From Algoriphagus pacificus (GTDB taxonomy: Bacteria; Bacteroidota; Bacteroidia; Cytophagales; Cyclobacteriaceae): a stretch of 64,000 bases of DNA. The stretch spans positions 620,001-684,000 of the forward strand of contig NZ_JAFKCU010000002.1 in assembly GCF_017254845.1 (NCBI RefSeq), given 5' to 3'. Under the pieces are notes generated by a model. The model saw nothing but the letters and a program-made list of their open reading frames with translations, had not been told where the DNA came from and did not search any database. Made by a program: the position numbers and the translations under genes. Positions 1 to 64,000 of this stretch are shown here, piece by piece (within the stretch, counting starts at the first letter, position 1; each line of letters starts with the position of its first letter).

Positions 1-14
1 TGATAATAAAAAGT

Positions 15-41
15 AAAAGCCCGTCACATTAACGGGCTTTT
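15..41 (-). terminator. Rho-independent terminator of the PRC-barrel gene
   Basis: A perfect 10-bp inverted repeat (AAAAGCCCGT / ACGGGCTTTT) with a 7-base loop lies just past the stop codon of the minus-strand gene that ends at 62. Read on the minus strand it is a GC-rich stem followed by T residues, the form of an intrinsic terminator. Confidence 0.8.
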
Positions 42-61
42 GGAAAAAGAATTTATACTTC

Positions 62-436
62 TTATAGAGCAGTAATTCTTCTTCTTTCGAATCCATAATA
101 GGTATGGAGATCATCAATGAATTCGTGCTGAGGACCTTTTGGCCAGTTGTCACTGTCGAATCCTGGAGCTGCCTCCAGCTTTTCTTTTTCAACATTGACG
201 ATAATCACATCCTTTTGCTGGGTATGAAAATGGAACGCTTGCCAAGGCAAAGCCAATAACTTTGTTCCTAAGTTTAAGAATCCTTCGTCAACAGCAAGCA
301 CTGCATAAACTACATCACCTGTCTCGGAGTCTATCATCAAATCTTTGATTTTTCCGACTTTTTCGTCTCTTGCAGTTTTAACGGTGCAAGAACAGGTGGT
401 AGAACTACTAATTGGAAAATGATAATCGGTATTCAT
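62..436 (-). CDS. PRC-barrel domain protein
   Basis: A 124-residue protein whose first half matches a PRC-barrel domain: the stretch VGKIKDLMIDSETGDVVYAV (about residues 27-46) has the usual order of a short beta strand, a D-x-x-T-G turn and a second strand. PRC barrels occur in RimM, photosynthetic reaction centre H subunit and many small stress-linked proteins of unknown role. There is no signal peptide and no membrane segment, so it is probably cytoplasmic. The C-terminal third (after residue 80) is acidic and aromatic and I do not recognise it. The gene is monocistronic, with its own terminator. Domain call good; function unknown. Confidence 0.8.
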   Translation of the reverse strand: MNTDYHFPISSSTTCSCTVKTARDEKVGKIKDLMIDSETGDVVYAVLAVDEGFLNLGTKLLALPWQAFHFHTQQKDVIIVNVEKEKLEAAPGFDSDNWPKGPQHEFIDDLHTYYGFERRRITAL

Positions 437-594
437 GGTTTAGTTGGTTAAGTAAAACATTTATTGAATGTGATTACTATACAACTAATTCAATGCCGAC
501 CTATAAAATGGCTTTCTGAGCTATTTTGAGGGCTTCAAGGTTTTTTACCCTGTGTGGTTTTTCAACCAATTGGGAAAAAGTATTCCAACTAATT

Positions 595-1206
595 TTATTT
601 CATTCGTTTCTTCATTTCGACTGCGATTTCCTTTTCGGTTTCGAAAGGACTGGCCTCAAGTTGTTGGACGATATTTTTGTAGTTTACAGCATCCCGATTT
701 TGGGAAAGTTTAGCACTGGAGTGGACTTCCTTTACTTTTAGCTCAACCCCAACCAAGCCTTTTAACTGACTCTCTAGATATTTTTCGCTCATTGTTTCCA
801 CGGAAACTCTATTGGGTCTTCCTTCTTCAAATCTATCCACTAAAGATTTTAAATGATCCATCAATTCATCTCCTTCAATCAACCTTATCGTGCAATAGGC
901 ATGAACAGCCAAATAATTCCAAGTGGGAACATTTTCATGATTATACCAAGAAGAAGAGATGTAGGCATGTGGACCCTGAAAAATCACCAAAACTTCCTCT
1001 TGTAATTCCTTCCAGTGGGGATTTGCTTTTGCAATATGACCATGTAAAATAGCCGCGCCATTTTTATCCTCAGAAAGCATTAAAGGAATATGAGTGGCCC
1101 AAGGTCTTCCCGAAATTGTGGAAACCAGCGTTGCAAAGGAATTTTTTTGGATGAATTCCACGATTTCTGGAGCTTCTTCCCAACGGTTCAGAGGATGGAT
1201 GTACAT
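595..1206 (-). CDS. PaiB-like FMN-binding split-barrel protein
   Basis: A 203-residue protein of the PaiB / FMN-binding negative transcriptional regulator family. The family pattern is clear: an N-terminal MYIHPLNRW, then FATLVSTISGRPWATHIPL, LHGHIAKANPHW, FQGPHAYISSSWY and VPTWNYLAVHAYC. The length is that of the family (about 200). Members are flavin- or heme-binding split-barrel proteins; Bacillus PaiB was described as a regulator of sporulation and protease genes, but most homologues have no proven role. No neighbour suggests a pathway; it is divergent from the helicase at 1306, about 100 bp away. Confidence 0.87.
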   Translation of the reverse strand: MYIHPLNRWEEAPEIVEFIQKNSFATLVSTISGRPWATHIPLMLSEDKNGAAILHGHIAKANPHWKELQEEVLVIFQGPHAYISSSWYNHENVPTWNYLAVHAYCTIRLIEGDELMDHLKSLVDRFEEGRPNRVSVETMSEKYLESQLKGLVGVELKVKEVHSSAKLSQNRDAVNYKNIVQQLEASPFETEKEIAVEMKKRMK

Positions 1207-1305
1207 AGATTTTTGTATTAAAAACGGAAATTAAAAAAATCAAATTTTGAAGAGAGAGAAATAGCCCTTTATTTCACGAGAGATTATTTTTATTATTTTA
1301 GTTAT

Positions 1306-3570
1306 ATGAAAGAACAATCCTCGGATAAACTTGAGTTTGCAGCAAAATTTGTGAATAATACCGGTGCTCCGATTTTTCTCACCGGGAAAGCTGGGACCGG
1401 TAAAACCACTTTTTTGAGAGATTTGGCAAAACGCACGCACAAGCGGCATGTGATTCTTGCACCAACTGGGATCGCTGCCCTTCATGCAAAAGGCGTGACT
1501 ATCCATTCTCAGTTTCTTTTGCCCTTGGGTAGTTTTTTACCTGTTAGAGAGCCAGAGGGTAATTTTACCGATCAATATGGTTTTTATACCCAACATACCT
1601 TAAGCAGGAGACATCCTTTGAATCAGCTTCGCAAAAGTGTTTTGAAAGCTGTAGAACTCTTGGTTATTGACGAAGTGAGTATGCTTCGAGCAGATGTTTT
1701 GGATGCAATTGATTACCGAATGAAAAGTGTCAAAGGTAATTTTAGAGAGCCTTTTGGTGGCGTACAGGTATTGATGATCGGGGATTTATACCAATTGCCT
1801 CCGATAGTAAAAGATCATGAATGGCAGGTTTTGAATCGCTTTTATAACAGCATGCATTTTTTTGAGGCCAAAGCACTTCAGAATTCAGGTTTGGTTTACT
1901 TGGAATTGGACAAGATTTTTCGTCAACAAGACGATGAATTTATCAATGTATTGAATCACCTCCGAGACAACCAAGTAACGCAACAGGATGTGGATCTTTT
2001 GAATAAGCATTTTAAGAGTGCTGAAGAAATCAAAAAACTCGAAGAAGAATATATCACCATCACTACTCACAATTACAAAGCGGACCAGATCAATCAGAAA
2101 GAGATGGAAAGTTTGTCTGGAAAATCATTCTTTTTCGATGCAGAAGTAGAAGGTGAATTTCCAGATTCTTTATACCCTTTACCAGATCGATTGGAACTCA
2201 GAGAAGGAGCTCAGATTATGTTCGTGAAAAATGACAGCTCTGGAAACGCATCTTATTTCAATGGGAAAATTGCAAAAGTCATCCATCTGGAAAAAGATGA
2301 AATATTGGTGCAAATGCAGGGGACGGATGAGGAATATACCTTGAGAAAAGAAGTCTGGGAAAATAAAAAGTACATCGTAAATCAAGATACCAAGGAGTTG
2401 GATGAAGAAGTCATTGGTACTTTTTCTCAATATCCGATAAAACTGGCTTGGGCTGTCACAGTTCATAAAAGCCAAGGTTTGACTTTTGATCGGGCCATTA
2501 TCGACGTGGGTCAGGCTTTCGCTCCAGGTCAGGTTTACGTGGCTTTGAGTAGGCTGAGAAGCCTGGACGGGTTGGTTTTGAGAAGTAGGATTCAATCAAA
2601 TTTGGTCTACTCGGATCATCAAGTGGTGAATTTTTCCCAAAGTGCCGGGAACCAACTTGAGCTTCAGGACTTGCTGCAAAGAAACCAAAGCCATTATTTA
2701 GGAAGTCTCGTGGATCGGACTTTTGATTTACGTCCGATCTTAAAAGAATTGGAAACGTTTCAGAAGGAACAAAATAGCAGTTTGGAATTTGAGGATGCTG
2801 AAATGCAGAAGACTATCCCTGAAGTCTACCAGTTGCTTTCTGCTGAAGTTGGAAACACGGAGAAGTTCAGAAGGCAACTCTTATTTCTATTGCAGGAAAA
2901 TGAATCCGAAAAGCTCCAGGAAAGGATTCAAAAAGGAGGGCAATATTATCGAGAATTGATCGCCAATTCTTTGAAAAAAATCTTATCTCAGGCAGGCTTG
3001 GTTGAGCAATTTTCCAGAACAAAAAAATACCTGGACGGGCTAGAATCTGTGGAGGAAAGTCTGTTGAGAAAATATGTTGAGTTAAGTAAACTGGGTAGAT
3101 TAATCGAAGCTATTTCTTCCGGAAATACTCCTGGAAGAATGGAAGATTTGGACGAGGAAATTTTAAGTCTGAGACGCCAGTTTATTTTCAAAGCAAAAGA
3201 GCAGGCTGCGGAAAAAATAAAAGGAATCAAATCAAAAACGGGTCGTAAGAAATCAGGGGGATTGAAGCCAAAAAGACAAAAAGGAGATTCTTTCGAAGTG
3301 ACCTACCTGCTGTATACACAAGGAAAAACAATCGAAGAAATCTCAAAAGAGAGGAGTTTAGCTCAGTCAACCATCAAAAGCCATTTGGCTCATGGAATAG
3401 AAACGGGTCGCGTAGAGCTGGAAAATTGTCTGCCTGAATATGTGATTTCTGAAATCAAAGATCAGCTGGAAAAGCAAACCAGCATGACCGAGTTGCGGGA
3501 ATATTTTAATGGGAAATATGATTACGGAACCATTAAAATGGTCATTGCGGGGAATAAAGTGGGATTTTAG
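1306..3570 (+). CDS. PIF1-like superfamily 1 helicase with C-terminal HTH domain
   Basis: A 754-residue ATPase. Walker A is GKAGTGKT (residues 27-34), Walker B is LLVIDEVSML with DE at 122-123, and a UvrD-C-like motif TVHKSQGLTFD lies near residue 386, so all the parts of a PIF1/RecD2-type DNA helicase are present. The last 100 residues (from about 660) hold a helix-turn-helix domain of the kind attached to RecQ and PIF1-like helicases (TIEEISKERSLAQSTIKSHL). The middle region, 450-640, is helical and low in motifs. It probably unwinds DNA or RNA-DNA structures in repair or replication. No operon partner. The ATG is the first Met and precedes a normal N-terminal strand. Confidence 0.88.
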   Translation: MKEQSSDKLEFAAKFVNNTGAPIFLTGKAGTGKTTFLRDLAKRTHKRHVILAPTGIAALHAKGVTIHSQFLLPLGSFLPVREPEGNFTDQYGFYTQHTLSRRHPLNQLRKSVLKAVELLVIDEVSMLRADVLDAIDYRMKSVKGNFREPFGGVQVLMIGDLYQLPPIVKDHEWQVLNRFYNSMHFFEAKALQNSGLVYLELDKIFRQQDDEFINVLNHLRDNQVTQQDVDLLNKHFKSAEEIKKLEEEYITITTHNYKADQINQKEMESLSGKSFFFDAEVEGEFPDSLYPLPDRLELREGAQIMFVKNDSSGNASYFNGKIAKVIHLEKDEILVQMQGTDEEYTLRKEVWENKKYIVNQDTKELDEEVIGTFSQYPIKLAWAVTVHKSQGLTFDRAIIDVGQAFAPGQVYVALSRLRSLDGLVLRSRIQSNLVYSDHQVVNFSQSAGNQLELQDLLQRNQSHYLGSLVDRTFDLRPILKELETFQKEQNSSLEFEDAEMQKTIPEVYQLLSAEVGNTEKFRRQLLFLLQENESEKLQERIQKGGQYYRELIANSLKKILSQAGLVEQFSRTKKYLDGLESVEESLLRKYVELSKLGRLIEAISSGNTPGRMEDLDEEILSLRRQFIFKAKEQAAEKIKGIKSKTGRKKSGGLKPKRQKGDSFEVTYLLYTQGKTIEEISKERSLAQSTIKSHLAHGIETGRVELENCLPEYVISEIKDQLEKQTSMTELREYFNGKYDYGTIKMVIAGNKVGF

Positions 3571-3580
3571 AAATAAAAAA

Positions 3581-3600
3581 GGGGAGCTTTATGGCTCCCC
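3581..3600 (-). terminator. Terminator between convergent helicase and esterase genes
   Basis: GGGGAGC / GCTCCCC with a 6-base loop. On the minus strand the stem is followed by TTTTTTATTT, so it mainly serves the esterase gene that ends at 3621; on the plus strand the T tract is missing. Confidence 0.8.
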
Positions 3601-3620
3601 CGTTTGGAAACAGGAATAGA

Positions 3621-5267
3621 TTAATTTTTGGTGTTTCCGTAGTATTTATCATGAAATTGATAACGCGGCTGGTCGCTGGCCTGAATCAATTTACTTTCCA
3701 CATCTATAATCATTGTGGGTGGGGTTTCATCTGAAGCCTCTACTTTTTCCCAATTCGGAAGACCTTCTCCATTTGGGTTTCCAGTTTTGATGAAATTTTC
3801 GAAGAAGCTCATAAAGGTCTTAGAAACTTGGTAATCTTCAGGAGTCCAAGCAAAAACATCCACTAGATCCAAATTGCCCATGGCATATTCGATTTCGCAG
3901 GCATGAGGTGCACCGATTGGTTCAGGCATTTTTGGTCCTCCTTCCATAGTTCCACCAGCAAGTCCAGGAGTCAAATTCGCATCTTTCAGAGGAGGTCTCA
4001 ATTTGCTGTATAAATATCGATAAACGGCTTGATTGGAGTTCTTAGCATGTAAGTCTAACCATTTCCAAGTGCTGTACGCGATGAATCTGTCTGCAGCCAA
4101 ATCTGTCGCAGAACGTTCCACTTCTTCAGGTGTGGAATGAGGGTGGAGTTTTAAAACTTCCTCCCATTCACTTGGATAGGTTTCTTTAACTTTCGCGATA
4201 AACGCATCCTTGGTGTAAGGTTGACCTTGCATAAAAGCCATACCTGGGATCTCAGCAGAATTCCAGCCAGCAAGCAAAGGAACCATTGCTTGCTCTTGGG
4301 CTTCAAAGATTTCAGGAAGTGTTTTAGGGAGAAAATATCCGTCTAGAACCACTGGGAATCCAAATCTCTTGGATTCATTGTAAATGTCATAAATGTCTTT
4401 CGTGGAAAGATTTCGTAATTCTTCGATGCTTTTGTATCCAGCTTGTGTTGCAAAGTCTAGCCCCGTTTTTTCAGCTTCTTCTAATGAAACAGGTGCCAAA
4501 GTTGGATTGATTCCAGCACCACTTTCACCGATTGCCCCTGCTATTAGATCTTTTGAGAGGGGAGAAGCCATTTGATAACTGACTGAAATAGAACCGGCAG
4601 ATTCTCCTGCGATGGTCACTTTTGATGGATCACCACCAAAGGTTGCGATATTTTCCTTCACCCATTTTAAGGATGCCATTTGATCCATCAAACCGTAATT
4701 TCCAGACGCTTTATATGGAGCTTCAGCGCTCAGGCCAGGATGTGCTAAAAACCCAAAAATGTTCAATCTGTAGTTGACAGTGACTACCACGATGCCTTTT
4801 TGTGCCATTGCCTCTCCGTTGTACCTTGGCTCGGATCCATCTCCGGCGACAAATCCTCCTCCGTAGAAATAAACCAAAACAGGGAGGTTTTTGGTATTTC
4901 TATCTGCTGGAGTCCAGACATTTAGATACAAACAATCCTCGCTGATTCCATCAGATTTGAAGTCCATATCTCCAAACACAGGGGCCTGAACTGCTCTGGG
5001 TCCGAATTTCATTGTCTTTTTTATTCCTGACCAATTTTCAAGAGGCTGAGGTGCTTTCCATCTTAAATCTTTAACCGGTGGTTTTGCATAAGGAATCCCA
5101 AAGAATTTCTGGATTCCGGTTTTGGTATCATATGAACCTTCAATAATTCCGTTTTTGATTTTTGCCTGCACATCAAAAGCATTTAAGTTTTGGGCTATGG
5201 CTAGATTGCCGAAAATGCCAAAAAGAAGTAGAATAGATAGTCCGCAAATTTTTATTTTTGAGCTCAT
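3621..5267 (-). CDS. Secreted type-B carboxylesterase
   Basis: A 548-residue alpha/beta hydrolase of the carboxylesterase/lipase type-B family. Residues 1-25 form a signal peptide ending near AIAQ. The oxyanion motif YGGGF is at 135-139, the nucleophile elbow GESAG places Ser at 223, and a GAPHACEIEY segment near 450 carries the expected catalytic His. Family members hydrolyse carboxylic esters; the substrate cannot be read from sequence. It is divergent from a Nudix-family regulator gene (start 5358), and an imperfect palindrome lies between the two starts, so the regulator may control it (inference). Confidence 0.9.
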   Translation of the reverse strand: MSSKIKICGLSILLLFGIFGNLAIAQNLNAFDVQAKIKNGIIEGSYDTKTGIQKFFGIPYAKPPVKDLRWKAPQPLENWSGIKKTMKFGPRAVQAPVFGDMDFKSDGISEDCLYLNVWTPADRNTKNLPVLVYFYGGGFVAGDGSEPRYNGEAMAQKGIVVVTVNYRLNIFGFLAHPGLSAEAPYKASGNYGLMDQMASLKWVKENIATFGGDPSKVTIAGESAGSISVSYQMASPLSKDLIAGAIGESGAGINPTLAPVSLEEAEKTGLDFATQAGYKSIEELRNLSTKDIYDIYNESKRFGFPVVLDGYFLPKTLPEIFEAQEQAMVPLLAGWNSAEIPGMAFMQGQPYTKDAFIAKVKETYPSEWEEVLKLHPHSTPEEVERSATDLAADRFIAYSTWKWLDLHAKNSNQAVYRYLYSKLRPPLKDANLTPGLAGGTMEGGPKMPEPIGAPHACEIEYAMGNLDLVDVFAWTPEDYQVSKTFMSFFENFIKTGNPNGEGLPNWEKVEASDETPPTMIIDVESKLIQASDQPRYQFHDKYYGNTKN

Positions 5268-5279
5268 GAAATTTGACTT

Positions 5280-5300
5280 ATTGTATCGTTGTGAAACAAT
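5280..5300. promoter_or_regulatory. Candidate operator between esterase and NrtR-like genes
   Basis: ATTGTATC-GTTGT-GAAACAAT is an inverted repeat with 7 of 8 arm positions matching, 12 bp upstream of the esterase start and 57 bp upstream of the divergent regulator. The position suits a repressor site for the NrtR-like protein, but the assignment rests on symmetry and location only. Confidence 0.35.
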
Positions 5301-5357
5301 AGTAATTGCTTATTTTTAAAAAAACAATTTCTTTGAATAGTTTTCCTATTTTCGTCC

Positions 5358-6056
5358 ATGGCTTTTGAACCAGAATTATATATACCCAATCTTTCCTACG
5401 ATTCCGTCATTTTTGGTTTTTCTGGTGAAAAACTCAAAATCCTTGTTTTGGAATATCATAATACTGGGACATTCGCGTTGCCTGGAGGATTTGTCCGTAA
5501 GGATGAACCTTTGGAAGATGCTGTGAAAAGAGGGCTTTCTGAGAGGACAGGATTAGACGAGATCTATCTCGAGCAGTTTCATACTTTTGGCTCCATGGAT
5601 CGATTTAGGCCTGACATCATGCGCAAAATCTTAGCTGAGCAGGGCCATATATTGGAAGATCACTGGATGCTGGGAAGGTTTATAACCATTGGTTATTATG
5701 CCTTGATCAATTATGAAAATGTCACCCCAAAACCCGATGAATTATCCGATTCAATTGAATGGTATGATTTTGATCAGTTACCCGAATTGATGATGGATCA
5801 TCATGAGATAGTGAGGAAAGCATTGGAACATCTTCGTACTCATCTGGATCATAAACTACTCAGTTTCAATTTGCTTCCAGAAATGTTTACCATGAAGGAT
5901 TTGCAGCAGGTGTACGAAGCGATTTTAGGTGAGCCCCAAAATAGAGCAAACTTCCAGCGGAAAATGTTAAGCCTAGGCATTCTGGAAAGACATGAAAAAT
6001 TGTATACCGGAGGCTCGCACAAAGCTCCTTTCCTTTATAGTTTTAAGAAGTCTTGA
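5358..6056 (+). CDS. NrtR-type regulator: degenerate Nudix domain plus winged helix
   Basis: A 232-residue protein with an N-terminal Nudix fold (about 10-150) and a C-terminal winged helix (about 155-232), the architecture of NrtR/AraR-type transcription factors. The Nudix box begins normally (G44-x5-E50-x7-R58) but then reads RGLSERTGL instead of the REUxEExGU pattern, so two of the usual metal-binding glutamates are Gly59 and Arg63. It probably senses a nucleotide or sugar ligand rather than hydrolysing it. Known members control NAD, arabinose or related sugar pathways. Here the divergent neighbour is a carboxylesterase and the gene ends next to the convergent outer-membrane protein gene. 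Family call strong, ligand unknown. Confidence 0.87.
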   Translation: MAFEPELYIPNLSYDSVIFGFSGEKLKILVLEYHNTGTFALPGGFVRKDEPLEDAVKRGLSERTGLDEIYLEQFHTFGSMDRFRPDIMRKILAEQGHILEDHWMLGRFITIGYYALINYENVTPKPDELSDSIEWYDFDQLPELMMDHHEIVRKALEHLRTHLDHKLLSFNLLPEMFTMKDLQQVYEAILGEPQNRANFQRKMLSLGILERHEKLYTGGSHKAPFLYSFKKS

Positions 6057-6057
6057 C

Positions 6058-7236
6058 TTAATTTAGGATAGGAATCGCGTCTACTGTATTTCTTAATTTT
6101 TTTGGTGCAAAAAGTCTGTACCCCACATGCATTTGTAAATAGACTCTCCAGTCCGCGTTGATGACTGAGGTGTTTTGTTGTTTGAACTTTCGGTTTTCAG
6201 CAGTGATCAACATCCCAGAAAAGAATCGCTCTCCATTGTAACCAAGAGCTCCTCGAGCATCCCATTTGAACACACCATTGTTTTGCTTTACCTCAACCTG
6301 ATCACCCACGAATCTTGTAATAACTTTGGAATTCAAAAATCCATAGCCTAATGAAGCTCCAGCAGAGGCATAGAATTTCTCTTGAATCACATGAGTATAA
6401 TAATATCCTGCATTTGCGATGACTTCAAAGTTCTTGGACTTTTGGGTAGTTATAGTCCCAGTTGGTTCCTCCCGATTGTCTACGATATAATAGCGATAAA
6501 GTAAAGTTGGAAGGAATGTACCGGCACTTTTCAGCTGACGCTCGGTTCCTGTAAAAATGGCTTTTGTGGAAAAATGCTGGTTGAAATTATAACCCGTTAC
6601 CCCTTGAATACTTCTGTAATGAAGATTAGGAAACTGTACATAAGGATCGCCTTCCATCCAATCTGAGTCAAAGTCTGAGGTATTGTCAAGGTAATATCCT
6701 GTGGTTCTCGTATAACTCAGTTCTTGAACCCAATGGGTAAAATTAAAACCTGTTGAAAAACCGATCCCAGTCGTTTCTCCCTTGGTCAGATTATCGTCAT
6801 TTCCTGTAATGAATTTGGGTATAAAACTGAATCCTAAAGACAAAAACCGATAGTTCATATTCAGTTTCAGAACTGAACTCCCATTCGGATAGATTTTTGT
6901 AATTGAGGGTCCTGATTCAACCGAAAACCGCTCATTGTCATTAACCAAACTGACTCTAAAAGCCAGATAATTACTCATGTTTTCGATATATCCATCTTCA
7001 ATTATAATACCTTCCGAACTTGGAATAGTATCGTTTTCAGAAACTTGGATAGCTGGTTTAGCTAATTTTGAACTGTATTGATCAGTAAGTCTTGAAGCTA
7101 ATTCCTTCTGAAGTCGAGGTGTGTTTTTACTTTCAGAGGGAATTGAAACATTGTCCTCTGTTAGCTGGAATTGCTGCGAAAATCCCAGACTGGTGATGAA
7201 AAATAAAGCGAGGAGGAAAAAAGAAAATAGTCTCAT
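6058..7236 (-). CDS. Predicted outer-membrane protein, uncharacterised
   Basis: A 392-residue protein with a signal peptide (MRLFSFFLLALFFITSLGFS) and a body rich in alternating hydrophobic and aromatic positions with many Tyr/Phe-ending strands (for example the YRYYIVDNREE and YYYTHVIQEKFYASAGASLGY regions), typical of a Bacteroidota beta barrel. It is close to DUF4421-like outer-membrane proteins in general look, but I cannot assign a named family with confidence. It ends 2 bp from the stop of the convergent regulator at 6056. Role unknown. Confidence 0.6.
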   Translation of the reverse strand: MRLFSFFLLALFFITSLGFSQQFQLTEDNVSIPSESKNTPRLQKELASRLTDQYSSKLAKPAIQVSENDTIPSSEGIIIEDGYIENMSNYLAFRVSLVNDNERFSVESGPSITKIYPNGSSVLKLNMNYRFLSLGFSFIPKFITGNDDNLTKGETTGIGFSTGFNFTHWVQELSYTRTTGYYLDNTSDFDSDWMEGDPYVQFPNLHYRSIQGVTGYNFNQHFSTKAIFTGTERQLKSAGTFLPTLLYRYYIVDNREEPTGTITTQKSKNFEVIANAGYYYTHVIQEKFYASAGASLGYGFLNSKVITRFVGDQVEVKQNNGVFKWDARGALGYNGERFFSGMLITAENRKFKQQNTSVINADWRVYLQMHVGYRLFAPKKLRNTVDAIPILN

Positions 7237-7307
7237 AGCACAGTATTTAAGTGACTAAATGCCAATGAAAATACTATTTTATTTTCAGGATTTCTTAAGC
7301 AAGAAAA

Positions 7308-8843
7308 TTATTTGAGACGTATCATATCCTGAGTTTTTTCAGTCAGGATTGACATGACCGTAGTAATCCCTTCTTTGTAGTTTCCAAGTCGGATGTTTTC
7401 GTTAGGACTATGCTGGTTGTTGTCAGCATTGACAGTAGGAATTGTCACCGCAGGAATTCCCAAAGCATCCACAAAAGGAGAAATAGGAATCGAGCCTCCG
7501 GAAATCCTAATTTGAACCGGATCTTTTCCAAATGCTCTATTCATTGCTGAACGGAGCCATTTTCCAGTTTCGGAATCCATAGGAGTTCTAAATGCTTGAT
7601 ATGAAATGGAATAGACCATTTTGACGATTTTTGGATGATTCATGCGTTGCTCATCTGTTGGATCTTCTGAGACAATATGGAATCCTTGGCCCTCTATGTG
7701 ATCTTTAATTAATCCAAACAATCTTTCAGGATCAGATTCCGGAACTAATCTCACATCAATTTCTGCTGTTGCAGTGGCTGGGACAATCGTTCTGGCTTCT
7801 TTTCCTACCCAGGCTGATTCAAGTCCCCTGATATTCAAGGAGGGATATTGAATACTTTCCTGATAGCTATTTCCTACGTTATCTGTTCTGCCTATGCCTA
7901 ATTTTCTTTGAATAGCTTCCTCATCATCTGGAACTTTTGACAGAATTTCCTTTTCAGTTTGAGTTAAAGTTATTCCATCATAATAGCCCGGAATAGTTAC
8001 CCTACCATTGGTGTCTTTCATGGATGCCAAAAGCTGAGAAAGTAACAATGCAGGATTTGGAGCATAATTTCCATAATGACCACTATGCTGAGGGAATTTT
8101 GGACCATAAGTTGTCAATGTCAAATCAGCGATTCCCCTTGCTCCAAAACTCAAGGTGGGTTCGTTGCTTGTATGTCTTGGCCCATCCATGATCAGCATCA
8201 TATCGGCGGCTAATTTTTCTTTGTATTTGACTACTGCAGAAGGAAGCCTTGGAGATCCTTGTTCCTCCTCAAAATCCAGAATGATTTTCACATTATAATC
8301 AGGTGAAATACCTGCTTCTGCCAGCGCATCCCAAGCGGTGAGAAACATGGCAACGGGCCCTTTGTCATCAGAGGTAGATCTTGCAAAAATCCTCCAGTTT
8401 GGATCGTATTCGGTTTTTAATCGATCACTAGGGATTTTAGTCCATTCACCATTTTCCTGAATTTCCTTTAAAACCGGTTTGTATGGATCTGCCTGAAACC
8501 ATTTGCTTAAATCAACTGCCTGACCATCCATATGGAAATAAAACAAAGCTGTTTTGGTTGCTCCAGGTTGTTTTTTCTCCACCAATAAAAGCGGAATTCC
8601 ACCCGTAGCAAGGCGTTCGCTAGAATAACCTCTGCTTTCAAACTGATCTTCTGACCATTTGATATTTACTTCTATTTGCTCCGGAAAAACAGCATTATTT
8701 GGCATGCTGACTATCTCTTGAAGCAACTCTACTCCATGCTGCCAATGCTTCTCTGTGAGTTGCTCAAGTTTGTTTTTATCTGGTGCTTGGGAAAAAGCCT
8801 GGAAGCAGGCCAAGGAAAAAGAAAGGAGTAGAAGTCTTTTCAT
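7308..8843 (-). CDS. Secreted M20-family dipeptidase/metallopeptidase
   Basis: A 511-residue secreted zinc peptidase of the M20/M25/M40 family. A signal peptide (1-19, ending AFSQ) is followed by the metal-site motifs FHMDGQ (His104, Asp106), STSDDKGP (Asp159-160), FEEEQG (Glu192-194) and a late NNQHSPNEN (His near 478). The central lid domain, inserted after about 225, is the dimerisation domain of this family. It likely cleaves dipeptides or other short substrates in the periplasm. It precedes an ECF sigma factor gene in the opposite direction, with about 200 bp of intergenic DNA that shows no exact -33/-7 promoter on either strand. Confidence 0.9.
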   Translation of the reverse strand: MKRLLLLSFSLACFQAFSQAPDKNKLEQLTEKHWQHGVELLQEIVSMPNNAVFPEQIEVNIKWSEDQFESRGYSSERLATGGIPLLLVEKKQPGATKTALFYFHMDGQAVDLSKWFQADPYKPVLKEIQENGEWTKIPSDRLKTEYDPNWRIFARSTSDDKGPVAMFLTAWDALAEAGISPDYNVKIILDFEEEQGSPRLPSAVVKYKEKLAADMMLIMDGPRHTSNEPTLSFGARGIADLTLTTYGPKFPQHSGHYGNYAPNPALLLSQLLASMKDTNGRVTIPGYYDGITLTQTEKEILSKVPDDEEAIQRKLGIGRTDNVGNSYQESIQYPSLNIRGLESAWVGKEARTIVPATATAEIDVRLVPESDPERLFGLIKDHIEGQGFHIVSEDPTDEQRMNHPKIVKMVYSISYQAFRTPMDSETGKWLRSAMNRAFGKDPVQIRISGGSIPISPFVDALGIPAVTIPTVNADNNQHSPNENIRLGNYKEGITTVMSILTEKTQDMIRLK

Positions 8844-9048
8844 ATGAAATAAGCTTTGACTTGAAAGTAAGTAAATCTCCGCCTATTTGAAAACTCAACT
8901 TATCCCCAAACGGCTCACAAAAGATCATAAGGTTGAGAAAACCTTCTAAATAACTGAACATTAATGCTTTGTAATTAGGTGTTTTTGGCGGGATGAATTA
9001 TTTTAGAGTTGTATTTTTAATTTTCATTCTTGGTATTTTGTATTTCAA

Positions 9049-9588
9049 ATGTATTCTCAAACCTTAACTTCCCAACCAAGTAATTATTCTCTTATCAAAA
9101 ATCAGTTTTTGATTTGCTATGACGAATTGAGCAAATTTGCACATCAAAAGCTACGATTCGAGCATAATGCTTATACACTTGATACCTCGGCATTAGTCCA
9201 TGAGGCATACCTCAAAATGGATCAGCATGAAAATGGTTTTCAGGACAAAAGTCATTTTTTGGCTATTGCGGCGATAGTAATGAGAAGATTTTTAGTAGAC
9301 TATGCCAGACAAAAACATCGTCAGAAAAGGGGAGGGGATCAGATTCATCTGACATATGGTGCCATCACAAATCCTGTGGTGACTACGCCTGAGGAGGTTC
9401 TTCACTTAAATGAAGCTTTGACCAGACTTAAATCAATTAATAATAGACATTGTCGAGTAGTAGAATTCCATTTTTTTGGAGGGTATAAACATGAAGAAAT
9501 CGCCCAAATGATGGGAGTTTCGATTGATACTGTAAGGAGAGATTGGAGACTTGCTAAAGCATGGCTTAGCAAAGAGTTGAGGAATTAA
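9049..9588 (+). CDS. ECF-family RNA polymerase sigma factor (TIGR02999-like)
   Basis: A 179-residue sigma-70 family factor with region 2 (about 20-90) and region 4 (about 122-178, HEEIAQMMGVSIDTVRRDWRLAKAWL). The pattern LDTSALVHEAYLKM followed by FLAIAAIVMRRFLVDYAR is typical of the ECF subgroup that travels with Ser/Thr kinases. In most ECF factors region 2.2 starts D-A-E-D; here it is D45-T46-S47-A48, so the acidic residues that touch the beta-prime clamp are replaced by hydroxyl residues. No anti-sigma gene is present; the kinase gene starts 12 bp downstream. This suggests control by phosphorylation (inference from the related EcfP/PknT pair). Confidence 0.9.
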   Translation: MYSQTLTSQPSNYSLIKNQFLICYDELSKFAHQKLRFEHNAYTLDTSALVHEAYLKMDQHENGFQDKSHFLAIAAIVMRRFLVDYARQKHRQKRGGDQIHLTYGAITNPVVTTPEEVLHLNEALTRLKSINNRHCRVVEFHFFGGYKHEEIAQMMGVSIDTVRRDWRLAKAWLSKELRN

Positions 9589-9600
9589 TTTTTTTAAATC

Positions 9601-12141
9601 ATGAGAAAAGAAAAGTGGAAGAAAGTTGAAAGACTTTTTCATCAACTTACTGAGTCCGATTCGGAACAGAAATCCGAAATTTTGGATATCCTTTCAAAAG
9701 AAGATCCTGAAGTTTACGAGGTATTACTGGAGCTTTTAGAATCAGACGCTCAAGGACATCCGATTTTTGCGGAAACACCACAGCATATTTTTGAAAAGCT
9801 CGAAAATGAAAGCTCTTTGATAGGTGAAAATATTGGAGCCTTTCGACTAAAATCCATCATTGGAAACGGTGCAATGGGATCTGTTTTTTTAGCAGAGCGA
9901 AATGATGGACAGTTTGAGCAGACTGTCGCGATTAAGCTTTTAAAACCTATGGTGATGGATCCCCGGTTGCGGGAATTCTTTCAGAGGGAAAGACAGATTC
10001 TTGCCAAACTGAACCATCCCAATATCGCGAGATTGTATGATGGTGGCTTTACCGCTGCAGAACGGCCGTTTTTTACAATGGAATATGTCTCAGGTAAAAC
10101 AATCCTTGACTACATAAAAACCCGTAATTTAGATCTTAAACAGAGACTGAGCTTGTTTTTGCAAGTTTGCCAAGCAGTGCAATATGCCCATCAATCTTTG
10201 GTAGTCCATTTGGATTTAAAGCCTCAGAATATCCTGGTGAATACTGATGCACAGGTAAAATTGCTCGATTTTGGTGTAGCTAAAATTCTGGAGGATTCCG
10301 ATGATTCAAAGAGTAGCTTTACGCTAGCTTATGCCTCTCCAGAGCAGATTTTAGCAAGAGATGCCGGAACCAGCTCAGATATTTATTCATTGGGAATTAT
10401 ATTTTTTGAATTGATCTGCGGAGCCCATCCTTTCGGACCTTTTTTCAACGATCCAATTGCTTTAAAAGCCAAGAAACTTGCTGGTAAAGACAAGGATTTT
10501 AGCCCCGAAATTTCCAAGAATTTCCCATTCCAGTCAGATCTAAAGTTGATTTATCAAAAGGCGACAAAACTCAATCCTTTAGAAAGATATCAGGCAGTTC
10601 AGGAAATGATGCGGGATATCAAATCATTTTTGAGGGATTATCCTGTATCTGTACATCCAAAAAGCTGGAATTATCTCAGTCGAAAGTATTTTAAAAGGAA
10701 TGTGAATACAGTTCTTGCAGTGGGGATTGCAGGTTTTTTACTGCTTGGTAGTGGGATTTATCATACAATCCGCCTAGGTCAGGAACGGGATCTGGCTAGA
10801 ATTGAGGCAAAGAAGGCACAACAAATTACCGATCTACTTACTGATGTTTTTATGGCGGCTGACCCTAATGTGGGCGGGGCTGACACCATTACCGCAGTTC
10901 AATTGCTAAATCAGGGCTACGAAAACCTAGAGAAAAACCTGGGCGATGAACCAGAAATGTTGGCCTCCATGATGGTTCAGCTTTCTCCGATCTATTTAAA
11001 TTTAGGACAATATGAAAAGGGACGAGAGTTGGCTGAAAAAGCCCTTGAAATTAATCTAGCATTAGAGTCTGTTTCTGCGGAGACAATAGCAGAAAACGAA
11101 ATTCAACTAGCAAGCTACTTTTACTTTTTGGGCAAATTAGACTCTTCCTTGTTGTATTCAGAAAAAGCACTCACCCGACTAAAAGATGCTGGAATTGAGC
11201 ATGGATTGATTCTGGCTTCCTCCCTTATACAGTTAGGAAATGTACTTTATGATTTTAGTGATTATGATCAGGCAGATTCAATTTTCAATCTAGCTTTAAA
11301 GATCCATAGTGAGGAATTGAAGGCCCCTGATATTGATATAGCTTTTGATTTGCATATGATCGGTGCAAATGCCAGAGAAAAAGGAGATTTTGAAAAAGCT
11401 GAAAAATACCTTTTGGAGGCTCTGGAGATGAAAAAGGAACTGTTTGAAGAACCTCATTTGGAGATAGCCTATACCTTTAATCATTTGGGGAGCCTGTATC
11501 AATCCATGGGAAAAGATTCTATTGCCTTGGGTTACATCAAGCAATCATTGGATCAAAGGAAGGCCATACTTGGAGAATACCATGTTGAAACTATGGCGAG
11601 TATGGCAAATTATGCCAGGACTATGGTGAGGATCCATCGGAGTGAAATTGCTGTCCCTATTTATGAACAAGCGCTTGTTATTACAGACTCAATTGTTGGG
11701 AAGGAGCATATTTATTTTTCGGCTTTGATGGGAAGTTTGGGAGCAGCTTATTTCGATATGGAGGAATATAAAATGGCTAAAGAAAAATTTTTATGGACCG
11801 CATCTAAATACAGAGAAATCCTATCTGAGAAAGATCCCAGGATTTCATCTGCATATATGAATTTGGGCAAAACATACATGAAGGAAAACAATTTGGATTC
11901 TGCTTTATTTTACTTCAAAAAAACATTGGATATCAGATTGGAAATCATTCCAGACAATCATCTTCAAATAGCCCAAAGCCAACAAGCACTCGGAGAATGT
12001 TTGTTGGCAATTGGGGATTATTCTACCGCCATAGAATATCTGGAGTCGGCTAAGCAAGGGTATCAATCCCTTACAGATCCACCCATGGATGCGCTGAGCA
12101 CGATCAATGCCTCCTTATTAGCGGCTAGAGAGGCCAAATAA
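9601..12141 (+). CDS. Transmembrane Ser/Thr protein kinase with TPR domain
   Basis: An 846-residue Hanks-type kinase. The kinase domain covers about 80-345: glycine loop GNGAMGSV (89-96), lysine in VAIKLLK (112), catalytic loop HLDLKPQN (203-210, where Leu replaces the usual Arg of HRD), DFG (223-225) and SPE in place of APE. A single membrane helix (VLAVGIAGFLLLGSGIYH, about 370-388) separates it from an extracytoplasmic C-terminal region of tetratricopeptide repeats (about 430-840, six or more units). The architecture is a membrane receptor kinase whose TPR part probably binds protein or peptide ligands. It lies directly behind the ECF sigma gene and is its likely partner. It ends 2 bp from the convergent cytolysin-like gene. 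Confidence 0.92.
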   Translation: MRKEKWKKVERLFHQLTESDSEQKSEILDILSKEDPEVYEVLLELLESDAQGHPIFAETPQHIFEKLENESSLIGENIGAFRLKSIIGNGAMGSVFLAERNDGQFEQTVAIKLLKPMVMDPRLREFFQRERQILAKLNHPNIARLYDGGFTAAERPFFTMEYVSGKTILDYIKTRNLDLKQRLSLFLQVCQAVQYAHQSLVVHLDLKPQNILVNTDAQVKLLDFGVAKILEDSDDSKSSFTLAYASPEQILARDAGTSSDIYSLGIIFFELICGAHPFGPFFNDPIALKAKKLAGKDKDFSPEISKNFPFQSDLKLIYQKATKLNPLERYQAVQEMMRDIKSFLRDYPVSVHPKSWNYLSRKYFKRNVNTVLAVGIAGFLLLGSGIYHTIRLGQERDLARIEAKKAQQITDLLTDVFMAADPNVGGADTITAVQLLNQGYENLEKNLGDEPEMLASMMVQLSPIYLNLGQYEKGRELAEKALEINLALESVSAETIAENEIQLASYFYFLGKLDSSLLYSEKALTRLKDAGIEHGLILASSLIQLGNVLYDFSDYDQADSIFNLALKIHSEELKAPDIDIAFDLHMIGANAREKGDFEKAEKYLLEALEMKKELFEEPHLEIAYTFNHLGSLYQSMGKDSIALGYIKQSLDQRKAILGEYHVETMASMANYARTMVRIHRSEIAVPIYEQALVITDSIVGKEHIYFSALMGSLGAAYFDMEEYKMAKEKFLWTASKYREILSEKDPRISSAYMNLGKTYMKENNLDSALFYFKKTLDIRLEIIPDNHLQIAQSQQALGECLLAIGDYSTAIEYLESAKQGYQSLTDPPMDALSTINASLLAAREAK

Positions 12142-12143
12142 CT

Positions 12144-13685
12144 TTAACAAGAGACTTGTTTGACAAAAATTTGTGCCTTCCAGAAATCAAAGGTTGTTTC
12201 CATACAAACTTGAGTTGGTTTGGAATAGGTATTATCGGCAAGGAATTTCCATTTAAATCCATCCAAATATTCAACTGTCAACCGAATTCCATAAGCACCA
12301 GCAGGGACCGTAGCTACTTTTTTGGTATTTGTTTTTATATCCCCACTTCCAATAGTCTTGTTATACTCTATTCCGTTTGTTCTGATTTTATAGGCAATTG
12401 TGAATTTAACAGTAGGACCTAATGTCCCGTTTTTGTTATTCAAAGTCACCTGTTTGGAAGGATGTTGATAATCTTGACAAGTCTCCACGTTGTATTCCGT
12501 GGTATAACCAAGTTTGGCAGTGCTATTATCCTTCAAATAAGAAAGCTTGTAAGAAATAGGCACACCAGGATTATCCCGAGTATAGACAGCATTGTCTCCA
12601 GTGATGATGTCATTCAGATCTCCAAATCCTTTTGCTTCTACAGCGCGAGACGCAACTGATGCATTACCTCCAATTGTCACCACGGTGATGGAGGATTTGT
12701 TTAGAATATCCTTGTACTTCGCTTCAACTTCCGCAGAAACATTGGAGGTCAATCCTGTCGCGTAATTCAAGGCTCCTTCTAATTGAACATCAGTGGCAGA
12801 AGTGGTGGAGACCATTCTGAACATAATGATCCTGCCGTAATTCACAGCTTGAACATATGCAGGTGGAGCTGATTCACTGAATTTTTGTTCAATATCTTCC
12901 AATTTGGTTTTCGGGCCAAAAACTTCCCCAGGGCTGAAGGGTTCATTCATGGTGATAGAATAAAAAACCTGTTTGAAAACCATCATGGCAACACGTTCGG
13001 TTTTTGTGGATTCGTAGCTGAATTGGGTAGAAACATCGCCTCGTGCCCATTCTACATTCAGACCTACATCCATACTTAATTGCCTTGAACTATATGATGT
13101 GCTTGCCGAATAACTTGAATTTGCGGCATTGACATAGCCATCTTGATAGGCATTTGCATTCCACCATTCCAAGGCTTCATCTATTTTTGATTGAACGGTG
13201 GTGTTACTCGGATTTTCGACAAGGATGTTCCCATTTTCACCAATTCCAGGTAAATCCAGTCGAAGTGAAACAGGAGCTCTATCTACTCCGGCAGGTGTAG
13301 GAAGTCCTCCCAAGGTTTCTTTATCGGCGATGACCAAAGCGCCTGGATAAATAATTCCGTTGGTTGGTCTCAGAATAGCGATGTTTTCAAAATTATTTTT
13401 CAAATCATAAGTCACAGTTTTACATTCTGTGAATCCTCCATCAAAATTGGAGTTAGAGGTTTTACTGTTGATTTGTGTTCGCTGGGAAGAACCGGAAATG
13501 GACTGGACGTTTAATAAATCGTTTGTGTTTCCGCTTAAATTTCTCAAATAATCACTGATGGTAGCTGCATCAGGTGAGATCTTTATAGGTTCTTCTTTTC
13601 CTCCCAAATCGCAGGAAGCTGTGATGAAAAGTATCAAGGCAAAGAAAAAATATGCCTCGATAGGTTTTTGAAATAATGATTTCAT
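12144..13685 (-). CDS. Cholesterol-dependent-cytolysin-like lipoprotein
   Basis: A 513-residue member of the thiol-activated cytolysin (CDC/CDCL) family. The N-terminus is a probable lipoprotein signal with Cys at about 25 (ITASC). CDC landmarks are present in order: NGIIYPGALVIAD (about 110), YGRIIMF (about 280), TIGGNASVASRAV, and NPGVPISYKLSYLKDNS, which is the end of the pore-forming domain. The C-terminal domain is CDC-like but where classical toxins have the Trp-rich undecapeptide this protein reads EYLDGFKWKFL (472-482), and the later loop FWKAQIF lacks the Thr-Leu cholesterol pair. It therefore should not use cholesterol in the classical way. Related Bacteroidota proteins act in contact with other bacteria. 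Its own target is unknown. It has several Cys residues, unlike classical CDCs. Confidence 0.88.
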   Translation of the reverse strand: MKSLFQKPIEAYFFFALILFITASCDLGGKEEPIKISPDAATISDYLRNLSGNTNDLLNVQSISGSSQRTQINSKTSNSNFDGGFTECKTVTYDLKNNFENIAILRPTNGIIYPGALVIADKETLGGLPTPAGVDRAPVSLRLDLPGIGENGNILVENPSNTTVQSKIDEALEWWNANAYQDGYVNAANSSYSASTSYSSRQLSMDVGLNVEWARGDVSTQFSYESTKTERVAMMVFKQVFYSITMNEPFSPGEVFGPKTKLEDIEQKFSESAPPAYVQAVNYGRIIMFRMVSTTSATDVQLEGALNYATGLTSNVSAEVEAKYKDILNKSSITVVTIGGNASVASRAVEAKGFGDLNDIITGDNAVYTRDNPGVPISYKLSYLKDNSTAKLGYTTEYNVETCQDYQHPSKQVTLNNKNGTLGPTVKFTIAYKIRTNGIEYNKTIGSGDIKTNTKKVATVPAGAYGIRLTVEYLDGFKWKFLADNTYSKPTQVCMETTFDFWKAQIFVKQVSC

Positions 13686-13776
13686 GGCGAATAGAATTTT
13701 TGGTTATAATTCTATAGGCGATGTTTTGTGGTAAAAGTGGTAATGAGTATTGAAAAAAAATCAAATTTTTTGATTC

Positions 13777-14436
13777 CTACAGTTTTTTAGCCGTTTCCCT
13801 GATCTCTTTTCCATTCAGGATAAATTGTTCAAATCCGTGTAGTGATACATAAATCATTGAATCGCCGATTTCTTCTAAAAGATTGAATCCATTTGGAAGA
13901 GCTTTTTGACCTACTGGGTATAACCACTCAATATATTTATAAAAAGAAAGTTGATTTTTCATTCCTTCGATAGGTTTGATAAATCCTGGGCGATAAGCGT
14001 AAACAGCCTTGAATGGTAGTTTTTTTAACTCATTTTCTGTTTTTCCTTTAATTCTTGCCCAGTGACTTCTGCTTTTTTCCGAGCTATCAGTTCCCTGACC
14101 TGATACATAGGTAAAAGTCATAGCTGGATTTAATTCAGCTAAGGTTTCGGCAAAAGCAAGCGTCAAATGATATGTGATTTTTTCATAAGCTTCTTTGGTT
14201 ATGCCAACAGAAGAAATTCCAGCACAAAAAAAGCAGGCGTCATACCCTTTCAATTGATCTTTAATTGGATTCAGATCCATAAAATTGGGATGGATGATCT
14301 CTTTTAATTTTGCATCGGTGTACCCGCAGGATTTCCTATTGATCACTAGGATTTCACTGATACTTTGGTTTCCCAAAGCACGGATTAACACTCCTTCGCC
14401 AACCATTCCAGTGCTTCCAGTTATAATTATTTTCAT
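13777..14436 (-). CDS. NAD(P)-binding Rossmann protein (HTATIP2/YbjT-like)
   Basis: An oxidoreductase-like protein of about 220 residues starting MKIIITGSTGMVGEGVL, the dinucleotide-binding GxxGxxG. A YVSGQGTDSSEKSRSHWARIKGKTE segment carries the Ser and Lys of atypical SDRs (Tyr of YxxxK replaced by Trp-Ala), and AYRPGFIKP is the usual family strand. An earlier in-frame ATG at 14475 would add a 13-residue tail that does not fit the fold; I prefer 14436, with 14448 possible. It is a distant paralogue of the protein at 52923. Substrate unknown. Confidence 0.82.
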   Translation of the reverse strand: MKIIITGSTGMVGEGVLIRALGNQSISEILVINRKSCGYTDAKLKEIIHPNFMDLNPIKDQLKGYDACFFCAGISSVGITKEAYEKITYHLTLAFAETLAELNPAMTFTYVSGQGTDSSEKSRSHWARIKGKTENELKKLPFKAVYAYRPGFIKPIEGMKNQLSFYKYIEWLYPVGQKALPNGFNLLEEIGDSMIYVSLHGFEQFILNGKEIRETAKKL

Positions 14437-14661
14437 AGTATTGGACATATCTAATATGAAATTTTTTAGTGTCAATTCTTTAGTCGACTATATCTTAATA
14501 AACGTGAGTCTGATGAATTGAATACGGGTTTGATAGTTTATAACTATTTAATTTTCAGTAGTTAAATTATCTTTTTGCGATGAAAAAGTGTATATTTCAG
14601 TAGCAACTTTTTAACTATTCCACAATGAAATAACCCAGTTTCAACTAAAATAATTTTTAAA

Positions 14662-15342
14662 ATGAAAGAACAAAATAGTAATTCTCGAAGAAATTTTATT
14701 GGCGCAATAGCATTAGGCTCAGCTGTAGGAGGTTTAACGGGTTTCTCTAGTCCTTTGGGCATAAATAACCCACAAAACACGAAAAAATCACTTCATGAGG
14801 CAGATGAATGGTTTAAGAAAGTAAAAGGGTCTCATCGAGTAGTTTATGATGGATCCACACCGCATGATGGGTTTCCGATAATCTGGAATTGGGCTTATTA
14901 TTTAACAAATAATCAGACAGACAGTCCTGATTCAGATATTACTGCTATGACAGTTTTACGCCATAGTGCTATTCCTTTTGCATTAGAAGATAGGCTTTGG
15001 GCAAAATATAAATTGGGTGAGGTTTTTCAGGTTAATGATAATATGACAGGGAAGGCCTCTTTGAGGAATCCATATTATGAGCCAAAAGAAGGAGATTTTC
15101 CAATGGCAGTGATTCAAGGAATAAAAGATTTACAGGCAAGAGGAGCGATGTTTTGCGTTTGTGATTTGGCTTTGCAAGTGTATAGTGGAGCCATTGCAGG
15201 GCAAATGAATCTAAAGACGGAAGATGTTTATGCAGATATGAAAAGTGGAGTGCTTCCCGGTATCCAGGTGGTTCCGTCCGGAGTATGGGCGTTGGGCAGG
15301 GCTCAAGAACATGGTTGTGCTTACATTTTCGCAGGGGGTTAA
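14662..15342 (+). CDS. Tat-exported DsrE-like protein
   Basis: A 226-residue protein with a twin-arginine signal (SRRNFIGAIALGSAVGGLTGF, residues 8-28). The mature part has the features of DsrE/DsrF-like folds: a conserved ITAMTVLRHSAIPFAL segment, and a C-terminal FCVCDLALQVYSGAIAG with Cys pair followed by PGIQVVPSGVWALGRAQEHGC. The family handles sulfur relay or persulfide in some members. The next gene, 11 bp downstream, is a second exported DsrE-like protein, so the two probably act together outside the cytoplasm. The Tat signal implies folding, possibly with cofactor, before export. No sulfur-oxidation genes are nearby. Confidence 0.75.
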   Translation: MKEQNSNSRRNFIGAIALGSAVGGLTGFSSPLGINNPQNTKKSLHEADEWFKKVKGSHRVVYDGSTPHDGFPIIWNWAYYLTNNQTDSPDSDITAMTVLRHSAIPFALEDRLWAKYKLGEVFQVNDNMTGKASLRNPYYEPKEGDFPMAVIQGIKDLQARGAMFCVCDLALQVYSGAIAGQMNLKTEDVYADMKSGVLPGIQVVPSGVWALGRAQEHGCAYIFAGG

Positions 15343-15353
15343 ACTCAAAACTC

Positions 15354-15767
15354 ATGAAAAATCTACTGGTTTTCTGCTTTACACTATTGGTTTCAGGGAC
15401 GGCATTTGCCCAGAACCCTCCGGTTAAAATCGTTTTTGATGTTACGAGTTCAGACAAAAGCGTCCATGAATCCGCGATAAGGCACATCAAGTTGATGTCA
15501 GATTTGTATCCATCTTCGGAATTTGAAATGGTTCTTTATAGTGGATCCCTTCCGATGGTCTTAAAAGATGAATCAACTGTTTCAAAAGATCTGGAAATGC
15601 TGGCAGCCCGTGAAAATGTTTCTTTCAAGGTTTGCGAGATGACAATGAAAAGACATGAAAAAACAATTGCAAATCTGATTCCTGGTGTCGGAATAGTACC
15701 AGATGGAATCCTTGAAATAATCATGAAACAGAAAGAAGGTTGGGGTTATATCAAGGAGAGCAAATAG
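15354..15767 (+). CDS. Secreted DsrE-family protein
   Basis: A 137-residue protein with a signal peptide (MKNLLVFCFTLLVSGTAFAQ) and a compact DsrE-like domain: KIVFDVTSSDKSVHESAIRHIKLM, then EMVLYSGSLPMVL, then VSFKVCEMTMKRH with a single Cys, then PGVGIVPDGILEIIMKQKEGWGYIK. This is the periplasmic DsrE form common in Bacteroidota. The start was taken at 15354 because the signal peptide begins there, 11 bp after the stop of the Tat-exported DsrE-like gene; the two form an operon closed by the terminator at 15794. Confidence 0.82.
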   Translation: MKNLLVFCFTLLVSGTAFAQNPPVKIVFDVTSSDKSVHESAIRHIKLMSDLYPSSEFEMVLYSGSLPMVLKDESTVSKDLEMLAARENVSFKVCEMTMKRHEKTIANLIPGVGIVPDGILEIIMKQKEGWGYIKESK

Positions 15768-15793
15768 AATCTTCTCGACCTATTTAAACCAAA

Positions 15794-15818
15794 AAAAAGG
15801 GCCGGTTTGGCCCTTTTT
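15794..15818. terminator. Bidirectional terminator
   Basis: AAAAAGGGCC / GGCCCTTTTT with a 5-base loop, placed between the stops of the convergent DsrE-like gene and NYN gene, with A tract on one side and T tract on the other, so it can work for both. Confidence 0.88.
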
Positions 15819-16604
15819 CTATTTTAATTTCACCAATGGGTAATTTAATCCATTTACCTCATTTTTGATGACTTGGTATTTTTTGAGGCTTTTAAATAAC
15901 TCTGTCAGATTTCTATATCCATAAGATCTCGGGTCAAAAGAAGGATCTATTTTCCGCAGAGAAGCTCCTATTTTAGCAATATGGATTTCCTCTTCTTCAT
16001 CAGAGGAAATTTCAAAAGCTCTATCTATTAACCCCAAATCCAAGGTGGGAGATTCTTTGAGGATCTCTTCGTTCTTTGATTCTTCTGGTTTCACGACATC
16101 TTTTCGATTGCTTTTTGGCTGTATTTTTTCTGATTTCGATACCTCAATTTTTTCAGTTTCTTCTTTATGGCCGAGGTTTTCTGAAAAAGTAAAAATTTCA
16201 CAGGATTGCACAAAAGCTTTTGGGGTGATTCTTCTTCCAATTCCCATTACAAACAACCCCTCCTCACGGATTCTTTTTGCAAGTCCGGTATAATCTGAGT
16301 CACTGGATACGATGCAAAATCCATCTACACTATCACTGTGGAGGATATCCATAGCATCGATGATCATCGAACTATCGGTGGAGTTTTTTCCGGTGGTATA
16401 TGAAAATTTTTGAATGGGATTAAATGAGTGTTGATTGATCAATTCCTTCCAGCTGTTCATTTGAGGGGTGGTCCAATCTCCATAGATTCTTCGGATTGTG
16501 GCTTTTCCATATTTGGAAACCTCTTCCAGAATTTCTTTTAAAAGTTTGGCCTGTGCATTATCGCCGTCAATGAGTACAGCTATGTTGAATTTGTTATCTC
16601 TCAT
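15819..16604 (-). CDS. NYN-domain ribonuclease-like protein with LOTUS/OST-HTH domain
   Basis: A 261-residue protein. The N-terminal NYN domain (PIN-like fold, about 6-140) shows the acidic active-site set: IDGDNAQ, DSSMIIDAMD and VSSDSDYTGLAKRIRE. The C-terminal part (about 190-260) is an OST-HTH/LOTUS domain (DPSFDPRSYGYRNLTELFKSLKKYQ), which binds RNA, including G-quadruplex RNA, in studied proteins. A charged linker joins them. Probable RNA nuclease or RNA-binding regulator. It is monocistronic and convergent with the DsrE-like pair. Family call strong; substrate unknown. Confidence 0.9.
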   Translation of the reverse strand: MRDNKFNIAVLIDGDNAQAKLLKEILEEVSKYGKATIRRIYGDWTTPQMNSWKELINQHSFNPIQKFSYTTGKNSTDSSMIIDAMDILHSDSVDGFCIVSSDSDYTGLAKRIREEGLFVMGIGRRITPKAFVQSCEIFTFSENLGHKEETEKIEVSKSEKIQPKSNRKDVVKPEESKNEEILKESPTLDLGLIDRAFEISSDEEEEIHIAKIGASLRKIDPSFDPRSYGYRNLTELFKSLKKYQVIKNEVNGLNYPLVKLK

Positions 16605-16751
16605 GGTTTATATTTTCTGAATAGGTTAAATCTACCAATTTTCGAGCCGCAATGCCCAAAGGACAAAAACCTTCCTTTTCATTTTATCAAAAGGAATTCG
16701 TGAGAATCAGCGATTCTTTACGAACTTTGGACTCTATCCAATCAAAGATCT

Positions 16752-18926
16752 GTGGCTGTCAAAGTTCTTTTTATCACTCCTCCTTTTACCCAACTTAACA
16801 CTCCATACCCTGCAACGGCATATTTAAAAGGTTATTTGAATACGCTTGGTGTGTCTTCTAAACAAATGGATCTGGGGATTGAGGTTATTTTGAAGCTTTT
16901 CTCCAAAGAAGGCTTGACAAAAATCTTTGATCAAATAGAGCAAAATGAGATAGATCTTTCAGATAATTCTGCTAGAATTTTACGGTTAAAAGCTAATTAT
17001 CTTCAAACGATAGATCCTGTGATTGCTTTTTTGCAGGATAAGAATCCCACCCTGGCTTATCATATTTCCGAGGGAGACTTTTTACCTGAGGCAAGCCGAT
17101 TCGAGCAATTGGATGATTTGGAATGGGCATTTGGCACTTTGGGTGTCCGAGACAAAGCCCGCTATTTCGCCACGCTTTATCTGGAAGATATTGGGGATTT
17201 GATTACAGAAGCGATAGATCCAAATTTTGGTTTCAGTAGATATGCAGAGCGTTTGGGCATGTCTGCGAATAACTTTGATGAAATGGAGCAGGCTCTGGAA
17301 AATGAGTCAGGTCTGATTGATCAAATCATGTGGGAAATTCTGAAAAAAAAAGTAGAAGAGGTTCAACCTCAATCTATTGCGTTTTCGGTGCCCTTCCCCG
17401 GTAATTTGTATGGAGCTTTAAAATGCGGGCAATTCATAAAAAGCCAGTTCCCAGAAATTAAAGTCTGGATGGGAGGAGGATATCCTAATACAGAATTAAG
17501 GACATTGAAAGATCCTCGTGTATTTAATTACCTGGATTACATCACACTGGATGATGGAGAGGCACCCGTTCGGTTATTGCTGGAGTTTTTAGATGGGAAA
17601 AGAGGAATTGAGGAGCTAAAGCGAACCTTTGTCCGAATCAATGAAGAAGTTAAGCTTTTGAATAATTCGTCAGTCAAAGATGTATCCCAACGAGAAGTTG
17701 GTACTCCGGATTACAGCGATTTGCGATTAAAGAATTACTTGTCGGTCATCGAAGTTGCAAATCCCATGCACAGACTCTGGAGTGATGGGAGATGGAATAA
17801 GCTCACTTTGGCACATGGTTGCTATTGGGGCAAATGCACTTTCTGTGATATTTCTTTGGATTATATCGGAAGATACGAGCCAATTACTGCTTCGATACTT
17901 TGCGATAGGATAGAAGAAATCATGGCGCAGACAGGAGAAAACGGGTTTCATTTTGTTGATGAAGCTGCGCCTCCAGCTTTGATGCGGGATTTAGCTATTG
18001 AGATTCTCCGACGGGAATTAACGGTCGTTTGGTGGACCAATATTAGGTTTGAAAGTAGTTTTTCAGCTGACCTATGTAGGTTGCTTCGGGCTTCGGGATG
18101 CATTGCGGTTTCTGGCGGTTTGGAAGTGGCATCAGATCGACTTTTAGCATTGATAAAAAAAGGAGTTACCGTTTCTCAAGTGGCTCAGGTGTGTCAGCAT
18201 TTCACCCAATCGGGTATTATGGTCCACGCATATTTGATGTATGGTTTCCCAACACAAACAACCCAGGAGACGATTGACTCCATGGAAATGGTTCGTCAGT
18301 TATTTGAAACAGGAGTTCTTCAATCTGCTTTCTGGCATCGATTCGCGATGACAGCACATAGTCCAGTTGGTTTGGATCCTAAAGCATTTCAGGTTCAAAG
18401 AGTAGGGGTTGGAGAAGGAGATTTTGCAAATAATGAGTTGGATTTTCAGGATCCAGTGGGAGCAGACCACAGCCAGTTTAGTCAAGGGTTGAGGAAGTCC
18501 CTCTTCAATTACATGCATGGGGTAGGCTTCGAAATTCCTTTAAAGGATTGGTTTGATATCAAAATGCCTAAAACAACGATCCCTAAAAATTATATTTCAA
18601 ATGTACTTCAAAGCGAACCGGACCTTGAATATAAAAGTCATCAAAGGGTATTGTGGATTAGAGCTTTGCCTGAGTTAGTTGCTGCAGAGGATGAAGGTTT
18701 TTGCGAGTTGGTATTTTCTGGCAAAAAGGAGGATTTCGCAATGGAATTACCTCTTGAACTTGGGCAATGGGTTTCTAAATTTCTTACCCAGGTCTCGTAT
18801 ACACAGCAGCTTCAGACTTTGAATCCGATCATTCAAAGTTATGAAGAAGAAGTTGGAAGTTTTGACGAGTTGGTAGAATCGGAAGTCTGGGAAATTTTAA
18901 GGGAGCAAGGGTTATTGATTTTTTAA
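16752..18926 (+). CDS. B12-binding-type radical SAM protein
   Basis: A 724-residue enzyme starting at a GTG. The N-terminal part (VLFITPPFTQLNTPYPATAYLKGYL, then IAFSVPFPGNLYGALKCGQFIK, then VWMGGGYPNTE) is a cobalamin-binding-like fold; the radical SAM core follows from about 340. The iron-sulfur cysteines are C357, C362 and C365 in GCYWGKCTFCD, giving C-x4-C-x2-C instead of C-x3-C-x2-C. The GGE-type strand VSGGLEVASDRLL and the KKGVT helix also match radical SAM TIM barrels. The final 150 residues are a family-specific extension. The product is unknown. The following gene is 91 bp downstream, without a clear terminator between. Confidence 0.86.
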   Translation: MAVKVLFITPPFTQLNTPYPATAYLKGYLNTLGVSSKQMDLGIEVILKLFSKEGLTKIFDQIEQNEIDLSDNSARILRLKANYLQTIDPVIAFLQDKNPTLAYHISEGDFLPEASRFEQLDDLEWAFGTLGVRDKARYFATLYLEDIGDLITEAIDPNFGFSRYAERLGMSANNFDEMEQALENESGLIDQIMWEILKKKVEEVQPQSIAFSVPFPGNLYGALKCGQFIKSQFPEIKVWMGGGYPNTELRTLKDPRVFNYLDYITLDDGEAPVRLLLEFLDGKRGIEELKRTFVRINEEVKLLNNSSVKDVSQREVGTPDYSDLRLKNYLSVIEVANPMHRLWSDGRWNKLTLAHGCYWGKCTFCDISLDYIGRYEPITASILCDRIEEIMAQTGENGFHFVDEAAPPALMRDLAIEILRRELTVVWWTNIRFESSFSADLCRLLRASGCIAVSGGLEVASDRLLALIKKGVTVSQVAQVCQHFTQSGIMVHAYLMYGFPTQTTQETIDSMEMVRQLFETGVLQSAFWHRFAMTAHSPVGLDPKAFQVQRVGVGEGDFANNELDFQDPVGADHSQFSQGLRKSLFNYMHGVGFEIPLKDWFDIKMPKTTIPKNYISNVLQSEPDLEYKSHQRVLWIRALPELVAAEDEGFCELVFSGKKEDFAMELPLELGQWVSKFLTQVSYTQQLQTLNPIIQSYEEEVGSFDELVESEVWEILREQGLLIF

Positions 18927-19017
18927 ACTGAAGTTAAGGGTGTTGGCTATCAAATTGTTTGGCTCCCAATTATCTTGAGAAAATATTATGTAAATTCCAT
19001 ACCACTTTAACAGTACT

Positions 19018-19584
19018 ATGGAAGAACAAATACTCGTAAAAAAAGATAAGGCAGACAGAGAACATCAGACCTTCTTTAGGGTGACTTTTAAAAACAACTG
19101 TAATCTGCTTCAGATTGCTGATAACAAAGCAAACATCATAATTAGCATCAATGCTCTTGTGATTTCCTCTGTGGTAGCAATTATGGGTTATGGGACGATT
19201 TCGCATCAAATAGAGGTGCAAAGCCCAATTACTTTGATTCCTGTTTTGCTGCTGATTTCTGCATGTTTTGTTTCTACTATTCTGGCCGTGCAGTCCGCTA
19301 AGCCCAAAATCATGGGAAATAAGAGTTTGAATGTGGTGAATCCAAAAGCCAGTATTATGTTTTTTGGATCTAGTGCCCATTTGACAATGGAGCAATACCT
19401 GGAAGAGATTAATCGGATTTTGCCGTCCAAAAAGGAAATCCGAGAGCAGATGTCTATCGCTCTTTTTTATCAGGCAAAAGTTTTAAACAAAAAATATAGC
19501 CTTCTACGGCATGCCTACAATGTTTTCATCCTTGGCTTGGCTTTAGGCATTTTGACTTTTATTATTTACCTCGGAATGGTATAA
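19018..19584 (+). CDS. Pycsar-effector-like PycTM membrane protein
   Basis: A 188-residue membrane protein matching the PycTM domain (earlier DUF5706), the toxin part of Pycsar anti-phage systems. The core FKNNCNLLQIADNKANIIIS (27-46) with its D-N-K-A-N motif leads into TM1 (about 42-60); TM2 lies at about 71-92 and TM3 at about 167-187. In Pycsar a uridylate cyclase makes cCMP or cUMP, which triggers the PycTM protein to disrupt the membrane. No cyclase is adjacent: the neighbours are a radical SAM enzyme and a dienelactone hydrolase. It may be an orphan effector, a homologue with a housekeeping job, or served by a distant cyclase. Confidence 0.8.
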   Translation: MEEQILVKKDKADREHQTFFRVTFKNNCNLLQIADNKANIIISINALVISSVVAIMGYGTISHQIEVQSPITLIPVLLLISACFVSTILAVQSAKPKIMGNKSLNVVNPKASIMFFGSSAHLTMEQYLEEINRILPSKKEIREQMSIALFYQAKVLNKKYSLLRHAYNVFILGLALGILTFIIYLGMV

Positions 19585-19586
19585 AG

Positions 19587-19618
19587 AAAAAGGGAGACTC
19601 GATAATGTCTCCCTTTTT
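19587..19618. terminator. Bidirectional terminator
   Basis: AAAAAGGGAGAC / GTCTCCCTTTTT with an 8-base loop between the convergent PycTM-like and dienelactone hydrolase genes; A and T tracts flank the stem. Confidence 0.88.
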
Positions 19619-19630
19619 TGTTGTTTTCAA

Positions 19631-20521
19631 TTACCCTTTCAAGTGTTTGTTGAAAAAGTCTATGGTTCTTTCCCAAGCTAGAGTGGCAGCCGCCTCATCA
19701 TACCTTGGAGTCGTATTATTATGAAATCCGTGATTTACATCTGGGTAAATAAAAGCCTGATATTCCACGTTGTTTGCCTTCAATACCTCTTCATAAGCTG
19801 GCCATCCGGCGTTTACTCTTTCATCCAAACCAGCATACTGAAGCATAAGAGGAGCTTTGATCTGAGCTGCTTCTTCGGCAGAGGGTTGGCCTCCATAAAA
19901 TGGAACTGCTGCTCCTAATTCCGGAAGTCTCACAGCCATCATGTTTGAGATCCATCCTCCGAAGCAAAAACCGACAACACCTACTTCACCTGTGCAATCA
20001 GGATGTTTTTTTAGTGTTTCATACGCTGCTATAAAATCCTCCAACATTTCATTTCTATCTCTTTTGGATTGCATGGCTCGGCCGTCGTCATCATTGCCTG
20101 GATAACCTCCGAGCGGAGTCAAAGCATCTGGCGCCAAAGAAATAAAACCAGCTACGGCGCATCTTCTTCCCACATCTTCGATGTATGGATTCAAGCCCCT
20201 GTTTTCATGTACTACTACGATACCAGGAACTTTTCCACTCATTCCAGTTGGAGTGGAAAGAAGGCCTTTGATTTTTCCTCCTCCTTTGGGAGAGTCATAC
20301 ATTATATAGTCAGACTCCAATCGCTCATCATCGGGGAGAATAGTTTTAGTATCAACATAATTTGGCATCATGGCACTCATTAAAGAGGCAACTGTAACCC
20401 CTCCGACGGCATATGCCGAAAGCTTTTCAACGAATGTTCTTCTATCTAATTTATTATGGGCATAGGCATCGTACAGGTCAAAAACCTCCTGTTTGATATC
20501 TTCTTTTTTTAATTCTTTCAT
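19631..20521 (-). CDS. Dienelactone hydrolase family protein (YghX-like)
   Basis: A 296-residue alpha/beta hydrolase. The catalytic set is visible: nucleophile elbow GFCFGG (Cys), acid in [11 protein letters not shown], and His in VNHGFHN. The N-terminal part ([31 protein letters not shown]) resembles E. coli YghX and carries RRTF plus a hydrophobic stretch that looks like a Tat signal, so export is possible. Family members hydrolyse dienelactones or other esters; many are uncharacterised. It ends at the terminator shared with the PycTM-like gene. Its own upstream region (20522-20714) shows no clear promoter motif. Confidence 0.88.
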
Positions 20522-20714
20522 GGATGACTTGGTTAAATATGAGTTTTAAATGTTGCTAATCTAATTTATTCAAAATCAGCTTGTTTTAAGAATTGTTTTG
20601 AAAAAAGTGAGAAATCCTCTTTCAATGGTTAAAACCAATGGTTGGAAGAGATTCTTTCAACTAAAAGCTTTCAAAGGAAATAGGACTTCGAATCGTTAAA
20701 GTTTTAATTAAGTT

Positions 20715-22025
20715 TTATTGAGTAATCATCACTTTAGATTCAGCTAAAGTCAAAGGAAACAAAACATACCGTCCCGATTCATCTTCTTTGATTTCCAGAT
20801 CTTCTTCTCCATTGATTTTTGCTTGTTTCCAATCTTCTGGAATGTAAGTCTTGATCGTTAATGGAATAGTATAGATCTCCGGATCAAGTTCGCTTGTCAG
20901 GGAAATAGTAATCTGCTGATCTTCGACTGTGCTGGTCAATTGCGTGTTTTGCCGAGCTCGGATATATTTTGTTACATCACGGAATGTATCTATCCAAAGC
21001 TCATTTTCTTTGGATTTCATAAAGGAAAAATACTCTTCAAGTTGTTCTTTAGTCTTTGGCTCCCAGCCAAGATTTTCAACTCCATGGATTACTAAGACCA
21101 GCCAAGTATTGTCATGATTCAAGGTCGTATCAATCCATGCTTTCATATCTTCGAACGAATGCCGAGTTAAAATCCCACGTTGCCACTGCACATATTCTTT
21201 CTGCGATGCGCCTGGAGCAGCATTGCTACCACGGTTTATTTCTTCTAGCCAAGTCTCAGGCATCCGGTTTCTTAGCGCAGGGTAAATTTCATGAGCATAT
21301 TCCATGACCCTTTCATTTTCCGTTCCATATGGCCCTTCTGCTGTGAAAATAGACTCTTCACCGATGATCTTCAGAAGATCGGCTTTGCTTTGCTCTAATT
21401 CATATAACATGTTTATTTCATCCAGAACCGCAAGTCTTGGATGAGTCACCGTGTGGGAAGCGATTTCATGGCCTTGAGCCGCGTAAGATTTGTATTGCTC
21501 CCAAGAAGTGGTGTCTTCCACGTTATTGTGAAAAACCACTTCTCCAGTATTCCTCATCTTACCTGTTCTGATTTTTTCATACCCCTCATCCAGTAACTCA
21601 TAAGCCTCTTCGATTCTTCCCGATTCAAACATGGAACCAACTCGGGCATGATAATCCTCGGCTTCAGTAGTGCCAGTAAAAGCAATAAGTGAGGCACGCT
21701 CAAAGAAGTTGCTGGAATCAGTTCTAACAGTTTCTGTCTCTTTTATGATTTCCTGAGGATCTCTTCCGATGAATTTTCCTTTGCCTGAACCTTCTACTTT
21801 TCCAGTGATGATGTAAAAAGTAGCAGGTAATCCTAAGCTGTCTAAGATTGGTTTGGCAATTGTCAATTGATTGATGATGCCATCGTCGAAAGTGATAGAA
21901 ACAGCTCCTTTTTTATCATCCGGCCACTTCGTGATTTCTGATTTTACAGTTTGATCCCCTGAAGGAGAACAAGAAAAAAAGAGATATGAAATCAGTAGCG
22001 ATAATAAACAGGAAACTCGGGTCAT
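20715..22025 (-). CDS. Polysaccharide deacetylase (NodB) family lipoprotein
   Basis: A 436-residue protein with a lipoprotein signal (MTRVSCLLSLLISYLFFSC, Cys19). The NodB metal site is present: SITFDDGI (Asp pair, about 42-43) and the HxxxH of EIASHTVTHPRL. Deacetylases of this family remove N- or O-acetyl groups from chitin, peptidoglycan or xylan-type sugars. A middle insertion (about 90-160) and a C-terminal beta-rich tail (about 350-436) extend beyond the core domain and may bind sugar. The substrate is not readable. A perfect palindrome lies about 30 bp upstream of the start. Confidence 0.88.
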   Translation of the reverse strand: MTRVSCLLSLLISYLFFSCSPSGDQTVKSEITKWPDDKKGAVSITFDDGIINQLTIAKPILDSLGLPATFYIITGKVEGSGKGKFIGRDPQEIIKETETVRTDSSNFFERASLIAFTGTTEAEDYHARVGSMFESGRIEEAYELLDEGYEKIRTGKMRNTGEVVFHNNVEDTTSWEQYKSYAAQGHEIASHTVTHPRLAVLDEINMLYELEQSKADLLKIIGEESIFTAEGPYGTENERVMEYAHEIYPALRNRMPETWLEEINRGSNAAPGASQKEYVQWQRGILTRHSFEDMKAWIDTTLNHDNTWLVLVIHGVENLGWEPKTKEQLEEYFSFMKSKENELWIDTFRDVTKYIRARQNTQLTSTVEDQQITISLTSELDPEIYTIPLTIKTYIPEDWKQAKINGEEDLEIKEDESGRYVLFPLTLAESKVMITQ

Positions 22026-22054
22026 ATTTTATTCGGTAAGGTCAGATTCTAATA

Positions 22055-22072
22055 TCAGCTTTTCAAAGCTGA
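22055..22072. repeat. Palindrome upstream of the deacetylase gene
   Basis: TCAGCTTT-TC-AAAGCTGA is a perfect 8-bp inverted repeat with a 2-base centre, 30 bp upstream of the deacetylase ATG. It has the shape of an operator; no cognate regulator can be named. Confidence 0.4.
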
Positions 22073-22133
22073 AATGGGAACCGTTAGTCTAAAATAATTC
22101 AATTAAGTCCCTGAAGTACTTGTTTATTAGCTA

Positions 22134-22715
22134 CTATCGGATCTTAGTCATCAATATCACTCCGGTGGACCAATTCATTTTAGTCAAGTAAAAATCATCT
22201 CGCTGTTCTAGGATTTCGACTAAAGAAGCGGCTTTTTCAGCATGACCTTCGGGCCAATTTGGTTGCTCATCCATATCGTCGATTACATAGATGCCTCCGA
22301 CTTTGAGCAAAGCAAAAACTTCGTCCAAATGGCTGTATTTTCCAGGCCAGGCATCAGCAAAAACCAAATCAAAAGGAGAACCATCATAGTTTTCGATCCA
22401 TTTTTCACCATCTTCCAAAACTAGATCTACCCTTTCATCTTTACCGAAGAATTCTCTTGCAATCTGGATCAATTTCGGGTCATTGTCCACACTGATCAAA
22501 GAAGACTCTTGATCCATCCCATCAATCATCCAAGAAAGAGAAAGACCGATGCCGGTTCCTAATTCCAGAAAATGTCCTGCGGGCTTACTAGCCACTAGGG
22601 TTTTAAGGAGTGATCCTATGTACAAATCAGAGGGCATAGTAAACCCTATTTCAGCCGATTTAGCTTCGATTTTTGAATGAATTTCCGGTTTGTTATGAAT
22701 TTTTTCGTCTTTCAT
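22134..22715 (-). CDS. Class I SAM-dependent methyltransferase (O-methyltransferase-like)
   Basis: A 193-residue methyltransferase with SAM motif I FLELGTGIGLSLSW (about 58-71), motif II acidic loop SVDNDPKL, and later VFADAWPGKYSHLDEVFALLKVGGIYVIDDM. The order and spacing resemble small-molecule O-methyltransferases (family 3) more than nucleic-acid enzymes, but the acceptor is unknown. It lies downstream of the SIMPL protein gene on the same strand, with a terminator between them, so it probably has its own promoter. Confidence 0.82.
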   Translation of the reverse strand: MKDEKIHNKPEIHSKIEAKSAEIGFTMPSDLYIGSLLKTLVASKPAGHFLELGTGIGLSLSWMIDGMDQESSLISVDNDPKLIQIAREFFGKDERVDLVLEDGEKWIENYDGSPFDLVFADAWPGKYSHLDEVFALLKVGGIYVIDDMDEQPNWPEGHAEKAASLVEILEQRDDFYLTKMNWSTGVILMTKIR

Positions 22716-22737
22716 AAATTGGTGATTGGAATAAAAA

Positions 22738-22760
22738 AAGAGATCAAAATTTGATCTCTT
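22738..22760 (-). terminator. Terminator of the SIMPL-domain gene
   Basis: AAGAGATCAAA / TTTGATCTCTT, an almost uninterrupted AT-rich inverted repeat about 30 bp past the SIMPL stop on the minus strand, followed on that strand by TTTTTTTAT. The loop must open to 3-5 bases, so the usable stem is about 8-9 bp. Confidence 0.72.
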
Positions 22761-22790
22761 TAAAATAAGTTTTCTAAACTGAAATTCGGT

Positions 22791-23480
22791 CTAGTAGGTG
22801 TATTTTACAATTACTTTTTTCTGTAGAGACATATCATCAGGGGAAAGGAGAGGTCCTTGTGCTGCATCTGCACTTGCTCGCATCATTTCCATTTTGTAGA
22901 CTGGTTGGGATGCTGCAAGGGAAACACGGTGTACTCGAATAGATTTAATGCCTAAAGTCTCAGCTACTAATTTTGCTCTGCTTTCAGCATTTTTCAATGC
23001 TTCTGTCAACAACTCATTTTCCATAGATTTTTGAGTTGCTTCAGAAACCTGAAAATTCATATTGAAACTCATGTCACCTGAATTTTGAATGGCTTCCACG
23101 ATTTTCTGAAGGTCTTCATTTTTGCTATTTGTCGTGATCATCAAGTTTTGTGTGGCAACATATCCACTGTCTCTTGCATATCCGCTTCTATAGATTCGGT
23201 TGATATTCACGGAATAGTTATCAGCAACTAACTTATAATCTTTGATTCGGGCTTTTTCCAAAGCTTTTGCAAGGTTCTGGGTTTTGGTGTTTAAAACCTC
23301 AACAGCATCTCCAACTTTCATTGCTTTTTCTTCTAAATGGATGCTGAACACAGCTTCATCTGGAGCCACTTTTCTCTCTGCCATTCCTTCAACTTCAATT
23401 AAAGGCACAGACAGATCTTCTTGAGCTAAAACCGGCACTGCCAGCATCAATCCAAATAATAGGGTGAATAGATTTTTCAT
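22791..23480 (-). CDS. SIMPL-domain (DUF541) periplasmic protein
   Basis: A 229-residue protein with signal peptide MKNLFTLLFGLMLAVPVLAQ. The body is the SIMPL/DUF541 domain: IEVEGMAERKVAPDEAVFSIHLEEKA at its start, YVATQNLMITTNSKNEDLQKIVEA in the middle and AESRAKLVAETLGIKSIRVHRVSL near the end. Members such as E. coli YggE and BP26 form periplasmic oligomers with a role in oxidative-stress tolerance or metabolite handling; no reaction is known. It is a separate transcription unit, ending in the terminator at 22738. Confidence 0.9.
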   Translation of the reverse strand: MKNLFTLLFGLMLAVPVLAQEDLSVPLIEVEGMAERKVAPDEAVFSIHLEEKAMKVGDAVEVLNTKTQNLAKALEKARIKDYKLVADNYSVNINRIYRSGYARDSGYVATQNLMITTNSKNEDLQKIVEAIQNSGDMSFNMNFQVSEATQKSMENELLTEALKNAESRAKLVAETLGIKSIRVHRVSLAASQPVYKMEMMRASADAAQGPLLSPDDMSLQKKVIVKYTY

Positions 23481-23575
23481 GGTTTAGTTTTTTAATTCTT
23501 TTACACTTTATTCAAAAGCAAGGCCAAAAACTCCGCAAGACTTAATTTGAGTTGGATCGCAAAAGGCTTTGTCTG

Positions 23576-23602
23576 TGGAATGGAATGATTATTTCCATTC
23601 CA
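23576..23602. repeat. Inverted repeat over the Kelch gene stop codon
   Basis: TGGAATGGAA / TTCCATTCCA is a perfect 10-bp inverted repeat with a 7-base loop that includes the stop codon of the Kelch gene. There is no T tract on the minus strand, so it may be a 3-prime stability hairpin rather than a terminator. Confidence 0.5.
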
Positions 23603-24557
23603 AAATCTCTATGTTATTGAGTTCAGGTCCGCCTCCGCGATTGGCAGAACCTGCAGCTACATAGATTTTCCCGCCATAATAAACGACTCCTGTGCCATGT
23701 CTTCCCTGATTTAGATTCGGTAAGCTGGACCAGGTGCCTGTCCTCGTATCCAAAACTTCAACTTCAGCATGCGCTGGTACTTGGGTGTTGCTTTCTCCAT
23801 TCATGACGACCAAATAGGGTCCATTCGCAACATTGGATGTGCCTGCTCTTTCAGTGGGAATAGGGGAATCTACTGTATGCCAAGTATTTGTGCTAAAATC
23901 AAAATAATCAACTTCAGGAACTGTCAGGTCAAGAACTTTCCCAATCACAGCAGAAGATCTTCTTCCTCCGGCTACATAGGCTTTGTCTCCAACCATGGTT
24001 GCACTGAAGTGATCCCTTGCTCTAGGAGCATCCGGTAAAACAGTCCATTTTCCAGTCTTTGGATCATACTCATCAAACCAAGTCACATGTCCGTCCCAAT
24101 GCCCATCGATAATACCTGATACCAAATAGATTTTATCATTTCGGGTAAAAACGCCGACAGAACCTCTCAAGCGATCTTTTGGGATTTCCGCCCCTTCACG
24201 CCAAGTATTTGTTTTGGGATTAAAAATCAGAAAGTTAGGAATTGGAGTTTCGTGAGGATAACCTCCCGTAAATGCTCCGATCACGTAGATTTCATGGTTG
24301 TAAGAAATCGCCTGAAAATGGTGAAAGTTCATCGGTACATCCGCCAACTGCTTCCAGGTTTTCGTCACTGGATCAAATTCTTCAACAGGACGATCTGCCC
24401 GACCTCCAAGGGCGTAAAATTTCCCATCACATTCGACAAATGAGTTTTCATGTCTTGGCGAAGCTTCATTCGTGGTTTCCAGAACTTTCCAAGAATTTTC
24501 CTGGGCAAAGAGGTATTGAGAAAAAAGTAATGCAAAGAAGAGGGTTAGGTTTTTCAT
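23589..24557 (-). CDS. Secreted Kelch-repeat beta-propeller protein
   Basis: A 322-residue protein with a signal peptide (MKNLTLFFALLFSQYLFAQ). It is built from about five to six Kelch units with the G-G doublet and later Tyr/Trp (YALGGRADRP, YVIGAFTGGYP, YLVSGIIDGHW, YVAGGRRSS, YVAAGSANRGG), each followed by a strand such as VEEFDPVTKTWKQL. Propellers of this sort bind proteins or sugars; a few relatives act as sialate mutarotases (NanM), but the neighbourhood has no sialic-acid genes. Role unknown. Confidence 0.88.
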   Translation of the reverse strand: MKNLTLFFALLFSQYLFAQENSWKVLETTNEASPRHENSFVECDGKFYALGGRADRPVEEFDPVTKTWKQLADVPMNFHHFQAISYNHEIYVIGAFTGGYPHETPIPNFLIFNPKTNTWREGAEIPKDRLRGSVGVFTRNDKIYLVSGIIDGHWDGHVTWFDEYDPKTGKWTVLPDAPRARDHFSATMVGDKAYVAGGRRSSAVIGKVLDLTVPEVDYFDFSTNTWHTVDSPIPTERAGTSNVANGPYLVVMNGESNTQVPAHAEVEVLDTRTGTWSSLPNLNQGRHGTGVVYYGGKIYVAAGSANRGGGPELNNIEILEWK

Positions 24558-24630
24558 GGTTTTAGAGTTAAGATTCTGAATTTAAACTTTTTCTACTAAA
24601 TGGAATAAACCCTTGTGGCAGATAAAAGAA

Positions 24631-24653
24631 AAGCCACGTCAGGGACATGGCTT
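24631..24653 (-). terminator. Terminator of the aromatic amino acid operon
   Basis: AAGCCA-C-GTC / GAC-A-TGGCTT, a 10-position stem with one mismatch and a 3-base loop, 24 bp past the tyrA stop. Read on the minus strand it is followed by TTCTTTTAT. It closes the operon that starts at 31.1 kb. Confidence 0.72.
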
Positions 24654-24676
24654 AAATTTATTTTTTGAAGAGAAGA

Positions 24677-25525
24677 TTAATTTCCTAAATCCAGAATATC
24701 TCTGATTTTATTGATTTCTGCCATTTCCTCAAACAAGGCTTGCGAGTCGCTCTGAGCAATTTTTTCTCTAAATGAGGAAAGGTTTGCGATATAGCCGTCC
24801 AGTGCGTTTAGAATATTCTCTTTGTTTTCGGTCAAAATTGGAGTCCACATAGCTGGGCTTGATTTGGCAAGTCGTACTGTAGAGGCAAATCCGGAACCTG
24901 CCATATCAAAAATGTTTTTTTCATCAGCCATCTTTTGCAGTACTGTCTGCCCAAGCATGAAAGAAGAAATATGAGATAGGTGTGATACAAAGGCTAAATG
25001 CCTATCATGCTCCTCCGCATCCATAAACCGAAGTTTAAGGTTCAACGCATCAAACAACTCGTATGCTTTTTCTTTGAGGTGTAAATCCGTCTTTTCCAGT
25101 TCGCAGATGATCATTACTTTTCTGTCCAGCAAATCTTCCAAAGCAGCTTTAGGTCCAGAATATTCTGTTCCGGCAATCGGGTGAGCTGCTAAATATTGAG
25201 CTCTATTTGGATGGTTTGCTACCAGCTTCGTTAATCGGGATTTGGTCGAACCCACGTCAAAAACCAGCGTATTTGGTCCGATAGTGTCCAAAGTTTGGAT
25301 TAGCAAATCACCCAATGTGTCAGCAGGAGTTGCCAAAATGACTAAATCAGTATCTAAATCAGGAGTTTCTTTTACTTCTGAAATAATCTCTAGAGTCAGA
25401 GCATCCTTTTGGTTTTGCGGGTCAATATCATAACCGGTTACAGTAAGATCAGCGATTTTCTTTTTAGCGCCTAGTGAAAATGATCCTCCTAAAAGTCCAA
25501 GTCCGATAATGTGAATTTTTTTCAT
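24677..25525 (-). CDS. tyrA: Prephenate dehydrogenase
   Basis: TyrA converts prephenate to 4-hydroxyphenylpyruvate with NAD, the step to tyrosine. The 282-residue protein starts MKKIHIIGLGLLGGSFSLG, the NAD-binding GxGxxG. Family motifs follow: VFDVGSTK, LAAHPIAGTEYSGPKAA with the catalytic His, and HLAFVSHLSHISSFML. An in-frame ATG at 25570 would add 15 residues that precede the Rossmann fold and lie in the intergenic palindrome region, so 25525 is preferred. It is the last gene of the operon and lies 93 bp after the aminotransferase gene. No ACT domain is visible, so feedback by tyrosine would have to act elsewhere. Confidence 0.93.
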   Translation of the reverse strand: MKKIHIIGLGLLGGSFSLGAKKKIADLTVTGYDIDPQNQKDALTLEIISEVKETPDLDTDLVILATPADTLGDLLIQTLDTIGPNTLVFDVGSTKSRLTKLVANHPNRAQYLAAHPIAGTEYSGPKAALEDLLDRKVMIICELEKTDLHLKEKAYELFDALNLKLRFMDAEEHDRHLAFVSHLSHISSFMLGQTVLQKMADEKNIFDMAGSGFASTVRLAKSSPAMWTPILTENKENILNALDGYIANLSSFREKIAQSDSQALFEEMAEINKIRDILDLGN

Positions 25526-25546
25526 CTGTTTAATTTTTTGGTCTTC

Positions 25547-25560
25547 CCGATGGCTATCGG
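25547..25560. repeat. Short palindrome in the aminotransferase-tyrA gap
   Basis: CCGAT-GGCT-ATCGG with outer complementary TCTT/AAGA. It forms a compact stem-loop inside the operon, 35 bp upstream of the preferred tyrA start. It has the look of a small dispersed palindromic element of this phylum, but only one copy was noticed here. Confidence 0.45.
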
Positions 25561-25618
25561 TAAGAATCAAGCAAGGGTATTATTTCTTCAGAAAAGGTAA
25601 TCCTAGCTTGATTTCTTT

Positions 25619-26767
25619 TTATGGTTTAATGCGATTGATTGCTTCTAATATTTTGAATTCTGGCATGCAAAGAGAAATCCGAACGTAGCCTTCTCCCTGG
25701 GACCCAAAGATTTTACCCGGTGTGATGAATATATGCCTTTCGTAAAGCAATTGATCCACGATTTCCTCAGCTGTTTTGCCATCTGGTACTTTACACCAAA
25801 CAAACAAACCTGAGGCATCTTTGGCATAAGTCAAACCAAGTTTATCAGCTAATTTCCAGACTAGTTTTCTACGGTTGGCATAAAGCTCACCCAGTTCCTC
25901 AAACCATCCTTTCCCTAATTTCAAAGCAGCGATAGCACCCTTTTGAATGCCTAGAAACATCCCAGAGTCCATGTTGCTTTTCACCTTCAAAATCTTTTGG
26001 ATCCAGTCTGCCCTACCTACCAGCATACCCACTCGCCATCCCGGCATGTTGAAGGTTTTACTTAGTGAGTTTAATTCCAAAGCTACATCTGTTGCTCCGG
26101 CCACTTCCAAAATACTGAGAGGCTTTTCACTCAAAATATGACTATATGGATTATCGTGAAGCAGCACGATTTCATTTCTTTTTGCAAAGGCGACAATCTC
26201 TTCCAAAATCTTTTTTGAACCAGGAGCACCCGTCGGCATATGGGGATAATTGATCCACATGAGTTTGACTTTACTTAAATCCCTGCTTTCAAGTTCCTCA
26301 AGATTTGGTCTTCCTTTTTGACTTAAATCCAAAGTGTAATAAACCGGTTCTGCTCCTAGCAAATTGGTAACGGAAGCATAAGTCGGATAACCTGGATCAG
26401 GAATCAAAACCTGGTCTCCAGGGTTCAAGAATGTCATGCTGATGTGCATGATTCCTTCTTTTGATCCGATTAGTGGTAAGATTTCTTTATCAGGCTGGAG
26501 GCTAACACCATATTCTCTTGCATAAAACTCAGCCATAGCAATCCGGAGTTCTGGAATCCCCTGGTAGCTTTGATAACCATGTGCTTGAGGGTTTTCTACT
26601 GTGCTTTTCATGGCTTCCAAGACCAGTTTGTCAGGTGCCAAATCAGGACTTCCGATTCCTAGATTTATCACTGGCTTGCCTTCCGCAATCATTTGATTTA
26701 CCTCTCTCAGCTTGGCAGAAAAATAGTATTCCTGAACTGTTTCGATTCTTTGTGAAAAGCCTTTCAT
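25619..26767 (-). CDS. Class I/II PLP aminotransferase of the aromatic operon
   Basis: A 382-residue fold-type I aminotransferase. Motifs: INLGIGSPDLAPD near the N-terminus, PGYPTYASV, and the PLP lysine in LNSLSKTFNMPGWRVGMLVG; a late VRISLCMP Arg binds the substrate carboxylate. Its position between pheA and tyrA suggests that it transaminates phenylpyruvate and 4-hydroxyphenylpyruvate, although the sequence also resembles LL-diaminopimelate and other alpha-class enzymes. Its ATG shares a base with the pheA stop (TAATG), so translation is probably coupled. Confidence 0.9.
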   Translation of the reverse strand: MKGFSQRIETVQEYYFSAKLREVNQMIAEGKPVINLGIGSPDLAPDKLVLEAMKSTVENPQAHGYQSYQGIPELRIAMAEFYAREYGVSLQPDKEILPLIGSKEGIMHISMTFLNPGDQVLIPDPGYPTYASVTNLLGAEPVYYTLDLSQKGRPNLEELESRDLSKVKLMWINYPHMPTGAPGSKKILEEIVAFAKRNEIVLLHDNPYSHILSEKPLSILEVAGATDVALELNSLSKTFNMPGWRVGMLVGRADWIQKILKVKSNMDSGMFLGIQKGAIAALKLGKGWFEELGELYANRRKLVWKLADKLGLTYAKDASGLFVWCKVPDGKTAEEIVDQLLYERHIFITPGKIFGSQGEGYVRISLCMPEFKILEAINRIKP

Positions 26768-27591
26768 TATTTTCTGCTTTGGTATTCTCCAAATATTTTA
26801 ACCTCGCCAAACCTCTCTGAAATCTCCTTCATGGTTTGAAGAAATAAATCATAATCCTCAAATACTGTGTCCATAAAAAAGGCATATTCCCATGGTTTTT
26901 GGATCACTGGGATAGATTGGATTTTGCTCAAATCTAAGCCGTTTTCACTCATCAAAGTCAAAAGTTTTGCAAGTCCTCCTTTAATATTTTGTATGGTGAC
27001 TTTTATTGAAGCCTTATTGGGAGTGAAGTCATGAGTTACCTGTGCTTTTTGCAAGATGATAAATCGAGTGAAATTGCTTTTTACCGTTTGGATATCTTTT
27101 GCGATGATTTCCAAACTATAAATCTCTGCTGCTATCCGAGAAGCGATTGCTCCGACACCTGTCAAATTACCTGCTGCTATTTGCTGGGCAATTGCAGCTG
27201 TGTCCACATCATCTTTTAATTGGATTTCCGGGTATTGAGCAAAAAATGCTTTGCACTGAAGGATGGCCATCGGATGGGAGCGGACCTCACGAATGTCTTC
27301 GATTTTTTGTCCCGGCAAAGCCATCAGTTGATGGGCGATCGGCAAGTAAAACTCATCTCGAATAGTCAATTCATACCTATCAATCAACTCGTAATTAGGG
27401 AGAATCGCTCCAGCAATGGAATTTTCAATTGCCATGATTGCAAAATCTGCCTCTCCAGTTGATACTGATTTTGCGACCAGCTCAAATGTATTGAAAGGCA
27501 AAATATCAGTCTCTTCTCCAAAATTAGCCAATGCAACTTGATGATGGAAAGAACCAGGAACGCCCTGGATCGCTATCTTAAGTTTTCCCAT
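26767..27591 (-). CDS. pheA: Prephenate dehydratase with ACT domain
   Basis: PheA turns prephenate into phenylpyruvate. The 274-residue protein starts KIAIQGVPGSFHHQVA; the catalytic domain has AIMAIENSIAGAI, SHPMAILQCKAF and NFTRFIIL, the last holding the conserved Thr-Arg-Phe. Residues from about 195 form an ACT domain (KASIKVTIQNIKGGLAKLL then LSKIQSIPV), in which the ESRP-type phenylalanine-binding site reads QSIPV. Phe feedback is therefore likely. There is no chorismate mutase part here; that activity is fused to the DAHP synthase at the head of the operon. It starts 3 bp after aroA. Confidence 0.93.
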   Translation of the reverse strand: MGKLKIAIQGVPGSFHHQVALANFGEETDILPFNTFELVAKSVSTGEADFAIMAIENSIAGAILPNYELIDRYELTIRDEFYLPIAHQLMALPGQKIEDIREVRSHPMAILQCKAFFAQYPEIQLKDDVDTAAIAQQIAAGNLTGVGAIASRIAAEIYSLEIIAKDIQTVKSNFTRFIILQKAQVTHDFTPNKASIKVTIQNIKGGLAKLLTLMSENGLDLSKIQSIPVIQKPWEYAFFMDTVFEDYDLFLQTMKEISERFGEVKIFGEYQSRK

Positions 27592-27594
27592 CTT

Positions 27595-28836
27595 TTATGA
27601 CTTGGTTTCCATTTCGATCCCCAATAATTCACAATGCTTCCAAAAGCTAGGATAAGACTTGTTGACCACTGCTGGATCTTCTATGATTACTCGAGTTTTG
27701 GTCAATAAAGGCATGAAAGCCATTCCCATTCTATGATCTTCATAGGTATGAATCCGTACTTCTGCAGGCATGGTGAAAGAAGGGATTACTTGATATACTT
27801 CAGGCTCTATTTCCACTAAATCAGCATTGAATTTTGCCAACTCCTGCTGAAGGGCAAAAATCCTATCTGTTTCTTTGATTTTTAAGCTTTCCAATCCTGT
27901 GAAAACAGCATTTTGACCTAAGATAGCACAGGTTACAGCTACCGTCTGAGCTAAGTCTGGGCAGTGGGTAAAATCCCAATTTTTCAATCCTTTTACAGCT
28001 TGTTTTTGCAACAAAACTCCGCCTTCTCTGAAGGTACTTTTTATGCCAAGGTGATCCATGATATCCACTATTTTTGAATCACCTTGCAAACTGTTTTCTT
28101 TTAATCCTTCTAAAAAAAGAGCACCTGAATCAGCGCAGGCAAGCAAACTAAACCAGTAACTTGCTCCTGACCAATCACTTTCCACCGCAAATGAAGTTGG
28201 TTGGTAGGCTTGATGGGCAACATGAATGAAATTATCTTTCCAAGTATATTTTATTCCAAACTGCTCCATCAATTGAAGTGTCATTTCAATATAGGTTCGA
28301 GAACCAACTTTTCCTTCCAATTCTATTTCCAATCCTTCCGGTAAAACAGGTGCAATCATCAACATTGCTGAAATGTATTGAGAAGAAACATCACCCCTGA
28401 TTTTTACTTTATTGGAAGTCTGGGAAGCTAGTCCATGAATAGCTAGTGGGGGATAGCCCTCAACACCTAAATAGTGTATTTCCGCTCCGATACTTCGCAA
28501 AGCATCTACCAGAATTCCAATCGGGCGCTCACACATCCTGGGTGTTCCGGTCATGACTTTGTTTTGATTAGTCACTGAGGCATAGGCTGTCAAAAAGCGC
28601 ATGGTTGTTCCCGCATCAAGCACATCATAAACGGGAGGGTTTTTACCCAATAAACGAATCATCGTTTGGGTATCCCGAGCCTCAGCTAGATTGGATATTT
28701 TGTTGTTTCCTTCTGTCAAAGCATCAATTACCAAAACCCGGTTGGATTCACTTTTTGAAGAGGGAAGTGGGATTGTTACGGTTTGGTAATCGCTTTTTTG
28801 GCTTAACTGCAACAGGTCTTTTGTATCGGTACTCAC
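27595..28836 (-). CDS. aroA: 3-phosphoshikimate 1-carboxyvinyltransferase (EPSP synthase)
   Basis: AroA joins shikimate 3-phosphate and PEP. Family motifs are visible: PLPSSKSESNRVLV, DAGTTMRFLTAYAS, GTPRMCERPIGILVDALRSIG, GDVSSQYISAMLM, and KETDRIFALQQELAKF, DHRMGMAFM at the end. A start at the GTG at 28836 (17 bp after aroB) gives 413 residues, the usual size; the ATG at 28923 would overlap aroB by 70 bp and add a basic tail that does not fit. It is the third gene of the operon. The pattern is of the glyphosate-sensitive-like class by general look, though I could not test this. Confidence 0.92.
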   Translation of the reverse strand: MSTDTKDLLQLSQKSDYQTVTIPLPSSKSESNRVLVIDALTEGNNKISNLAEARDTQTMIRLLGKNPPVYDVLDAGTTMRFLTAYASVTNQNKVMTGTPRMCERPIGILVDALRSIGAEIHYLGVEGYPPLAIHGLASQTSNKVKIRGDVSSQYISAMLMIAPVLPEGLEIELEGKVGSRTYIEMTLQLMEQFGIKYTWKDNFIHVAHQAYQPTSFAVESDWSGASYWFSLLACADSGALFLEGLKENSLQGDSKIVDIMDHLGIKSTFREGGVLLQKQAVKGLKNWDFTHCPDLAQTVAVTCAILGQNAVFTGLESLKIKETDRIFALQQELAKFNADLVEIEPEVYQVIPSFTMPAEVRIHTYEDHRMGMAFMPLLTKTRVIIEDPAVVNKSYPSFWKHCELLGIEMETKS

Positions 28837-28853
28837 TGGTTTAGGTTTAAGAA

Positions 28854-29888
28854 TTAGAGGTTTTCGTAGTAGAAAATGGATTCTTCGATTTCTTGCCGAT
28901 TTACAGGGATGTTGTAAGTACAAGAGCCGATTTTTTCCAATAAAGAGAACATCAAAACTTCTCCTTCATTTTTTTTGTCTTGGAGACAAAGGTCAAGAAT
29001 CGGTTTTAGATCAGCTTTGGAAAAGGTAAATTTTCCATAGATGCTCAAGAAGATATTTTGAATGGTTTCAAGTTCTTCCTTGCTCAAATTTGTTTTTTGG
29101 AATGACAGATAAGCTTCGCAAATCATCCCAATTGCAATTGCTTCTCCGTGAAGCAAATGTTTGGGTCCATCTAGAAAATGCGATTCAAACGCATGTCCGA
29201 TGGTGTGCCCAAAATTCAATATTTTTCGAAGTCCAGCTTCTTTGGGATCGGCTAAGACGACTTGTTTTTTTATTCCAACAGAATGCTGGATAAGTTCCAT
29301 CCAGTCTTGATCTTTCCAATTTTCAATTTTCAGCTTCTCAAAGTAAGCTTTGTCTTGAATTAAGCCGTGTTTGATGATTTCTGCGTAGCCTGATCGCAAC
29401 TCTTCTTCAGGAAGGGTTGACAGAAATTCAGGGGAAATCATCACTGTTTCTGGCTCATTGAAAGTGCCCAAATGATTTTTCAATCCTTCGAAATCAACTC
29501 CCAATTTTCCCCCAACACTGGCATCTACTTGCGATAGAAGGGTAGTTGGGATATTGATAAATCGGATTCCTCTTTTGTAAATGCTTGCGCAAAATCCTCC
29601 CATATCACCAATGACCCCTCCGCCAATGTTGATGAACAAAGCTTTGCGGTCAAGTGCAGCAGCAGTCATAGCTGACCAAATCGCAGCACAGGTGCTTAAA
29701 TTTTTGTTTTTTTCACCTGCTGAAACTGAATAGAAAAGAGTTTTAGCAGGCAAAACTGACTTTAAAAGAGGGAGGCAATGTTGCTCGGTGTTTTGGTCCG
29801 TCAGGACGAAAAGTTTGGAAAAGGAAATGCCTTGAAGCACTTTTTCCAAGTCTGAGGCAATTGAGTTTGAGAAAATGACTGGGTCCAC
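28854..29888 (-). CDS. aroB: 3-dehydroquinate synthase
   Basis: AroB cyclises DAHP to 3-dehydroquinate using NAD and a metal ion. The 344-residue sequence has INIGGGVIGDMGGFCASIYKRGI for NAD, IPTTLLSQVDASVGGKLGVDF, GYAEIIKHGLI with metal-binding Glu, and LNFGHTIGHAFES and HGEAIAIGM with the metal-binding His residues. The start MDPVIFSNSIAS is normal. It follows the DAHP synthase-mutase gene after an 87-bp gap that holds a strong hairpin. Confidence 0.95.
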   Translation of the reverse strand: MDPVIFSNSIASDLEKVLQGISFSKLFVLTDQNTEQHCLPLLKSVLPAKTLFYSVSAGEKNKNLSTCAAIWSAMTAAALDRKALFINIGGGVIGDMGGFCASIYKRGIRFINIPTTLLSQVDASVGGKLGVDFEGLKNHLGTFNEPETVMISPEFLSTLPEEELRSGYAEIIKHGLIQDKAYFEKLKIENWKDQDWMELIQHSVGIKKQVVLADPKEAGLRKILNFGHTIGHAFESHFLDGPKHLLHGEAIAIGMICEAYLSFQKTNLSKEELETIQNIFLSIYGKFTFSKADLKPILDLCLQDKKNEGEVLMFSLLEKIGSCTYNIPVNRQEIEESIFYYENL

Positions 29889-29922
29889 CGGTAGAAATAA
29901 TTTGGCAAAAGGTAGGCAATTG

Positions 29923-29953
29923 ATTTTGGGAAGGACAAAATCCCTCCCAAAAT
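29923..29953 (-). other. Intercistronic stem-loop in the aromatic operon
   Basis: ATTTTGGGAAGGA / TCCCTCCCAAAAT pairs over 13 positions with one mismatch and a CAAAA loop. It sits between the DAHP synthase stop and the aroB start and is not followed by a T tract on the minus strand, so it is more likely a processing or stability element than a terminator. It could set a different level for the first gene than for the rest. Confidence 0.55.
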
Positions 29954-29975
29954 CTAAGTAAGCTTAGCCTTGATT

Positions 29976-31073
29976 TTACTTTTTGACAGCTTCTGATTCG
30001 CGAAGTTGTTTTTCTTGTCTTTTTACGGATTCTTCATGAATAGAATAAAGTAACTCCTTCATAAATTTCTCGCTAAGATTTCTTTGAACACCTTTTTGAG
30101 TACGGCTTTCCATTACTTCTTTCCATCTGTTTGATTGAAATACTGTTAGATGATGCTCTCTCTTGTGCGCTCCGATTTGATCAATTACAGCAAATCTCTC
30201 CTGAAGGATATCCAAAAGCTGATCGTCAAGATGGTCAACAGCTCTTCTCAAATCATTTAATTTTTCACTAGGCTGCTCAGTTTCCATAGGTTTCTTGAAG
30301 TCGATTGCATTCAAAATTTCCTTCAATCTCTTTGGAGTAACTTGCTGCTTGGCATCAGACCATGCATTATCAGGATCATGGTGAGTTTCGATCATCAAGC
30401 CATCTAATCCAAAGTTGATCGCTCTTTGAGAGATCTCAAGGATTCCGTCTCTTTTACCGACGATATGGCTAGGGTCATTGATTACTTCCATTCCAGTCCA
30501 AACACGCTTAAGGTGAATTGGCATAGACCAGTTTGGCTTGTTTCTATAACGCTTGTCATAAGCATCAGAGAAACCTCTATGGATTGCCGCTAGCTTAGTC
30601 AAACCCACCGCGTGGAATCTTTCTAGAGCACCCATCCAAAGATCTAAGTCTGGATTCATTGGGTTTTTTACCATCACCGGAATATCAGAACCTCTTAGCG
30701 CTTCAGCAATTTCCTGTACAGCAAATGGGTTAACCGTTGTTCTGGCTCCAACCCAAACTACATCTACATTATTTCTCAAAGCGATTTCTGCATGAGCCGC
30801 GTTTCCAACTTCTACTGTAATTGGGATATTCAAGTGATGACGAACGATTTCCATCCATTTCAACCCTTCTTCACCGATTCCTTCGAAGCTTCCTGGTCTG
30901 GTTCTTGGCTTCCAGATACCTGCTCGGAACATGGATGGCACCACGTTGTTTTCCTTCAATTCAATACAGATCTTCTCGATCTGCTCAGGAGTCTCTGCGG
31001 AGCAAGGTCCTGCGATGATAGTGGGGCCTGTTAGTCCAAGTCCCCAGTCTTTGATTTGTTTGTGCGTTTTCAT
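29976..31073 (-). CDS. Bifunctional DAHP synthase / chorismate mutase
   Basis: A fusion of type I-beta (KDO8P-like) DAHP synthase (about 1-260) and AroQ-type chorismate mutase (about 270-360). Synthase motifs: TIIAGPCSAETPEQ, MFRAGIWKPRTRPGSFEG, KNPMNPDLDLWMGA, IHRGFSDA, HIVGKRDGI and METHHDPDNAWSDA. The mutase part shows LNDLRRAVDHLDDQLLDIL and the Lys of IGAHKREH. It supplies the first step of the shikimate pathway and the branch step to prephenate, so it heads the Phe/Tyr operon logically. Both the ATG at 31085 and at 31073 are possible; 31085 lies only 7 bases after the attenuator T tract, so 31073 is preferred. Confidence 0.93.
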   Translation of the reverse strand: MKTHKQIKDWGLGLTGPTIIAGPCSAETPEQIEKICIELKENNVVPSMFRAGIWKPRTRPGSFEGIGEEGLKWMEIVRHHLNIPITVEVGNAAHAEIALRNNVDVVWVGARTTVNPFAVQEIAEALRGSDIPVMVKNPMNPDLDLWMGALERFHAVGLTKLAAIHRGFSDAYDKRYRNKPNWSMPIHLKRVWTGMEVINDPSHIVGKRDGILEISQRAINFGLDGLMIETHHDPDNAWSDAKQQVTPKRLKEILNAIDFKKPMETEQPSEKLNDLRRAVDHLDDQLLDILQERFAVIDQIGAHKREHHLTVFQSNRWKEVMESRTQKGVQRNLSEKFMKELLYSIHEESVKRQEKQLRESEAVKK

Positions 31074-31091
31074 ACGGCTAAGCATTAAATG

Positions 31092-31177
31092 AAAAAACCC
31101 GACTCTTTCGAATCGGGCTCTTTGTATAGTTTATTTTCTTTTAGTTTTTGGCTAGACAATAGGCAGCTCCGATTCGA
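31092..31177 (-). promoter_or_regulatory. Phe/Tyr transcription attenuator (terminator plus antiterminator)
   Basis: On the minus strand the terminator is CCCGATTC-GAAA-GAGTCGGG (31117-31098) followed by six T residues (31097-31092), an 8-bp stem with a GNRA tetraloop. The upstream segment TCGAATCGG (31177-31169), inside the leader peptide gene, is complementary over 9 bases to CCGATTCGA (31116-31108), the first arm of the terminator, so the two structures exclude each other. A third segment, CGATTT (31220-31215), can pair with AAATCG (31180-31175) and would free the terminator. This is the 1-2-3-4 order of classical ribosome-mediated attenuators. Terminator seen directly; mechanism inferred. 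Confidence 0.88.
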
Positions 31178-31236
31178 TTTTGGCTTCGAAAGTAAAAGTA
31201 AAAGAATGTAAAATAAATCGCGGCTGTCATTAACAT
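31141..31236 (-). CDS. Phe/Tyr-rich leader peptide of the aromatic operon
   Basis: A 31-codon open frame that encodes MLMTAAIYFTFFYFYFRSQ and 12 more residues. Codons 8-16 read YFTFFYFYF: five Phe and three Tyr in nine positions. Ribosomes starved of Phe-tRNA or Tyr-tRNA would stall there, upstream of the antiterminator segment (codons 20-23) and the terminator just before the DAHP synthase start. It is analogous to enterobacterial pheL in function, but not in sequence. Start at 31236 or the second ATG at 31230; a perfect -33/-7 promoter places the transcript start at or within a few bases of the ATG, so the message is nearly leaderless. Confidence 0.88.
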   Translation of the reverse strand: MLMTAAIYFTFFYFYFRSQNRIGAAYCLAKN

Positions 31237-31240
31237 GCCC

Positions 31241-31271
31241 CAAATGTAAGCTAGGGTATTTTAAAAACAAA
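31241..31271 (-). promoter_or_regulatory. Bacteroidota-type promoter of the aromatic operon
   Basis: On the minus strand TTTG (31271-31268), 19 bases, then TACATTTG (31248-31241) match the Bacteroidota primary sigma consensus TTTG-N19-TAnnTTTG exactly. Transcription should start about 4-7 bases further on, at or next to the leader peptide ATG. Confidence 0.85.
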
Positions 31272-31573
31272 ATAATTTTTCCCTATAAAATTTAACAACT
31301 CCATATTAAATGGCAGATTCTGTTTCCATCTTTCATTTCCAGCTTGGAAATGAATCGAATTCAGAATTATATTCTGTTTTAGAAATTATTTATTGAAATT
31401 AATTTTAAAAATATTTTTTCGATTTATTTCCTGAGAATGAAGGGATTCAAATGTGCAATATTCTTTGGCTTCAAAGATTCCAAATCCCGGCTGCACTAAA
31501 ATCTATTTTTGATTGAATGGAGTGAAGGCTTTGTTTCTTACAAACATATGCCTAGCGTAAGTAGTTTTTTTGA

Positions 31574-31581
31574 TATCTTTG
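31574..31581 (+). promoter_or_regulatory. -7 element of the proline dehydrogenase gene
   Basis: TATCTTTG fits the Bacteroidota -7 box TAnnTTTG; no good TTTG lies 19-21 bases upstream. Transcription would start near 31586, which rules out the earlier ATG at 31570 and supports 31600 as the start codon. The rest of 31272-31573 is AT-rich and I see no gene in it. Confidence 0.6.
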
Positions 31582-31599
31582 CACCTTTATTTTAGGAAT

Positions 31600-32781
31600 A
31601 TGCCCACAAAATCGTCTATTTCTTTCGAAAACCTGGAAGTTGCCTTTGCTTCAAAATCTGATGCTGAGCTTAAAAAAATGCATCTGGTTTTCTCCTTGCT
31701 GAATAATAAGACTCTCTCCGATATCGGGATTGCGTTGACTCATTTCGCATTGAAGCTAAAGCTGCCAATCAAATGGATCATGAAGCAGACCATGTTTGGG
31801 CATTTTTGTGGTGGAGAAACTATCAAAGAAAGCATCAAAGCCTGTGAGAAACTTGCTGAATTTGGAATTGAGGCGATTCTGGATTATTCGGTAGAAGGGA
31901 AAGGAGATGAGGAGAGTTTTGAAAGGACTACAGAAGAAATTCGCCAGACGATGGTAGAATCTGCTAAAACGGATTATATGCCTTTTGGAGTGATCAAAGT
32001 GACCGGATTGGGTGATTATCACAATTTGATTAAAATCCAGGCAGGAGAGAAACTGAATCCTCAGGAGCAAATAGCTTACGATAAAACCAAAGCCAGAGTG
32101 GATTTACTCTGCAAAACAGCCCATGATCTAGGTTTGAAGATCTTGATCGATGCAGAAGAATCATGGTTCCAGGATGCTGTCGATAACCTGGCTTACGAGG
32201 CTATGGAAAAGTATAATCTTGAGCGATGTGTTGTTTATAATACCTATCAGATGTATCGTCATGATATGCTTGGAAGATTGAAGAAAGCTAAAGAAGCAGC
32301 TTCACAAAAAGGTTATTTGCTTGGAGCAAAACTGGTTCGTGGGGCTTACATGGAGAAAGAAGGAGAGAGAGCAGAAAAGTATGGATATCCAAGTCCTATC
32401 CAACCCAGCAAAGCCGCAACAGACAAGGATTACAATGCCGGTGTAGAATTCTGCATAGAAAATAAGGATATCGTTTTTCTTATGAGTGGGTCACACAATG
32501 AAAACAGCAATTACCTAGTTGCTGAACTCATGAATAAATATGGAGTAGACCCTAAATCTGATAAGGTTTTCTTTGCGCAGCTCTATGGAATGAGTGATAA
32601 TATTTCATTCAACTTGGCAAAAGCTGGTTACCGGGTGGTGAAATATGTTCCTTATGGTCCGGTAGAAAAGGTAATGCCTTATTTGACAAGAAGAGCTGCA
32701 GAAAACAGTAGTATTGCTGGTCAAAGCAGCAGAGAGTTTGAACTGATCAAGCGGGAAATGAAACGAAGAAACAGCAAGTAG
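31600..32781 (+). CDS. Proline dehydrogenase
   Basis: A 393-residue monofunctional flavin enzyme that oxidises proline to pyrroline-5-carboxylate. The TIM barrel contains ILIDAEESWFQDAVDNLAYEAMEKYN, VVYNTYQMYRHDMLGRL, GAKLVRGAYMEKE and FFAQLYGMSDNISFNLAKAGYRVVKYVPYGPVEKVMPYLTRRAAENSS, with the two C-terminal arginines that bind the substrate carboxylate. There is no P5C dehydrogenase domain or neighbour, so the second step is encoded elsewhere. Start at 31600 was chosen because the -7 box lies between it and the upstream ATG. The next gene, lysS, is 83 bp away on the same strand. Confidence 0.93.
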   Translation: MPTKSSISFENLEVAFASKSDAELKKMHLVFSLLNNKTLSDIGIALTHFALKLKLPIKWIMKQTMFGHFCGGETIKESIKACEKLAEFGIEAILDYSVEGKGDEESFERTTEEIRQTMVESAKTDYMPFGVIKVTGLGDYHNLIKIQAGEKLNPQEQIAYDKTKARVDLLCKTAHDLGLKILIDAEESWFQDAVDNLAYEAMEKYNLERCVVYNTYQMYRHDMLGRLKKAKEAASQKGYLLGAKLVRGAYMEKEGERAEKYGYPSPIQPSKAATDKDYNAGVEFCIENKDIVFLMSGSHNENSNYLVAELMNKYGVDPKSDKVFFAQLYGMSDNISFNLAKAGYRVVKYVPYGPVEKVMPYLTRRAAENSSIAGQSSREFELIKREMKRRNSK

Positions 32782-32864
32782 TAGGTTGTGAAGGGGAGTA
32801 ATAATTGATCTGAAAATTAAAATAAACTAGAGGCTCATTTGGTCTCAGGAAACAATAAATAAAC

Positions 32865-34571
32865 ATGCAACTTTTAAGCGAACAGGAATTAGAGCGGAGA
32901 AAAGACAGGGAAGAATTGATGCGTATGGGGATCAACCCTTACCCAGCGGAAGCTTTCCCAATAAATGTTACTGCTGAGGATATCCATAGAAACTACGAAA
33001 ACCGCAAAAATGACTATAAGAGCATTTCAATAGCCGGTCGGTTGATGAGTAGAAGAATTATGGGTTCTGCTTCTTTCGGAGAGATCCAGGACTCTACTGG
33101 TAGATTGCAGATTTATGTTCGTAGAGATGATATCTGCCCAGAGGAAGATAAAACCCTTTACAATACTGTATTCAAAAAGCTTTTGGGCATTGGTGACTTC
33201 ATTGGTGTGAAGGGCTATATTTTTACAACTCAGACTGGAGAAATTTCACTTCATGTTACCGAGTTGACTTTACTTTCTAAATCAGTAAAGCCACTTCCTG
33301 TGGTGAAAAGAGATGAAGAAGGAAATGTGCATGATGGATTTACAGATCCTGAATTGAGATACAGACAGCGTTATGTGGATTTGACGGTGAATCCTGAAGT
33401 CAAAGAAACCTTCAAAACCCGCTCAAAAATCATATCCAACATGCGTCGCTATTTTGATGACCATGGTTGGCTGGAAGTAGAAACTCCTATTCTACAGGCA
33501 GTTCATGGTGGAGCTGCAGCAAGACCTTTCCAAACGCATCACAATACTTTGGATATGCCGCTTTTCTTAAGAATCGCGAATGAGCTTTATCTTAAAAGGC
33601 TGATTGTCGGCGGATTTGACGGAGTATATGAGTTTGGTAAAATGTTCCGAAATGAAGGAATGGATCGTACTCACAATCCGGAATTCACATCCATGGAAAT
33701 CTATGTTGCTTACAAAGATTATATCTGGATGATGGAAATGGTGGAAGAGCTTTTAGAGCAGGTAACTGAATCCATCCATGGTAAGACTGTAGTAAAAGTA
33801 GGTGAGAACGAAATTGATTTTGCAGGTCCTTATAGAAGATTGACTATGTATGATTCTATCAAGGAATATGCAGGAGTGGATGTAAGCAAAATGGATGAGG
33901 CAGGCTTGAGAGCTGTTTGTGCTGAAATGGGTATTGCTGTGGATGATTCCATGGGCAAAGGAAAGTTGGTGGACGAAATCTTCGGTGAGAAGGTGGAGGC
34001 TAATTTGATCCAACCTACCTACATCACAGATTATCCTATTGAGATGACGCCTTTGGCGAAAAAACATAGAACAGAACCTGGTTTGGTAGAGCGATTTGAG
34101 TTGTTTGTAAACGGAAAAGAAATCGCAAATGCCTATACAGAATTGAATGATCCAATCGATCAAAGAGAGAGATTTGAGGATCAATTAAAGTTGGCGGCCA
34201 GAGGGGATGATGAAGCAATGGCCATGGATGAGGATTTCTTGAGATCTTTGGAATATGGAATGCCTCCAACTTCTGGTTTAGGAATTGGAATCGATCGTCT
34301 GACGATGTTGCTGACCAATAAAACCACCATTCAGGAAGTGCTATTCTTCCCTCAGATGAGACCAGAGAAGAAAGCTGTGGAATTGACAGAGGAAGAAAAA
34401 GTAATCCTTGAACTTTTGAAGCAGGAATCGCCAGCCGCTTTGGCTGAACTAAAAGCCAAAGCTGGATTGAGCGGAAAGAAATGGGATGTGTCCATGAAAG
34501 GCTTAACAGGAAAAGGTGTAGCCAAAGTGATAAAAGAAGGAGATTCAATCACTGTTTCTCTTGTCGATTAA
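32865..34571 (+). CDS. lysS: Lysyl-tRNA synthetase, class II
   Basis: A 568-residue class II LysRS. It has the N-terminal OB-fold anticodon domain (about 55-150), motif 2 in [20 protein letters not shown], and motif 3 in [13 protein letters not shown]. After the usual end (near 505, FFPQMRPEK) comes a C-terminal extension of about 65 residues ([20 protein letters not shown] to the end), a small helical domain with Lys-rich strands, as is common in Bacteroidota. It charges tRNA-Lys; the extension probably helps tRNA binding (inference). A strong terminator follows at 34591. Confidence 0.96.
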
Positions 34572-34590
34572 TTTCAAAAAGATTGAATAG

Positions 34591-34623
34591 AAAAAACCGA
34601 GCTGCGAGGCTCGGTTTTTTTTT
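34591..34623 (+). terminator. Terminator of lysS
   Basis: AAAAAACCGAGC / GCTCGGTTTTTT with a 6-base loop, followed by three more T residues. Confidence 0.9.
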
Positions 34624-34883
34624 GTGGTTGGGTTTTTACCGCGGTGGGCTCGGAGTTTTGTGCAGTGAGGTGTTGAGGGACTTGGCCCAAAGAAAGCGCG
34701 TAATCGATATAGTTATTCTTGCTGCTGTCAAATTGCCTTAGCATTACTGCCGTGAGTGTCTTTACTCACGGCTTTCAAAATCACCTTGTAATCTCCAGTG
34801 ATTAAGGCTACTTCCTTTTCCAAAATTAATTGGAATGAATTTTTCAATACTCATTATTAGAAACCCACCAACCAAACCTAACT
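34624..34883. other. 260-bp intergenic stretch with a G-rich segment and a perfect hairpin
   Basis: No convincing gene. Positions 34634-34725 are unusually G-rich for this genome. At 34749-34772, GCCGTGAGT / ACTCACGGC is a perfect 9-bp inverted repeat with a GTCTTT loop and a weak TTTC after it. An open frame crosses the region only as a continuation of an out-of-frame reading of lysS. The stretch may hold a small RNA or a decayed repeat element; I cannot decide. Confidence 0.45.
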
Positions 34884-36332
34884 ATGAGAGCTTTTAAGAA
34901 TTACCTCAGCCTCTTTTCGGTCCTTATCCTATTGAGTTTAGGGTCCTGTGCAATCAATCCAGTAACCGGTAAAAAGCAACTTGTTTTGATGTCTGAAGCT
35001 CAGGAAATCGCTATGGGTCAGCAGGCTGATCCTGAAGTGATTGCTTTTTTTGGGCTTTATGAAGACCCAGAACTCCAAGAGTTTATTACCAAAAAAGGAA
35101 ATGAAATGGCAGCGATCTCACACCGTCCAAAATTGGCCTATGAGTTCAAAATAGTCGATTCCCCGGTCATTAACGCATTTGCCTTGCCTGGTGGCTTTGT
35201 TTATTTTACTCGCGGAATCATGGCGCATTTCAACAATGAAGCAGAGTTTGCTGGGGTGCTTGGCCATGAGATCGGGCACGTCACAGCAAGGCACTCAGTG
35301 ATCCAACAGCGGAATCAGATTCTAGGTCAGTTAGGTCTTATTGCAGGAATTATTTTAGTGCCTGAGCTAGGTCGATTTGTAGAGCCGCTTTCCCAAGGGA
35401 TGCAGTTGGCCTTATTGAAATTTGGTAGAGATGCGGAGAGACAGTCGGATGAGCTAGGTGTGGATTATTCTTCCCAAATCGGGTACGATGCAACTGAGAT
35501 GGCTGACTTTTTCGAAACCTTGGAAAGGCAACAGGCAAACACCGGGGCAGATGAGATTCCACCTTTTCTTTCTACTCACCCTTCTCCTGAGGAAAGAAAT
35601 GCAACTGTCGATCAACTAGCTTTGGAATGGCAGCAAAAGTCTAAAAAATCGGACTTTGCCGTAAACCGGGACAGTTATCTGCGCAAAATAGATGGACTTA
35701 TTGTAGGAGAAGATCCTAAGCAAGGATTTGTGGAAAATAGCGCCTTTTACCATCCGGTCCTAAAAATCCAGTTTCCAATTCCTTCAGATTGGAATCACCA
35801 GAACTCACCACAGCAGTTCCAGATGGCACCAAAGACAGGTGACGCAGTTATGATTTTGACATTAGCATCGGGGGCAAACCTGGAGGAAGCTGCCAATGCA
35901 ACCATGGAGAATTATGGGTTGACGCTGGTAGAATCCAAGAAGGAGACTATCAACGGCATGCCGGCAATACTAATGGTTGCCGATTTTATACAGGAGCAAG
36001 CCAATACGCTTCGTGTTCTTTCTTCCCTTATTCAGTTTGAAGGTAATATCTATAGCCTGATGGGAGTGACAGAAATTGATAATTTTAATTCGTATCAGCT
36101 CCTATTTTCAAGTACAATCAGAGACTTCAGGGAATTAAAGGATTCGGAAAAGTTAAACCGTAAACCTGATGTAATTAAAATCAAAACTGTCCCAAATGAT
36201 ATGACATTGGAAGCTGCCTTTAGATACTACGGAATGCCTGCGGAGAGATATGAGGAACTTTCTTTATTGAATGGAATGCTTTTGACAGACCAAGTAGATA
36301 AAGGAATGCTGATCAAAGTTGTAGGGAAATAA
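34884..36332 (+). CDS. M48-family zinc metalloprotease lipoprotein
   Basis: A 482-residue M48 peptidase. The signal ends in LSLGSC (Cys22), a good lipobox, followed by AINPVTGKKQL, the usual start of BepA/Oma1-like periplasmic proteases. The zinc motif HEIGHVTARHS is at about 130-140, with the third ligand Glu in RDAERQSDELGVDYSSQIGYD. A further domain after about 270 ends with a segment (VPNDMTLEAAFRYYGMP to the end) that resembles a LysM-like repeat. Homologues degrade misfolded outer-membrane proteins; here the location is the periplasm, tethered to a membrane. Flanked by terminators on both sides. Confidence 0.92.
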   Translation: MRAFKNYLSLFSVLILLSLGSCAINPVTGKKQLVLMSEAQEIAMGQQADPEVIAFFGLYEDPELQEFITKKGNEMAAISHRPKLAYEFKIVDSPVINAFALPGGFVYFTRGIMAHFNNEAEFAGVLGHEIGHVTARHSVIQQRNQILGQLGLIAGIILVPELGRFVEPLSQGMQLALLKFGRDAERQSDELGVDYSSQIGYDATEMADFFETLERQQANTGADEIPPFLSTHPSPEERNATVDQLALEWQQKSKKSDFAVNRDSYLRKIDGLIVGEDPKQGFVENSAFYHPVLKIQFPIPSDWNHQNSPQQFQMAPKTGDAVMILTLASGANLEEAANATMENYGLTLVESKKETINGMPAILMVADFIQEQANTLRVLSSLIQFEGNIYSLMGVTEIDNFNSYQLLFSSTIRDFRELKDSEKLNRKPDVIKIKTVPNDMTLEAAFRYYGMPAERYEELSLLNGMLLTDQVDKGMLIKVVGK

Positions 36333-36356
36333 CAGTCAGCATTTAAAGTTAAAAAC

Positions 36357-36388
36357 AAAAAAACCGAGCTGATAGGCTCGGTTTTTTT
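36357..36388. terminator. Bidirectional terminator
   Basis: CCGAGC / GGCTCGG-type stem with flanking A and T tracts and a 6-base loop (core 36364-36381), between the convergent M48 protease and DUF4197 genes. The stem sequence is nearly the same as that of the lysS terminator 1.8 kb upstream. Confidence 0.88.
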
Positions 36389-36425
36389 GTTTTAATTGGC
36401 TCAATGGCTTTTTGAAGATTTAAAA

Positions 36426-37169
36426 TTAAATTCCAGAACCAGCTTTTTCTCTTTCGGCATAGCCAAATACTTTTTGAAGCAATACCGTACTTCTTGCCGC
36501 AACGTTTTCACGGATCTTCAATTCTTCTTTTGCAATTTCATAAAACAATCCATCTATCGCTTTTTGAGTGACATATTTGGAAAGATCAGTTTCAATTGGC
36601 TTTACCAAAGGAACTTGGTTGTATTTGCCGATTACATCTCCCCAATATTTAGTCGCTCCAACTTTATTCAAACTTGTTTCTATGATCGGCTTGAATTTAG
36701 ACTCTAGAGAGCTAGTCGTTTTGTTTTCAAAATACTGCGTAGCTGCATCGTTTTGACCTAGAAGTATATTTCTCACATCAGTAATTGTCATTTCTTTAAT
36801 AGCAGCTACAAAAATCGGCTTTGCTTCAATGGCTGCATCTTCCGCAGCTCTGTTGACACTGGTGATTACCTGATCGCAAAGATTTCCTAGTCCTATTGAT
36901 CGAAGTGTATTCTCCACTTTTTGGGCTTCTTCTGGAAAAACAATTTTGATAGCGAGGTTTCCTAAATAGCCGTCTTCTTCAGATAGTCTATCGGAGGCAT
37001 AACTTGTTCCATATTCCAGTGCTTGCTTCAAACCTGAATTGATTTCGGCTTCTGTTGGCGTTCCTAATCCAAATTGTCCTCCGAGTTGATTTAAAGTGTC
37101 GCAACTCGTGAAAAACAGCGTAAAGGATAGCAGGAATACTAGTGAATAGTTAAATTTTTTGGTTCCCAT
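36426..37169 (-). CDS. DUF4197 domain lipoprotein
   Basis: A 247-residue protein with a lipoprotein signal (FTLFFTSCDTLNQLGG). The rest is the DUF4197 domain, helical throughout, with GLKQALEYGTSYASDRL at its start, IKEMTITDVRNILLGQNDAATQYFENKT in the middle and YVTQKAIDGLFYEIAKEELKIRENVAARSTVLLQKVFG at the end. The function of the family is unknown; it is widespread in periplasms of Gram-negative bacteria. No operon partner. Confidence 0.9.
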   Translation of the reverse strand: MGTKKFNYSLVFLLSFTLFFTSCDTLNQLGGQFGLGTPTEAEINSGLKQALEYGTSYASDRLSEEDGYLGNLAIKIVFPEEAQKVENTLRSIGLGNLCDQVITSVNRAAEDAAIEAKPIFVAAIKEMTITDVRNILLGQNDAATQYFENKTTSSLESKFKPIIETSLNKVGATKYWGDVIGKYNQVPLVKPIETDLSKYVTQKAIDGLFYEIAKEELKIRENVAARSTVLLQKVFGYAEREKAGSGI

Positions 37170-37389
37170 TTTTCGGTCTTTTTATTTTCAGCCAATAGTA
37201 ATTCAACAATGGTACCCGAATTGAAAATTCTAGAATAAAAAAAATAAAAGTTCAGAGGCTGAAAATCAGATGTTTAATTTTGTTTGGGTTAATATTTCCG
37301 ATGAATTATTTCAAAAATTATCGTGATAGGCAATTTAAATTTGATAAAACATAATAAATACCTATAATAGATATAAAAGTGAAAAATAA

Positions 37390-38604
37390 ATGAACCTGCG
37401 ACTCAACTCTGAATTTGGAACCCTTAAAGCGGTGCTGATGCATAGACCTGGAAAGGAAATAGACAGACTGACACCCTATAATAAGGATTTTTTACTTTTT
37501 GAAGATGTACCCTATTTAGAGGCCTTACAGCGGGAGCATGATGCCTTTTCAAATTTGATTAAAGAATCCACAGGAGCACAGGTTTTCCAATTGAGAGAGT
37601 TGCTTATCAGGGTGTTATACGATGAGGTGATCTTACTTCAGCTTATGCGCGAATCCCTAAAGAGGTCTGGGCTGGTCCACCTAGCCGAAGATATCTTAGA
37701 GCGATTTTCTACGGCAGAGTGCGCGACAATCCTAACTGCAGGTTTGAAAATTCACGAATTAAGAAAAAAACTCCCCAATCTAAATGCTGGGGAATTGATG
37801 GAATCAGCTTTTGCTATATCTCCTTGCCCCAATTTGTATTTCCAAAGGGATCCGATGGCTTTGACTCCTTCCGGAATTATTTTTTCGAGCATGAAAATGG
37901 ACGGTCGGCAGCGTGAAGCAGACTTACTTCGAACGATTTTTGAAAACCATATGGATTTCAAAGACAATGTAAATAGACTCTATCCAATAATAGGACATGA
38001 TAATCCGCCAAGCATAGAAGGAGGTGATGTGATAGTGCTTTCAGGAAAAGCGGTGGCAATCGGCAATAGTGAGCGAACGGATGAAAAAGCGATTTACCAT
38101 GCTGCCAAAGCCATGCTTGCTGAAGGATCAGTAGAAAGGGTTTACGAAGTTCATCTGCCGAAAAAACGCCAATACATGCACTTGGATACGGTTTTTACTA
38201 TTCTGGATGAAAATCTTGCTTTGACTTACCCCGATGCTCTGAATTCTGTTTTGCAAACCTCACTCTATACTTTGAAAGAAATCAAAGATGATAAGGTGCA
38301 TATCAAACGAGAAGTTTTACAAGAATCTTTATTGACAATATTGGAGCGGGAAATCCCACATTTGGAGATACTTCATACAGCCGATGGAAGCCCTGATTAT
38401 TCTCAGCGCGAGCAGTGGTTTGACGGCGCCAATGTCTTTGCGATTGGGCCTAGAAGAGTTATTTCTTATAATAGGAACATTCATACCAACCGAGCTCTGA
38501 GGCAGATGGGAGTGGATGTTTTGGAGATACCTTCTTCGGAGCTTTCAAGAGGATTAGGTGGGCCAAGATGTATGACAATGCCTTTAAGCAGATCGAGAGT
38601 TTAG
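37390..38604 (+). CDS. arcA: Arginine deiminase
   Basis: A 404-residue enzyme that hydrolyses arginine to citrulline and ammonia. Active-site motifs are in place: PNLYFQRDPMA (Asp), IEGGDVIVL, HLDTVFTILD (His and Asp), FDGANVFAIGPRRVISYNRN, and the nucleophile Cys in GLGGPRCMTMPLSR. There is no carbamate kinase or ornithine carbamoyltransferase gene nearby, so it may serve arginine catabolism or pH homeostasis on its own, or with distant genes. The 220-bp upstream region is very AT-rich and lacks a clear -7 box. Confidence 0.92.
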   Translation: MNLRLNSEFGTLKAVLMHRPGKEIDRLTPYNKDFLLFEDVPYLEALQREHDAFSNLIKESTGAQVFQLRELLIRVLYDEVILLQLMRESLKRSGLVHLAEDILERFSTAECATILTAGLKIHELRKKLPNLNAGELMESAFAISPCPNLYFQRDPMALTPSGIIFSSMKMDGRQREADLLRTIFENHMDFKDNVNRLYPIIGHDNPPSIEGGDVIVLSGKAVAIGNSERTDEKAIYHAAKAMLAEGSVERVYEVHLPKKRQYMHLDTVFTILDENLALTYPDALNSVLQTSLYTLKEIKDDKVHIKREVLQESLLTILEREIPHLEILHTADGSPDYSQREQWFDGANVFAIGPRRVISYNRNIHTNRALRQMGVDVLEIPSSELSRGLGGPRCMTMPLSRSRV

Positions 38605-38670
38605 GGATTTCGGATGTTTAATTTCGAATTTTCCTAAATCTTACCTCTCACATCAAATATCATACATCGA

Positions 38671-41466
38671 TTAGTTGTCGAAGAACGATCTTCTTCTAGA
38701 AACTTTCAAGTCTTGAAGGATGCTTGACTTCACTCGTATATCAATGCTATAAGAGGTAAATCTTCCGAAAGGAATCCAGTTTACATTCATTTGCCAGCAG
38801 TGTAGATCCCTTGCAATTCCAATCATAGATTGGGTGATTTTCTGGGCTTGCAAGTCAAGACCTGTGTTGAAATTGATCTTCCATTTTTCCGATAGGGAAA
38901 CATCCCCGCTCAGGTTCATGCCCTGGGTGATATTAGTCGTGCCGGTGGTCTGTTTGCTGTAGCTAAGGTTATATCCGATGCTCAAGTTCCATGGGATATT
39001 CCAATCGATGTACTGATTTGGGTCAGAGACTATTCTGTTGATTTCGCTTTCCACAAACTCATTCATGACCCCGCCCTGCTGCATGAAGTTGGTAGTCACC
39101 TCATCGCGAACCTCTCCCGGTGTTTTATTGCCTCCTGGATTGAGAGACATATTCATATTCAAGGAGGCATTTCGAATCGTACCTATGCCTTGACCATTTT
39201 TCCAAGCATATTGATTGATCTTCCTTTGTGTCTCTACTCCATTGCTATTTAAGGAGGTAGCTGTGGCATAAGGATCCAAAGTTGTCGTCATGTTGACGGA
39301 AAGCTTTCTGTCGAAGAAGCTGGTTCTGGCACTGATACTCAAAGGGGCGAGATTGAAGGAGTCCGCAGCAAAGTTGTAGCTGGTACTCAAGTTGAGAGTT
39401 TCCAGCAAAGGAATTTTTTTGGTTTCTGCTTCAGCAGTATCAGAAGGGTTTTTGATTTTTGCTTCCAATACGTTTCGAAGATTAAAAGTCATTGACCTAG
39501 ACTCTCCCAAAGTTGCCCCACCGTAGATAAATCCTTGATGTCTGGATAAAAGCCTTTTATCACCTTCCTCATTGACTTGAACCTCTTGATAGTAACCAAA
39601 ACTCGGATCGGAAAAGTCCGGCTGAAAACTGAATCCAATCGATGGCTGGAGGTGTTGACGAATCGTCTGGATTTTACCATTTCCTTTGAAATTGAAGAAA
39701 CCATAAATGTTGGTATTCAAGGCAAAAGAGGAAGTGTATGTTGTTATCCTATTGAAGCCATCCTCCAGAATTTTATCTACGCGTTGTTCCGTTGGATTGT
39801 AGTAATAATTGATCCGGTTTAGATACCAGAGTTCAGTTAATGTGGTGTTGACGTTTCCAGTAAAGTATTTGAAAAGCGTAAAATTAGAACTGATTGGAAT
39901 CGTATTTTTCGCCCCGTTTTTGGCATTATCTAGCAATAAATTGGCATTTGCAAGATTGAAAGGGATTACATCAACTGTCTCGTTCCCTGTAGATAGATCT
40001 GTTGGCACGCCAAAAGACTGATCCACCCTGTTGGTAATTGAGTTCTGCAAGTTGAAATTCCACGCAATATTTAAGGTCTTCAGTGGTTCAAAATTTACAT
40101 TTCTAAATGGGCTCTGCCGGTTCATGTTTAAAGAAATGGAAGGCAGGTCTAGGCGAACTTCATTAGTCGAGACACTTTGAGAATGTCGCATATTAGCAGA
40201 CATCGAAAAAGGTGTTCCGGTAAATGTTTTGGAATAAGAAACATTGGAGGTGAATTCAGAAGAGATGTTATTCTGGAAATTATTCTGATTGATCACATTA
40301 TTGAAGTAACTCGTACTTCCTGCATTGACAGAAGCAGAAAATTTACTGGTTCCTCTGGTTTCTGGAGAATGACTCCATTGAATTCTGAATGTATTGTAGT
40401 TGACAGGATTCAGTTCCGTTTCTGGAGAAACGAACTTTTGGAAATCCAGATTGAAGCTTCCTGTGTAGCGATAGCGTTTTTTATAGACTGACTGGGCTTT
40501 TGCTCCCCATCCACCTTTGGAATAGATATCACCGGTTAATCGCGCATGGATATAATCATTGATGGCAAAGTAATATCCAAAATCCCTTAAGAAAATACCT
40601 CTGACCTGTTCTTCTCCATAGGAAGGGAAAATAATTCCAGAAGCTTTTTCTTCTGGCGTGTTTGGAATAATACCAAAAGGTAATCCTAATGGAGTTGGGA
40701 TGCCATTGAAATAAAGATTGAAAGGCCCGGATACCACCTGTTTTCCTTCGATTGACTTGATTCTTTTGGATGAAATATGCCAGTGGGGTTCGGTCAATTT
40801 ACAGGTAGTGTAATATCCGTGACTTAAATAAATACTTCCGTCTTCCTCTTTTTTGATGGTTTCACCTCTCAGAATTCCATCCTGTTGCTCGGTTACTACA
40901 TCTTTGATAATAGCCTTTTGCGTGGCAAAGTTGTAGCGCATTTCCTTTCGGATTTCATATACAGAAGGCCCGTCTTTGAAAAAGGGATTTCCTCTAACGT
41001 TTCCTAAACTATCTGTAACTCCAGAAGCATAAAGCATGGAGTTTTTCCAGTCAATCTCGATATAATCTGCCTCAAGCCTCATTTCACCGTATTCGAAGTA
41101 GGCCTGATTGTAGAGATAAATCTTGTTTTGGGTGAAATCTGAAACGATGCTATCCTCAGCGTGATAAGTTATTTCTGTTTGGATTGGCCCAGTGGGCATA
41201 ATTTTTGCCAAACTATCACTAGGCAAAGTGTCTTTTAGCGCAGGCGGGTTAGATTCTGGAATTGTATCCAGGTTTGGGGAAGCTAAAGTATCCGGCACAG
41301 TCAACCTTCTTTCAGTTCTTCTGGTAGGTTGTTGTGCAGCTGCCCAATCAGGAACAATCAAAAGTCCGAGTATAATTAATAAAAGGAGTCTAAATCCCTG
41401 CACAGCTGCTTGCGCTTTGTTTAATTTGTGTAAAATTTCGCGTAAAGTTAATTCTATTGCCCTCAT
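38671..41466 (-). CDS. lptD: LPS-assembly outer-membrane protein LptD (Bacteroidota type)
   Basis: A protein of about 930 residues: signal peptide (GFRLLLLIILGLLIVPDWAAAQ), an OstA/LptA-like jellyroll (about 95-260, with NKIYLYNQAYFEYGEMRLEADYIEIDWKN), then a long transmembrane barrel (strands such as NFNTGLDLQAQKI and a final DIRVKSSILQDLKVSRRR). LptD inserts lipopolysaccharide into the outer leaflet together with LptE. Start is uncertain: the ATG at 41466 overlaps the start codon of the divergent amidase gene, and a GTG at 41403 would give a better-proportioned signal peptide. An ATG at 41571 lies inside the amidase gene and is rejected. Confidence 0.88.
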   Translation of the reverse strand: MRAIELTLREILHKLNKAQAAVQGFRLLLLIILGLLIVPDWAAAQQPTRRTERRLTVPDTLASPNLDTIPESNPPALKDTLPSDSLAKIMPTGPIQTEITYHAEDSIVSDFTQNKIYLYNQAYFEYGEMRLEADYIEIDWKNSMLYASGVTDSLGNVRGNPFFKDGPSVYEIRKEMRYNFATQKAIIKDVVTEQQDGILRGETIKKEEDGSIYLSHGYYTTCKLTEPHWHISSKRIKSIEGKQVVSGPFNLYFNGIPTPLGLPFGIIPNTPEEKASGIIFPSYGEEQVRGIFLRDFGYYFAINDYIHARLTGDIYSKGGWGAKAQSVYKKRYRYTGSFNLDFQKFVSPETELNPVNYNTFRIQWSHSPETRGTSKFSASVNAGSTSYFNNVINQNNFQNNISSEFTSNVSYSKTFTGTPFSMSANMRHSQSVSTNEVRLDLPSISLNMNRQSPFRNVNFEPLKTLNIAWNFNLQNSITNRVDQSFGVPTDLSTGNETVDVIPFNLANANLLLDNAKNGAKNTIPISSNFTLFKYFTGNVNTTLTELWYLNRINYYYNPTEQRVDKILEDGFNRITTYTSSFALNTNIYGFFNFKGNGKIQTIRQHLQPSIGFSFQPDFSDPSFGYYQEVQVNEEGDKRLLSRHQGFIYGGATLGESRSMTFNLRNVLEAKIKNPSDTAEAETKKIPLLETLNLSTSYNFAADSFNLAPLSISARTSFFDRKLSVNMTTTLDPYATATSLNSNGVETQRKINQYAWKNGQGIGTIRNASLNMNMSLNPGGNKTPGEVRDEVTTNFMQQGGVMNEFVESEINRIVSDPNQYIDWNIPWNLSIGYNLSYSKQTTGTTNITQGMNLSGDVSLSEKWKINFNTGLDLQAQKITQSMIGIARDLHCWQMNVNWIPFGRFTSYSIDIRVKSSILQDLKVSRRRSFFDN

Positions 41467-42265
41467 GGAACGGTCTAAAAGCAAAAAAATTCTAATTAGT
41501 TTAATTGTCCTAGTACCTTTTTTATTTGGAGGATTCATATCTAACGAATCTATGATGCCAGCGTTTCGCATGAAGAAAATTGTCCTCGATGCAGGTCATG
41601 GCGGTAAAGATCCTGGTAATCTGGGTTCAAGGTCCAAAGAAAAGAATATTAATCTAGCTGTGACACTTTTGGTTGGGAAATATATAGAGGAGAATCTTCC
41701 AGATGTGGAAGTCATCTACACTCGTAAAGACGACAGCTTCCCCGAACTGAAAGAAAGACCCATCATTGCAAATAAAAACAAAGCAGATTTATTTGTGTCC
41801 ATCCATTCCAATTCAGCTCCAAATCGTTCTGCTTTTGGAACGGAGACTTTTGTGATGGGGATGAAGCATTTCGATGCCAATTTTGATATTGTCAAAAGAG
41901 AGAACTCAGTAATCTTACTTGAAGATAACTATAAGGAAAATTACGAGGGTTTTGAGCCGGGTTCGCCAGAATCATACATGATGTTTAACCTGATGTCTAA
42001 AGTTCATTTTGAGAATTCTGTGACTTTAGCTGATCATGTAGAAACCCAATTCAAAGATAAAGTAGGTAGAAAAAGCCGAGGTGTAAAACAAGGACCTTTT
42101 TATGTGCTTTGGACTCCATCTATGCCAAGTGTTTTGATTGAATTGGGATTTTTATCCAATTCTACTGAAGAGGCATTCTTGATGAGCCAAAAAGGACAAG
42201 AGTACATGGCTTCAGCAATTTATAGATCCATCAAGGAATATAAAAACCAGATCGAGGCAAATTAA
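41465..42265 (+). CDS. N-acetylmuramoyl-L-alanine amidase (Amidase_3)
   Basis: A 266-residue zinc amidase that cuts the bond between MurNAc and the peptide stem of peptidoglycan, for example in daughter-cell separation. The N-terminus is a membrane or signal segment (ILISLIVLVPFLFGG). Zinc and catalytic residues: His in DAGHGGKDPGN, Glu in KEKNINLAV, His in VSIHSNS and Glu in LIELGFLSN. It starts divergently from lptD; the two start codons share bases at 41464-41467. A terminator follows at 42291. Confidence 0.92.
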   Translation: MERSKSKKILISLIVLVPFLFGGFISNESMMPAFRMKKIVLDAGHGGKDPGNLGSRSKEKNINLAVTLLVGKYIEENLPDVEVIYTRKDDSFPELKERPIIANKNKADLFVSIHSNSAPNRSAFGTETFVMGMKHFDANFDIVKRENSVILLEDNYKENYEGFEPGSPESYMMFNLMSKVHFENSVTLADHVETQFKDKVGRKSRGVKQGPFYVLWTPSMPSVLIELGFLSNSTEEAFLMSQKGQEYMASAIYRSIKEYKNQIEAN

Positions 42266-42290
42266 TTTTCTCTTCAGATACAATCAGTTA

Positions 42291-42319
42291 GCCCTTTTTC
42301 TCATCGGAAAAGGGCTTTT
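42291..42319 (+). terminator. Terminator of the amidase gene
   Basis: GCCCTTTT / AAAAGGGC with a 9-base loop, followed by TTTT. Confidence 0.82.
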
Positions 42320-42401
42320 GCGTATATTCAAACCAAACTCTTCTCATCGAATTGGAGTTTTTAATCTATAAACCCAAAAATTCACAGAACCCAAATTTTC
42401 C

Positions 42402-44012
42402 ATGGAATCTCAAACTTTTCAAAGCCTATTAGATCAACTCAAGACAAAAACCGAACTGGTAAAACTAGGAGGAGGTACTAAGAGGATTTCCAAAGAACAT
42501 GAAAAAGGCAAGCTCACTGCTCGGGAAAGAATTCAATATTTAATCGATAAGGATTCGGATTTTCTTGAAGTCGGGGCCTTTGCTGCCGATGGCATGTACG
42601 AAGAGGAGGGAGGATGTCCATCTGCCGGAGTAGTGACTGGGATTGGATATGTCAAAGGAAGAATGGTGGTGATCGTTGCAAATGATGCGACTGTAAAAGC
42701 CGGAGCCTGGTTTCCGATGACCGCAAAAAAGAATCTAAGAGCTCAGGAAATTGCCATGGAAAATCATCTGCCAATTATCTACCTGGTAGATAGTGCTGGG
42801 GTTTTTCTTCCCATGCAAAACGAGATTTTTCCTGACAAAGAACATTTTGGAAGGCAGTTCAGAAACAATGCAAAAATGTCTGCCATGGGGATTGTCCAAA
42901 TTGCTGCAATCATGGGAAGCTGTGTGGCTGGAGGAGCATACCTTCCGATTATGTCTGATGAGGCGATGATTGTGGATAAAACTGGTTCTATATTTTTAGC
43001 GGGTTCTTACTTGGTCAAAGCTGCCATCGGCGAATCAGTGGACAATGAAACCTTGGGTGGAGCAACTACTCACTGTGAAATCTCTGGAGTAACAGATAAT
43101 AAATACGATACAGATCAGGATTGTCTTGATGCGATCCGAGACATTTTCGATAAGATAGGTGCTAATCCTACCGCAGGATTTGATAGGGGAGAACCGAAAG
43201 ACCCTAAAATATCCGGTGATGAGCTCTTGGAGGTTTTTCCTATGGAAAGAGTAAAACCTTATGATATGTTGGATGTCATTTCCGGACTAGTAGATGGAGG
43301 TGAAATTGAAGAATACAAAAAAGACTATGGCAAAACCTTAATCTGTGGAACAGCCAGAATTGATGGTTGGGCAGTAGGTATTGTGGCAAATCAGCGTAAA
43401 ATCGTCAAGACTGCGAAAGGAGAGATGCAGATGGGAGGAGTGATTTATTCTGATTCCGCAGACAAAGCAGCGCGATTTATCATGAATTGCAACCAGCGAA
43501 AAATCCCTTTGGTTTTTCTTCAAGATGTCAGCGGATTTATGGTTGGCAGTAAAGCAGAGCATGGCGGAATCATCAAAGACGGAGCAAAAATGGTGAATGC
43601 CATGGCTAATTCTGTGGTGCCAAAGTTTACAATAGTTCTTGGCAATTCTTATGGCGCTGGCAATTATGCCATGTGTGGCAAAGCTTACGACCCACGCTTG
43701 ATTTATTCTTGGCCCACAGCTCAGATGGCTGTGATGTCAGGTGCTTCTGCTGCTAAAACCTTGCTTCAAATCAAAGTGGCCTCTTTGAAGAAAAAGGGGA
43801 AGGAGATTTCTGAAACAGATGAAAAGGAACTCTTGGATGAAATTACCAATAAGTACAATGAAGAGCTCAGTCCATATTATGCTGCTGCCAGACTTTGGGT
43901 TGATGGAGTGATTGATCCAAGAGAAACTAGAAATGTGATCAGTATGGGAATTGCGGCCGCCAATCATGCGCCGATTTCGGAAAGATTTAATGTGGGAGTT
44001 ATCCAGACTTAA
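42402..44012 (+). CDS. Acyl-CoA carboxylase carboxyltransferase (beta) subunit
   Basis: A 536-residue biotin-dependent carboxyltransferase. Both halves carry the crotonase-like fold with oxyanion glycines: IMGSCVAGGAYLPIMSDEA in the N half and VLGNSYGAGNYAMCGKAYDPRLIYSWPTAQMAVM in the C half. The lines YLVDSAGVFLPMQNEIFPDKEHFGRQFRNNAKMS resemble methylcrotonyl-CoA carboxylase beta more than propionyl-CoA carboxylase, so leucine catabolism is the first guess, but acyl specificity is not certain. No biotin carboxylase subunit is in the window; the alpha subunit must be elsewhere. Confidence 0.92.
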   Translation: MESQTFQSLLDQLKTKTELVKLGGGTKRISKEHEKGKLTARERIQYLIDKDSDFLEVGAFAADGMYEEEGGCPSAGVVTGIGYVKGRMVVIVANDATVKAGAWFPMTAKKNLRAQEIAMENHLPIIYLVDSAGVFLPMQNEIFPDKEHFGRQFRNNAKMSAMGIVQIAAIMGSCVAGGAYLPIMSDEAMIVDKTGSIFLAGSYLVKAAIGESVDNETLGGATTHCEISGVTDNKYDTDQDCLDAIRDIFDKIGANPTAGFDRGEPKDPKISGDELLEVFPMERVKPYDMLDVISGLVDGGEIEEYKKDYGKTLICGTARIDGWAVGIVANQRKIVKTAKGEMQMGGVIYSDSADKAARFIMNCNQRKIPLVFLQDVSGFMVGSKAEHGGIIKDGAKMVNAMANSVVPKFTIVLGNSYGAGNYAMCGKAYDPRLIYSWPTAQMAVMSGASAAKTLLQIKVASLKKKGKEISETDEKELLDEITNKYNEELSPYYAAARLWVDGVIDPRETRNVISMGIAAANHAPISERFNVGVIQT

Positions 44013-44060
44013 GCGCTTTTTTACTAAATTATTGATATCAAAAATTTCTAATCTCTGCCT

Positions 44061-44903
44061 ATGAGTACCCTGACCACCGGAGAATTAAATGCATTGGTTT
44101 CTCTTTTGGATGATACGGATGATGAAGTCAGAAATCATGTTCGTGAAAGAATTATTTCTTTGGGTACTGAGATCATTCCTTTTCTCGAAAAAAAATGGGA
44201 AAACAGCTTTAATCCTGAGATTCAGAAAGAAATTGAAGAGTTGGTCCATGACCTTCAGTTTTCCTTATTGAAAAGAAGACTGACGGAGTGGAGGGATTCA
44301 GAAGACAGGGATTTGCTGACTGGACTTTGGATTATCAATACCTATCAGTATCCAGATTTAGAATATGAAAAGCTGAATGCCGAAATGCATCAGATTTATT
44401 TTGAAGTTTGGACAGCTTTTAAAAATGACTTGCCTCCCTATGATCAGGTGAGAATCATCAATAACGTACTTTTTAACACCCTTCGGTTTTCTGCTAATAC
44501 CAAAAACTTCCATTCACCAGCGAATAGCATGCTCTCGGCTGTTTTGGATAGCAAAAGAGGAAATCCTCTGAGCCTTTGTGCGATTTATTTGCTTGTGGCA
44601 AAGAAGTTAGGGCTTCCGATTTACGGAGTGAATCTCCCAAATCTGTTTGTACTCACTTATAAGTCTGCCGAACTCACTTTTTATATCAATGCCTTTAACA
44701 AAGGTTTGATTTTCAGTAAGCAGGATATTTTTAATTACCTGGAGCATTTAAAGCTCGAGCCAAAAGACGAGTATTTCGAGCCTTGCGCTTATTTGCAGAT
44801 TCTTCTGCGGACTCTTAGGAATCTTGGAAACTCCTTTGAAAAGCTGGGAGAAATGGAAAAAGTTGAAGAGGTAAAAGAGATGATCTCTATTTTGGAAGCT
44901 TAA
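44061..44903 (+). CDS. SirB1-like transglutaminase-family protein
   Basis: A 280-residue protein of the SirB1_N / transglutaminase-like family. The diagnostic stretch FSANTKNFHSPANSMLSAVLDSKRGNPLSLCAIYLLVAKKLGLPIYGVNLPNLFVL (about 148-203) contains the conserved Cys in SLCAIYLL and the N-L-P-N-x-F motif; the canonical His is replaced in NLPNLF. The N-terminal 90 residues are helical and HEAT-like. Role unknown; homologues lie near peptide-release and heme genes in enteric bacteria. It overlaps the convergent redoxin gene by 4 bp. Confidence 0.82.
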   Translation: MSTLTTGELNALVSLLDDTDDEVRNHVRERIISLGTEIIPFLEKKWENSFNPEIQKEIEELVHDLQFSLLKRRLTEWRDSEDRDLLTGLWIINTYQYPDLEYEKLNAEMHQIYFEVWTAFKNDLPPYDQVRIINNVLFNTLRFSANTKNFHSPANSMLSAVLDSKRGNPLSLCAIYLLVAKKLGLPIYGVNLPNLFVLTYKSAELTFYINAFNKGLIFSKQDIFNYLEHLKLEPKDEYFEPCAYLQILLRTLRNLGNSFEKLGEMEKVEEVKEMISILEA

Positions 44904-45478
44904 AATGCCCTAACATTACAGCCTACTGCCCTTACTTGATTTGGGCTTGGAGTTTCTCCTCGGAGCACTTGATTGATTGCCTTTTCCAAATATTTTTCAG
45001 TTACCGCAGTCGCAGCTTGCGCATTATTATCAAAAGCACCCCTATAAACAACCGTAGGCCCATTTGCTCCTGGAATTAAAATGACCATTTCAGGGATTTT
45101 AGTAATGTTGAAAAATTTCACCCATTCCTGGTTTTCATCCATGACATAAGACATGTTAAGCCCTGTATTGTCAATGTGATTCTTTAAGCTTTCTGCACTT
45201 TGTTCCTTTCCTGAGATTTCAGAATTCACCATCAAAAAAGTAATATCCTGACTTTGGAAGCGACTCTTGAAATCAATGATCCTTTCCTCATACATCTTTG
45301 CAAAAGGGCAATTCAAACTGTGAAATATCAGTACTAATGCTTTTCCTTTTACCTGGCTGGTGAGGCTTAGTGTTTTGCCCGTCACAGCATCAGTCAATTG
45401 TAGATTTGACATATCCTGTGCTGAGACTAAGCCAGCGAATAAGCTTGTGAAAAGTAAAAGCGTGATGATTTTTTTCAT
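44900..45478 (-). CDS. Secreted thioredoxin-fold redoxin
   Basis: A 192-residue AhpC/TSA-like protein with a signal peptide ending VSAQ (about residue 21). The active-site region reads FHSLNCPFAKMYEERIIDF (Cys near 58), a peroxiredoxin-like helix start, with cis-Pro in TKIPEMVIL. A C-terminal Cys (VGCNVR, about 187) could resolve a disulfide. Such periplasmic redoxins reduce peroxides or protein thiols. It lies 8 bp downstream of the phosphopantetheinyl transferase gene on the same strand, so they are probably cotranscribed, without an obvious functional link. Confidence 0.82.
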   Translation of the reverse strand: MKKIITLLLFTSLFAGLVSAQDMSNLQLTDAVTGKTLSLTSQVKGKALVLIFHSLNCPFAKMYEERIIDFKSRFQSQDITFLMVNSEISGKEQSAESLKNHIDNTGLNMSYVMDENQEWVKFFNITKIPEMVILIPGANGPTVVYRGAFDNNAQAATAVTEKYLEKAINQVLRGETPSPNQVRAVGCNVRAF

Positions 45479-45485
45479 TTTTAAT

Positions 45486-46115
45486 TTACCAGATTGTATA
45501 AGTTAAAACCACATCATTCAGCACACGGGCATGTACTTGATAATGGTGGTCTGCAAAATCTGTTCCTCTGATTTTTGCTTTGATGATATTGGAATCTATG
45601 GAAAATGGCTCCAATAATATATTCTCCCGAAAACTTACCCCTCGTCTTCCTTGACATTTAAAGATTGATTCTTTGGCTGACCAAGCTAATGTGTAATGAA
45701 GCGGATCTTTTTCCAGAAAATCAAGTTCCGAGGAATCCAAAAACCTGAAACCAATTCTCAGGATTTTTTCACGGATCAGATCCATGTCTATTCCTACAGG
45801 TAATTCTCTATGAAAGATCGCGCCAGCCAGCCCTTCGGTATGGGAAAGAGAAACGTATCCACTTCCGCCCATTGTCTGGGATTTGCCATGCTCGTCCTTG
45901 AAAAAGCCAGGGTAGGGAATGTATAGTGCTTCCAAGGCATCTTTTATCGCCATTCTTGCTGTGGCCCATTCCTTTCGTTTTTCGGGATGGGAGATATTGG
46001 CATAAGAGAGTTTTTCGCGAAAGCTTAGGAATTCAAGATCTTCTTCGTGTTGAGATTCAATTATCTTGATCGCTAAGGCCGATGAAGAGTCAATTTTTTC
46101 TATTTTTGTTTGCAT
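45486..46115 (-). CDS. 4-prime-phosphopantetheinyl transferase superfamily protein
   Basis: A 209-residue Sfp-type enzyme that transfers the phosphopantetheine arm of CoA to carrier proteins. The two magnesium-binding motifs are GIDMDLIREKI and WSAKESIFKCQG; an earlier YVSLSHTEGLAGA is also typical. The start is taken at 46115 (MQTKIEKI). An ATG at 46148 would leave only 3 bp to the divergent gene at 46152 and would add a short acidic tail, which seems less likely. The carrier protein is not in the window. Confidence 0.86.
   Translation of the reverse strand: MQTKIEKIDSSSALAIKIIESQHEEDLEFLSFREKLSYANISHPEKRKEWATARMAIKDALEALYIPYPGFFKDEHGKSQTMGGSGYVSLSHTEGLAGAIFHRELPVGIDMDLIREKILRIGFRFLDSSELDFLEKDPLHYTLAWSAKESIFKCQGRRGVSFRENILLEPFSIDSNIIKAKIRGTDFADHHYQVHARVLNDVVLTYTIW
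46101..46108 (+). promoter_or_regulatory. -7 element of the WD40-DivIVA-folB operon
   Basis: TATTTTTG matches TAnnTTTG, about 44 bp upstream of the WD40 ATG and inside the start of the divergent phosphopantetheinyl transferase gene. A matching -33 TTTG is not present at the usual distance. Confidence 0.5.
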
Positions 46116-46151
46116 AGGCCAGCAGGGCTCAGCTAAGTCATCGTCCAATAT

Positions 46152-47066
46152 ATGTCAAAAATTCAAGTTAATAAATTCCAAACGCTGACCGGGCACAACG
46201 ACTGCATCTATGCATTGACCGAAGGAAGCGATCCAAGGTTTTTTTATACTGGTGCAGGGGATGGAATGGTAGTGGAGTGGGATTTGGATTTACCGAAAGA
46301 TGGAAAGCTAATTGCCAAATTACCACATTCTGTCTATGCAATGGAAGTAGATAAAGAGCGGAATTTGCTTTTTATCGGTCATAATTTTGAAGGAATTCAT
46401 GTCATTGACCTCAACGAAAACAAAGAAGTTTGGTCTTTAAAGATCACCGACCAAGCTATTTTTGATATCAAGATTTTTGGAAATGAGGCATTTGTAGGAA
46501 CAGGAGATGGAGTGCTATTGGTACTTGATATTCCAAATCAATCCCTTCGCAAAAGGATTAAACTGAGTTCCAAAAGCATTCGAGTGATGACCGTTTCGCC
46601 TATCAAAAAGCATTTGGCAATCGGTCTCAGCGATCATACAATCAAGGTTTTAGATCTCAGAAATGATTTTCAGCCAGTGGCTAATTTAACTGGACATACC
46701 AATTCTGTTTTTGCTTTGGCTTATTCTCCAGATGAAAACACGTTGGTAAGTGGTGCCAGAGATGCCCGTCTGAAATTTTGGAATACGGCAGATTACGCCA
46801 TTGAAGAAACGATAGTGGCGCACATGTATGCCATTAATTATTTATCTTTCAAAGAAGACGGAAGTCTCCTAGTTACCTGCTCGATGGACAAGTCCATCAA
46901 AGTTTGGGATGCTGGAGAGAAGAAACTTTTGAAAGTAATTGACAAAGCAAGAAATGCCGGTCACGGCACATCCATAAATAAAGTTCTTTGGAGTACCTAT
47001 TCAGGACAGGTGATTTCTGTCTCTGATGACCGTACCATATCCATTTGGCAAATAGAAGCAAGCTAA
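46152..47066 (+). CDS. WD40-repeat beta-propeller protein
   Basis: A 304-residue cytoplasmic protein made of about seven WD40 repeats: LTGHNDCIYAL, YTGAGDGMVVEWDL, FIGHNFEGIHVIDL, HLAIGLSDHTIKVLDL, LTGHTNSVFALAYSPDENTLVSGARDARLKFW, LVTCSMDKSIKVWD, and ISVSDDRTISIWQI. The length fits one complete propeller, so it should act as a protein-interaction platform. It is the first gene of a five-gene operon with 3-bp or overlapping junctions (DivIVA, folB, ChaN, DUF4268). Confidence 0.9.
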   Translation: MSKIQVNKFQTLTGHNDCIYALTEGSDPRFFYTGAGDGMVVEWDLDLPKDGKLIAKLPHSVYAMEVDKERNLLFIGHNFEGIHVIDLNENKEVWSLKITDQAIFDIKIFGNEAFVGTGDGVLLVLDIPNQSLRKRIKLSSKSIRVMTVSPIKKHLAIGLSDHTIKVLDLRNDFQPVANLTGHTNSVFALAYSPDENTLVSGARDARLKFWNTADYAIEETIVAHMYAINYLSFKEDGSLLVTCSMDKSIKVWDAGEKKLLKVIDKARNAGHGTSINKVLWSTYSGQVISVSDDRTISIWQIEAS

Positions 47067-47069
47067 CCC

Positions 47070-48041
47070 ATGAAGATTACACCAGCAGCCATCCGGCAAC
47101 AATCCTTTGAAACAGCGTTTCGAGGCTATGAAAAAAAAGATGTAACTCAATTTTTAGAAGAAGTCAGTCAAGTAGTCGATCAGCTTCATCAGGAAAATAT
47201 GGAGTTGAAAACCAAACTTCAAAATACGGAAGCTGAGGCCAAGCGATTAAAGGATGTGGAGGATTCTCTATTTAGAACTCTGAAAACAGCTGAAGACACC
47301 GGTGCATCAATTATTGAAGAGGCTAATGAAGCAGCGGATTTGATTATTTCTGAGGCCAATGCCCAGGCAGAAAAGACTGTTTCGGAAGCCAATGAGTATG
47401 CTGAAAAAGTCCAAGAACATGCGCAGCAGCAAGCAAACGTAATCGTTGGAGCCGCTGAAACGAAAGCCAAAGAAACCATAGTCGAATTACGGGAAAGCAT
47501 GCAAGGACTGGTTCGATCCTATGACGGACTGGTGGAGCAAAGAGAAGCTTTGGTGAAAAGCCTCAGAAGAATATCCCAGGACATGTTAAATCAGATTGAT
47601 TTATCTGATGCGCATTTTGCCAGAATTGATGCCAAAGCCTACCAACGAGCGATCGATGAGTTGAGCCGTTCTAATGCTTTTACCTACGCCAATATTGAAA
47701 ATTTAGCGCCCGTAGAGGAGGTAGTTCCTCCAGCTCCTTCAGAAGATCTGATGGAAGAAATGGAAGTGATTGAAGAGGAACTGGAACTTGAAATCCACGA
47801 CGAATCTCCTGATATGGAGATGAAAGAGGAACTTGTTGCCGAAGAACCAGAAGAAGAAGTAATCGAAGAGCAAATAGAGGAGGAAATAGAAGAAGAGCCA
47901 GTAGCTGAGGAAGAGCCGGAAATTGAGGAAGAAGAAGCTCCAAAAGTAATAGCCAAAGCTGAACCAGTTGAAGAGGAGGCTCCAAAAGCCAAAGAGGATC
48001 CAGGAAAGCAGTCCGGATCATTTTTTGACCAATTTGACTAA
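47070..48041 (+). CDS. DivIVA-domain coiled-coil protein
   Basis: A 323-residue protein with an N-terminal DivIVA domain (MKITPAAIRQQSFETAFRGYEKKDVTQFLEEV), then a long coiled coil (about 30-180) rich in Glu, Ala and Gln, and a low-complexity acidic tail (about 210-305, mostly Glu with Val, Pro and Ile). DivIVA proteins mark curved membranes or poles and recruit division and wall factors in Gram-positive bacteria; in Bacteroidota the role is less clear. The WD40 protein encoded 3 bp upstream is a possible binding partner. The acidic tail is unusual in length. Confidence 0.9.
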   Translation: MKITPAAIRQQSFETAFRGYEKKDVTQFLEEVSQVVDQLHQENMELKTKLQNTEAEAKRLKDVEDSLFRTLKTAEDTGASIIEEANEAADLIISEANAQAEKTVSEANEYAEKVQEHAQQQANVIVGAAETKAKETIVELRESMQGLVRSYDGLVEQREALVKSLRRISQDMLNQIDLSDAHFARIDAKAYQRAIDELSRSNAFTYANIENLAPVEEVVPPAPSEDLMEEMEVIEEELELEIHDESPDMEMKEELVAEEPEEEVIEEQIEEEIEEEPVAEEEPEIEEEEAPKVIAKAEPVEEEAPKAKEDPGKQSGSFFDQFD

Positions 48042-48406
48042 TGGGAAAAGTAGCTTTAGAGGGAATTGAGTTTCATGCCTATCATGGCGCATATCCGGAA
48101 GAAAATGTTCTGGGAAATCGTTTTACTCTCGATTTGGAGTTGGAAACTGATTTCAAAGATGCAATGCTTCAGGACAATCTCAAATCGACAGTAGACTACA
48201 CTAAGATTTATAAACTTATCAAGGACCGAATGGATGTGAAGGTAAAATTACTGGAGCATCTTGGTCATTTGATTATTGAGGATATTCTGAAAGTTTATCC
48301 TGACGTCAAGAAAATTACAATCACACTGAAAAAGCATCATCCGTCTTTGGGCGGCTTGGTGAAATTCTCTGCAGTCCAGATTCAATACCCAGAAGATTAT
48401 GCCTAA
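48041..48406 (+). CDS. folB: Dihydroneopterin aldolase
   Basis: FolB splits dihydroneopterin in folate synthesis. The 121-residue protein has LEGIEFHAYHGAYPEENVLGNRFTLDLEL, the substrate-binding YHG and Glu, VDYTKIYKLI, and the catalytic Lys in TITLKKHHPSLGG. Its ATG overlaps the DivIVA stop by one base (TAATG), so translation is probably coupled. Other folate genes are not nearby. Confidence 0.94.
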   Translation: MGKVALEGIEFHAYHGAYPEENVLGNRFTLDLELETDFKDAMLQDNLKSTVDYTKIYKLIKDRMDVKVKLLEHLGHLIIEDILKVYPDVKKITITLKKHHPSLGGLVKFSAVQIQYPEDYA

Positions 48407-49262
48407 ATATTTTGCATTCGTTTTAGTCTTTTTATGCAGTTTGACTACTTCTTTTTCCCAGGGGAAAGCTTACCAGTTTTTCAATGAAAAGGGAAAGAAA
48501 ATTGAATTGGACGATGTGCTGAAAATGGCAAATAAAGCCGATGTTACTTTTTTTGGAGAGTTGCATAACAACAGTTTGACTCATTGGCTGCAGTTGCAGG
48601 TTTTGAAAGGGATGTATGCCCAAAATCAAGATTTAGTACTCGCTGCTGAGTTTTTTGAGCGGGACGACCAGCTTAACATTGACGAGTGGTTTGCTGGAAA
48701 AATGACCGAGAAAAACTTTGAGGCAGAAGCCAAACTCTGGAATAATTATAAAACTGATTACCGTCCTTTGATGCGTTTTGCGAATGAAAAGCATCTTCAT
48801 TTCATAGCCAGTAATGTTCCTCGAAAATATGCTTCCCAAACAAGCAGATCAGGGATGGCTTCATTGGATAGTTTGAGCGATGAAGCAAAACGATACATGG
48901 CTGCTCTTCCTTTCGAAGTGGATATGGCAATGCCAGGTTATGTTGCGATGAAAGACATGATGCATGGAGCACCGGGGAATTCTGATTTTATGGTTCAGGC
49001 CCAGGCTTTGAAAGATGCAACTATGGCTGAATCACTTTTTGAAACGATTGCTGCAGGTAAGAAAATTCTTCACATCAATGGTTCCTATCATTCCAAAGAT
49101 GACGAGGGGATTTTGTGGTATTTGAAACGGAAATTCCCAGATCTTCAGATGCTGAATATTCACACCGTCACTCAGGACCAGTTGGATTCTTTAAATCCTG
49201 AAAACAGCAAAGCAGGTGAGATCATCCTTGTTTTGCCATCTGATAGTCACGAATCGTATTAA
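48399..49262 (+). CDS. ChaN-like heme-binding uptake protein
   Basis: A 287-residue secreted protein (signal peptide 1-20, ending TTSFS). The ChaN / Tiki-superfamily motifs are present: VTFFGELHNNSLTHWLQLQVLKGM, VLAAEFFERDDQLNIDEW, NYKTDYRPLMRFAN, NVPRKYA and HINGSYHSKDDEGILWYL. Campylobacter ChaN binds heme at a lipoprotein surface; here the mature Cys of a lipoprotein is missing, so it may be soluble or outer-surface attached by other means. It overlaps folB by 8 bp. Confidence 0.88.
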   Translation: MPKYFAFVLVFLCSLTTSFSQGKAYQFFNEKGKKIELDDVLKMANKADVTFFGELHNNSLTHWLQLQVLKGMYAQNQDLVLAAEFFERDDQLNIDEWFAGKMTEKNFEAEAKLWNNYKTDYRPLMRFANEKHLHFIASNVPRKYASQTSRSGMASLDSLSDEAKRYMAALPFEVDMAMPGYVAMKDMMHGAPGNSDFMVQAQALKDATMAESLFETIAAGKKILHINGSYHSKDDEGILWYLKRKFPDLQMLNIHTVTQDQLDSLNPENSKAGEIILVLPSDSHESY

Positions 49263-49264
49263 TC

Positions 49265-49723
49265 ATGTATAGTCGGGCAGAAACCTCCCGGATCCGAAAA
49301 GAATTTTGGGTTGCCTTTGGGCAATACATGAAGCCTATCCGCAACGCGGGTGGCTATCGTGTTAATTGGCCGAATTACAAAACCGGAGTCAAAGACATTT
49401 ATTTCAGAATGAAGGCAGAGCGTGATTTTGCTTCAATTGGTATTGAAGTCTGTCACGCAGATGAAGAACTTCAGGAACTTTTTTTTGATCAATTTAAGCA
49501 ATTCAGGAAGCTGCTTGAAGCTGAACTAGGGGAGGTTTGGACTTGGGCGTTACATGCTGAAAATGAATTCGGACAAAAGATCTCCAAAATCGAAAAAGTT
49601 CTTCCAGCTGTGAATGTCATGGAACAGCAAGATTGGCCTGAGATTATATCTTTTCTCAAACCCAGAATTATTGCATTAGATGCATTTTGGGAAAATATTA
49701 AGCCTGGGTTTGAGGATTTTTAG
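49265..49723 (+). CDS. DUF4268 domain protein
   Basis: A 152-residue cytoplasmic protein of the DUF4268 family: RIRKEFWVAFGQYMKPI, then NWPNYKTGVKDIYFRMKAER, then ELFFDQFKQFRKLLEAELGE and a final FLKPRIIALDAFWENIKP. The domain is often fused to endonuclease-like proteins but also occurs alone, as here; its function is unknown. It is the last gene of the WD40-DivIVA-folB-ChaN operon, 2 bp after ChaN. Confidence 0.88.
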   Translation: MYSRAETSRIRKEFWVAFGQYMKPIRNAGGYRVNWPNYKTGVKDIYFRMKAERDFASIGIEVCHADEELQELFFDQFKQFRKLLEAELGEVWTWALHAENEFGQKISKIEKVLPAVNVMEQQDWPEIISFLKPRIIALDAFWENIKPGFEDF

Positions 49724-49755
49724 TCTGAAAATTTCTTCCAAAAATTTCCAAGAAA

Positions 49756-50250
49756 TTACTTTAATCCGGCTATTAATTGGTCTAAGGCAGAGTTTATTGA
49801 ACCTTTGTCAATTATTTCTTTTTCAGTCAAAATCCCAGTTCCTGTACCCATCCATAAAACTTCATAGGATTGAGCATCTTGGATTAAAAAAATAACTTTT
49901 CCATACTTTACAGATTCAAGGAAGGTAGGAGAATAGGTTGAGGAAGCAGCATAGCCAACACCAGCATACCCAAATACTTCTTTTTCATAATCAACCGAGG
50001 CGATTACCGATTGGACCAGGATTTCTGGATTTTGCTCCACTTTAGAATACCCTTTCTCTCTCATTTTTTTCTCAAAAAGCTTATTAAGTAGTAGAATATC
50101 TTTGGAAGCATCAGCTTGGGTAATCACTTGAAAGGTTTTTTTACCGGATAATCCAGGATTATTAATAACCTGATCTACGGTTATATTTTCAGAAGTTTTG
50201 CATGAAAATAAGGTGAAAAGAATTCCGGTAACTAAAAGCAGATTTTTCAT
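49756..50250 (-). CDS. DUF4136 lipoprotein
   Basis: A 164-residue protein with a lipoprotein signal ending LFSC (about residue 17). The mature part is a DUF4136 domain: KTFQVITQADASKDILLLNKLFEKKMREKGYSKVEQNPEILVQS, then FLIQDAQSYEVLWMGTGTGIL and IDKGSINSALDQLIAGL. Function unknown; the family is common in Bacteroidota periplasms. It converges on the DUF4268 gene, and an AATTTCTT/AAGAAATT repeat lies over its stop codon. Confidence 0.86.
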   Translation of the reverse strand: MKNLLLVTGILFTLFSCKTSENITVDQVINNPGLSGKKTFQVITQADASKDILLLNKLFEKKMREKGYSKVEQNPEILVQSVIASVDYEKEVFGYAGVGYAASSTYSPTFLESVKYGKVIFLIQDAQSYEVLWMGTGTGILTEKEIIDKGSINSALDQLIAGLK

Positions 50251-50366
50251 ATTAAAAAGAATTGGATGCTGTTAAAATACGAATTAAAAGGAGTTTAGTT
50301 TACTGAAGGCTTATTATTAGAATTTCAAACTTTCAAAAAATCTATTGATTTATGAATTTGCTAGGC

Positions 50367-50870
50367 TTAATAGCCTAATTGTTTCTGCTTAGTATAGGAA
50401 AACTCCATGGTAGTTTTTTCTCCATTTTCTTCCAATTCTAACCAAAGCTGCATTTCATCGCCCACACGTTTCATCGTAAATCCATGAAACCAGATCGTGT
50501 TTTCACCGGTTTCCACCAGTCTAAAAATCGTCCACTCTTCTTTTTCCTCCCAACCAGAAAGATCCGGATTGAAATGTTTAAGCTTCAAGTAAAAAGTGTC
50601 TCCTTCTTGAACCATATTCATAAACTCAGAAAAGACAAGTTTTCCTTTATTCCAAAATCGGAAAGTTCCAATCATATGACCATCGGCAGCAGGCATCCAG
50701 GTTTCATCACAGGTTCCGCTCAATCCAGTGCCTGTCCAATAGCCAACCAGCCAGCCTAAATCCTCCAAAGAACCAGTACCAGGCTTTTTACCTTCTTCAA
50801 GAAATTTTACTTGAGAAAAAAGAGAATTGGTTACAGCGAAGAGGAAGAAAGAAAATAGTAAGGTTTTCAT
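50367..50870 (-). CDS. DUF6265 family secreted protein
   Basis: A 167-residue protein with a signal peptide (MKTLLFSFFLFAVTNSLFSQ). The domain is a lipocalin-like barrel of the DUF6265 type: LEDLGWLVGYWTGTGLSGTCDETWMPA at its start, MIGTFRFWNKGKLVFSEFMNM, and FYLKLKHFNPDLSGWEEKEEW. The W-x-x-G-x-W start is the family mark. It may bind a small hydrophobic ligand, but no role is known. It is probably a transcription unit of its own; it lies upstream of the DUF4136 gene at a 116-bp distance. Confidence 0.86.
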   Translation of the reverse strand: MKTLLFSFFLFAVTNSLFSQVKFLEEGKKPGTGSLEDLGWLVGYWTGTGLSGTCDETWMPAADGHMIGTFRFWNKGKLVFSEFMNMVQEGDTFYLKLKHFNPDLSGWEEKEEWTIFRLVETGENTIWFHGFTMKRVGDEMQLWLELEENGEKTTMEFSYTKQKQLGY

Positions 50871-50903
50871 AGACTTAGATTTACCTATGAAAATATAAAA
50901 AAA

Positions 50904-51218
50904 TCAGAGATCGTGGCGTTTTGGAAGGTCAGGATTAATGAAAGTGAATCCTCTTGCCTCATCACCCTCAAAAAAGTCAATTTGCATCCCCATTAAAAAC
51001 ATGAAATGGCGCTTTTCGATCAATACAGGAATGCCTGAGATTTCAAACTGTTGGTCCTCAGCCTTTGGTTTATCAAAACCCAGTGCATAAGACATGCCGC
51101 CGCATCCGCCACCTTTCACGCCCACTCGCAGACTGTAGTCCGATGGGATATTCTTGTTGGCCATGATGTTTTTAATCTCAGCCTCAGCTTTTTCTGTGAT
51201 TTGGACAGGAATAATCAT
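50904..51218 (-). CDS. HesB/IscA-like protein lacking the C-terminal CxC
   Basis: A 104-residue A-type iron-sulfur carrier-like protein. IPVQITEKAEAEIKNIMANK and RVGVKGGGCGGMSYALGF are the family starts, with the first conserved Cys at 39. Normal members end ..FxNPNAxxTCGCG; here the sequence ends GFTFINPDLPKRHDL, so the second and third Cys residues are missing. No frameshift restores them. It may bind a cluster differently, act on another ligand, or be a non-cluster family branch. Start at 51218, supported by the -7 box at 51262; the upstream ATG at 51260 would lie at the transcript start. Confidence 0.85.
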   Translation of the reverse strand: MIIPVQITEKAEAEIKNIMANKNIPSDYSLRVGVKGGGCGGMSYALGFDKPKAEDQQFEISGIPVLIEKRHFMFLMGMQIDFFEGDEARGFTFINPDLPKRHDL

Positions 51219-51261
51219 GTGAATCAAATGTTTTTGGCGCGAAATTGGTTCGTTTCGCATT

Positions 51262-51269
51262 CAAATTTA
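51262..51269 (-). promoter_or_regulatory. -7 element of the IscA-like gene
   Basis: On the minus strand TAAATTTG fits TAnnTTTG, 43 bp upstream of the preferred start codon. The -33 position reads CCTG, so it is a weak match overall. Confidence 0.5.
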
Positions 51270-51329
51270 CAATCTCTGAAGTTTTTTGACAGGGATAATT
51301 TGTAGATATTCGAAGGAAATACACCCAAG

Positions 51330-51851
51330 ATGGAATACGCAATAGATTTACTTAAAATTCTTTTACCGGCAGGCATCGTCCTTTACGGAATGTACCTTGT
51401 AGTCATCTCTTTTTTGGCAAAAGAGAGAGAGAAATTGATTGTGGAGTTAAAAACTCAAAATTCTCAGACGATCCTTCCAATTCGCTTGCAGGCTGCGGAG
51501 AGATTGTGCTTGCTTTTGGAAAGGATTTCTCCCAACAATCTTGTCAGAAGGTCTAACCCTGGCTCTTTGACCGCAGCAGAATTACATGCACAGTTGCTTC
51601 ATGAGGTGAGAGAAGAGTTCAATCATAATTTTTCCCAGCAGGTTTATTTCTCTGAGCAGACTTGGGAGGCCGTAAAGAATGCCGTTGAAAATGTAAATAC
51701 CATCATCAACCAAAGTCGCCAATCTGTGGCCGCGGAAGCTTCCGGGATGGAATTGGCCCGTGCGATTTTCAGCAAATCTCTTGAACAAAATAACGATGCT
51801 GTTTCTTATGCGTTGAAACAAGTGAAATCAGAAATCAATATTTACTTCTAA
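51330..51851 (+). CDS. Uncharacterised membrane-anchored protein (DUF7935-like)
   Basis: A 173-residue protein with one N-terminal membrane helix (LLPAGIVLYGMYLVVISFLA, about 11-30) and a cytoplasmic helical part (QAAERLCLLLERISPNNLVRR, then HEVREEFNHNFSQQVYFSEQTWEAVKNAVENV). This pattern is typical of a Bacteroidota-only family; no function is known. It is the first gene of a five-gene run with the YkvA protein (3 bp downstream), thioredoxin, oxidoreductase and dtd. Confidence 0.75.
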   Translation: MEYAIDLLKILLPAGIVLYGMYLVVISFLAKEREKLIVELKTQNSQTILPIRLQAAERLCLLLERISPNNLVRRSNPGSLTAAELHAQLLHEVREEFNHNFSQQVYFSEQTWEAVKNAVENVNTIINQSRQSVAAEASGMELARAIFSKSLEQNNDAVSYALKQVKSEINIYF

Positions 51852-51854
51852 TAA

Positions 51855-52268
51855 ATGGCTACTCTCAAATCAAAAGCGACCGAAGTATTGGATCAAGCCA
51901 AAAGACTTTTTGGCAAACAGGTTGATGCCTTGATTCGCCAAGAGGAGAAAGTCAAAGACCTGCTTTCCCAGACAGGTAAAAAGATCAGCAAATTTGGAGC
52001 TGATTCTAAAATCAAAAAGCTGGTTGAACCGGTTGGTGTTTTTATCCGAATGATCAAAGCTCATTTCAGCGGAACTCATAAACTGGCAGGAAGTACCTTA
52101 GGATTGCTTTTATTGGGTTTGATTTATTTTATTTCACCTTTTGATATAGTCCCTGACTTCTTGGGATTTTTGGGTTTCGCGGATGACTTATCTGTCATCT
52201 TGGCGATATATGCGAAGATTAAAGATGAAATTGAGGAATTTTTAGACTGGGAGAGAACTCAAGGATAA
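51855..52268 (+). CDS. YkvA family (DUF1232) membrane protein
   Basis: A 137-residue protein with the DUF1232 core: LGLLLLGLIYFISPFDIVPDFLGFLGFADDLSVIL (about 82-117), a helix pair around the conserved PxDxxPD motif. The N-terminal 70 residues are charged and helical. Function unknown; probably inner membrane. Start codon 3 bp after the preceding gene. Confidence 0.9.
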   Translation: MATLKSKATEVLDQAKRLFGKQVDALIRQEEKVKDLLSQTGKKISKFGADSKIKKLVEPVGVFIRMIKAHFSGTHKLAGSTLGLLLLGLIYFISPFDIVPDFLGFLGFADDLSVILAIYAKIKDEIEEFLDWERTQG

Positions 52269-52299
52269 GCCATTCTGTTACCTTCCAAATTCTCAAAGT

Positions 52300-52926
52300 A
52301 TGCTTACCTCGATTACACCGTCAATTACGAAGGAAATATTAACTACCGCACTTTCCTATCCAGAATTCAAACAGCTGACTTTTGACTTGGTTGCCCAGGG
52401 AAAAACTACCGGCCCCAATCAATCTGAGTCATATTTGAATTATACCCGATTGAATTTGGTGAGAATGAACCGCGTGGAGAAGACTTCCAAAGTCTCAGAA
52501 GCCATGGTAGATTTGATCCAAAAAATTGATCAGCCCCAAGTTTGGCTTTTGCTGACAGAAGCTTGGTGTGGAGATGGATCTCAGACCATTCCATATATCG
52601 CCAAATTGGCTGATTTGAATCCCTTGATTTCATTGAAAATTATTTTTCGGGATGAGCATCCAGCCATTATGGATCAGTATTTAACTGAAGGAGCCAGATC
52701 AATCCCGAAATTGATTGGTTTTTCTGCTGATTTAGAAGAAGAATTGTTTACTTGGGGACCAAGGCCAAAATATCTTCAGGATCGATTGAAAGCTTTCAAA
52801 CTGGATCCACAGGGAGTTAGCTCTAAAGAATTTTCTGAAGGAACCTACCTTTGGTACGCCAGAGATAGGAATAAAGCCACCGAGCAGGAATTGTATGAAG
52901 CAATTTCTAAAATAAACGAATCATGA
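52300..52926 (+). CDS. Thioredoxin-family protein with WCGDG motif
   Basis: A 208-residue cytoplasmic protein of the thioredoxin family: VWLLLTEAWCGDGSQTIPYIAKLA, with cis-Pro in GARSIPKLIGF and a C-terminal helix. The usual WCGPC is WCGDG, leaving a single Cys near residue 88, so a classical dithiol exchange is not possible. Homologues of this type in Bacteroidota are called thioredoxin family without known role. The ATG of the next gene overlaps its stop (ATGA). Confidence 0.86.
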   Translation: MLTSITPSITKEILTTALSYPEFKQLTFDLVAQGKTTGPNQSESYLNYTRLNLVRMNRVEKTSKVSEAMVDLIQKIDQPQVWLLLTEAWCGDGSQTIPYIAKLADLNPLISLKIIFRDEHPAIMDQYLTEGARSIPKLIGFSADLEEELFTWGPRPKYLQDRLKAFKLDPQGVSSKEFSEGTYLWYARDRNKATEQELYEAISKINES

Positions 52927-53636
52927 AAATAGCCCTGATCTCAGGTACTTCCGGTATGGTGGGGATGCAGCTTTTGCATCAGCTACTCTCTAATTACGAT
53001 TATGTAATCAGCGTAGGAAGAAGAAAACTTGCCATCAAGCATCAAAATCTGGTTCAACTAGAGGGAGATTTGGCAAAAATAAATACCTGGGATTGGGAGC
53101 ATCTGATCGGTGCTGATTCTTTAGGTGGAGAATTTAATGCTTTGAAGGAGTCGATTTTGGAAAAAAATGCTGAAATGCATGCTTTCTCTTCTCTCGGGAC
53201 TACCATCAAGCAGGCAGGATCAAAAGAGCGTTTTTTTCAGATCGATCATGATTTGGTGATTGAATTTGCGAAATGGGCAAAAGCTTTAGGAGCTTCTCGA
53301 TTCTTGTATGTTTCTTCCTCAGGAGCTGATGCCAATTCCTCAATTTTTTACAGTCAGACAAAAGGTAAAACAGAAAATGATTTGAAAGACTTAGGATTTG
53401 AATACCTAGGTTTATTTAGACCTTTTCTGTTATTGGGAAATAGATCTGAGTTCAGACTCGGTGAGCAAATAGCTACGATTGTGATGAAGCCTTTGGTTTG
53501 GTTAAAGCTATTTAAAAACATCAGACCGATTTACGATTATCAAGTTGCAAAAGGAATGGTCAAAACAGCTTTGGCTAGTAAAAATGAATCAGTTGAAATC
53601 ATTTCATCCGGCCAATTACAGGATCTAAGTAAATGA
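52923..53636 (+). CDS. NAD(P)-binding Rossmann protein (HTATIP2-like)
   Basis: A 237-residue atypical SDR starting MKIALISGTSGMVGMQLLHQL (GxxGxxG). The middle has FSSLGTTIKQAGSKERFFQIDHDLVIEFAKWAKALGASRFLYVSSSGADANSSIFYSQTKGKTENDL, with the Ser-Tyr-Lys set of SDRs, here SSSGADA and YSQTKGK. It resembles human HTATIP2/TIP30 and the window paralogue at 13777. Cofactor and substrate unknown. It overlaps the upstream thioredoxin gene by 4 bp and dtd by 4 bp. Confidence 0.85.
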   Translation: MKIALISGTSGMVGMQLLHQLLSNYDYVISVGRRKLAIKHQNLVQLEGDLAKINTWDWEHLIGADSLGGEFNALKESILEKNAEMHAFSSLGTTIKQAGSKERFFQIDHDLVIEFAKWAKALGASRFLYVSSSGADANSSIFYSQTKGKTENDLKDLGFEYLGLFRPFLLLGNRSEFRLGEQIATIVMKPLVWLKLFKNIRPIYDYQVAKGMVKTALASKNESVEIISSGQLQDLSK

Positions 53637-54085
53637 TAGTAGTTATACAAAGAGTATCGGAAGCCTCTGTTAAAATCGACGGGTTAGTTAAATCTTCAAT
53701 AGAAACAGGTTTGATGATCTTGGTAGGGATTGAGGAGGCAGATAATCAGGAGGATATTGAATGGCTTTCAAAGAAGATCGTGAATCTGAGAATTTTTCCT
53801 GATGAAAATGAAGTCATGAATAAATCTGTGCTGGATTGTGGAGGTGATATTTTATTGATTTCCCAGTTTACGCTACATGCCAGCACCAAAAAAGGAAACC
53901 GCCCTTCTTACATCAAAGCAGCGAAACCAGATATTGCCATTCCTTTGTATGAACAATTTATTCACACACTTGAAAGCGACTTGGGCAAATCTATAGGAAC
54001 AGGGGAATTTGGTGCAGATATGAAAGTCAGCTTGGTCAATGATGGCCCTGTGACCATTTTGATGGACAGCAAGAATAAAATCTAA
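53633..54085 (+). CDS. dtd: D-aminoacyl-tRNA deacylase
   Basis: Dtd removes D-amino acids (and glycine from tRNA-Ala) from mischarged tRNAs. The 150-residue protein has MIVVIQRVSEASVKIDG, GLMILVGIEEAD, SQFTLHASTKKGNRPSYIKAAKP (SQxT motif) and NDGPVTILMDS with the Gly-cis-Pro dipeptide. Its start overlaps the oxidoreductase gene (ATGA), so it is the last gene of the operon. Confidence 0.95.
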   Translation: MIVVIQRVSEASVKIDGLVKSSIETGLMILVGIEEADNQEDIEWLSKKIVNLRIFPDENEVMNKSVLDCGGDILLISQFTLHASTKKGNRPSYIKAAKPDIAIPLYEQFIHTLESDLGKSIGTGEFGADMKVSLVNDGPVTILMDSKNKI

Positions 54086-54137
54086 ACTCGGGTTAGAGCA
54101 GGATAGAAAAAGATCTAGATAAGTCTACATTAACTTA

Positions 54138-55622
54138 ATGAAGGCTTATATACTATCCCTGTTTTTCACGCTAACTGTTGCTTTTTCTTTCTTAATCAGC
54201 AACAATTCTGTCTCAACTTCGGAGGAACCAAAACTCGAAGAAAACAATCATCCCAATATCGTTTTTGTATTAGCTGACCAGTGGAGGGCTCAAGAAATTG
54301 GTTATGCCGGCAATGATCAGATCATTACTCCCAACCTGGATAAACTTGCTTCCGAAAGCTTGATTTTTGAAAATGCAGTTACGACAATGGCCGTTTGTGC
54401 TCCTTGGAGAGCAAGTTTTTTGACAGGCCAATATCCTTTGACGCATGGGGTTTTTTATAACGATAAGCCGCTTCCAAATGAAGCTCTGACTTTGGCGGAA
54501 ATTTATAAAGAGGCTGGCTATGCGACTGGATATATCGGAAAATGGCACTTAAATGGTCATGCGAGAGGAGCTGATCCCTTTAGCGCGAGAGACCAACCTG
54601 TACCAAAAGATCGAAGACAGGGATTTGATTATTGGAAAGTAAGGGAGGTTACCCATAATTATAACAACAGTTTTTATTTCGATGAGAATGATGAAAAACA
54701 CACTTGGGAGGGGTATGATGTTTTTCCACAGACAGATAGTGCGATCAGTTTTATTTCAAAAAACAAGGAAAAACCATTCGTCCTGATGCTTTCCTATGGG
54801 CCACCTCATGACCCATATTTTTCTGCGCCTAAGGAATATCAGGAACTCTATGATGCAGGTACTTTAAAATTGCGGCCCAATGTACCCGAAGAATATCAAG
54901 ATAGTGCCAGAAGAGTTTTGGCAGGATATTATGCACATGCCACTGCGATTGATAAGGCAATAGGAGATTTGCTTGCAGGAATTGATAAGGCCGGAATAGC
55001 AGACAATACTATTTTTGTATTCACATCCGAGCATGGAGATATGTTGATGTCCAGAGGGGTAGTTAAAAAGCAAAGACCTTGGGATGAGGCGATCAAAGTG
55101 CCAATGCTGCTGAGATATCCAGATAAATTTGGAACAAGAAGTAAGAGAGTTCTTGACCCGATAGGGACACCAGATTTGCTTCCTACATTGCTTGGGCTGA
55201 GCGAAATTCCCATTCCAGAATCAATTGAAGGCAAGGATTTTTCAGCAAATCTTCTTGCTGGAAAAGACTTGGAAAATGAAGCAACTCTGATTATGCTTCC
55301 GGTTCCTTTTCATGAGTGGCAGTTTAAAAACGGAGGAAGAGAATATCGAGGTATCCGAACTCGAAGGTATACCTATGTAACAGATCTTCTGGGCCCATGG
55401 CTTTTGTATGACAATGAAAAAGATCCTTATCAGCTTACAAATCTTGTGAATCAAGCCGAATACAAAGGTTTACAAAAGGAGATGGAAGCAATTCTTAAAA
55501 GGAAATTGAAGGCAACGCATGACCAATTCCTGCCTGCTGACGAGTACATGACCCAATGGAATTATTTATATGACCGAAGCGACAGTTTGCGTGCAGAAAA
55601 TTACCTTGAAATAAACAGGTAA
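54138..55622 (+). CDS. Secreted sulfatase (S1 family)
   Basis: A 494-residue sulfatase with a signal peptide (1-25). The formylglycine motif is C-A-P-W-R in VCAPWRASFLTGQYP (Cys near 91), the C-x-P-x-R form, which must be matured by a formylglycine-generating enzyme or anaerobic SME encoded elsewhere. Metal ligands are in FVLADQWR and TSEHGDMLMSRG. The domain order (core to about 360, then IRTRRYTYVTDLLGPWLLYDNEKDPYQL) is that of sugar sulfatases. A polysaccharide lyase gene lies 3 kb downstream on the other strand, which may point to a sulfated or uronic polysaccharide, but there is no SusC/D pair. Confidence 0.9.
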   Translation: MKAYILSLFFTLTVAFSFLISNNSVSTSEEPKLEENNHPNIVFVLADQWRAQEIGYAGNDQIITPNLDKLASESLIFENAVTTMAVCAPWRASFLTGQYPLTHGVFYNDKPLPNEALTLAEIYKEAGYATGYIGKWHLNGHARGADPFSARDQPVPKDRRQGFDYWKVREVTHNYNNSFYFDENDEKHTWEGYDVFPQTDSAISFISKNKEKPFVLMLSYGPPHDPYFSAPKEYQELYDAGTLKLRPNVPEEYQDSARRVLAGYYAHATAIDKAIGDLLAGIDKAGIADNTIFVFTSEHGDMLMSRGVVKKQRPWDEAIKVPMLLRYPDKFGTRSKRVLDPIGTPDLLPTLLGLSEIPIPESIEGKDFSANLLAGKDLENEATLIMLPVPFHEWQFKNGGREYRGIRTRRYTYVTDLLGPWLLYDNEKDPYQLTNLVNQAEYKGLQKEMEAILKRKLKATHDQFLPADEYMTQWNYLYDRSDSLRAENYLEINR

Positions 55623-55719
55623 AACAGGTTGGAAATGGTTGAGGTACTTTTCATCTGATCTTTTATTGATTGGCTGAATATATTTTTCAATCTTTCGATC
55701 CCTATTAAACAGCAGTCTT

Positions 55720-57201
55720 TTGTCAGATACAATTTTATCCATCCAGCAGGCCACCATTTTATTTAAGGCACAACAAGCTTTTCAAAACCTGGATTTCCAA
55801 TGGAAAAAAGGAGAAAACTGGGCCATAATTGGAGATTCTGGCTGGGAGCTTACTGCTTTTATCGAAACACTGAGGGGAAATACGGTACTTTCTGCGGGAA
55901 AGATAGAAAGGTCGTTTTCAGCTGATTATGTGAAAAGTAAAACCGAAGCAGGTGAGGTACATAGCTTCAGGGATTTGATCGCCTATGTTTCCCAAAAGTA
56001 TGTTTTCAAGAACAGGTCCCATATTCAGAACTTTTATTTTCAGCAGCGGTTCAATTCTTCCGAATCAGAAGAAACAGCAACTGTCAGAGAGTATTTGCTA
56101 GAGGTTAATCCCAAAGTTTCAGGGCCATGGAACATCGAAAATGTAGCCAAATTGTTGAGATTGGAGGCTTTATTAGATAAGTCTTTACTGAAGCTTTCCA
56201 ACGGAGAAACGCGAAGGCTTGCAATCGCTTTGGGTCTGATGCAGCAGCCAAGGATTTATTTGATGGATCAGCCTATGACAGGACTGGATGCAAAAAGCAG
56301 AGAGGAGTTTGGTCAGATTTTGAAGAGAATCTCCGAAGCTGGTGTCCAGGTTTTAATGACTACTTCAGCTACAGAAATTCCGGATGGAATTACCCATATT
56401 GGAAAACTTTCCAAAGAGGGATTGGTAAATACTTGGACAAAGGAGGATTTCCATCTTGACCAGATCCAACCTTTGCAAATGCCAAGCTGGGATTGGGAAT
56501 TGTTAGCTAGTTTGCTTCCAAAGGATTTAGAAGTGGATCCTTTTCCTGTGATTAAATTAAATGATGTGACCATAAAATATGGAGACAAGGTCATTTTGGA
56601 TCGACTGAATTGGGAGGTGAATTCTGGAGAACGTTGGTTGTTAAAAGGAAAAAATGGAGCAGGAAAGTCTACTCTTCTCAGTTTATTGATCGGAGAAAAC
56701 CCGCAAGCTTATTCGAAGGATTTTTGGTTGTTTGGAAGGAAAAGAGGAACAGGGGAGAGTATTTGGGATGTGAAGCGACCAACAGGATTTGTAGCTCCTG
56801 AATTGAGCAGGTATTTCCCCGCCAATCAAACTTGTAGAAAAGTGATTTTATCAGGCCTTTTTGATACCATGGGTTTGTTTAAAAAAGTCAGTTCTGAGCA
56901 AGAGGAATTGGCTCATCAATGGATTAAACTTTTTATTCTTGAACCTCTCCAAAATACGGTCATTCAGAGATTGTCATTAGAGCATCAGCGCTGGACGCTC
57001 CTAGCTAGAGCTTTGATCAAAAAGCCAAAATTATTGATACTTGATGAGGCCAGCCAAGGCATGGATGAGTTTCAGCGGAGGCTTTTTAAAGAAACTGTCC
57101 AGCAAGTATGCGAGCGAAGTGGGATTACTTTAATCTATGTCAGTCACTATGCTGAGGACGTGCCTGAGGTAGTAGAGAAGGTGAAAGAGTTGGGTAATTG
57201 A
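55720..57201 (+). CDS. Twin ABC ATPase (ModF-like) with a degenerate first site
   Basis: A 493-residue protein with two ABC domains in one chain and no membrane part, starting at a TTG (no early ATG is available). NBD1 Walker A reads GDSGWELT (38-45): the Lys is Leu; its Walker B ends DQ (183-184) instead of DE; its signature LSNGE (159-163) is normal. NBD2 has an intact Walker A GKNGAGKS (310-317) and DE at 442-443, but its signature is LSLEH (418-422). In an ABC dimer site, Walker A of one half faces the signature of the other, so one composite site is intact and the other is dead. ModF-type proteins are linked to molybdate in E. coli; here the role is unknown. Confidence 0.9.
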   Translation: MSDTILSIQQATILFKAQQAFQNLDFQWKKGENWAIIGDSGWELTAFIETLRGNTVLSAGKIERSFSADYVKSKTEAGEVHSFRDLIAYVSQKYVFKNRSHIQNFYFQQRFNSSESEETATVREYLLEVNPKVSGPWNIENVAKLLRLEALLDKSLLKLSNGETRRLAIALGLMQQPRIYLMDQPMTGLDAKSREEFGQILKRISEAGVQVLMTTSATEIPDGITHIGKLSKEGLVNTWTKEDFHLDQIQPLQMPSWDWELLASLLPKDLEVDPFPVIKLNDVTIKYGDKVILDRLNWEVNSGERWLLKGKNGAGKSTLLSLLIGENPQAYSKDFWLFGRKRGTGESIWDVKRPTGFVAPELSRYFPANQTCRKVILSGLFDTMGLFKKVSSEQEELAHQWIKLFILEPLQNTVIQRLSLEHQRWTLLARALIKKPKLLILDEASQGMDEFQRRLFKETVQQVCERSGITLIYVSHYAEDVPEVVEKVKELGN

Positions 57202-57213
57202 GTAAAATCAATT

Positions 57214-57239
57214 TAGGCTAGGGTTTAAACCCTGGTCTA
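57214..57239. repeat. Palindromic element between convergent genes
   Basis: AGGGTTT/AAACCCT centre with wobble-tolerant arms over 26 bp. It lacks a T tract and lies between the stops of the ABC protein gene and the lyase gene. It looks like a dispersed palindromic repeat of this phylum; only one copy was noticed here. Confidence 0.5.
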
Positions 57240-57250
57240 TGAAATGAAGC

Positions 57251-59944
57251 TTATTTTTTGATCACCTTTACATCATTAAACATCAATGGATTCTCGCTAA
57301 TCCTTAATTTTTTTCCACTGGAGGTGGTTACATTATCTAAAATCACTTCTTCTGTGATGATATACGGAAATGCTTCTTGATAGGAATTGTCCTTCATTTC
57401 CGGATTGAAATTTCCAAAAATAGCTGGCCCCTGATAGTTTTCCGGATGATTGGAATCTTCGATTTTAAGGTTTTCAAAAGTGATTTTTTCTGGCATATAG
57501 CAGGTATAGCCGAAGTCATGTTGACCGGAATTATATCCGCCGATAAGTGAGGCATTATAAGTTTTACCTCCATTTGGGATAAATGTGCAGTCCTTGATGA
57601 TGAATTCTCCTTGCCAGGTGCTTCCATAATCTGAACGCAAATTGATCACATTTCTACCTCGTATGATTGTATTTTCTACGAGAAGGGTTCCACTGCCAAT
57701 TGCATTGATTCCCATATGTCCCATTGTAGAATTTCGAATCTTGGCATTCGCAACACCCATATGCGCATCGAAGCGGGAGAAAGTACAATTGTCATAAAGC
57801 AAGTTCTTACAATAGTTGGATCCCATAATTCCCCAATAGGTAGAATCATCAATGTCGTTGGTTTGACTACAATTGATAAATGAAACATTGAGAGCGCGGC
57901 TGATAGAAATATCATAGCTACCCATGGAGACTGGTTTTCCAGCGTTTCCAATAGTTTGATAGGTTTTGTGCCCGGTTAAAACCGTATTTTGGACAGTGAC
58001 ATTCGTGCAGTTGCTGATGTTCAAAAATCCTCCATATGGAGCACCCTGATCACCTTCGCCGATGATTCGGTGCTCAAGCCCATCAACAATTACATTTGAG
58101 CGTTTGATGGAAAGATTTCGACTATAATAATTGTATTTAGATTCTTCCTGATTCGCAATCGTAGTAAATCGGCCGCCAGTTATTTTCAGAACTTCCTCGT
58201 CAATCGGCAACACTGTCATATCAGTGATTTCCTCAAAATCCCAGATAATAGGAGCATTCATATCCACATTTCCATCTTTGTCTACTAGAAAAATATCGGT
58301 TTGTGAAGCACCATTGTTCTGGTTTAATCCAAAGCGGATATATCGTTTTTTGTTGGCGTTGGTGGCGGTAATCAGACTGGGGCGAGGAAGGGAAATGTCT
58401 AGTTTTTCTTGATTTCTTCTGAGGGTTTTTATTCCTTCAAGTTGGTAGGATTCTAATTTGGAACTGACGAGAAAAACAGGAGCCGTGCGGTTTTCGACGT
58501 TTCTATCATCAATAATAAAGCTAGCTGAACCAAAGTCAGTATCCGTTTGGATGATGGCAGTTTTATCTGTTCCTCCTATATAAAAAGAAGCATTTTCACT
58601 TGCTTTTACGGTTAATCCATGCTCATTGGCAAATTCATGAGTTGCTATAATTGCTTCAAAATCATCCGCTTTCCCATCTCCCATAGCTCCAAAGTCCTTG
58701 TAGCTAACGGATCCGGCAGAGATGAATTCTTGGAGTTTTTCATTCGAAATTGAAACTGAGGCATCTAGTTTTTTCTCATTAAGCCATAGCAAAGGAAATC
58801 TCACCGGCATATTCCGGATTACCTCGGGAGTATCAAAGTCCGCCTCCAGTTGATTCCAAAGCTGTAAATTGTTTTCCTTATCGTAAGCCATTCCACCAAA
58901 CAATAGGAATGGATGGCGCACTGGCCATTGATCCCAATACATGACATCTTGTTGATAAGGCCAAGAGTTTTTGTCTTTTACAAAGGGGTACAAAAATGAA
59001 ATTCCTTTTTTCAGAGACTTTCCATCCGGCGTTTCATATTGGAACAGGTTTTCCTTTTCATCCGAATAAACCTGGCAAAGTGTTGCCATGGCATCTAAAG
59101 TAAACAAGGAATAGCCGTAGGGTTTGGTACGCTTGAGTTCGAGGGGAAAGCTTCCATTTGCCTCCATTTGGTCTGGAAGAAGTTCGTTTTTATACATCTC
59201 CTTGCAAAATTCAAGCACTTCCTGATTTCCTACCAGTTTGGCGAAAACCGCAGCTTGCATGGCCCAGCAGACACTGTGATTATTGCCATGATCCCGCTCA
59301 TCGATACCATAGGGATGAGTTGTCATCCAGTTAAGGTATGCTGCAAACCAGTCTTTCATTTGCTGAATTTCTGATTTTGGAATCACTCCTGAGTTTTCGA
59401 CGGCTTCGATTGCCTTTGCCACTTCCATTAACTGAATCGTATCGATGATCCCAATTCCCCTTCCTGTTACCTTCCCTTTGATTGCTTGAGCATAGAGCAG
59501 ATTTGGGGTCATTTTGGTTTCTTCATTGATAAACCAAGCTTTCAAATGAGGAGCTAGAGCCTGTACATATTTTGTTTCATTCGTCACCAAATAGGCTGAA
59601 GCCAAAGCGCCGGAAATCTGACTAAAACGGATCATAGCCTCTCGATGGGCAGTGAAATTTTCTGGATTGGTGAGACCATCGCGCTGGATATATGGACCGG
59701 CTGGATTTTCTGGATCAGGCCACCAATAATCTCCTTCGGAATAAAAATCATGAATTCCTCCCACACTTCTAGGGCTACTTTCAGCCGTTACGGTAATTGG
59801 TTTGAAGGAAGCGTATTCTTCTGCCAATCGGACAACTCTTACCTTTTCTTTTGAGAATAAATCCTCTTCTGGAGCATTTTGAACTTCATTTTGATTCGAT
59901 AAAGCGAAAAAAGTAAAAAACAGGATTAGCAGATATTTTGGCAT
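57251..59944 (-). CDS. Alginate-lyase-like / pectate-lyase-like beta-helix fusion
   Basis: An 897-residue secreted protein (signal peptide about 1-18) with two different carbohydrate-active folds. Residues about 60-400 are an alginate-lyase superfamily (PF05426) toroid: DYWWPDPENPAGPYIQRDG, GRGIGIIDTIQLMEVAKA, DHGNNHSVCWAMQAAVFA with the catalytic NNHS near 220, and KRTKPYGYSLFTLDAM. From about 415 (SYKDFGAMGDGKADDFEAI) to the end it is a right-handed parallel beta-helix with Asn and Cys ladders, as in pectate lyases and Pectate_lyase_3 proteins. The first part probably cleaves a uronate polymer; the second may cleave or only bind one. No nearby transporter or SusC/D pair. Confidence 0.85.
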   Translation of the reverse strand: MPKYLLILFFTFFALSNQNEVQNAPEEDLFSKEKVRVVRLAEEYASFKPITVTAESSPRSVGGIHDFYSEGDYWWPDPENPAGPYIQRDGLTNPENFTAHREAMIRFSQISGALASAYLVTNETKYVQALAPHLKAWFINEETKMTPNLLYAQAIKGKVTGRGIGIIDTIQLMEVAKAIEAVENSGVIPKSEIQQMKDWFAAYLNWMTTHPYGIDERDHGNNHSVCWAMQAAVFAKLVGNQEVLEFCKEMYKNELLPDQMEANGSFPLELKRTKPYGYSLFTLDAMATLCQVYSDEKENLFQYETPDGKSLKKGISFLYPFVKDKNSWPYQQDVMYWDQWPVRHPFLLFGGMAYDKENNLQLWNQLEADFDTPEVIRNMPVRFPLLWLNEKKLDASVSISNEKLQEFISAGSVSYKDFGAMGDGKADDFEAIIATHEFANEHGLTVKASENASFYIGGTDKTAIIQTDTDFGSASFIIDDRNVENRTAPVFLVSSKLESYQLEGIKTLRRNQEKLDISLPRPSLITATNANKKRYIRFGLNQNNGASQTDIFLVDKDGNVDMNAPIIWDFEEITDMTVLPIDEEVLKITGGRFTTIANQEESKYNYYSRNLSIKRSNVIVDGLEHRIIGEGDQGAPYGGFLNISNCTNVTVQNTVLTGHKTYQTIGNAGKPVSMGSYDISISRALNVSFINCSQTNDIDDSTYWGIMGSNYCKNLLYDNCTFSRFDAHMGVANAKIRNSTMGHMGINAIGSGTLLVENTIIRGRNVINLRSDYGSTWQGEFIIKDCTFIPNGGKTYNASLIGGYNSGQHDFGYTCYMPEKITFENLKIEDSNHPENYQGPAIFGNFNPEMKDNSYQEAFPYIITEEVILDNVTTSSGKKLRISENPLMFNDVKVIKK

Positions 59945-60169
59945 TTTGGGATTTCTAATTATTCAAACTATAAAGTGCAATTAATTTAAATGTTTTGAAA
60001 GTTTAATTTCTTGATAATCCAACGAAGATTAATTGAAGATTTTTTTCTGGCTAAAACAGAGGATTGAAAATGAGACATAGCGAAGACTAATTTTCTTTTA
60101 TCTTTAGCTCGGAATTAGCAGATTGGTTAACTTAATTTCACTACTTTTTGAACGCTACAATCAACTTAT

Positions 60170-61429
60170 ATGAAAAGTAGAAGGTCATTTTTACAAAAGC
60201 TTGGAATAGGAATCATGGCTCCAGGGCTTTTGGGTATCCCTGATTCAAAAGCAAATAGCCTGAACCATAATCTTCAAGGGGAAGAGTTTTGGGAGCAGGT
60301 AAGAGATCAGTTTCCTTTGACTCAAATTCGCATTTATATGAATAATGGGACATTTGGCCCATCTCCAAAAGCAGTTTTAGAGGCTTTGAAAAATTCTTTT
60401 GAACAAACAAATGCTTCTGGAGAATATGGACATATTGATCCCCTGAGAGCTCAGCTAGCTGATTTTGTAGGAATCAAAGAATCGGAAATTTCTTTAACCC
60501 ATAACACGACTGAAGGAATCAATATCATGGTTTGGGGTTTGCCCCTTAAGGCTGGAGACGAAGTGATCATCACCTATCATGAACATGCAGGAAATGCAAT
60601 TCCTTGGTTGAACCGTGCAAAACTACATGGGATAGTTTTGAAACCATTCGAACCTGGATTGACGAAGGAGGAAAATCTGGATTTGATTAAAAGCCTGGTG
60701 ACTCCAAAAACCAAAGTAATTGCAGTTCCACATATCACCTGCACGACTGGACTGGTTATGCCTGTTAAAGAGATTGCCGATTTCGCCAGAAGCAAAGGGA
60801 TTTACACGGCAATTGATGGAGCACATGGCGCAGGAACGTTTGACTTGAATTTAAAAGAATTGGGTGTTGATTTTTATGCCAGTAGTTATCATAAATGGGT
60901 TTTAGGACCTAATGGGACTGGGTTTTTATATGTGAGAGAAGAATTATTGGACGATCTACAGGCCTTTCAAGTAGGTGCTTATTCCGAAACTGGATATGAT
61001 TTACATCAAAAGCCTTTACAGCTCAACGAATATGTAAAGACCGCACATAGATATGATTACGGGAGCCAAAGTTTACCAATGATCAAAGGAGTATTAGCAG
61101 CAGTTAATTTCCATCAAGAAATCGGAAGACAGAAAATTGAAACCAGAATTCGGGAATTGAATCAGCAGCTTTATGATGGCTTAGCGGAAATGAATAATCA
61201 GTTAGAAATTATTACACCGAAAGAAGCTGAATCAAGGATTTGTATGGTTGCCTTCAAGCCTAAAAATAAAGACTACGAGGAGGCTTATCGGGAGATAAGT
61301 CAAGAAGGATTCAGAATTCGAATCGTGCCGGAGGGAGGAATTAATGCGATCCGGATTTCTACCCATATTTATAACAAGAAAGCAGAGGTTGATTTACTTC
61401 TGAATGCAGTTCAAAAGGTTCTGGGTTAA
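60170..61429 (+). CDS. Tat-exported class V aminotransferase / cysteine-desulfurase-like enzyme
   Basis: A 419-residue PLP enzyme with a Tat signal (SRRSFLQKLGIGIMAPGLLG, residues 3-22). The aminotransferase class V core follows: YMNNGTFGPSPKAVLEAL, LTHNTTEGINIMVWGLPLKAGDEVI, HITCTTGLVMPVKEIADFAR, TAIDGAHGAGTFDLNLKELGVDFYASSYHKW, where the PLP Lys is in SSYHKW. It resembles isopenicillin N epimerase-like proteins (NNGTFG is typical) more than NifS. Tat export means the PLP is loaded before it leaves the cytoplasm. Substrate unknown. Probably its own promoter, with a TATCTTTA near 60100 that is one base off the -7 consensus. Confidence 0.86.
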   Translation: MKSRRSFLQKLGIGIMAPGLLGIPDSKANSLNHNLQGEEFWEQVRDQFPLTQIRIYMNNGTFGPSPKAVLEALKNSFEQTNASGEYGHIDPLRAQLADFVGIKESEISLTHNTTEGINIMVWGLPLKAGDEVIITYHEHAGNAIPWLNRAKLHGIVLKPFEPGLTKEENLDLIKSLVTPKTKVIAVPHITCTTGLVMPVKEIADFARSKGIYTAIDGAHGAGTFDLNLKELGVDFYASSYHKWVLGPNGTGFLYVREELLDDLQAFQVGAYSETGYDLHQKPLQLNEYVKTAHRYDYGSQSLPMIKGVLAAVNFHQEIGRQKIETRIRELNQQLYDGLAEMNNQLEIITPKEAESRICMVAFKPKNKDYEEAYREISQEGFRIRIVPEGGINAIRISTHIYNKKAEVDLLLNAVQKVLG

Positions 61430-61433
61430 CCTC

Positions 61434-61820
61434 TCACTTACTCTTTTTCTTCAATTTTTTCATTTCGGCACTTTGCTGGGCCATTTCCTTTCTGAAAATA
61501 GCGATATCAGAAATAAGTTCTAGAGGCAATTCTTGCGAATAGGGAATTTGGATTGCCCCTTTGGAGGTTTGGTATCCTTCCAATTCTTTTTTGAATTCTA
61601 TAATGGGCAGGTTAGTTGGATAATAACCCAAATGGTTTTTCATAGCTGCATAGTAAACCAAAACCTCGGTTGTTTTAATGGCCGGCATATGATAGCTAAT
61701 CACTTCGGTCGCCTCAGGAACAGCTTTTTTTAAGGTTTCTCGAATGATTTGTAGTTTTTCTTGAATTTCTGGAGAGAACCAGGAAATGTATTCCTCAATG
61801 GAACTTGGCTTTGGATTCAT
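61434..61820 (-). CDS. DUF1801 (YdhG-like) protein
   Basis: A 128-residue protein with the DUF1801/YdhG core: EEYISWFSPEIQEKLQIIRETLKKAVPEATEVISYHMPAIKT, then LVYYAAMKNHLGYYPT. Some members are called iron chaperones because of a likeness to frataxin, but this is not well supported. The C-terminus is Lys-rich. It follows the alcohol dehydrogenase gene on the minus strand by 10 bp, so the two are probably cotranscribed. Confidence 0.88.
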   Translation of the reverse strand: MNPKPSSIEEYISWFSPEIQEKLQIIRETLKKAVPEATEVISYHMPAIKTTEVLVYYAAMKNHLGYYPTNLPIIEFKKELEGYQTSKGAIQIPYSQELPLELISDIAIFRKEMAQQSAEMKKLKKKSK

Positions 61821-61830
61821 GCTAAAATGA

Positions 61831-62871
61831 TTAAAAACTGGTGATCAGAGTAATCCCTGTTCCTTTAAATTTATCCATTTCAGGCAAAGCTGTCAATGCC
61901 TCCTCTAAAGATATTTTTGCCCCGATCAAAAGTTCAGGATTCATTTTTCCGGATTGGATCATTTGCAGCATATCAGGATATCGATAAGCTTGCATGCCGT
62001 GGCTACCATAGATTTCCAGCTCTTTAGATATTACTTGGTTCATTGGAACAGCTGCGTGTTTATGGTCCGCCAACATCAATCCAACTTGAATATGTTTGCC
62101 CCTCTTCCTCAAATTCGCGATAGAATTGAAGCTGGTTTCAGCACTACCCAAAGCATCGATCGAAACATGAACTCCGCCTTTGCTAATTTCTCGAACTGCT
62201 TCCACCACATTGGCTACTTTGGCAGCATTGATAGTAAATGATGCTCCGACTTGTTCAGCTAGCTTTAATTTGTTTTCATCAATATCAATCGCAATGATCT
62301 GAGCACCCATAGCATTTGCAATCATAATTGCAGAAAGCCCAATCCCACCACATCCATGAATAGCGACCCATTGGCCGCCTGAGATTTTCCCTTGGTCCAC
62401 CACTGCTCGAAAAGAAGTAGCGAATCGACAACCTAAACTGGCTGCTGTTTCCATGGTGATATCCTCTGGGACGGAAACGAGATTGATTTCTGCTCTTTCA
62501 ATTGCGACGTATTGCGCAAAAGAACCCCAATGGGTAAATCCGGGTTGGAACTGGACGTCGCAAACCTGCTGGTTTCCTGAGGCACATTCCGGACATTTCC
62601 CACAAGCACAGACAAAGGGAACAGTTACCCGATCTCCAACTTTCCAGTTTTTCACATCTTTGCCCACAGCTGCGATAATCCCGGCAAACTCATGTCCTGG
62701 GACATGTGGAAGTTCAATATCATCATCATGCCCCATCCATCCATGCCAATCTGATCGACATAGCCCAGTCGCCTTGACTTCAATCACTACTCCATCTGGA
62801 GATGGATTTGGATCTTGAACTTGAGTTATTTTGGGAGTTCCTTGAAAATTTTCGTAGAGTAGAGCCTTCAT
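61831..62871 (-). CDS. Zinc-dependent alcohol dehydrogenase family protein
   Basis: A 346-residue MDR-family enzyme. The catalytic zinc ligands are Cys in [10 protein letters not shown] and His in PGHEFAG; the structural zinc lobe is [17 protein letters not shown] (four Cys). The NAD-binding [17 protein letters not shown] and acidic [10 protein letters not shown] prefer NAD over NADP. It probably oxidises a primary or secondary alcohol, or a polyol. It is preceded by the MarC gene 28 bp upstream and followed by the DUF1801 gene; these three likely form an operon. Confidence 0.93.
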
Positions 62872-62899
62872 AGAAAAGGAATTGAATTGTCTAATTTGA

Positions 62900-63541
62900 T
62901 TAAAGTTCGAAAGCGACTTTGACCCCTTCGATGATCATACTGGTGCCAATGATGGCGATAATCAAACCCATGATTTTTCCGATTACGGTAATCACATTCT
63001 TACCTACTCGAAGCACCAATTTGTCACCCAACCGAAATGCCCAATGGGTCAAAATGCACATGATAGCAAAAACCAAAATGACGATTCCTATGTGGATATA
63101 ATTGCCGGAAGAAACAAAGTTCATGGCAGTTACGATGGTACCTGGACCAGCTAGAATGGGAATTGCAAGAGGGGAGATGGCAATGTTTTCATCAAATGCA
63201 GTTTCTTTCAAATGCTTGACGCTTGATTTTTTGGATTGCAGCATTTCAAACCCCACAAAGAAAATCAGAATACCTCCTGTGATTTTAAAAGCTGGTATGG
63301 TTATACCAAATAATTCAAAAATAAACTTGCCCAGAATCACGAATATGAACACGATCAGAAAAGCTACCGTTGTGGCCTTTTTACTGATTTTCCGTTTGGT
63401 TTCTTTATCTGCATCCTCTACCAAAGAAGAAAAGATAGGCACATTTGCAATCGGATTCATAATTGCGAAAAAGCCTGTAAAAACAGAAAGAGTAAAGGTT
63501 AGTAAGTCACTTGTCAAAGTTGACATGGGAGATTGGATCAA
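62900..63541 (-). CDS. MarC-family integral membrane protein
   Basis: A 213-residue protein with about six membrane helices. The MarC pattern is [17 protein letters not shown] at the first helix, [41 protein letters not shown], then [20 protein letters not shown]. MarC was once linked to multiple antibiotic resistance, which was later withdrawn; the true role is unknown. First gene of the likely MarC-ADH-DUF1801 unit. Confidence 0.93.
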
Positions 63542-63643
63542 TTTTAAGTAATAGAAGGCAAGATAAAAAAGCAGATTTGTTTTCTACTGTTCACTAGCTT
63601 GGTACTTTTATTATTCAGTTTCAAGAACACAAGAAAAAATCTG

Positions 63644-63982
63644 ATGAAAAAGGAAATTACACTCTCTGAAGCCCAAGAACAAGTAGATTACTGGATCAAA
63701 ACGGTAGGAGTGCGCTACTTCAATGAATTGACCAACATGACGATTTTGATGGAAGAAGTGGGGGAGTTGGCTCGGATAATGGCCAGAATCTACGGAGAAC
63801 AGTCCTTTAAGGAATCAGATAAAGGAAAAGATCTTGGGGATGAAATGGCTGATATTCTCTGGGTTTTGATGTGTCTTGCCAATCAGACTGGAGTGGATTT
63901 GACCGAAGCTTTGAGAAAGAACCTAGAAAAGAAAAATATCCGAGATATTGACAGGCATAAAAACAATGAGAAGTTGAAGTAA
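63644..63982 (+). CDS. MazG-type nucleotide pyrophosphohydrolase
   Basis: A 112-residue all-alpha NTP pyrophosphohydrolase. The metal motif EEVGELARI (about 36-44) and DLGDEMADILWVLMCLAN with E and D ligands form the E-x3-E/E-x2-D set. It hydrolyses (d)NTPs, including damaged ones, to monophosphates. Start at 63644 was chosen because it begins with the usual LSEAQEQVDYWI helix; an ATG at 63599 would add 15 residues that no family member needs. The window ends 18 bp after its stop, so the next gene is not visible. Confidence 0.93.
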   Translation: MKKEITLSEAQEQVDYWIKTVGVRYFNELTNMTILMEEVGELARIMARIYGEQSFKESDKGKDLGDEMADILWVLMCLANQTGVDLTEALRKNLEKKNIRDIDRHKNNEKLK

Positions 63983-64000
63983 AAAGATTTTATTTCTTTT

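Follow-up and report, generated by a model that had tools for sequence, protein, structure and literature searches.

The locus and its operon

The window analysed here is a 64-kb stretch of the Algoriphagus pacificus genome, which carries six adjoining genes of an aromatic operon on its minus strand. The first gene encodes a DAHP synthase/chorismate mutase (aroG/CM, 29976..31085; Pfam PF00793 and PF01817) and possibly starts at an ATG at 31073; its product, DAHPS-CM, is up to 95% identical to homologues, the closest being found in Algoriphagus species. It is followed by aroB (3-dehydroquinate synthase, 28854..29888, TIGR01357 above cut-off), aroA (EPSP synthase, 27595..28923, TIGR01356 above cut-off, the real start probably lying downstream of 28923), pheA (prephenate dehydratase, 26767..27591, PF00800 above and NF008865 below its cut-off), a class I/II aminotransferase gene (25619..26767, PF00155, with none of the NCBIfam models displayed above cut-off) and tyrA (prephenate dehydrogenase, 24677..25570, NF006307 above cut-off). 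A terminator-like hairpin after tyrA (24631..24653), found in a consensus scan, is the likely end of the operon. Judged by their shared strand and spacing, the six genes are probably co-transcribed, as the initial annotation had proposed, and their profile matches identify them as genes for making Phe and Tyr, a content that suits control by these two amino acids. Upstream lies a proline dehydrogenase-like gene on the plus strand (31570..32781, NCBIfam matches below their cut-offs). Since this gene is divergent, the hairpin at 31092-31119 in front of aroG/CM is not one that closes an operon lying upstream.

The space before aroG/CM holds, on the minus strand, the 31-codon reading frame that had been annotated there (MLMTAAIYFTFFYFYFRSQNRIGAAYCLAKN, 31141..31236; ATG 31236-31234, TAA 31143-31141), with YFTFFYFYF at codons 8-16 (31189..31215). 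It is predicted to be translated into a short leader peptide, and its codon run is for the amino acids that the operon makes. The annotated Bacteroidota promoter was likewise found, with a TTTG element at -33 (31268..31271), a 19-nt spacer and the -7 element TACATTTG (31241..31248, consensus TAnnTTTG), all on the minus strand. Passages of a study on Flavobacterium psychrophilum place TAnnTTTG at -12 to -5 (PMC9723704). By this measure +1 would fall on the A of the leader ATG, and transcription is predicted to start at 31236.

Conservation of the leader in the family

We scanned both strands of the window for an ATG-initiated ORF of 10-45 codons with at least five F/Y/W per 10 residues and a high-scoring hairpin plus T-run within 110 nt. 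The sole match was the leader site, which argues that the combination of leader and terminator did not arise by chance. Of 295 family genomes, 294 have a match to the first gene, and from the closer homologues among them we drew 110 upstream regions, a few being skipped. A Phe/Tyr leader (by script, at least five F/Y per 10 residues) was present in 103 of the 110 loci, and a terminator in all 103. The seven script misses include L081, in which a leader is readable from a GTG start and the terminator is present, and L011, whose contig ends about 180 nt upstream of the first gene. No leader was found upstream of DAHPS-CM in L109-L112, which at 50-53% identity are among the most distant of the 110. 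A set of named-record loci that overlaps the 110 gave a leader in 78 of 80, the misses being L204 and L234.

Some loci of the family show further features. In the single genome of Nitritalea halalkaliphila (L045, identical to L254), the F/Y run turns into LLLL as if by a frame change, with the promoter box and terminator intact, reflecting either a decaying attenuator or a sequencing error; L045 was counted a miss and L254 among the 78, where its run satisfies the script as a longer ORF. L004 and L011 share a similar stretch (GCGAGATTCCATGTGACC), which in L004 follows the leader and precedes the first gene and in L011 falls within the short upstream region; it is perhaps a small mobile repeat. 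In some family members a second DAHPS/chorismate mutase, 44-47% identical, lies just upstream of the attenuated gene on the same strand (G130:C6:459011-460033, G021:C28:3522-4574 and G039:C16:16660-17712).

Across 61 distinct leaders of 31 codons, Phe is invariable at codons 9, 14 and 16 and Tyr at codon 15, codons 8, 11, 12 and 13 swap between Phe and Tyr and admit no other residue, and codon 10 is Thr, Ser or Ile. Codons 21-24 (CGA ATC GGA GCT), which contain the antiterminator, are nearly frozen even synonymously. Such a pattern is expected where codons are sensed first and the RNA switches afterwards. In 100 of 103 leaders, 8-16 nt separate the final F/Y codon from the start of the antiterminator strand, which is thus placed about where the leading edge of a stalled ribosome would lie.

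Constancy at the level of the peptide is seen at codons 17 and 26-28 (31188-31186 and 31161-31153 in the window): Arg17, Cys27 and Leu28 are kept with synonymous changes in the 61 leaders, and Tyr26 is nearly always TAT. RNA pairing alone may explain this conservation only partly, and the synonymous changes within the close clade hint at selection on the peptide, as expected if the ribosome were stalled by a Phe/Tyr-rich nascent peptide responding to a free amino acid or another signal, and not through a shortage that leaves tRNA uncharged. We consider such nascent-peptide arrest improbable, because beyond the close clade almost nothing of the peptide is kept except its F/Y/W-rich run, because F and Y are interchangeable, and because the C-terminal conservation coincides in part with RNA pairing sites. 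Sensing of Phe and Tyr codons is the reading that we retain.

The distance between promoter and leader is also conserved. By script, 96 of 103 relatives have a TAnnTTT(G/A) box whose last base lies 4-5 nt upstream of the leader ATG (4 nt in 84, 5 nt in 12); spacings of 3, 6, 7 and 8 nt occur at one locus each, and the box went undetected in three. The spacing is 4 nt in 76 and 5 nt in 2 of the 78 named-record leaders. For comparison, none of the 54 window ORFs of at least 150 aa, begun at their first ATG and including some that may not be real genes, has the box 3-6 nt upstream of that ATG. A control scan of both window strands with the bare pattern TAnnTTTG-N4-5-ATG gave six matches. Single cases are thus weak, and it is the constancy across relatives that carries the argument for a leaderless mRNA, with AUG at +1, which we predict for the window's family. 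Leaders of other families mostly do not have the 4-5 nt spacing, the nearest among those displayed being L269 (4 nt, a weak leader), L166 (5 nt) and L163 (6 nt). Leaderless mRNAs account for 5.5% in F. psychrophilum according to passages of PMC9723704, which also describe Shine-Dalgarno sequences as absent in flavobacteria. In Bacteroides thetaiotaomicron, about 3.7% of 5' UTRs are reported to fall below 10 nt.

Competing helices and the proposed switch

An intrinsic terminator, recognized from its sequence, separates the leader from aroG/CM. Alignment pairing defines segment 3 (31108..31119, minus strand), comprising the terminator 5' arm and the start of the loop, and segment 4 with the U-tract (31092..31105). 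The eight pairs (CCCGATTC at 31117-31110 with GAGTCGGG at 31105-31098), GAAA loop and T6 (31097-31092) of the initial annotation are all in place on the minus strand, except that one pair is G-U and that the predicted stem reaches 14 pairs, running through A- and U-tracts in the fold. The consensus promoter/terminator scan of the window did not list this terminator, probably because the scan counts the stem on into the U-tract; a plasmid search gave no match. The antiterminator strand UCGAAUCGG (TCGAATCGG, 31169..31177) pairs with segment 3. Its nine-base complementarity to CCGATTCGA (31116-31108) was correctly noted, but only seven of these bases belong to the terminator arm and two to the loop. 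In the MFE fold, segment 1 (31210..31226; CAGC, CGAUUUAUUUU) is the 5' arm of a protector hairpin, with 31226-31210 paired to 31181-31164; its 3' arm, segment 2 (31164..31181), includes the antiterminator strand and covaries with segment 1. The competitor pairing suggested earlier, CGATTT with AAATCG, falls inside this 1:2 hairpin, but the part common to most close relatives is the adjacent CAGC/GCUG. The antiterminator is exclusive with the terminator, and the protector competes with the antiterminator. The MFE structure at the window's site consists of protector hairpin plus terminator (-32.6 kcal/mol, z -2.77).

We aligned the helices in 50 of the 98 distinct leaders, hand-picked for spread. 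A 10-pair terminator forms in 99.4% of cells with four pairs changed on both sides, and a 9-pair antiterminator in 93.8% with five such pairs, while slid controls reached at most 53% and 61%, respectively. Antiterminator shuffles attained the observed count of two-sided pairs in 17 of 500 cases and the pair types in 9 of 500, and the other three measures in none. As the protector helix drifts in place, its test was run alignment-free, comparing the duplex energy of each leader's own segments 1 and 2 with that of partners swapped between species. Across 24 diverse leaders, chosen to have at least four differences in residues 2-8, the own partner gave -12.4 kcal/mol and swapped partners -9.2, and none of 2000 permutations equalled this; for all 89 distinct pairs none of 300 did. 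L102 and L105, whose F/Y block was mis-set by the script, stayed in the permutation test and counted against it. Leader by leader the test is weaker, with only 6 of 24 having no foreign partner that was equally good or better. Since relatedness inflates permutation tests, the stronger argument is that the protector sequence is wholly replaced between clades and yet still pairs, as (C)GCAGC/GCUGC(G) in the Algoriphagus-like group, ACAAGGAC/GUCCUUGU in L095 and AACAAACC/GGUUUGUU in L101. In 16 leaders from other families, 2:3 and 1:2 were each better than all 2000 permutations. The initial annotation had staked its reading on conservation of the frame and of the pairing in relatives; the frame recurs at the 103 loci, and all three helices covary.

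These parts suggest the following sequence of events. RNA polymerase would begin transcription with the A of the leader AUG, and this 5'-terminal codon would be where a ribosome initiates. When Phe- or Tyr-tRNA is scarce, the ribosome would stall in codons 8-16, masking segment 1 wholly or partly and leaving UCGAAUCGG free at its leading edge to capture the terminator 5' arm (2:3), and the operon would be read. With a good supply, the ribosome would advance onto later codons and mask the antiterminator strand; with no ribosome, the 1:2 protector hairpin would have formed beforehand. In both of these states the 3:4 terminator would form and transcription would stop before aroG/CM.

We modeled folding with a 30-nt ribosome footprint barred from pairing in 101 of the 103 leaders (without L102 and L105). 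In RNA extending to the end of the terminator loop, the probability of 2:3 was 0.92 with the ribosome on the F/Y codons, 0.18 on the codons after, 0.72 at the stop codon and 0.84 with no ribosome. Before segment 3 exists, the mean probability of 1:2 was 0.79 in ribosome-free RNA and 0.44 when a ribosome occupied the F/Y codons. In late stalls within the F/Y block segment 1 is no longer masked, which counts against the attenuator reading. Because 2:3 (0.84) beats 1:2 (0.06) in the truncated RNA without a ribosome, 1:2 must form first. In 67 of 103 leaders, 21-24 nt separate the antiterminator pairing region from the end of the stop codon downstream of it, so that a ribosome paused at the stop would free the antiterminator strand. 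For the full leader at equilibrium, mean terminator probability was 0.85 for F/Y stalls, 0.95 for the codons after and 0.93 without a ribosome (0.83-0.95 over all states; 0.74-0.95 at the window locus). The terminator thus wins wherever the ribosome stands, which requires the switch to act kinetically, and the anatomy permits the classical switch only as a race, like that in the model of Elf and Ehrenberg (PMC1183508).

A terminator favored throughout at equilibrium would also be expected if the site were a constitutive, unregulated promoter-proximal terminator accompanied by a short ORF that arose by chance. This we judge very improbable, given that the leader frame, its F/Y content and the mutually exclusive helices are conserved together with compensatory change and that the scan found a single match on the two strands of the 64-kb window. 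Leader conservation, the three covarying helices and the operon content support the interpretation put forward in the initial annotation, and we are highly confident that the site is a ribosome-mediated transcription attenuator sensing charged tRNA-Phe and tRNA-Tyr. We infer that a shortage of Phe or Tyr very probably switches the aromatic operon on.

Spread in Bacteroidota and relation to known attenuators

To look beyond the family, we took the 6 kb upstream of DAHPS-CM at 20 loci, 19 from the same class and one, L170 (family f38), sharing only the phylum. The scan rule gave 17 matches in 16 regions, L170 included, all on the coding strand and none on the noncoding strand of the 20 regions. 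A pheA homologue (40-50% identity) comes next after the leader in all 16, 7-126 nt past the terminator except in L168, where the distance is 221 nt with a second attenuator between. Among the four regions with no scan match, pheA lies within the stretch in L164 and L173 and is absent from it in L167 and L174. In L171, two adjoining ORFs (410-1612, minus, and 1907-2965, plus) resemble, by eye, the window's proline dehydrogenase-like gene and aroB.

At 40 further loci, 38 from other families of the order and two from the window's family, about 800 nt upstream of DAHPS-CM were inspected: a leader with a strong terminator occurs in two (L115 and L122), L131 and L133 have F/Y/W-rich ORFs without a good terminator, and most order-level loci have no leader in this interval, which, like its absence from L109-L112, counts against the attenuator reading. 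At pheA instead, 10 of 20 sampled loci of the order have a leader, one of them (L269) weak. Three of these ten (L270, L272 and L273) come from distant members of the window's own family, in which DAHPS-CM is found about 2.2 kb further along the same strand. The 40 and 20 regions were hand-chosen from 272 and 111 genomes with a match, and the pheA set includes only closer homologues. The device thus seems to go with whichever gene stands first in the Phe/Tyr operon.

Two variations were seen in these sets. L115 (family f19; YYFYWFYF) and L122 (f4; YFSFYYFWY) mix Tyr, Phe and Trp codons before a terminator and DAHPS/CM, and perhaps sense all three aromatic amino acids. L259 and L260 (same order, family f13) and L168 (same class, f27) have two Phe/Tyr leader ORFs in series before pheA, each with a terminator-like hairpin, the weaker of which score 24.6, 22.0 and 22.8, respectively, against a threshold of 22; these appear to be tandem attenuators. 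A Phe/Tyr attenuator of this version recurs widely in Bacteroidota, although the principle itself is textbook. With moderate confidence, we propose that it extends through the class Bacteroidia and further, stays with the leading gene of the Phe/Tyr operon as operons are rearranged, is in tandem in some lineages and is leaderless in the window's family.

In enterobacteria, pheL is the attenuator of pheA. The window leader is like pheL and the Rfam family Phe_leader (RF01859) in its Phe-rich leader peptide, competing hairpins, terminator and aromatic operon, and RF01859 ranks second among Rfam matches to the window (20.5 bits along the full model, E 0.32), far below its cut-off of 55 bits. It differs from pheL in mixing Phe and Tyr codons, in an operon that opens with DAHP synthase/chorismate mutase, and in a -7 box that ends 4 nt before the leader AUG, leaving no room for a Shine-Dalgarno sequence. 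Mycobacteria have leaderless cysteine-responsive leader ORFs, in which the mRNA starts at the AUG and an amino acid is sensed; these share with the window leader a short sensing ORF and an AUG-start mRNA and differ in phylum and amino acid. The best weak Rfam match, BTnc231 (RF04180; 21.6 bits against a cut-off of 80.4), resembles the site mainly in its terminator and U-rich stretch, and we rejected it because its clear member (L278) has no F/Y leader before an aromatic gene and because its weak matches resemble unrelated, plain terminators. That this structured 5' leader, with its terminator in an amino-acid operon, is a metabolite-binding riboswitch, a T-box or a protein-bound leader that incidentally holds an ORF is hardly credible, since Rfam models all stay below their cut-offs, both across the window and at the leader of 11 related loci, no conserved structure was seen beyond the switching helices, and the Phe/Tyr codon run is common to all leader-bearing loci.

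Within the phylum, the window's attenuator has a counterpart in the Bacteroid-trp RNA (RF01692), named in Table 1 of Weinberg 2010 (PMC2864571), which follows the same logic but has Trp codons and precedes trpE. RF01692 matches 2 of 38 relatives, both of one genus, with the leaders MKTIANKYWWW (L154) and MKTITNNTWWW (L153), each with a terminator; the gene after the L154 leader is anthranilate synthase component I by Pfam, below the NCBIfam trpE cut-off. The model has no match in the window at its cut-off (49 bits) and none in the window's own genome at E 0.001. This genome has a Trp leader of its own (MKTIKANIWWWHLNSFQGKAQKARA in L255, contig C32; ATG at 1346), with a terminator-like hairpin and, 155 nt further on, a trpE-like gene; the AUG of this Trp leader comes 10 nt after a TAAATTTG box, against 4 nt in the Phe/Tyr leader. 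For F. psychrophilum, PMC9723704 speaks of strong clues that leader-peptide attenuation acts ahead of operons for amino-acid biosynthesis, in passages that, unlike the description given here, name no operon, codons or helices. The main text of that paper contains neither "phenylalanine" nor "aromatic", and its supplement may include a flavobacterial homologue. Among the matches listed in a search of the open-access literature, titles and abstract openings revealed no Bacteroidota Phe/Tyr attenuator; Lopatovskaya et al. 2010 (cited in PMC4833913) may cover some. The statement that attenuation in Bacteroidota is little described therefore needs qualification, as the WWW leaders of Bacteroid-trp and the F. 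psychrophilum remark mean that attenuation in this phylum is not new as such. The window leader is a ribosome-mediated attenuator that belongs to neither RF01859 nor RF01692, and its less usual traits are the predicted 5'-terminal AUG and the apparent tandem copies in relatives.

Textbook attenuation is hereby extended, with full comparative support, to a large bacterial group described, for flavobacteria, as free of Shine-Dalgarno sequences (passages of PMC9723704). The leader alignments suffice as the seed of an RNA family for which Rfam release 15 gives no match at its cut-offs. Control of the six genes would span the entry to the shikimate pathway and both the Phe and Tyr branches. The leader is also a ready system for studying transcription-translation coupling in Bacteroidota. 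If the leaderless reading is true, an AUG at +1 would synchronize ribosome and polymerase, with translation beginning only on the nascent 5' end.
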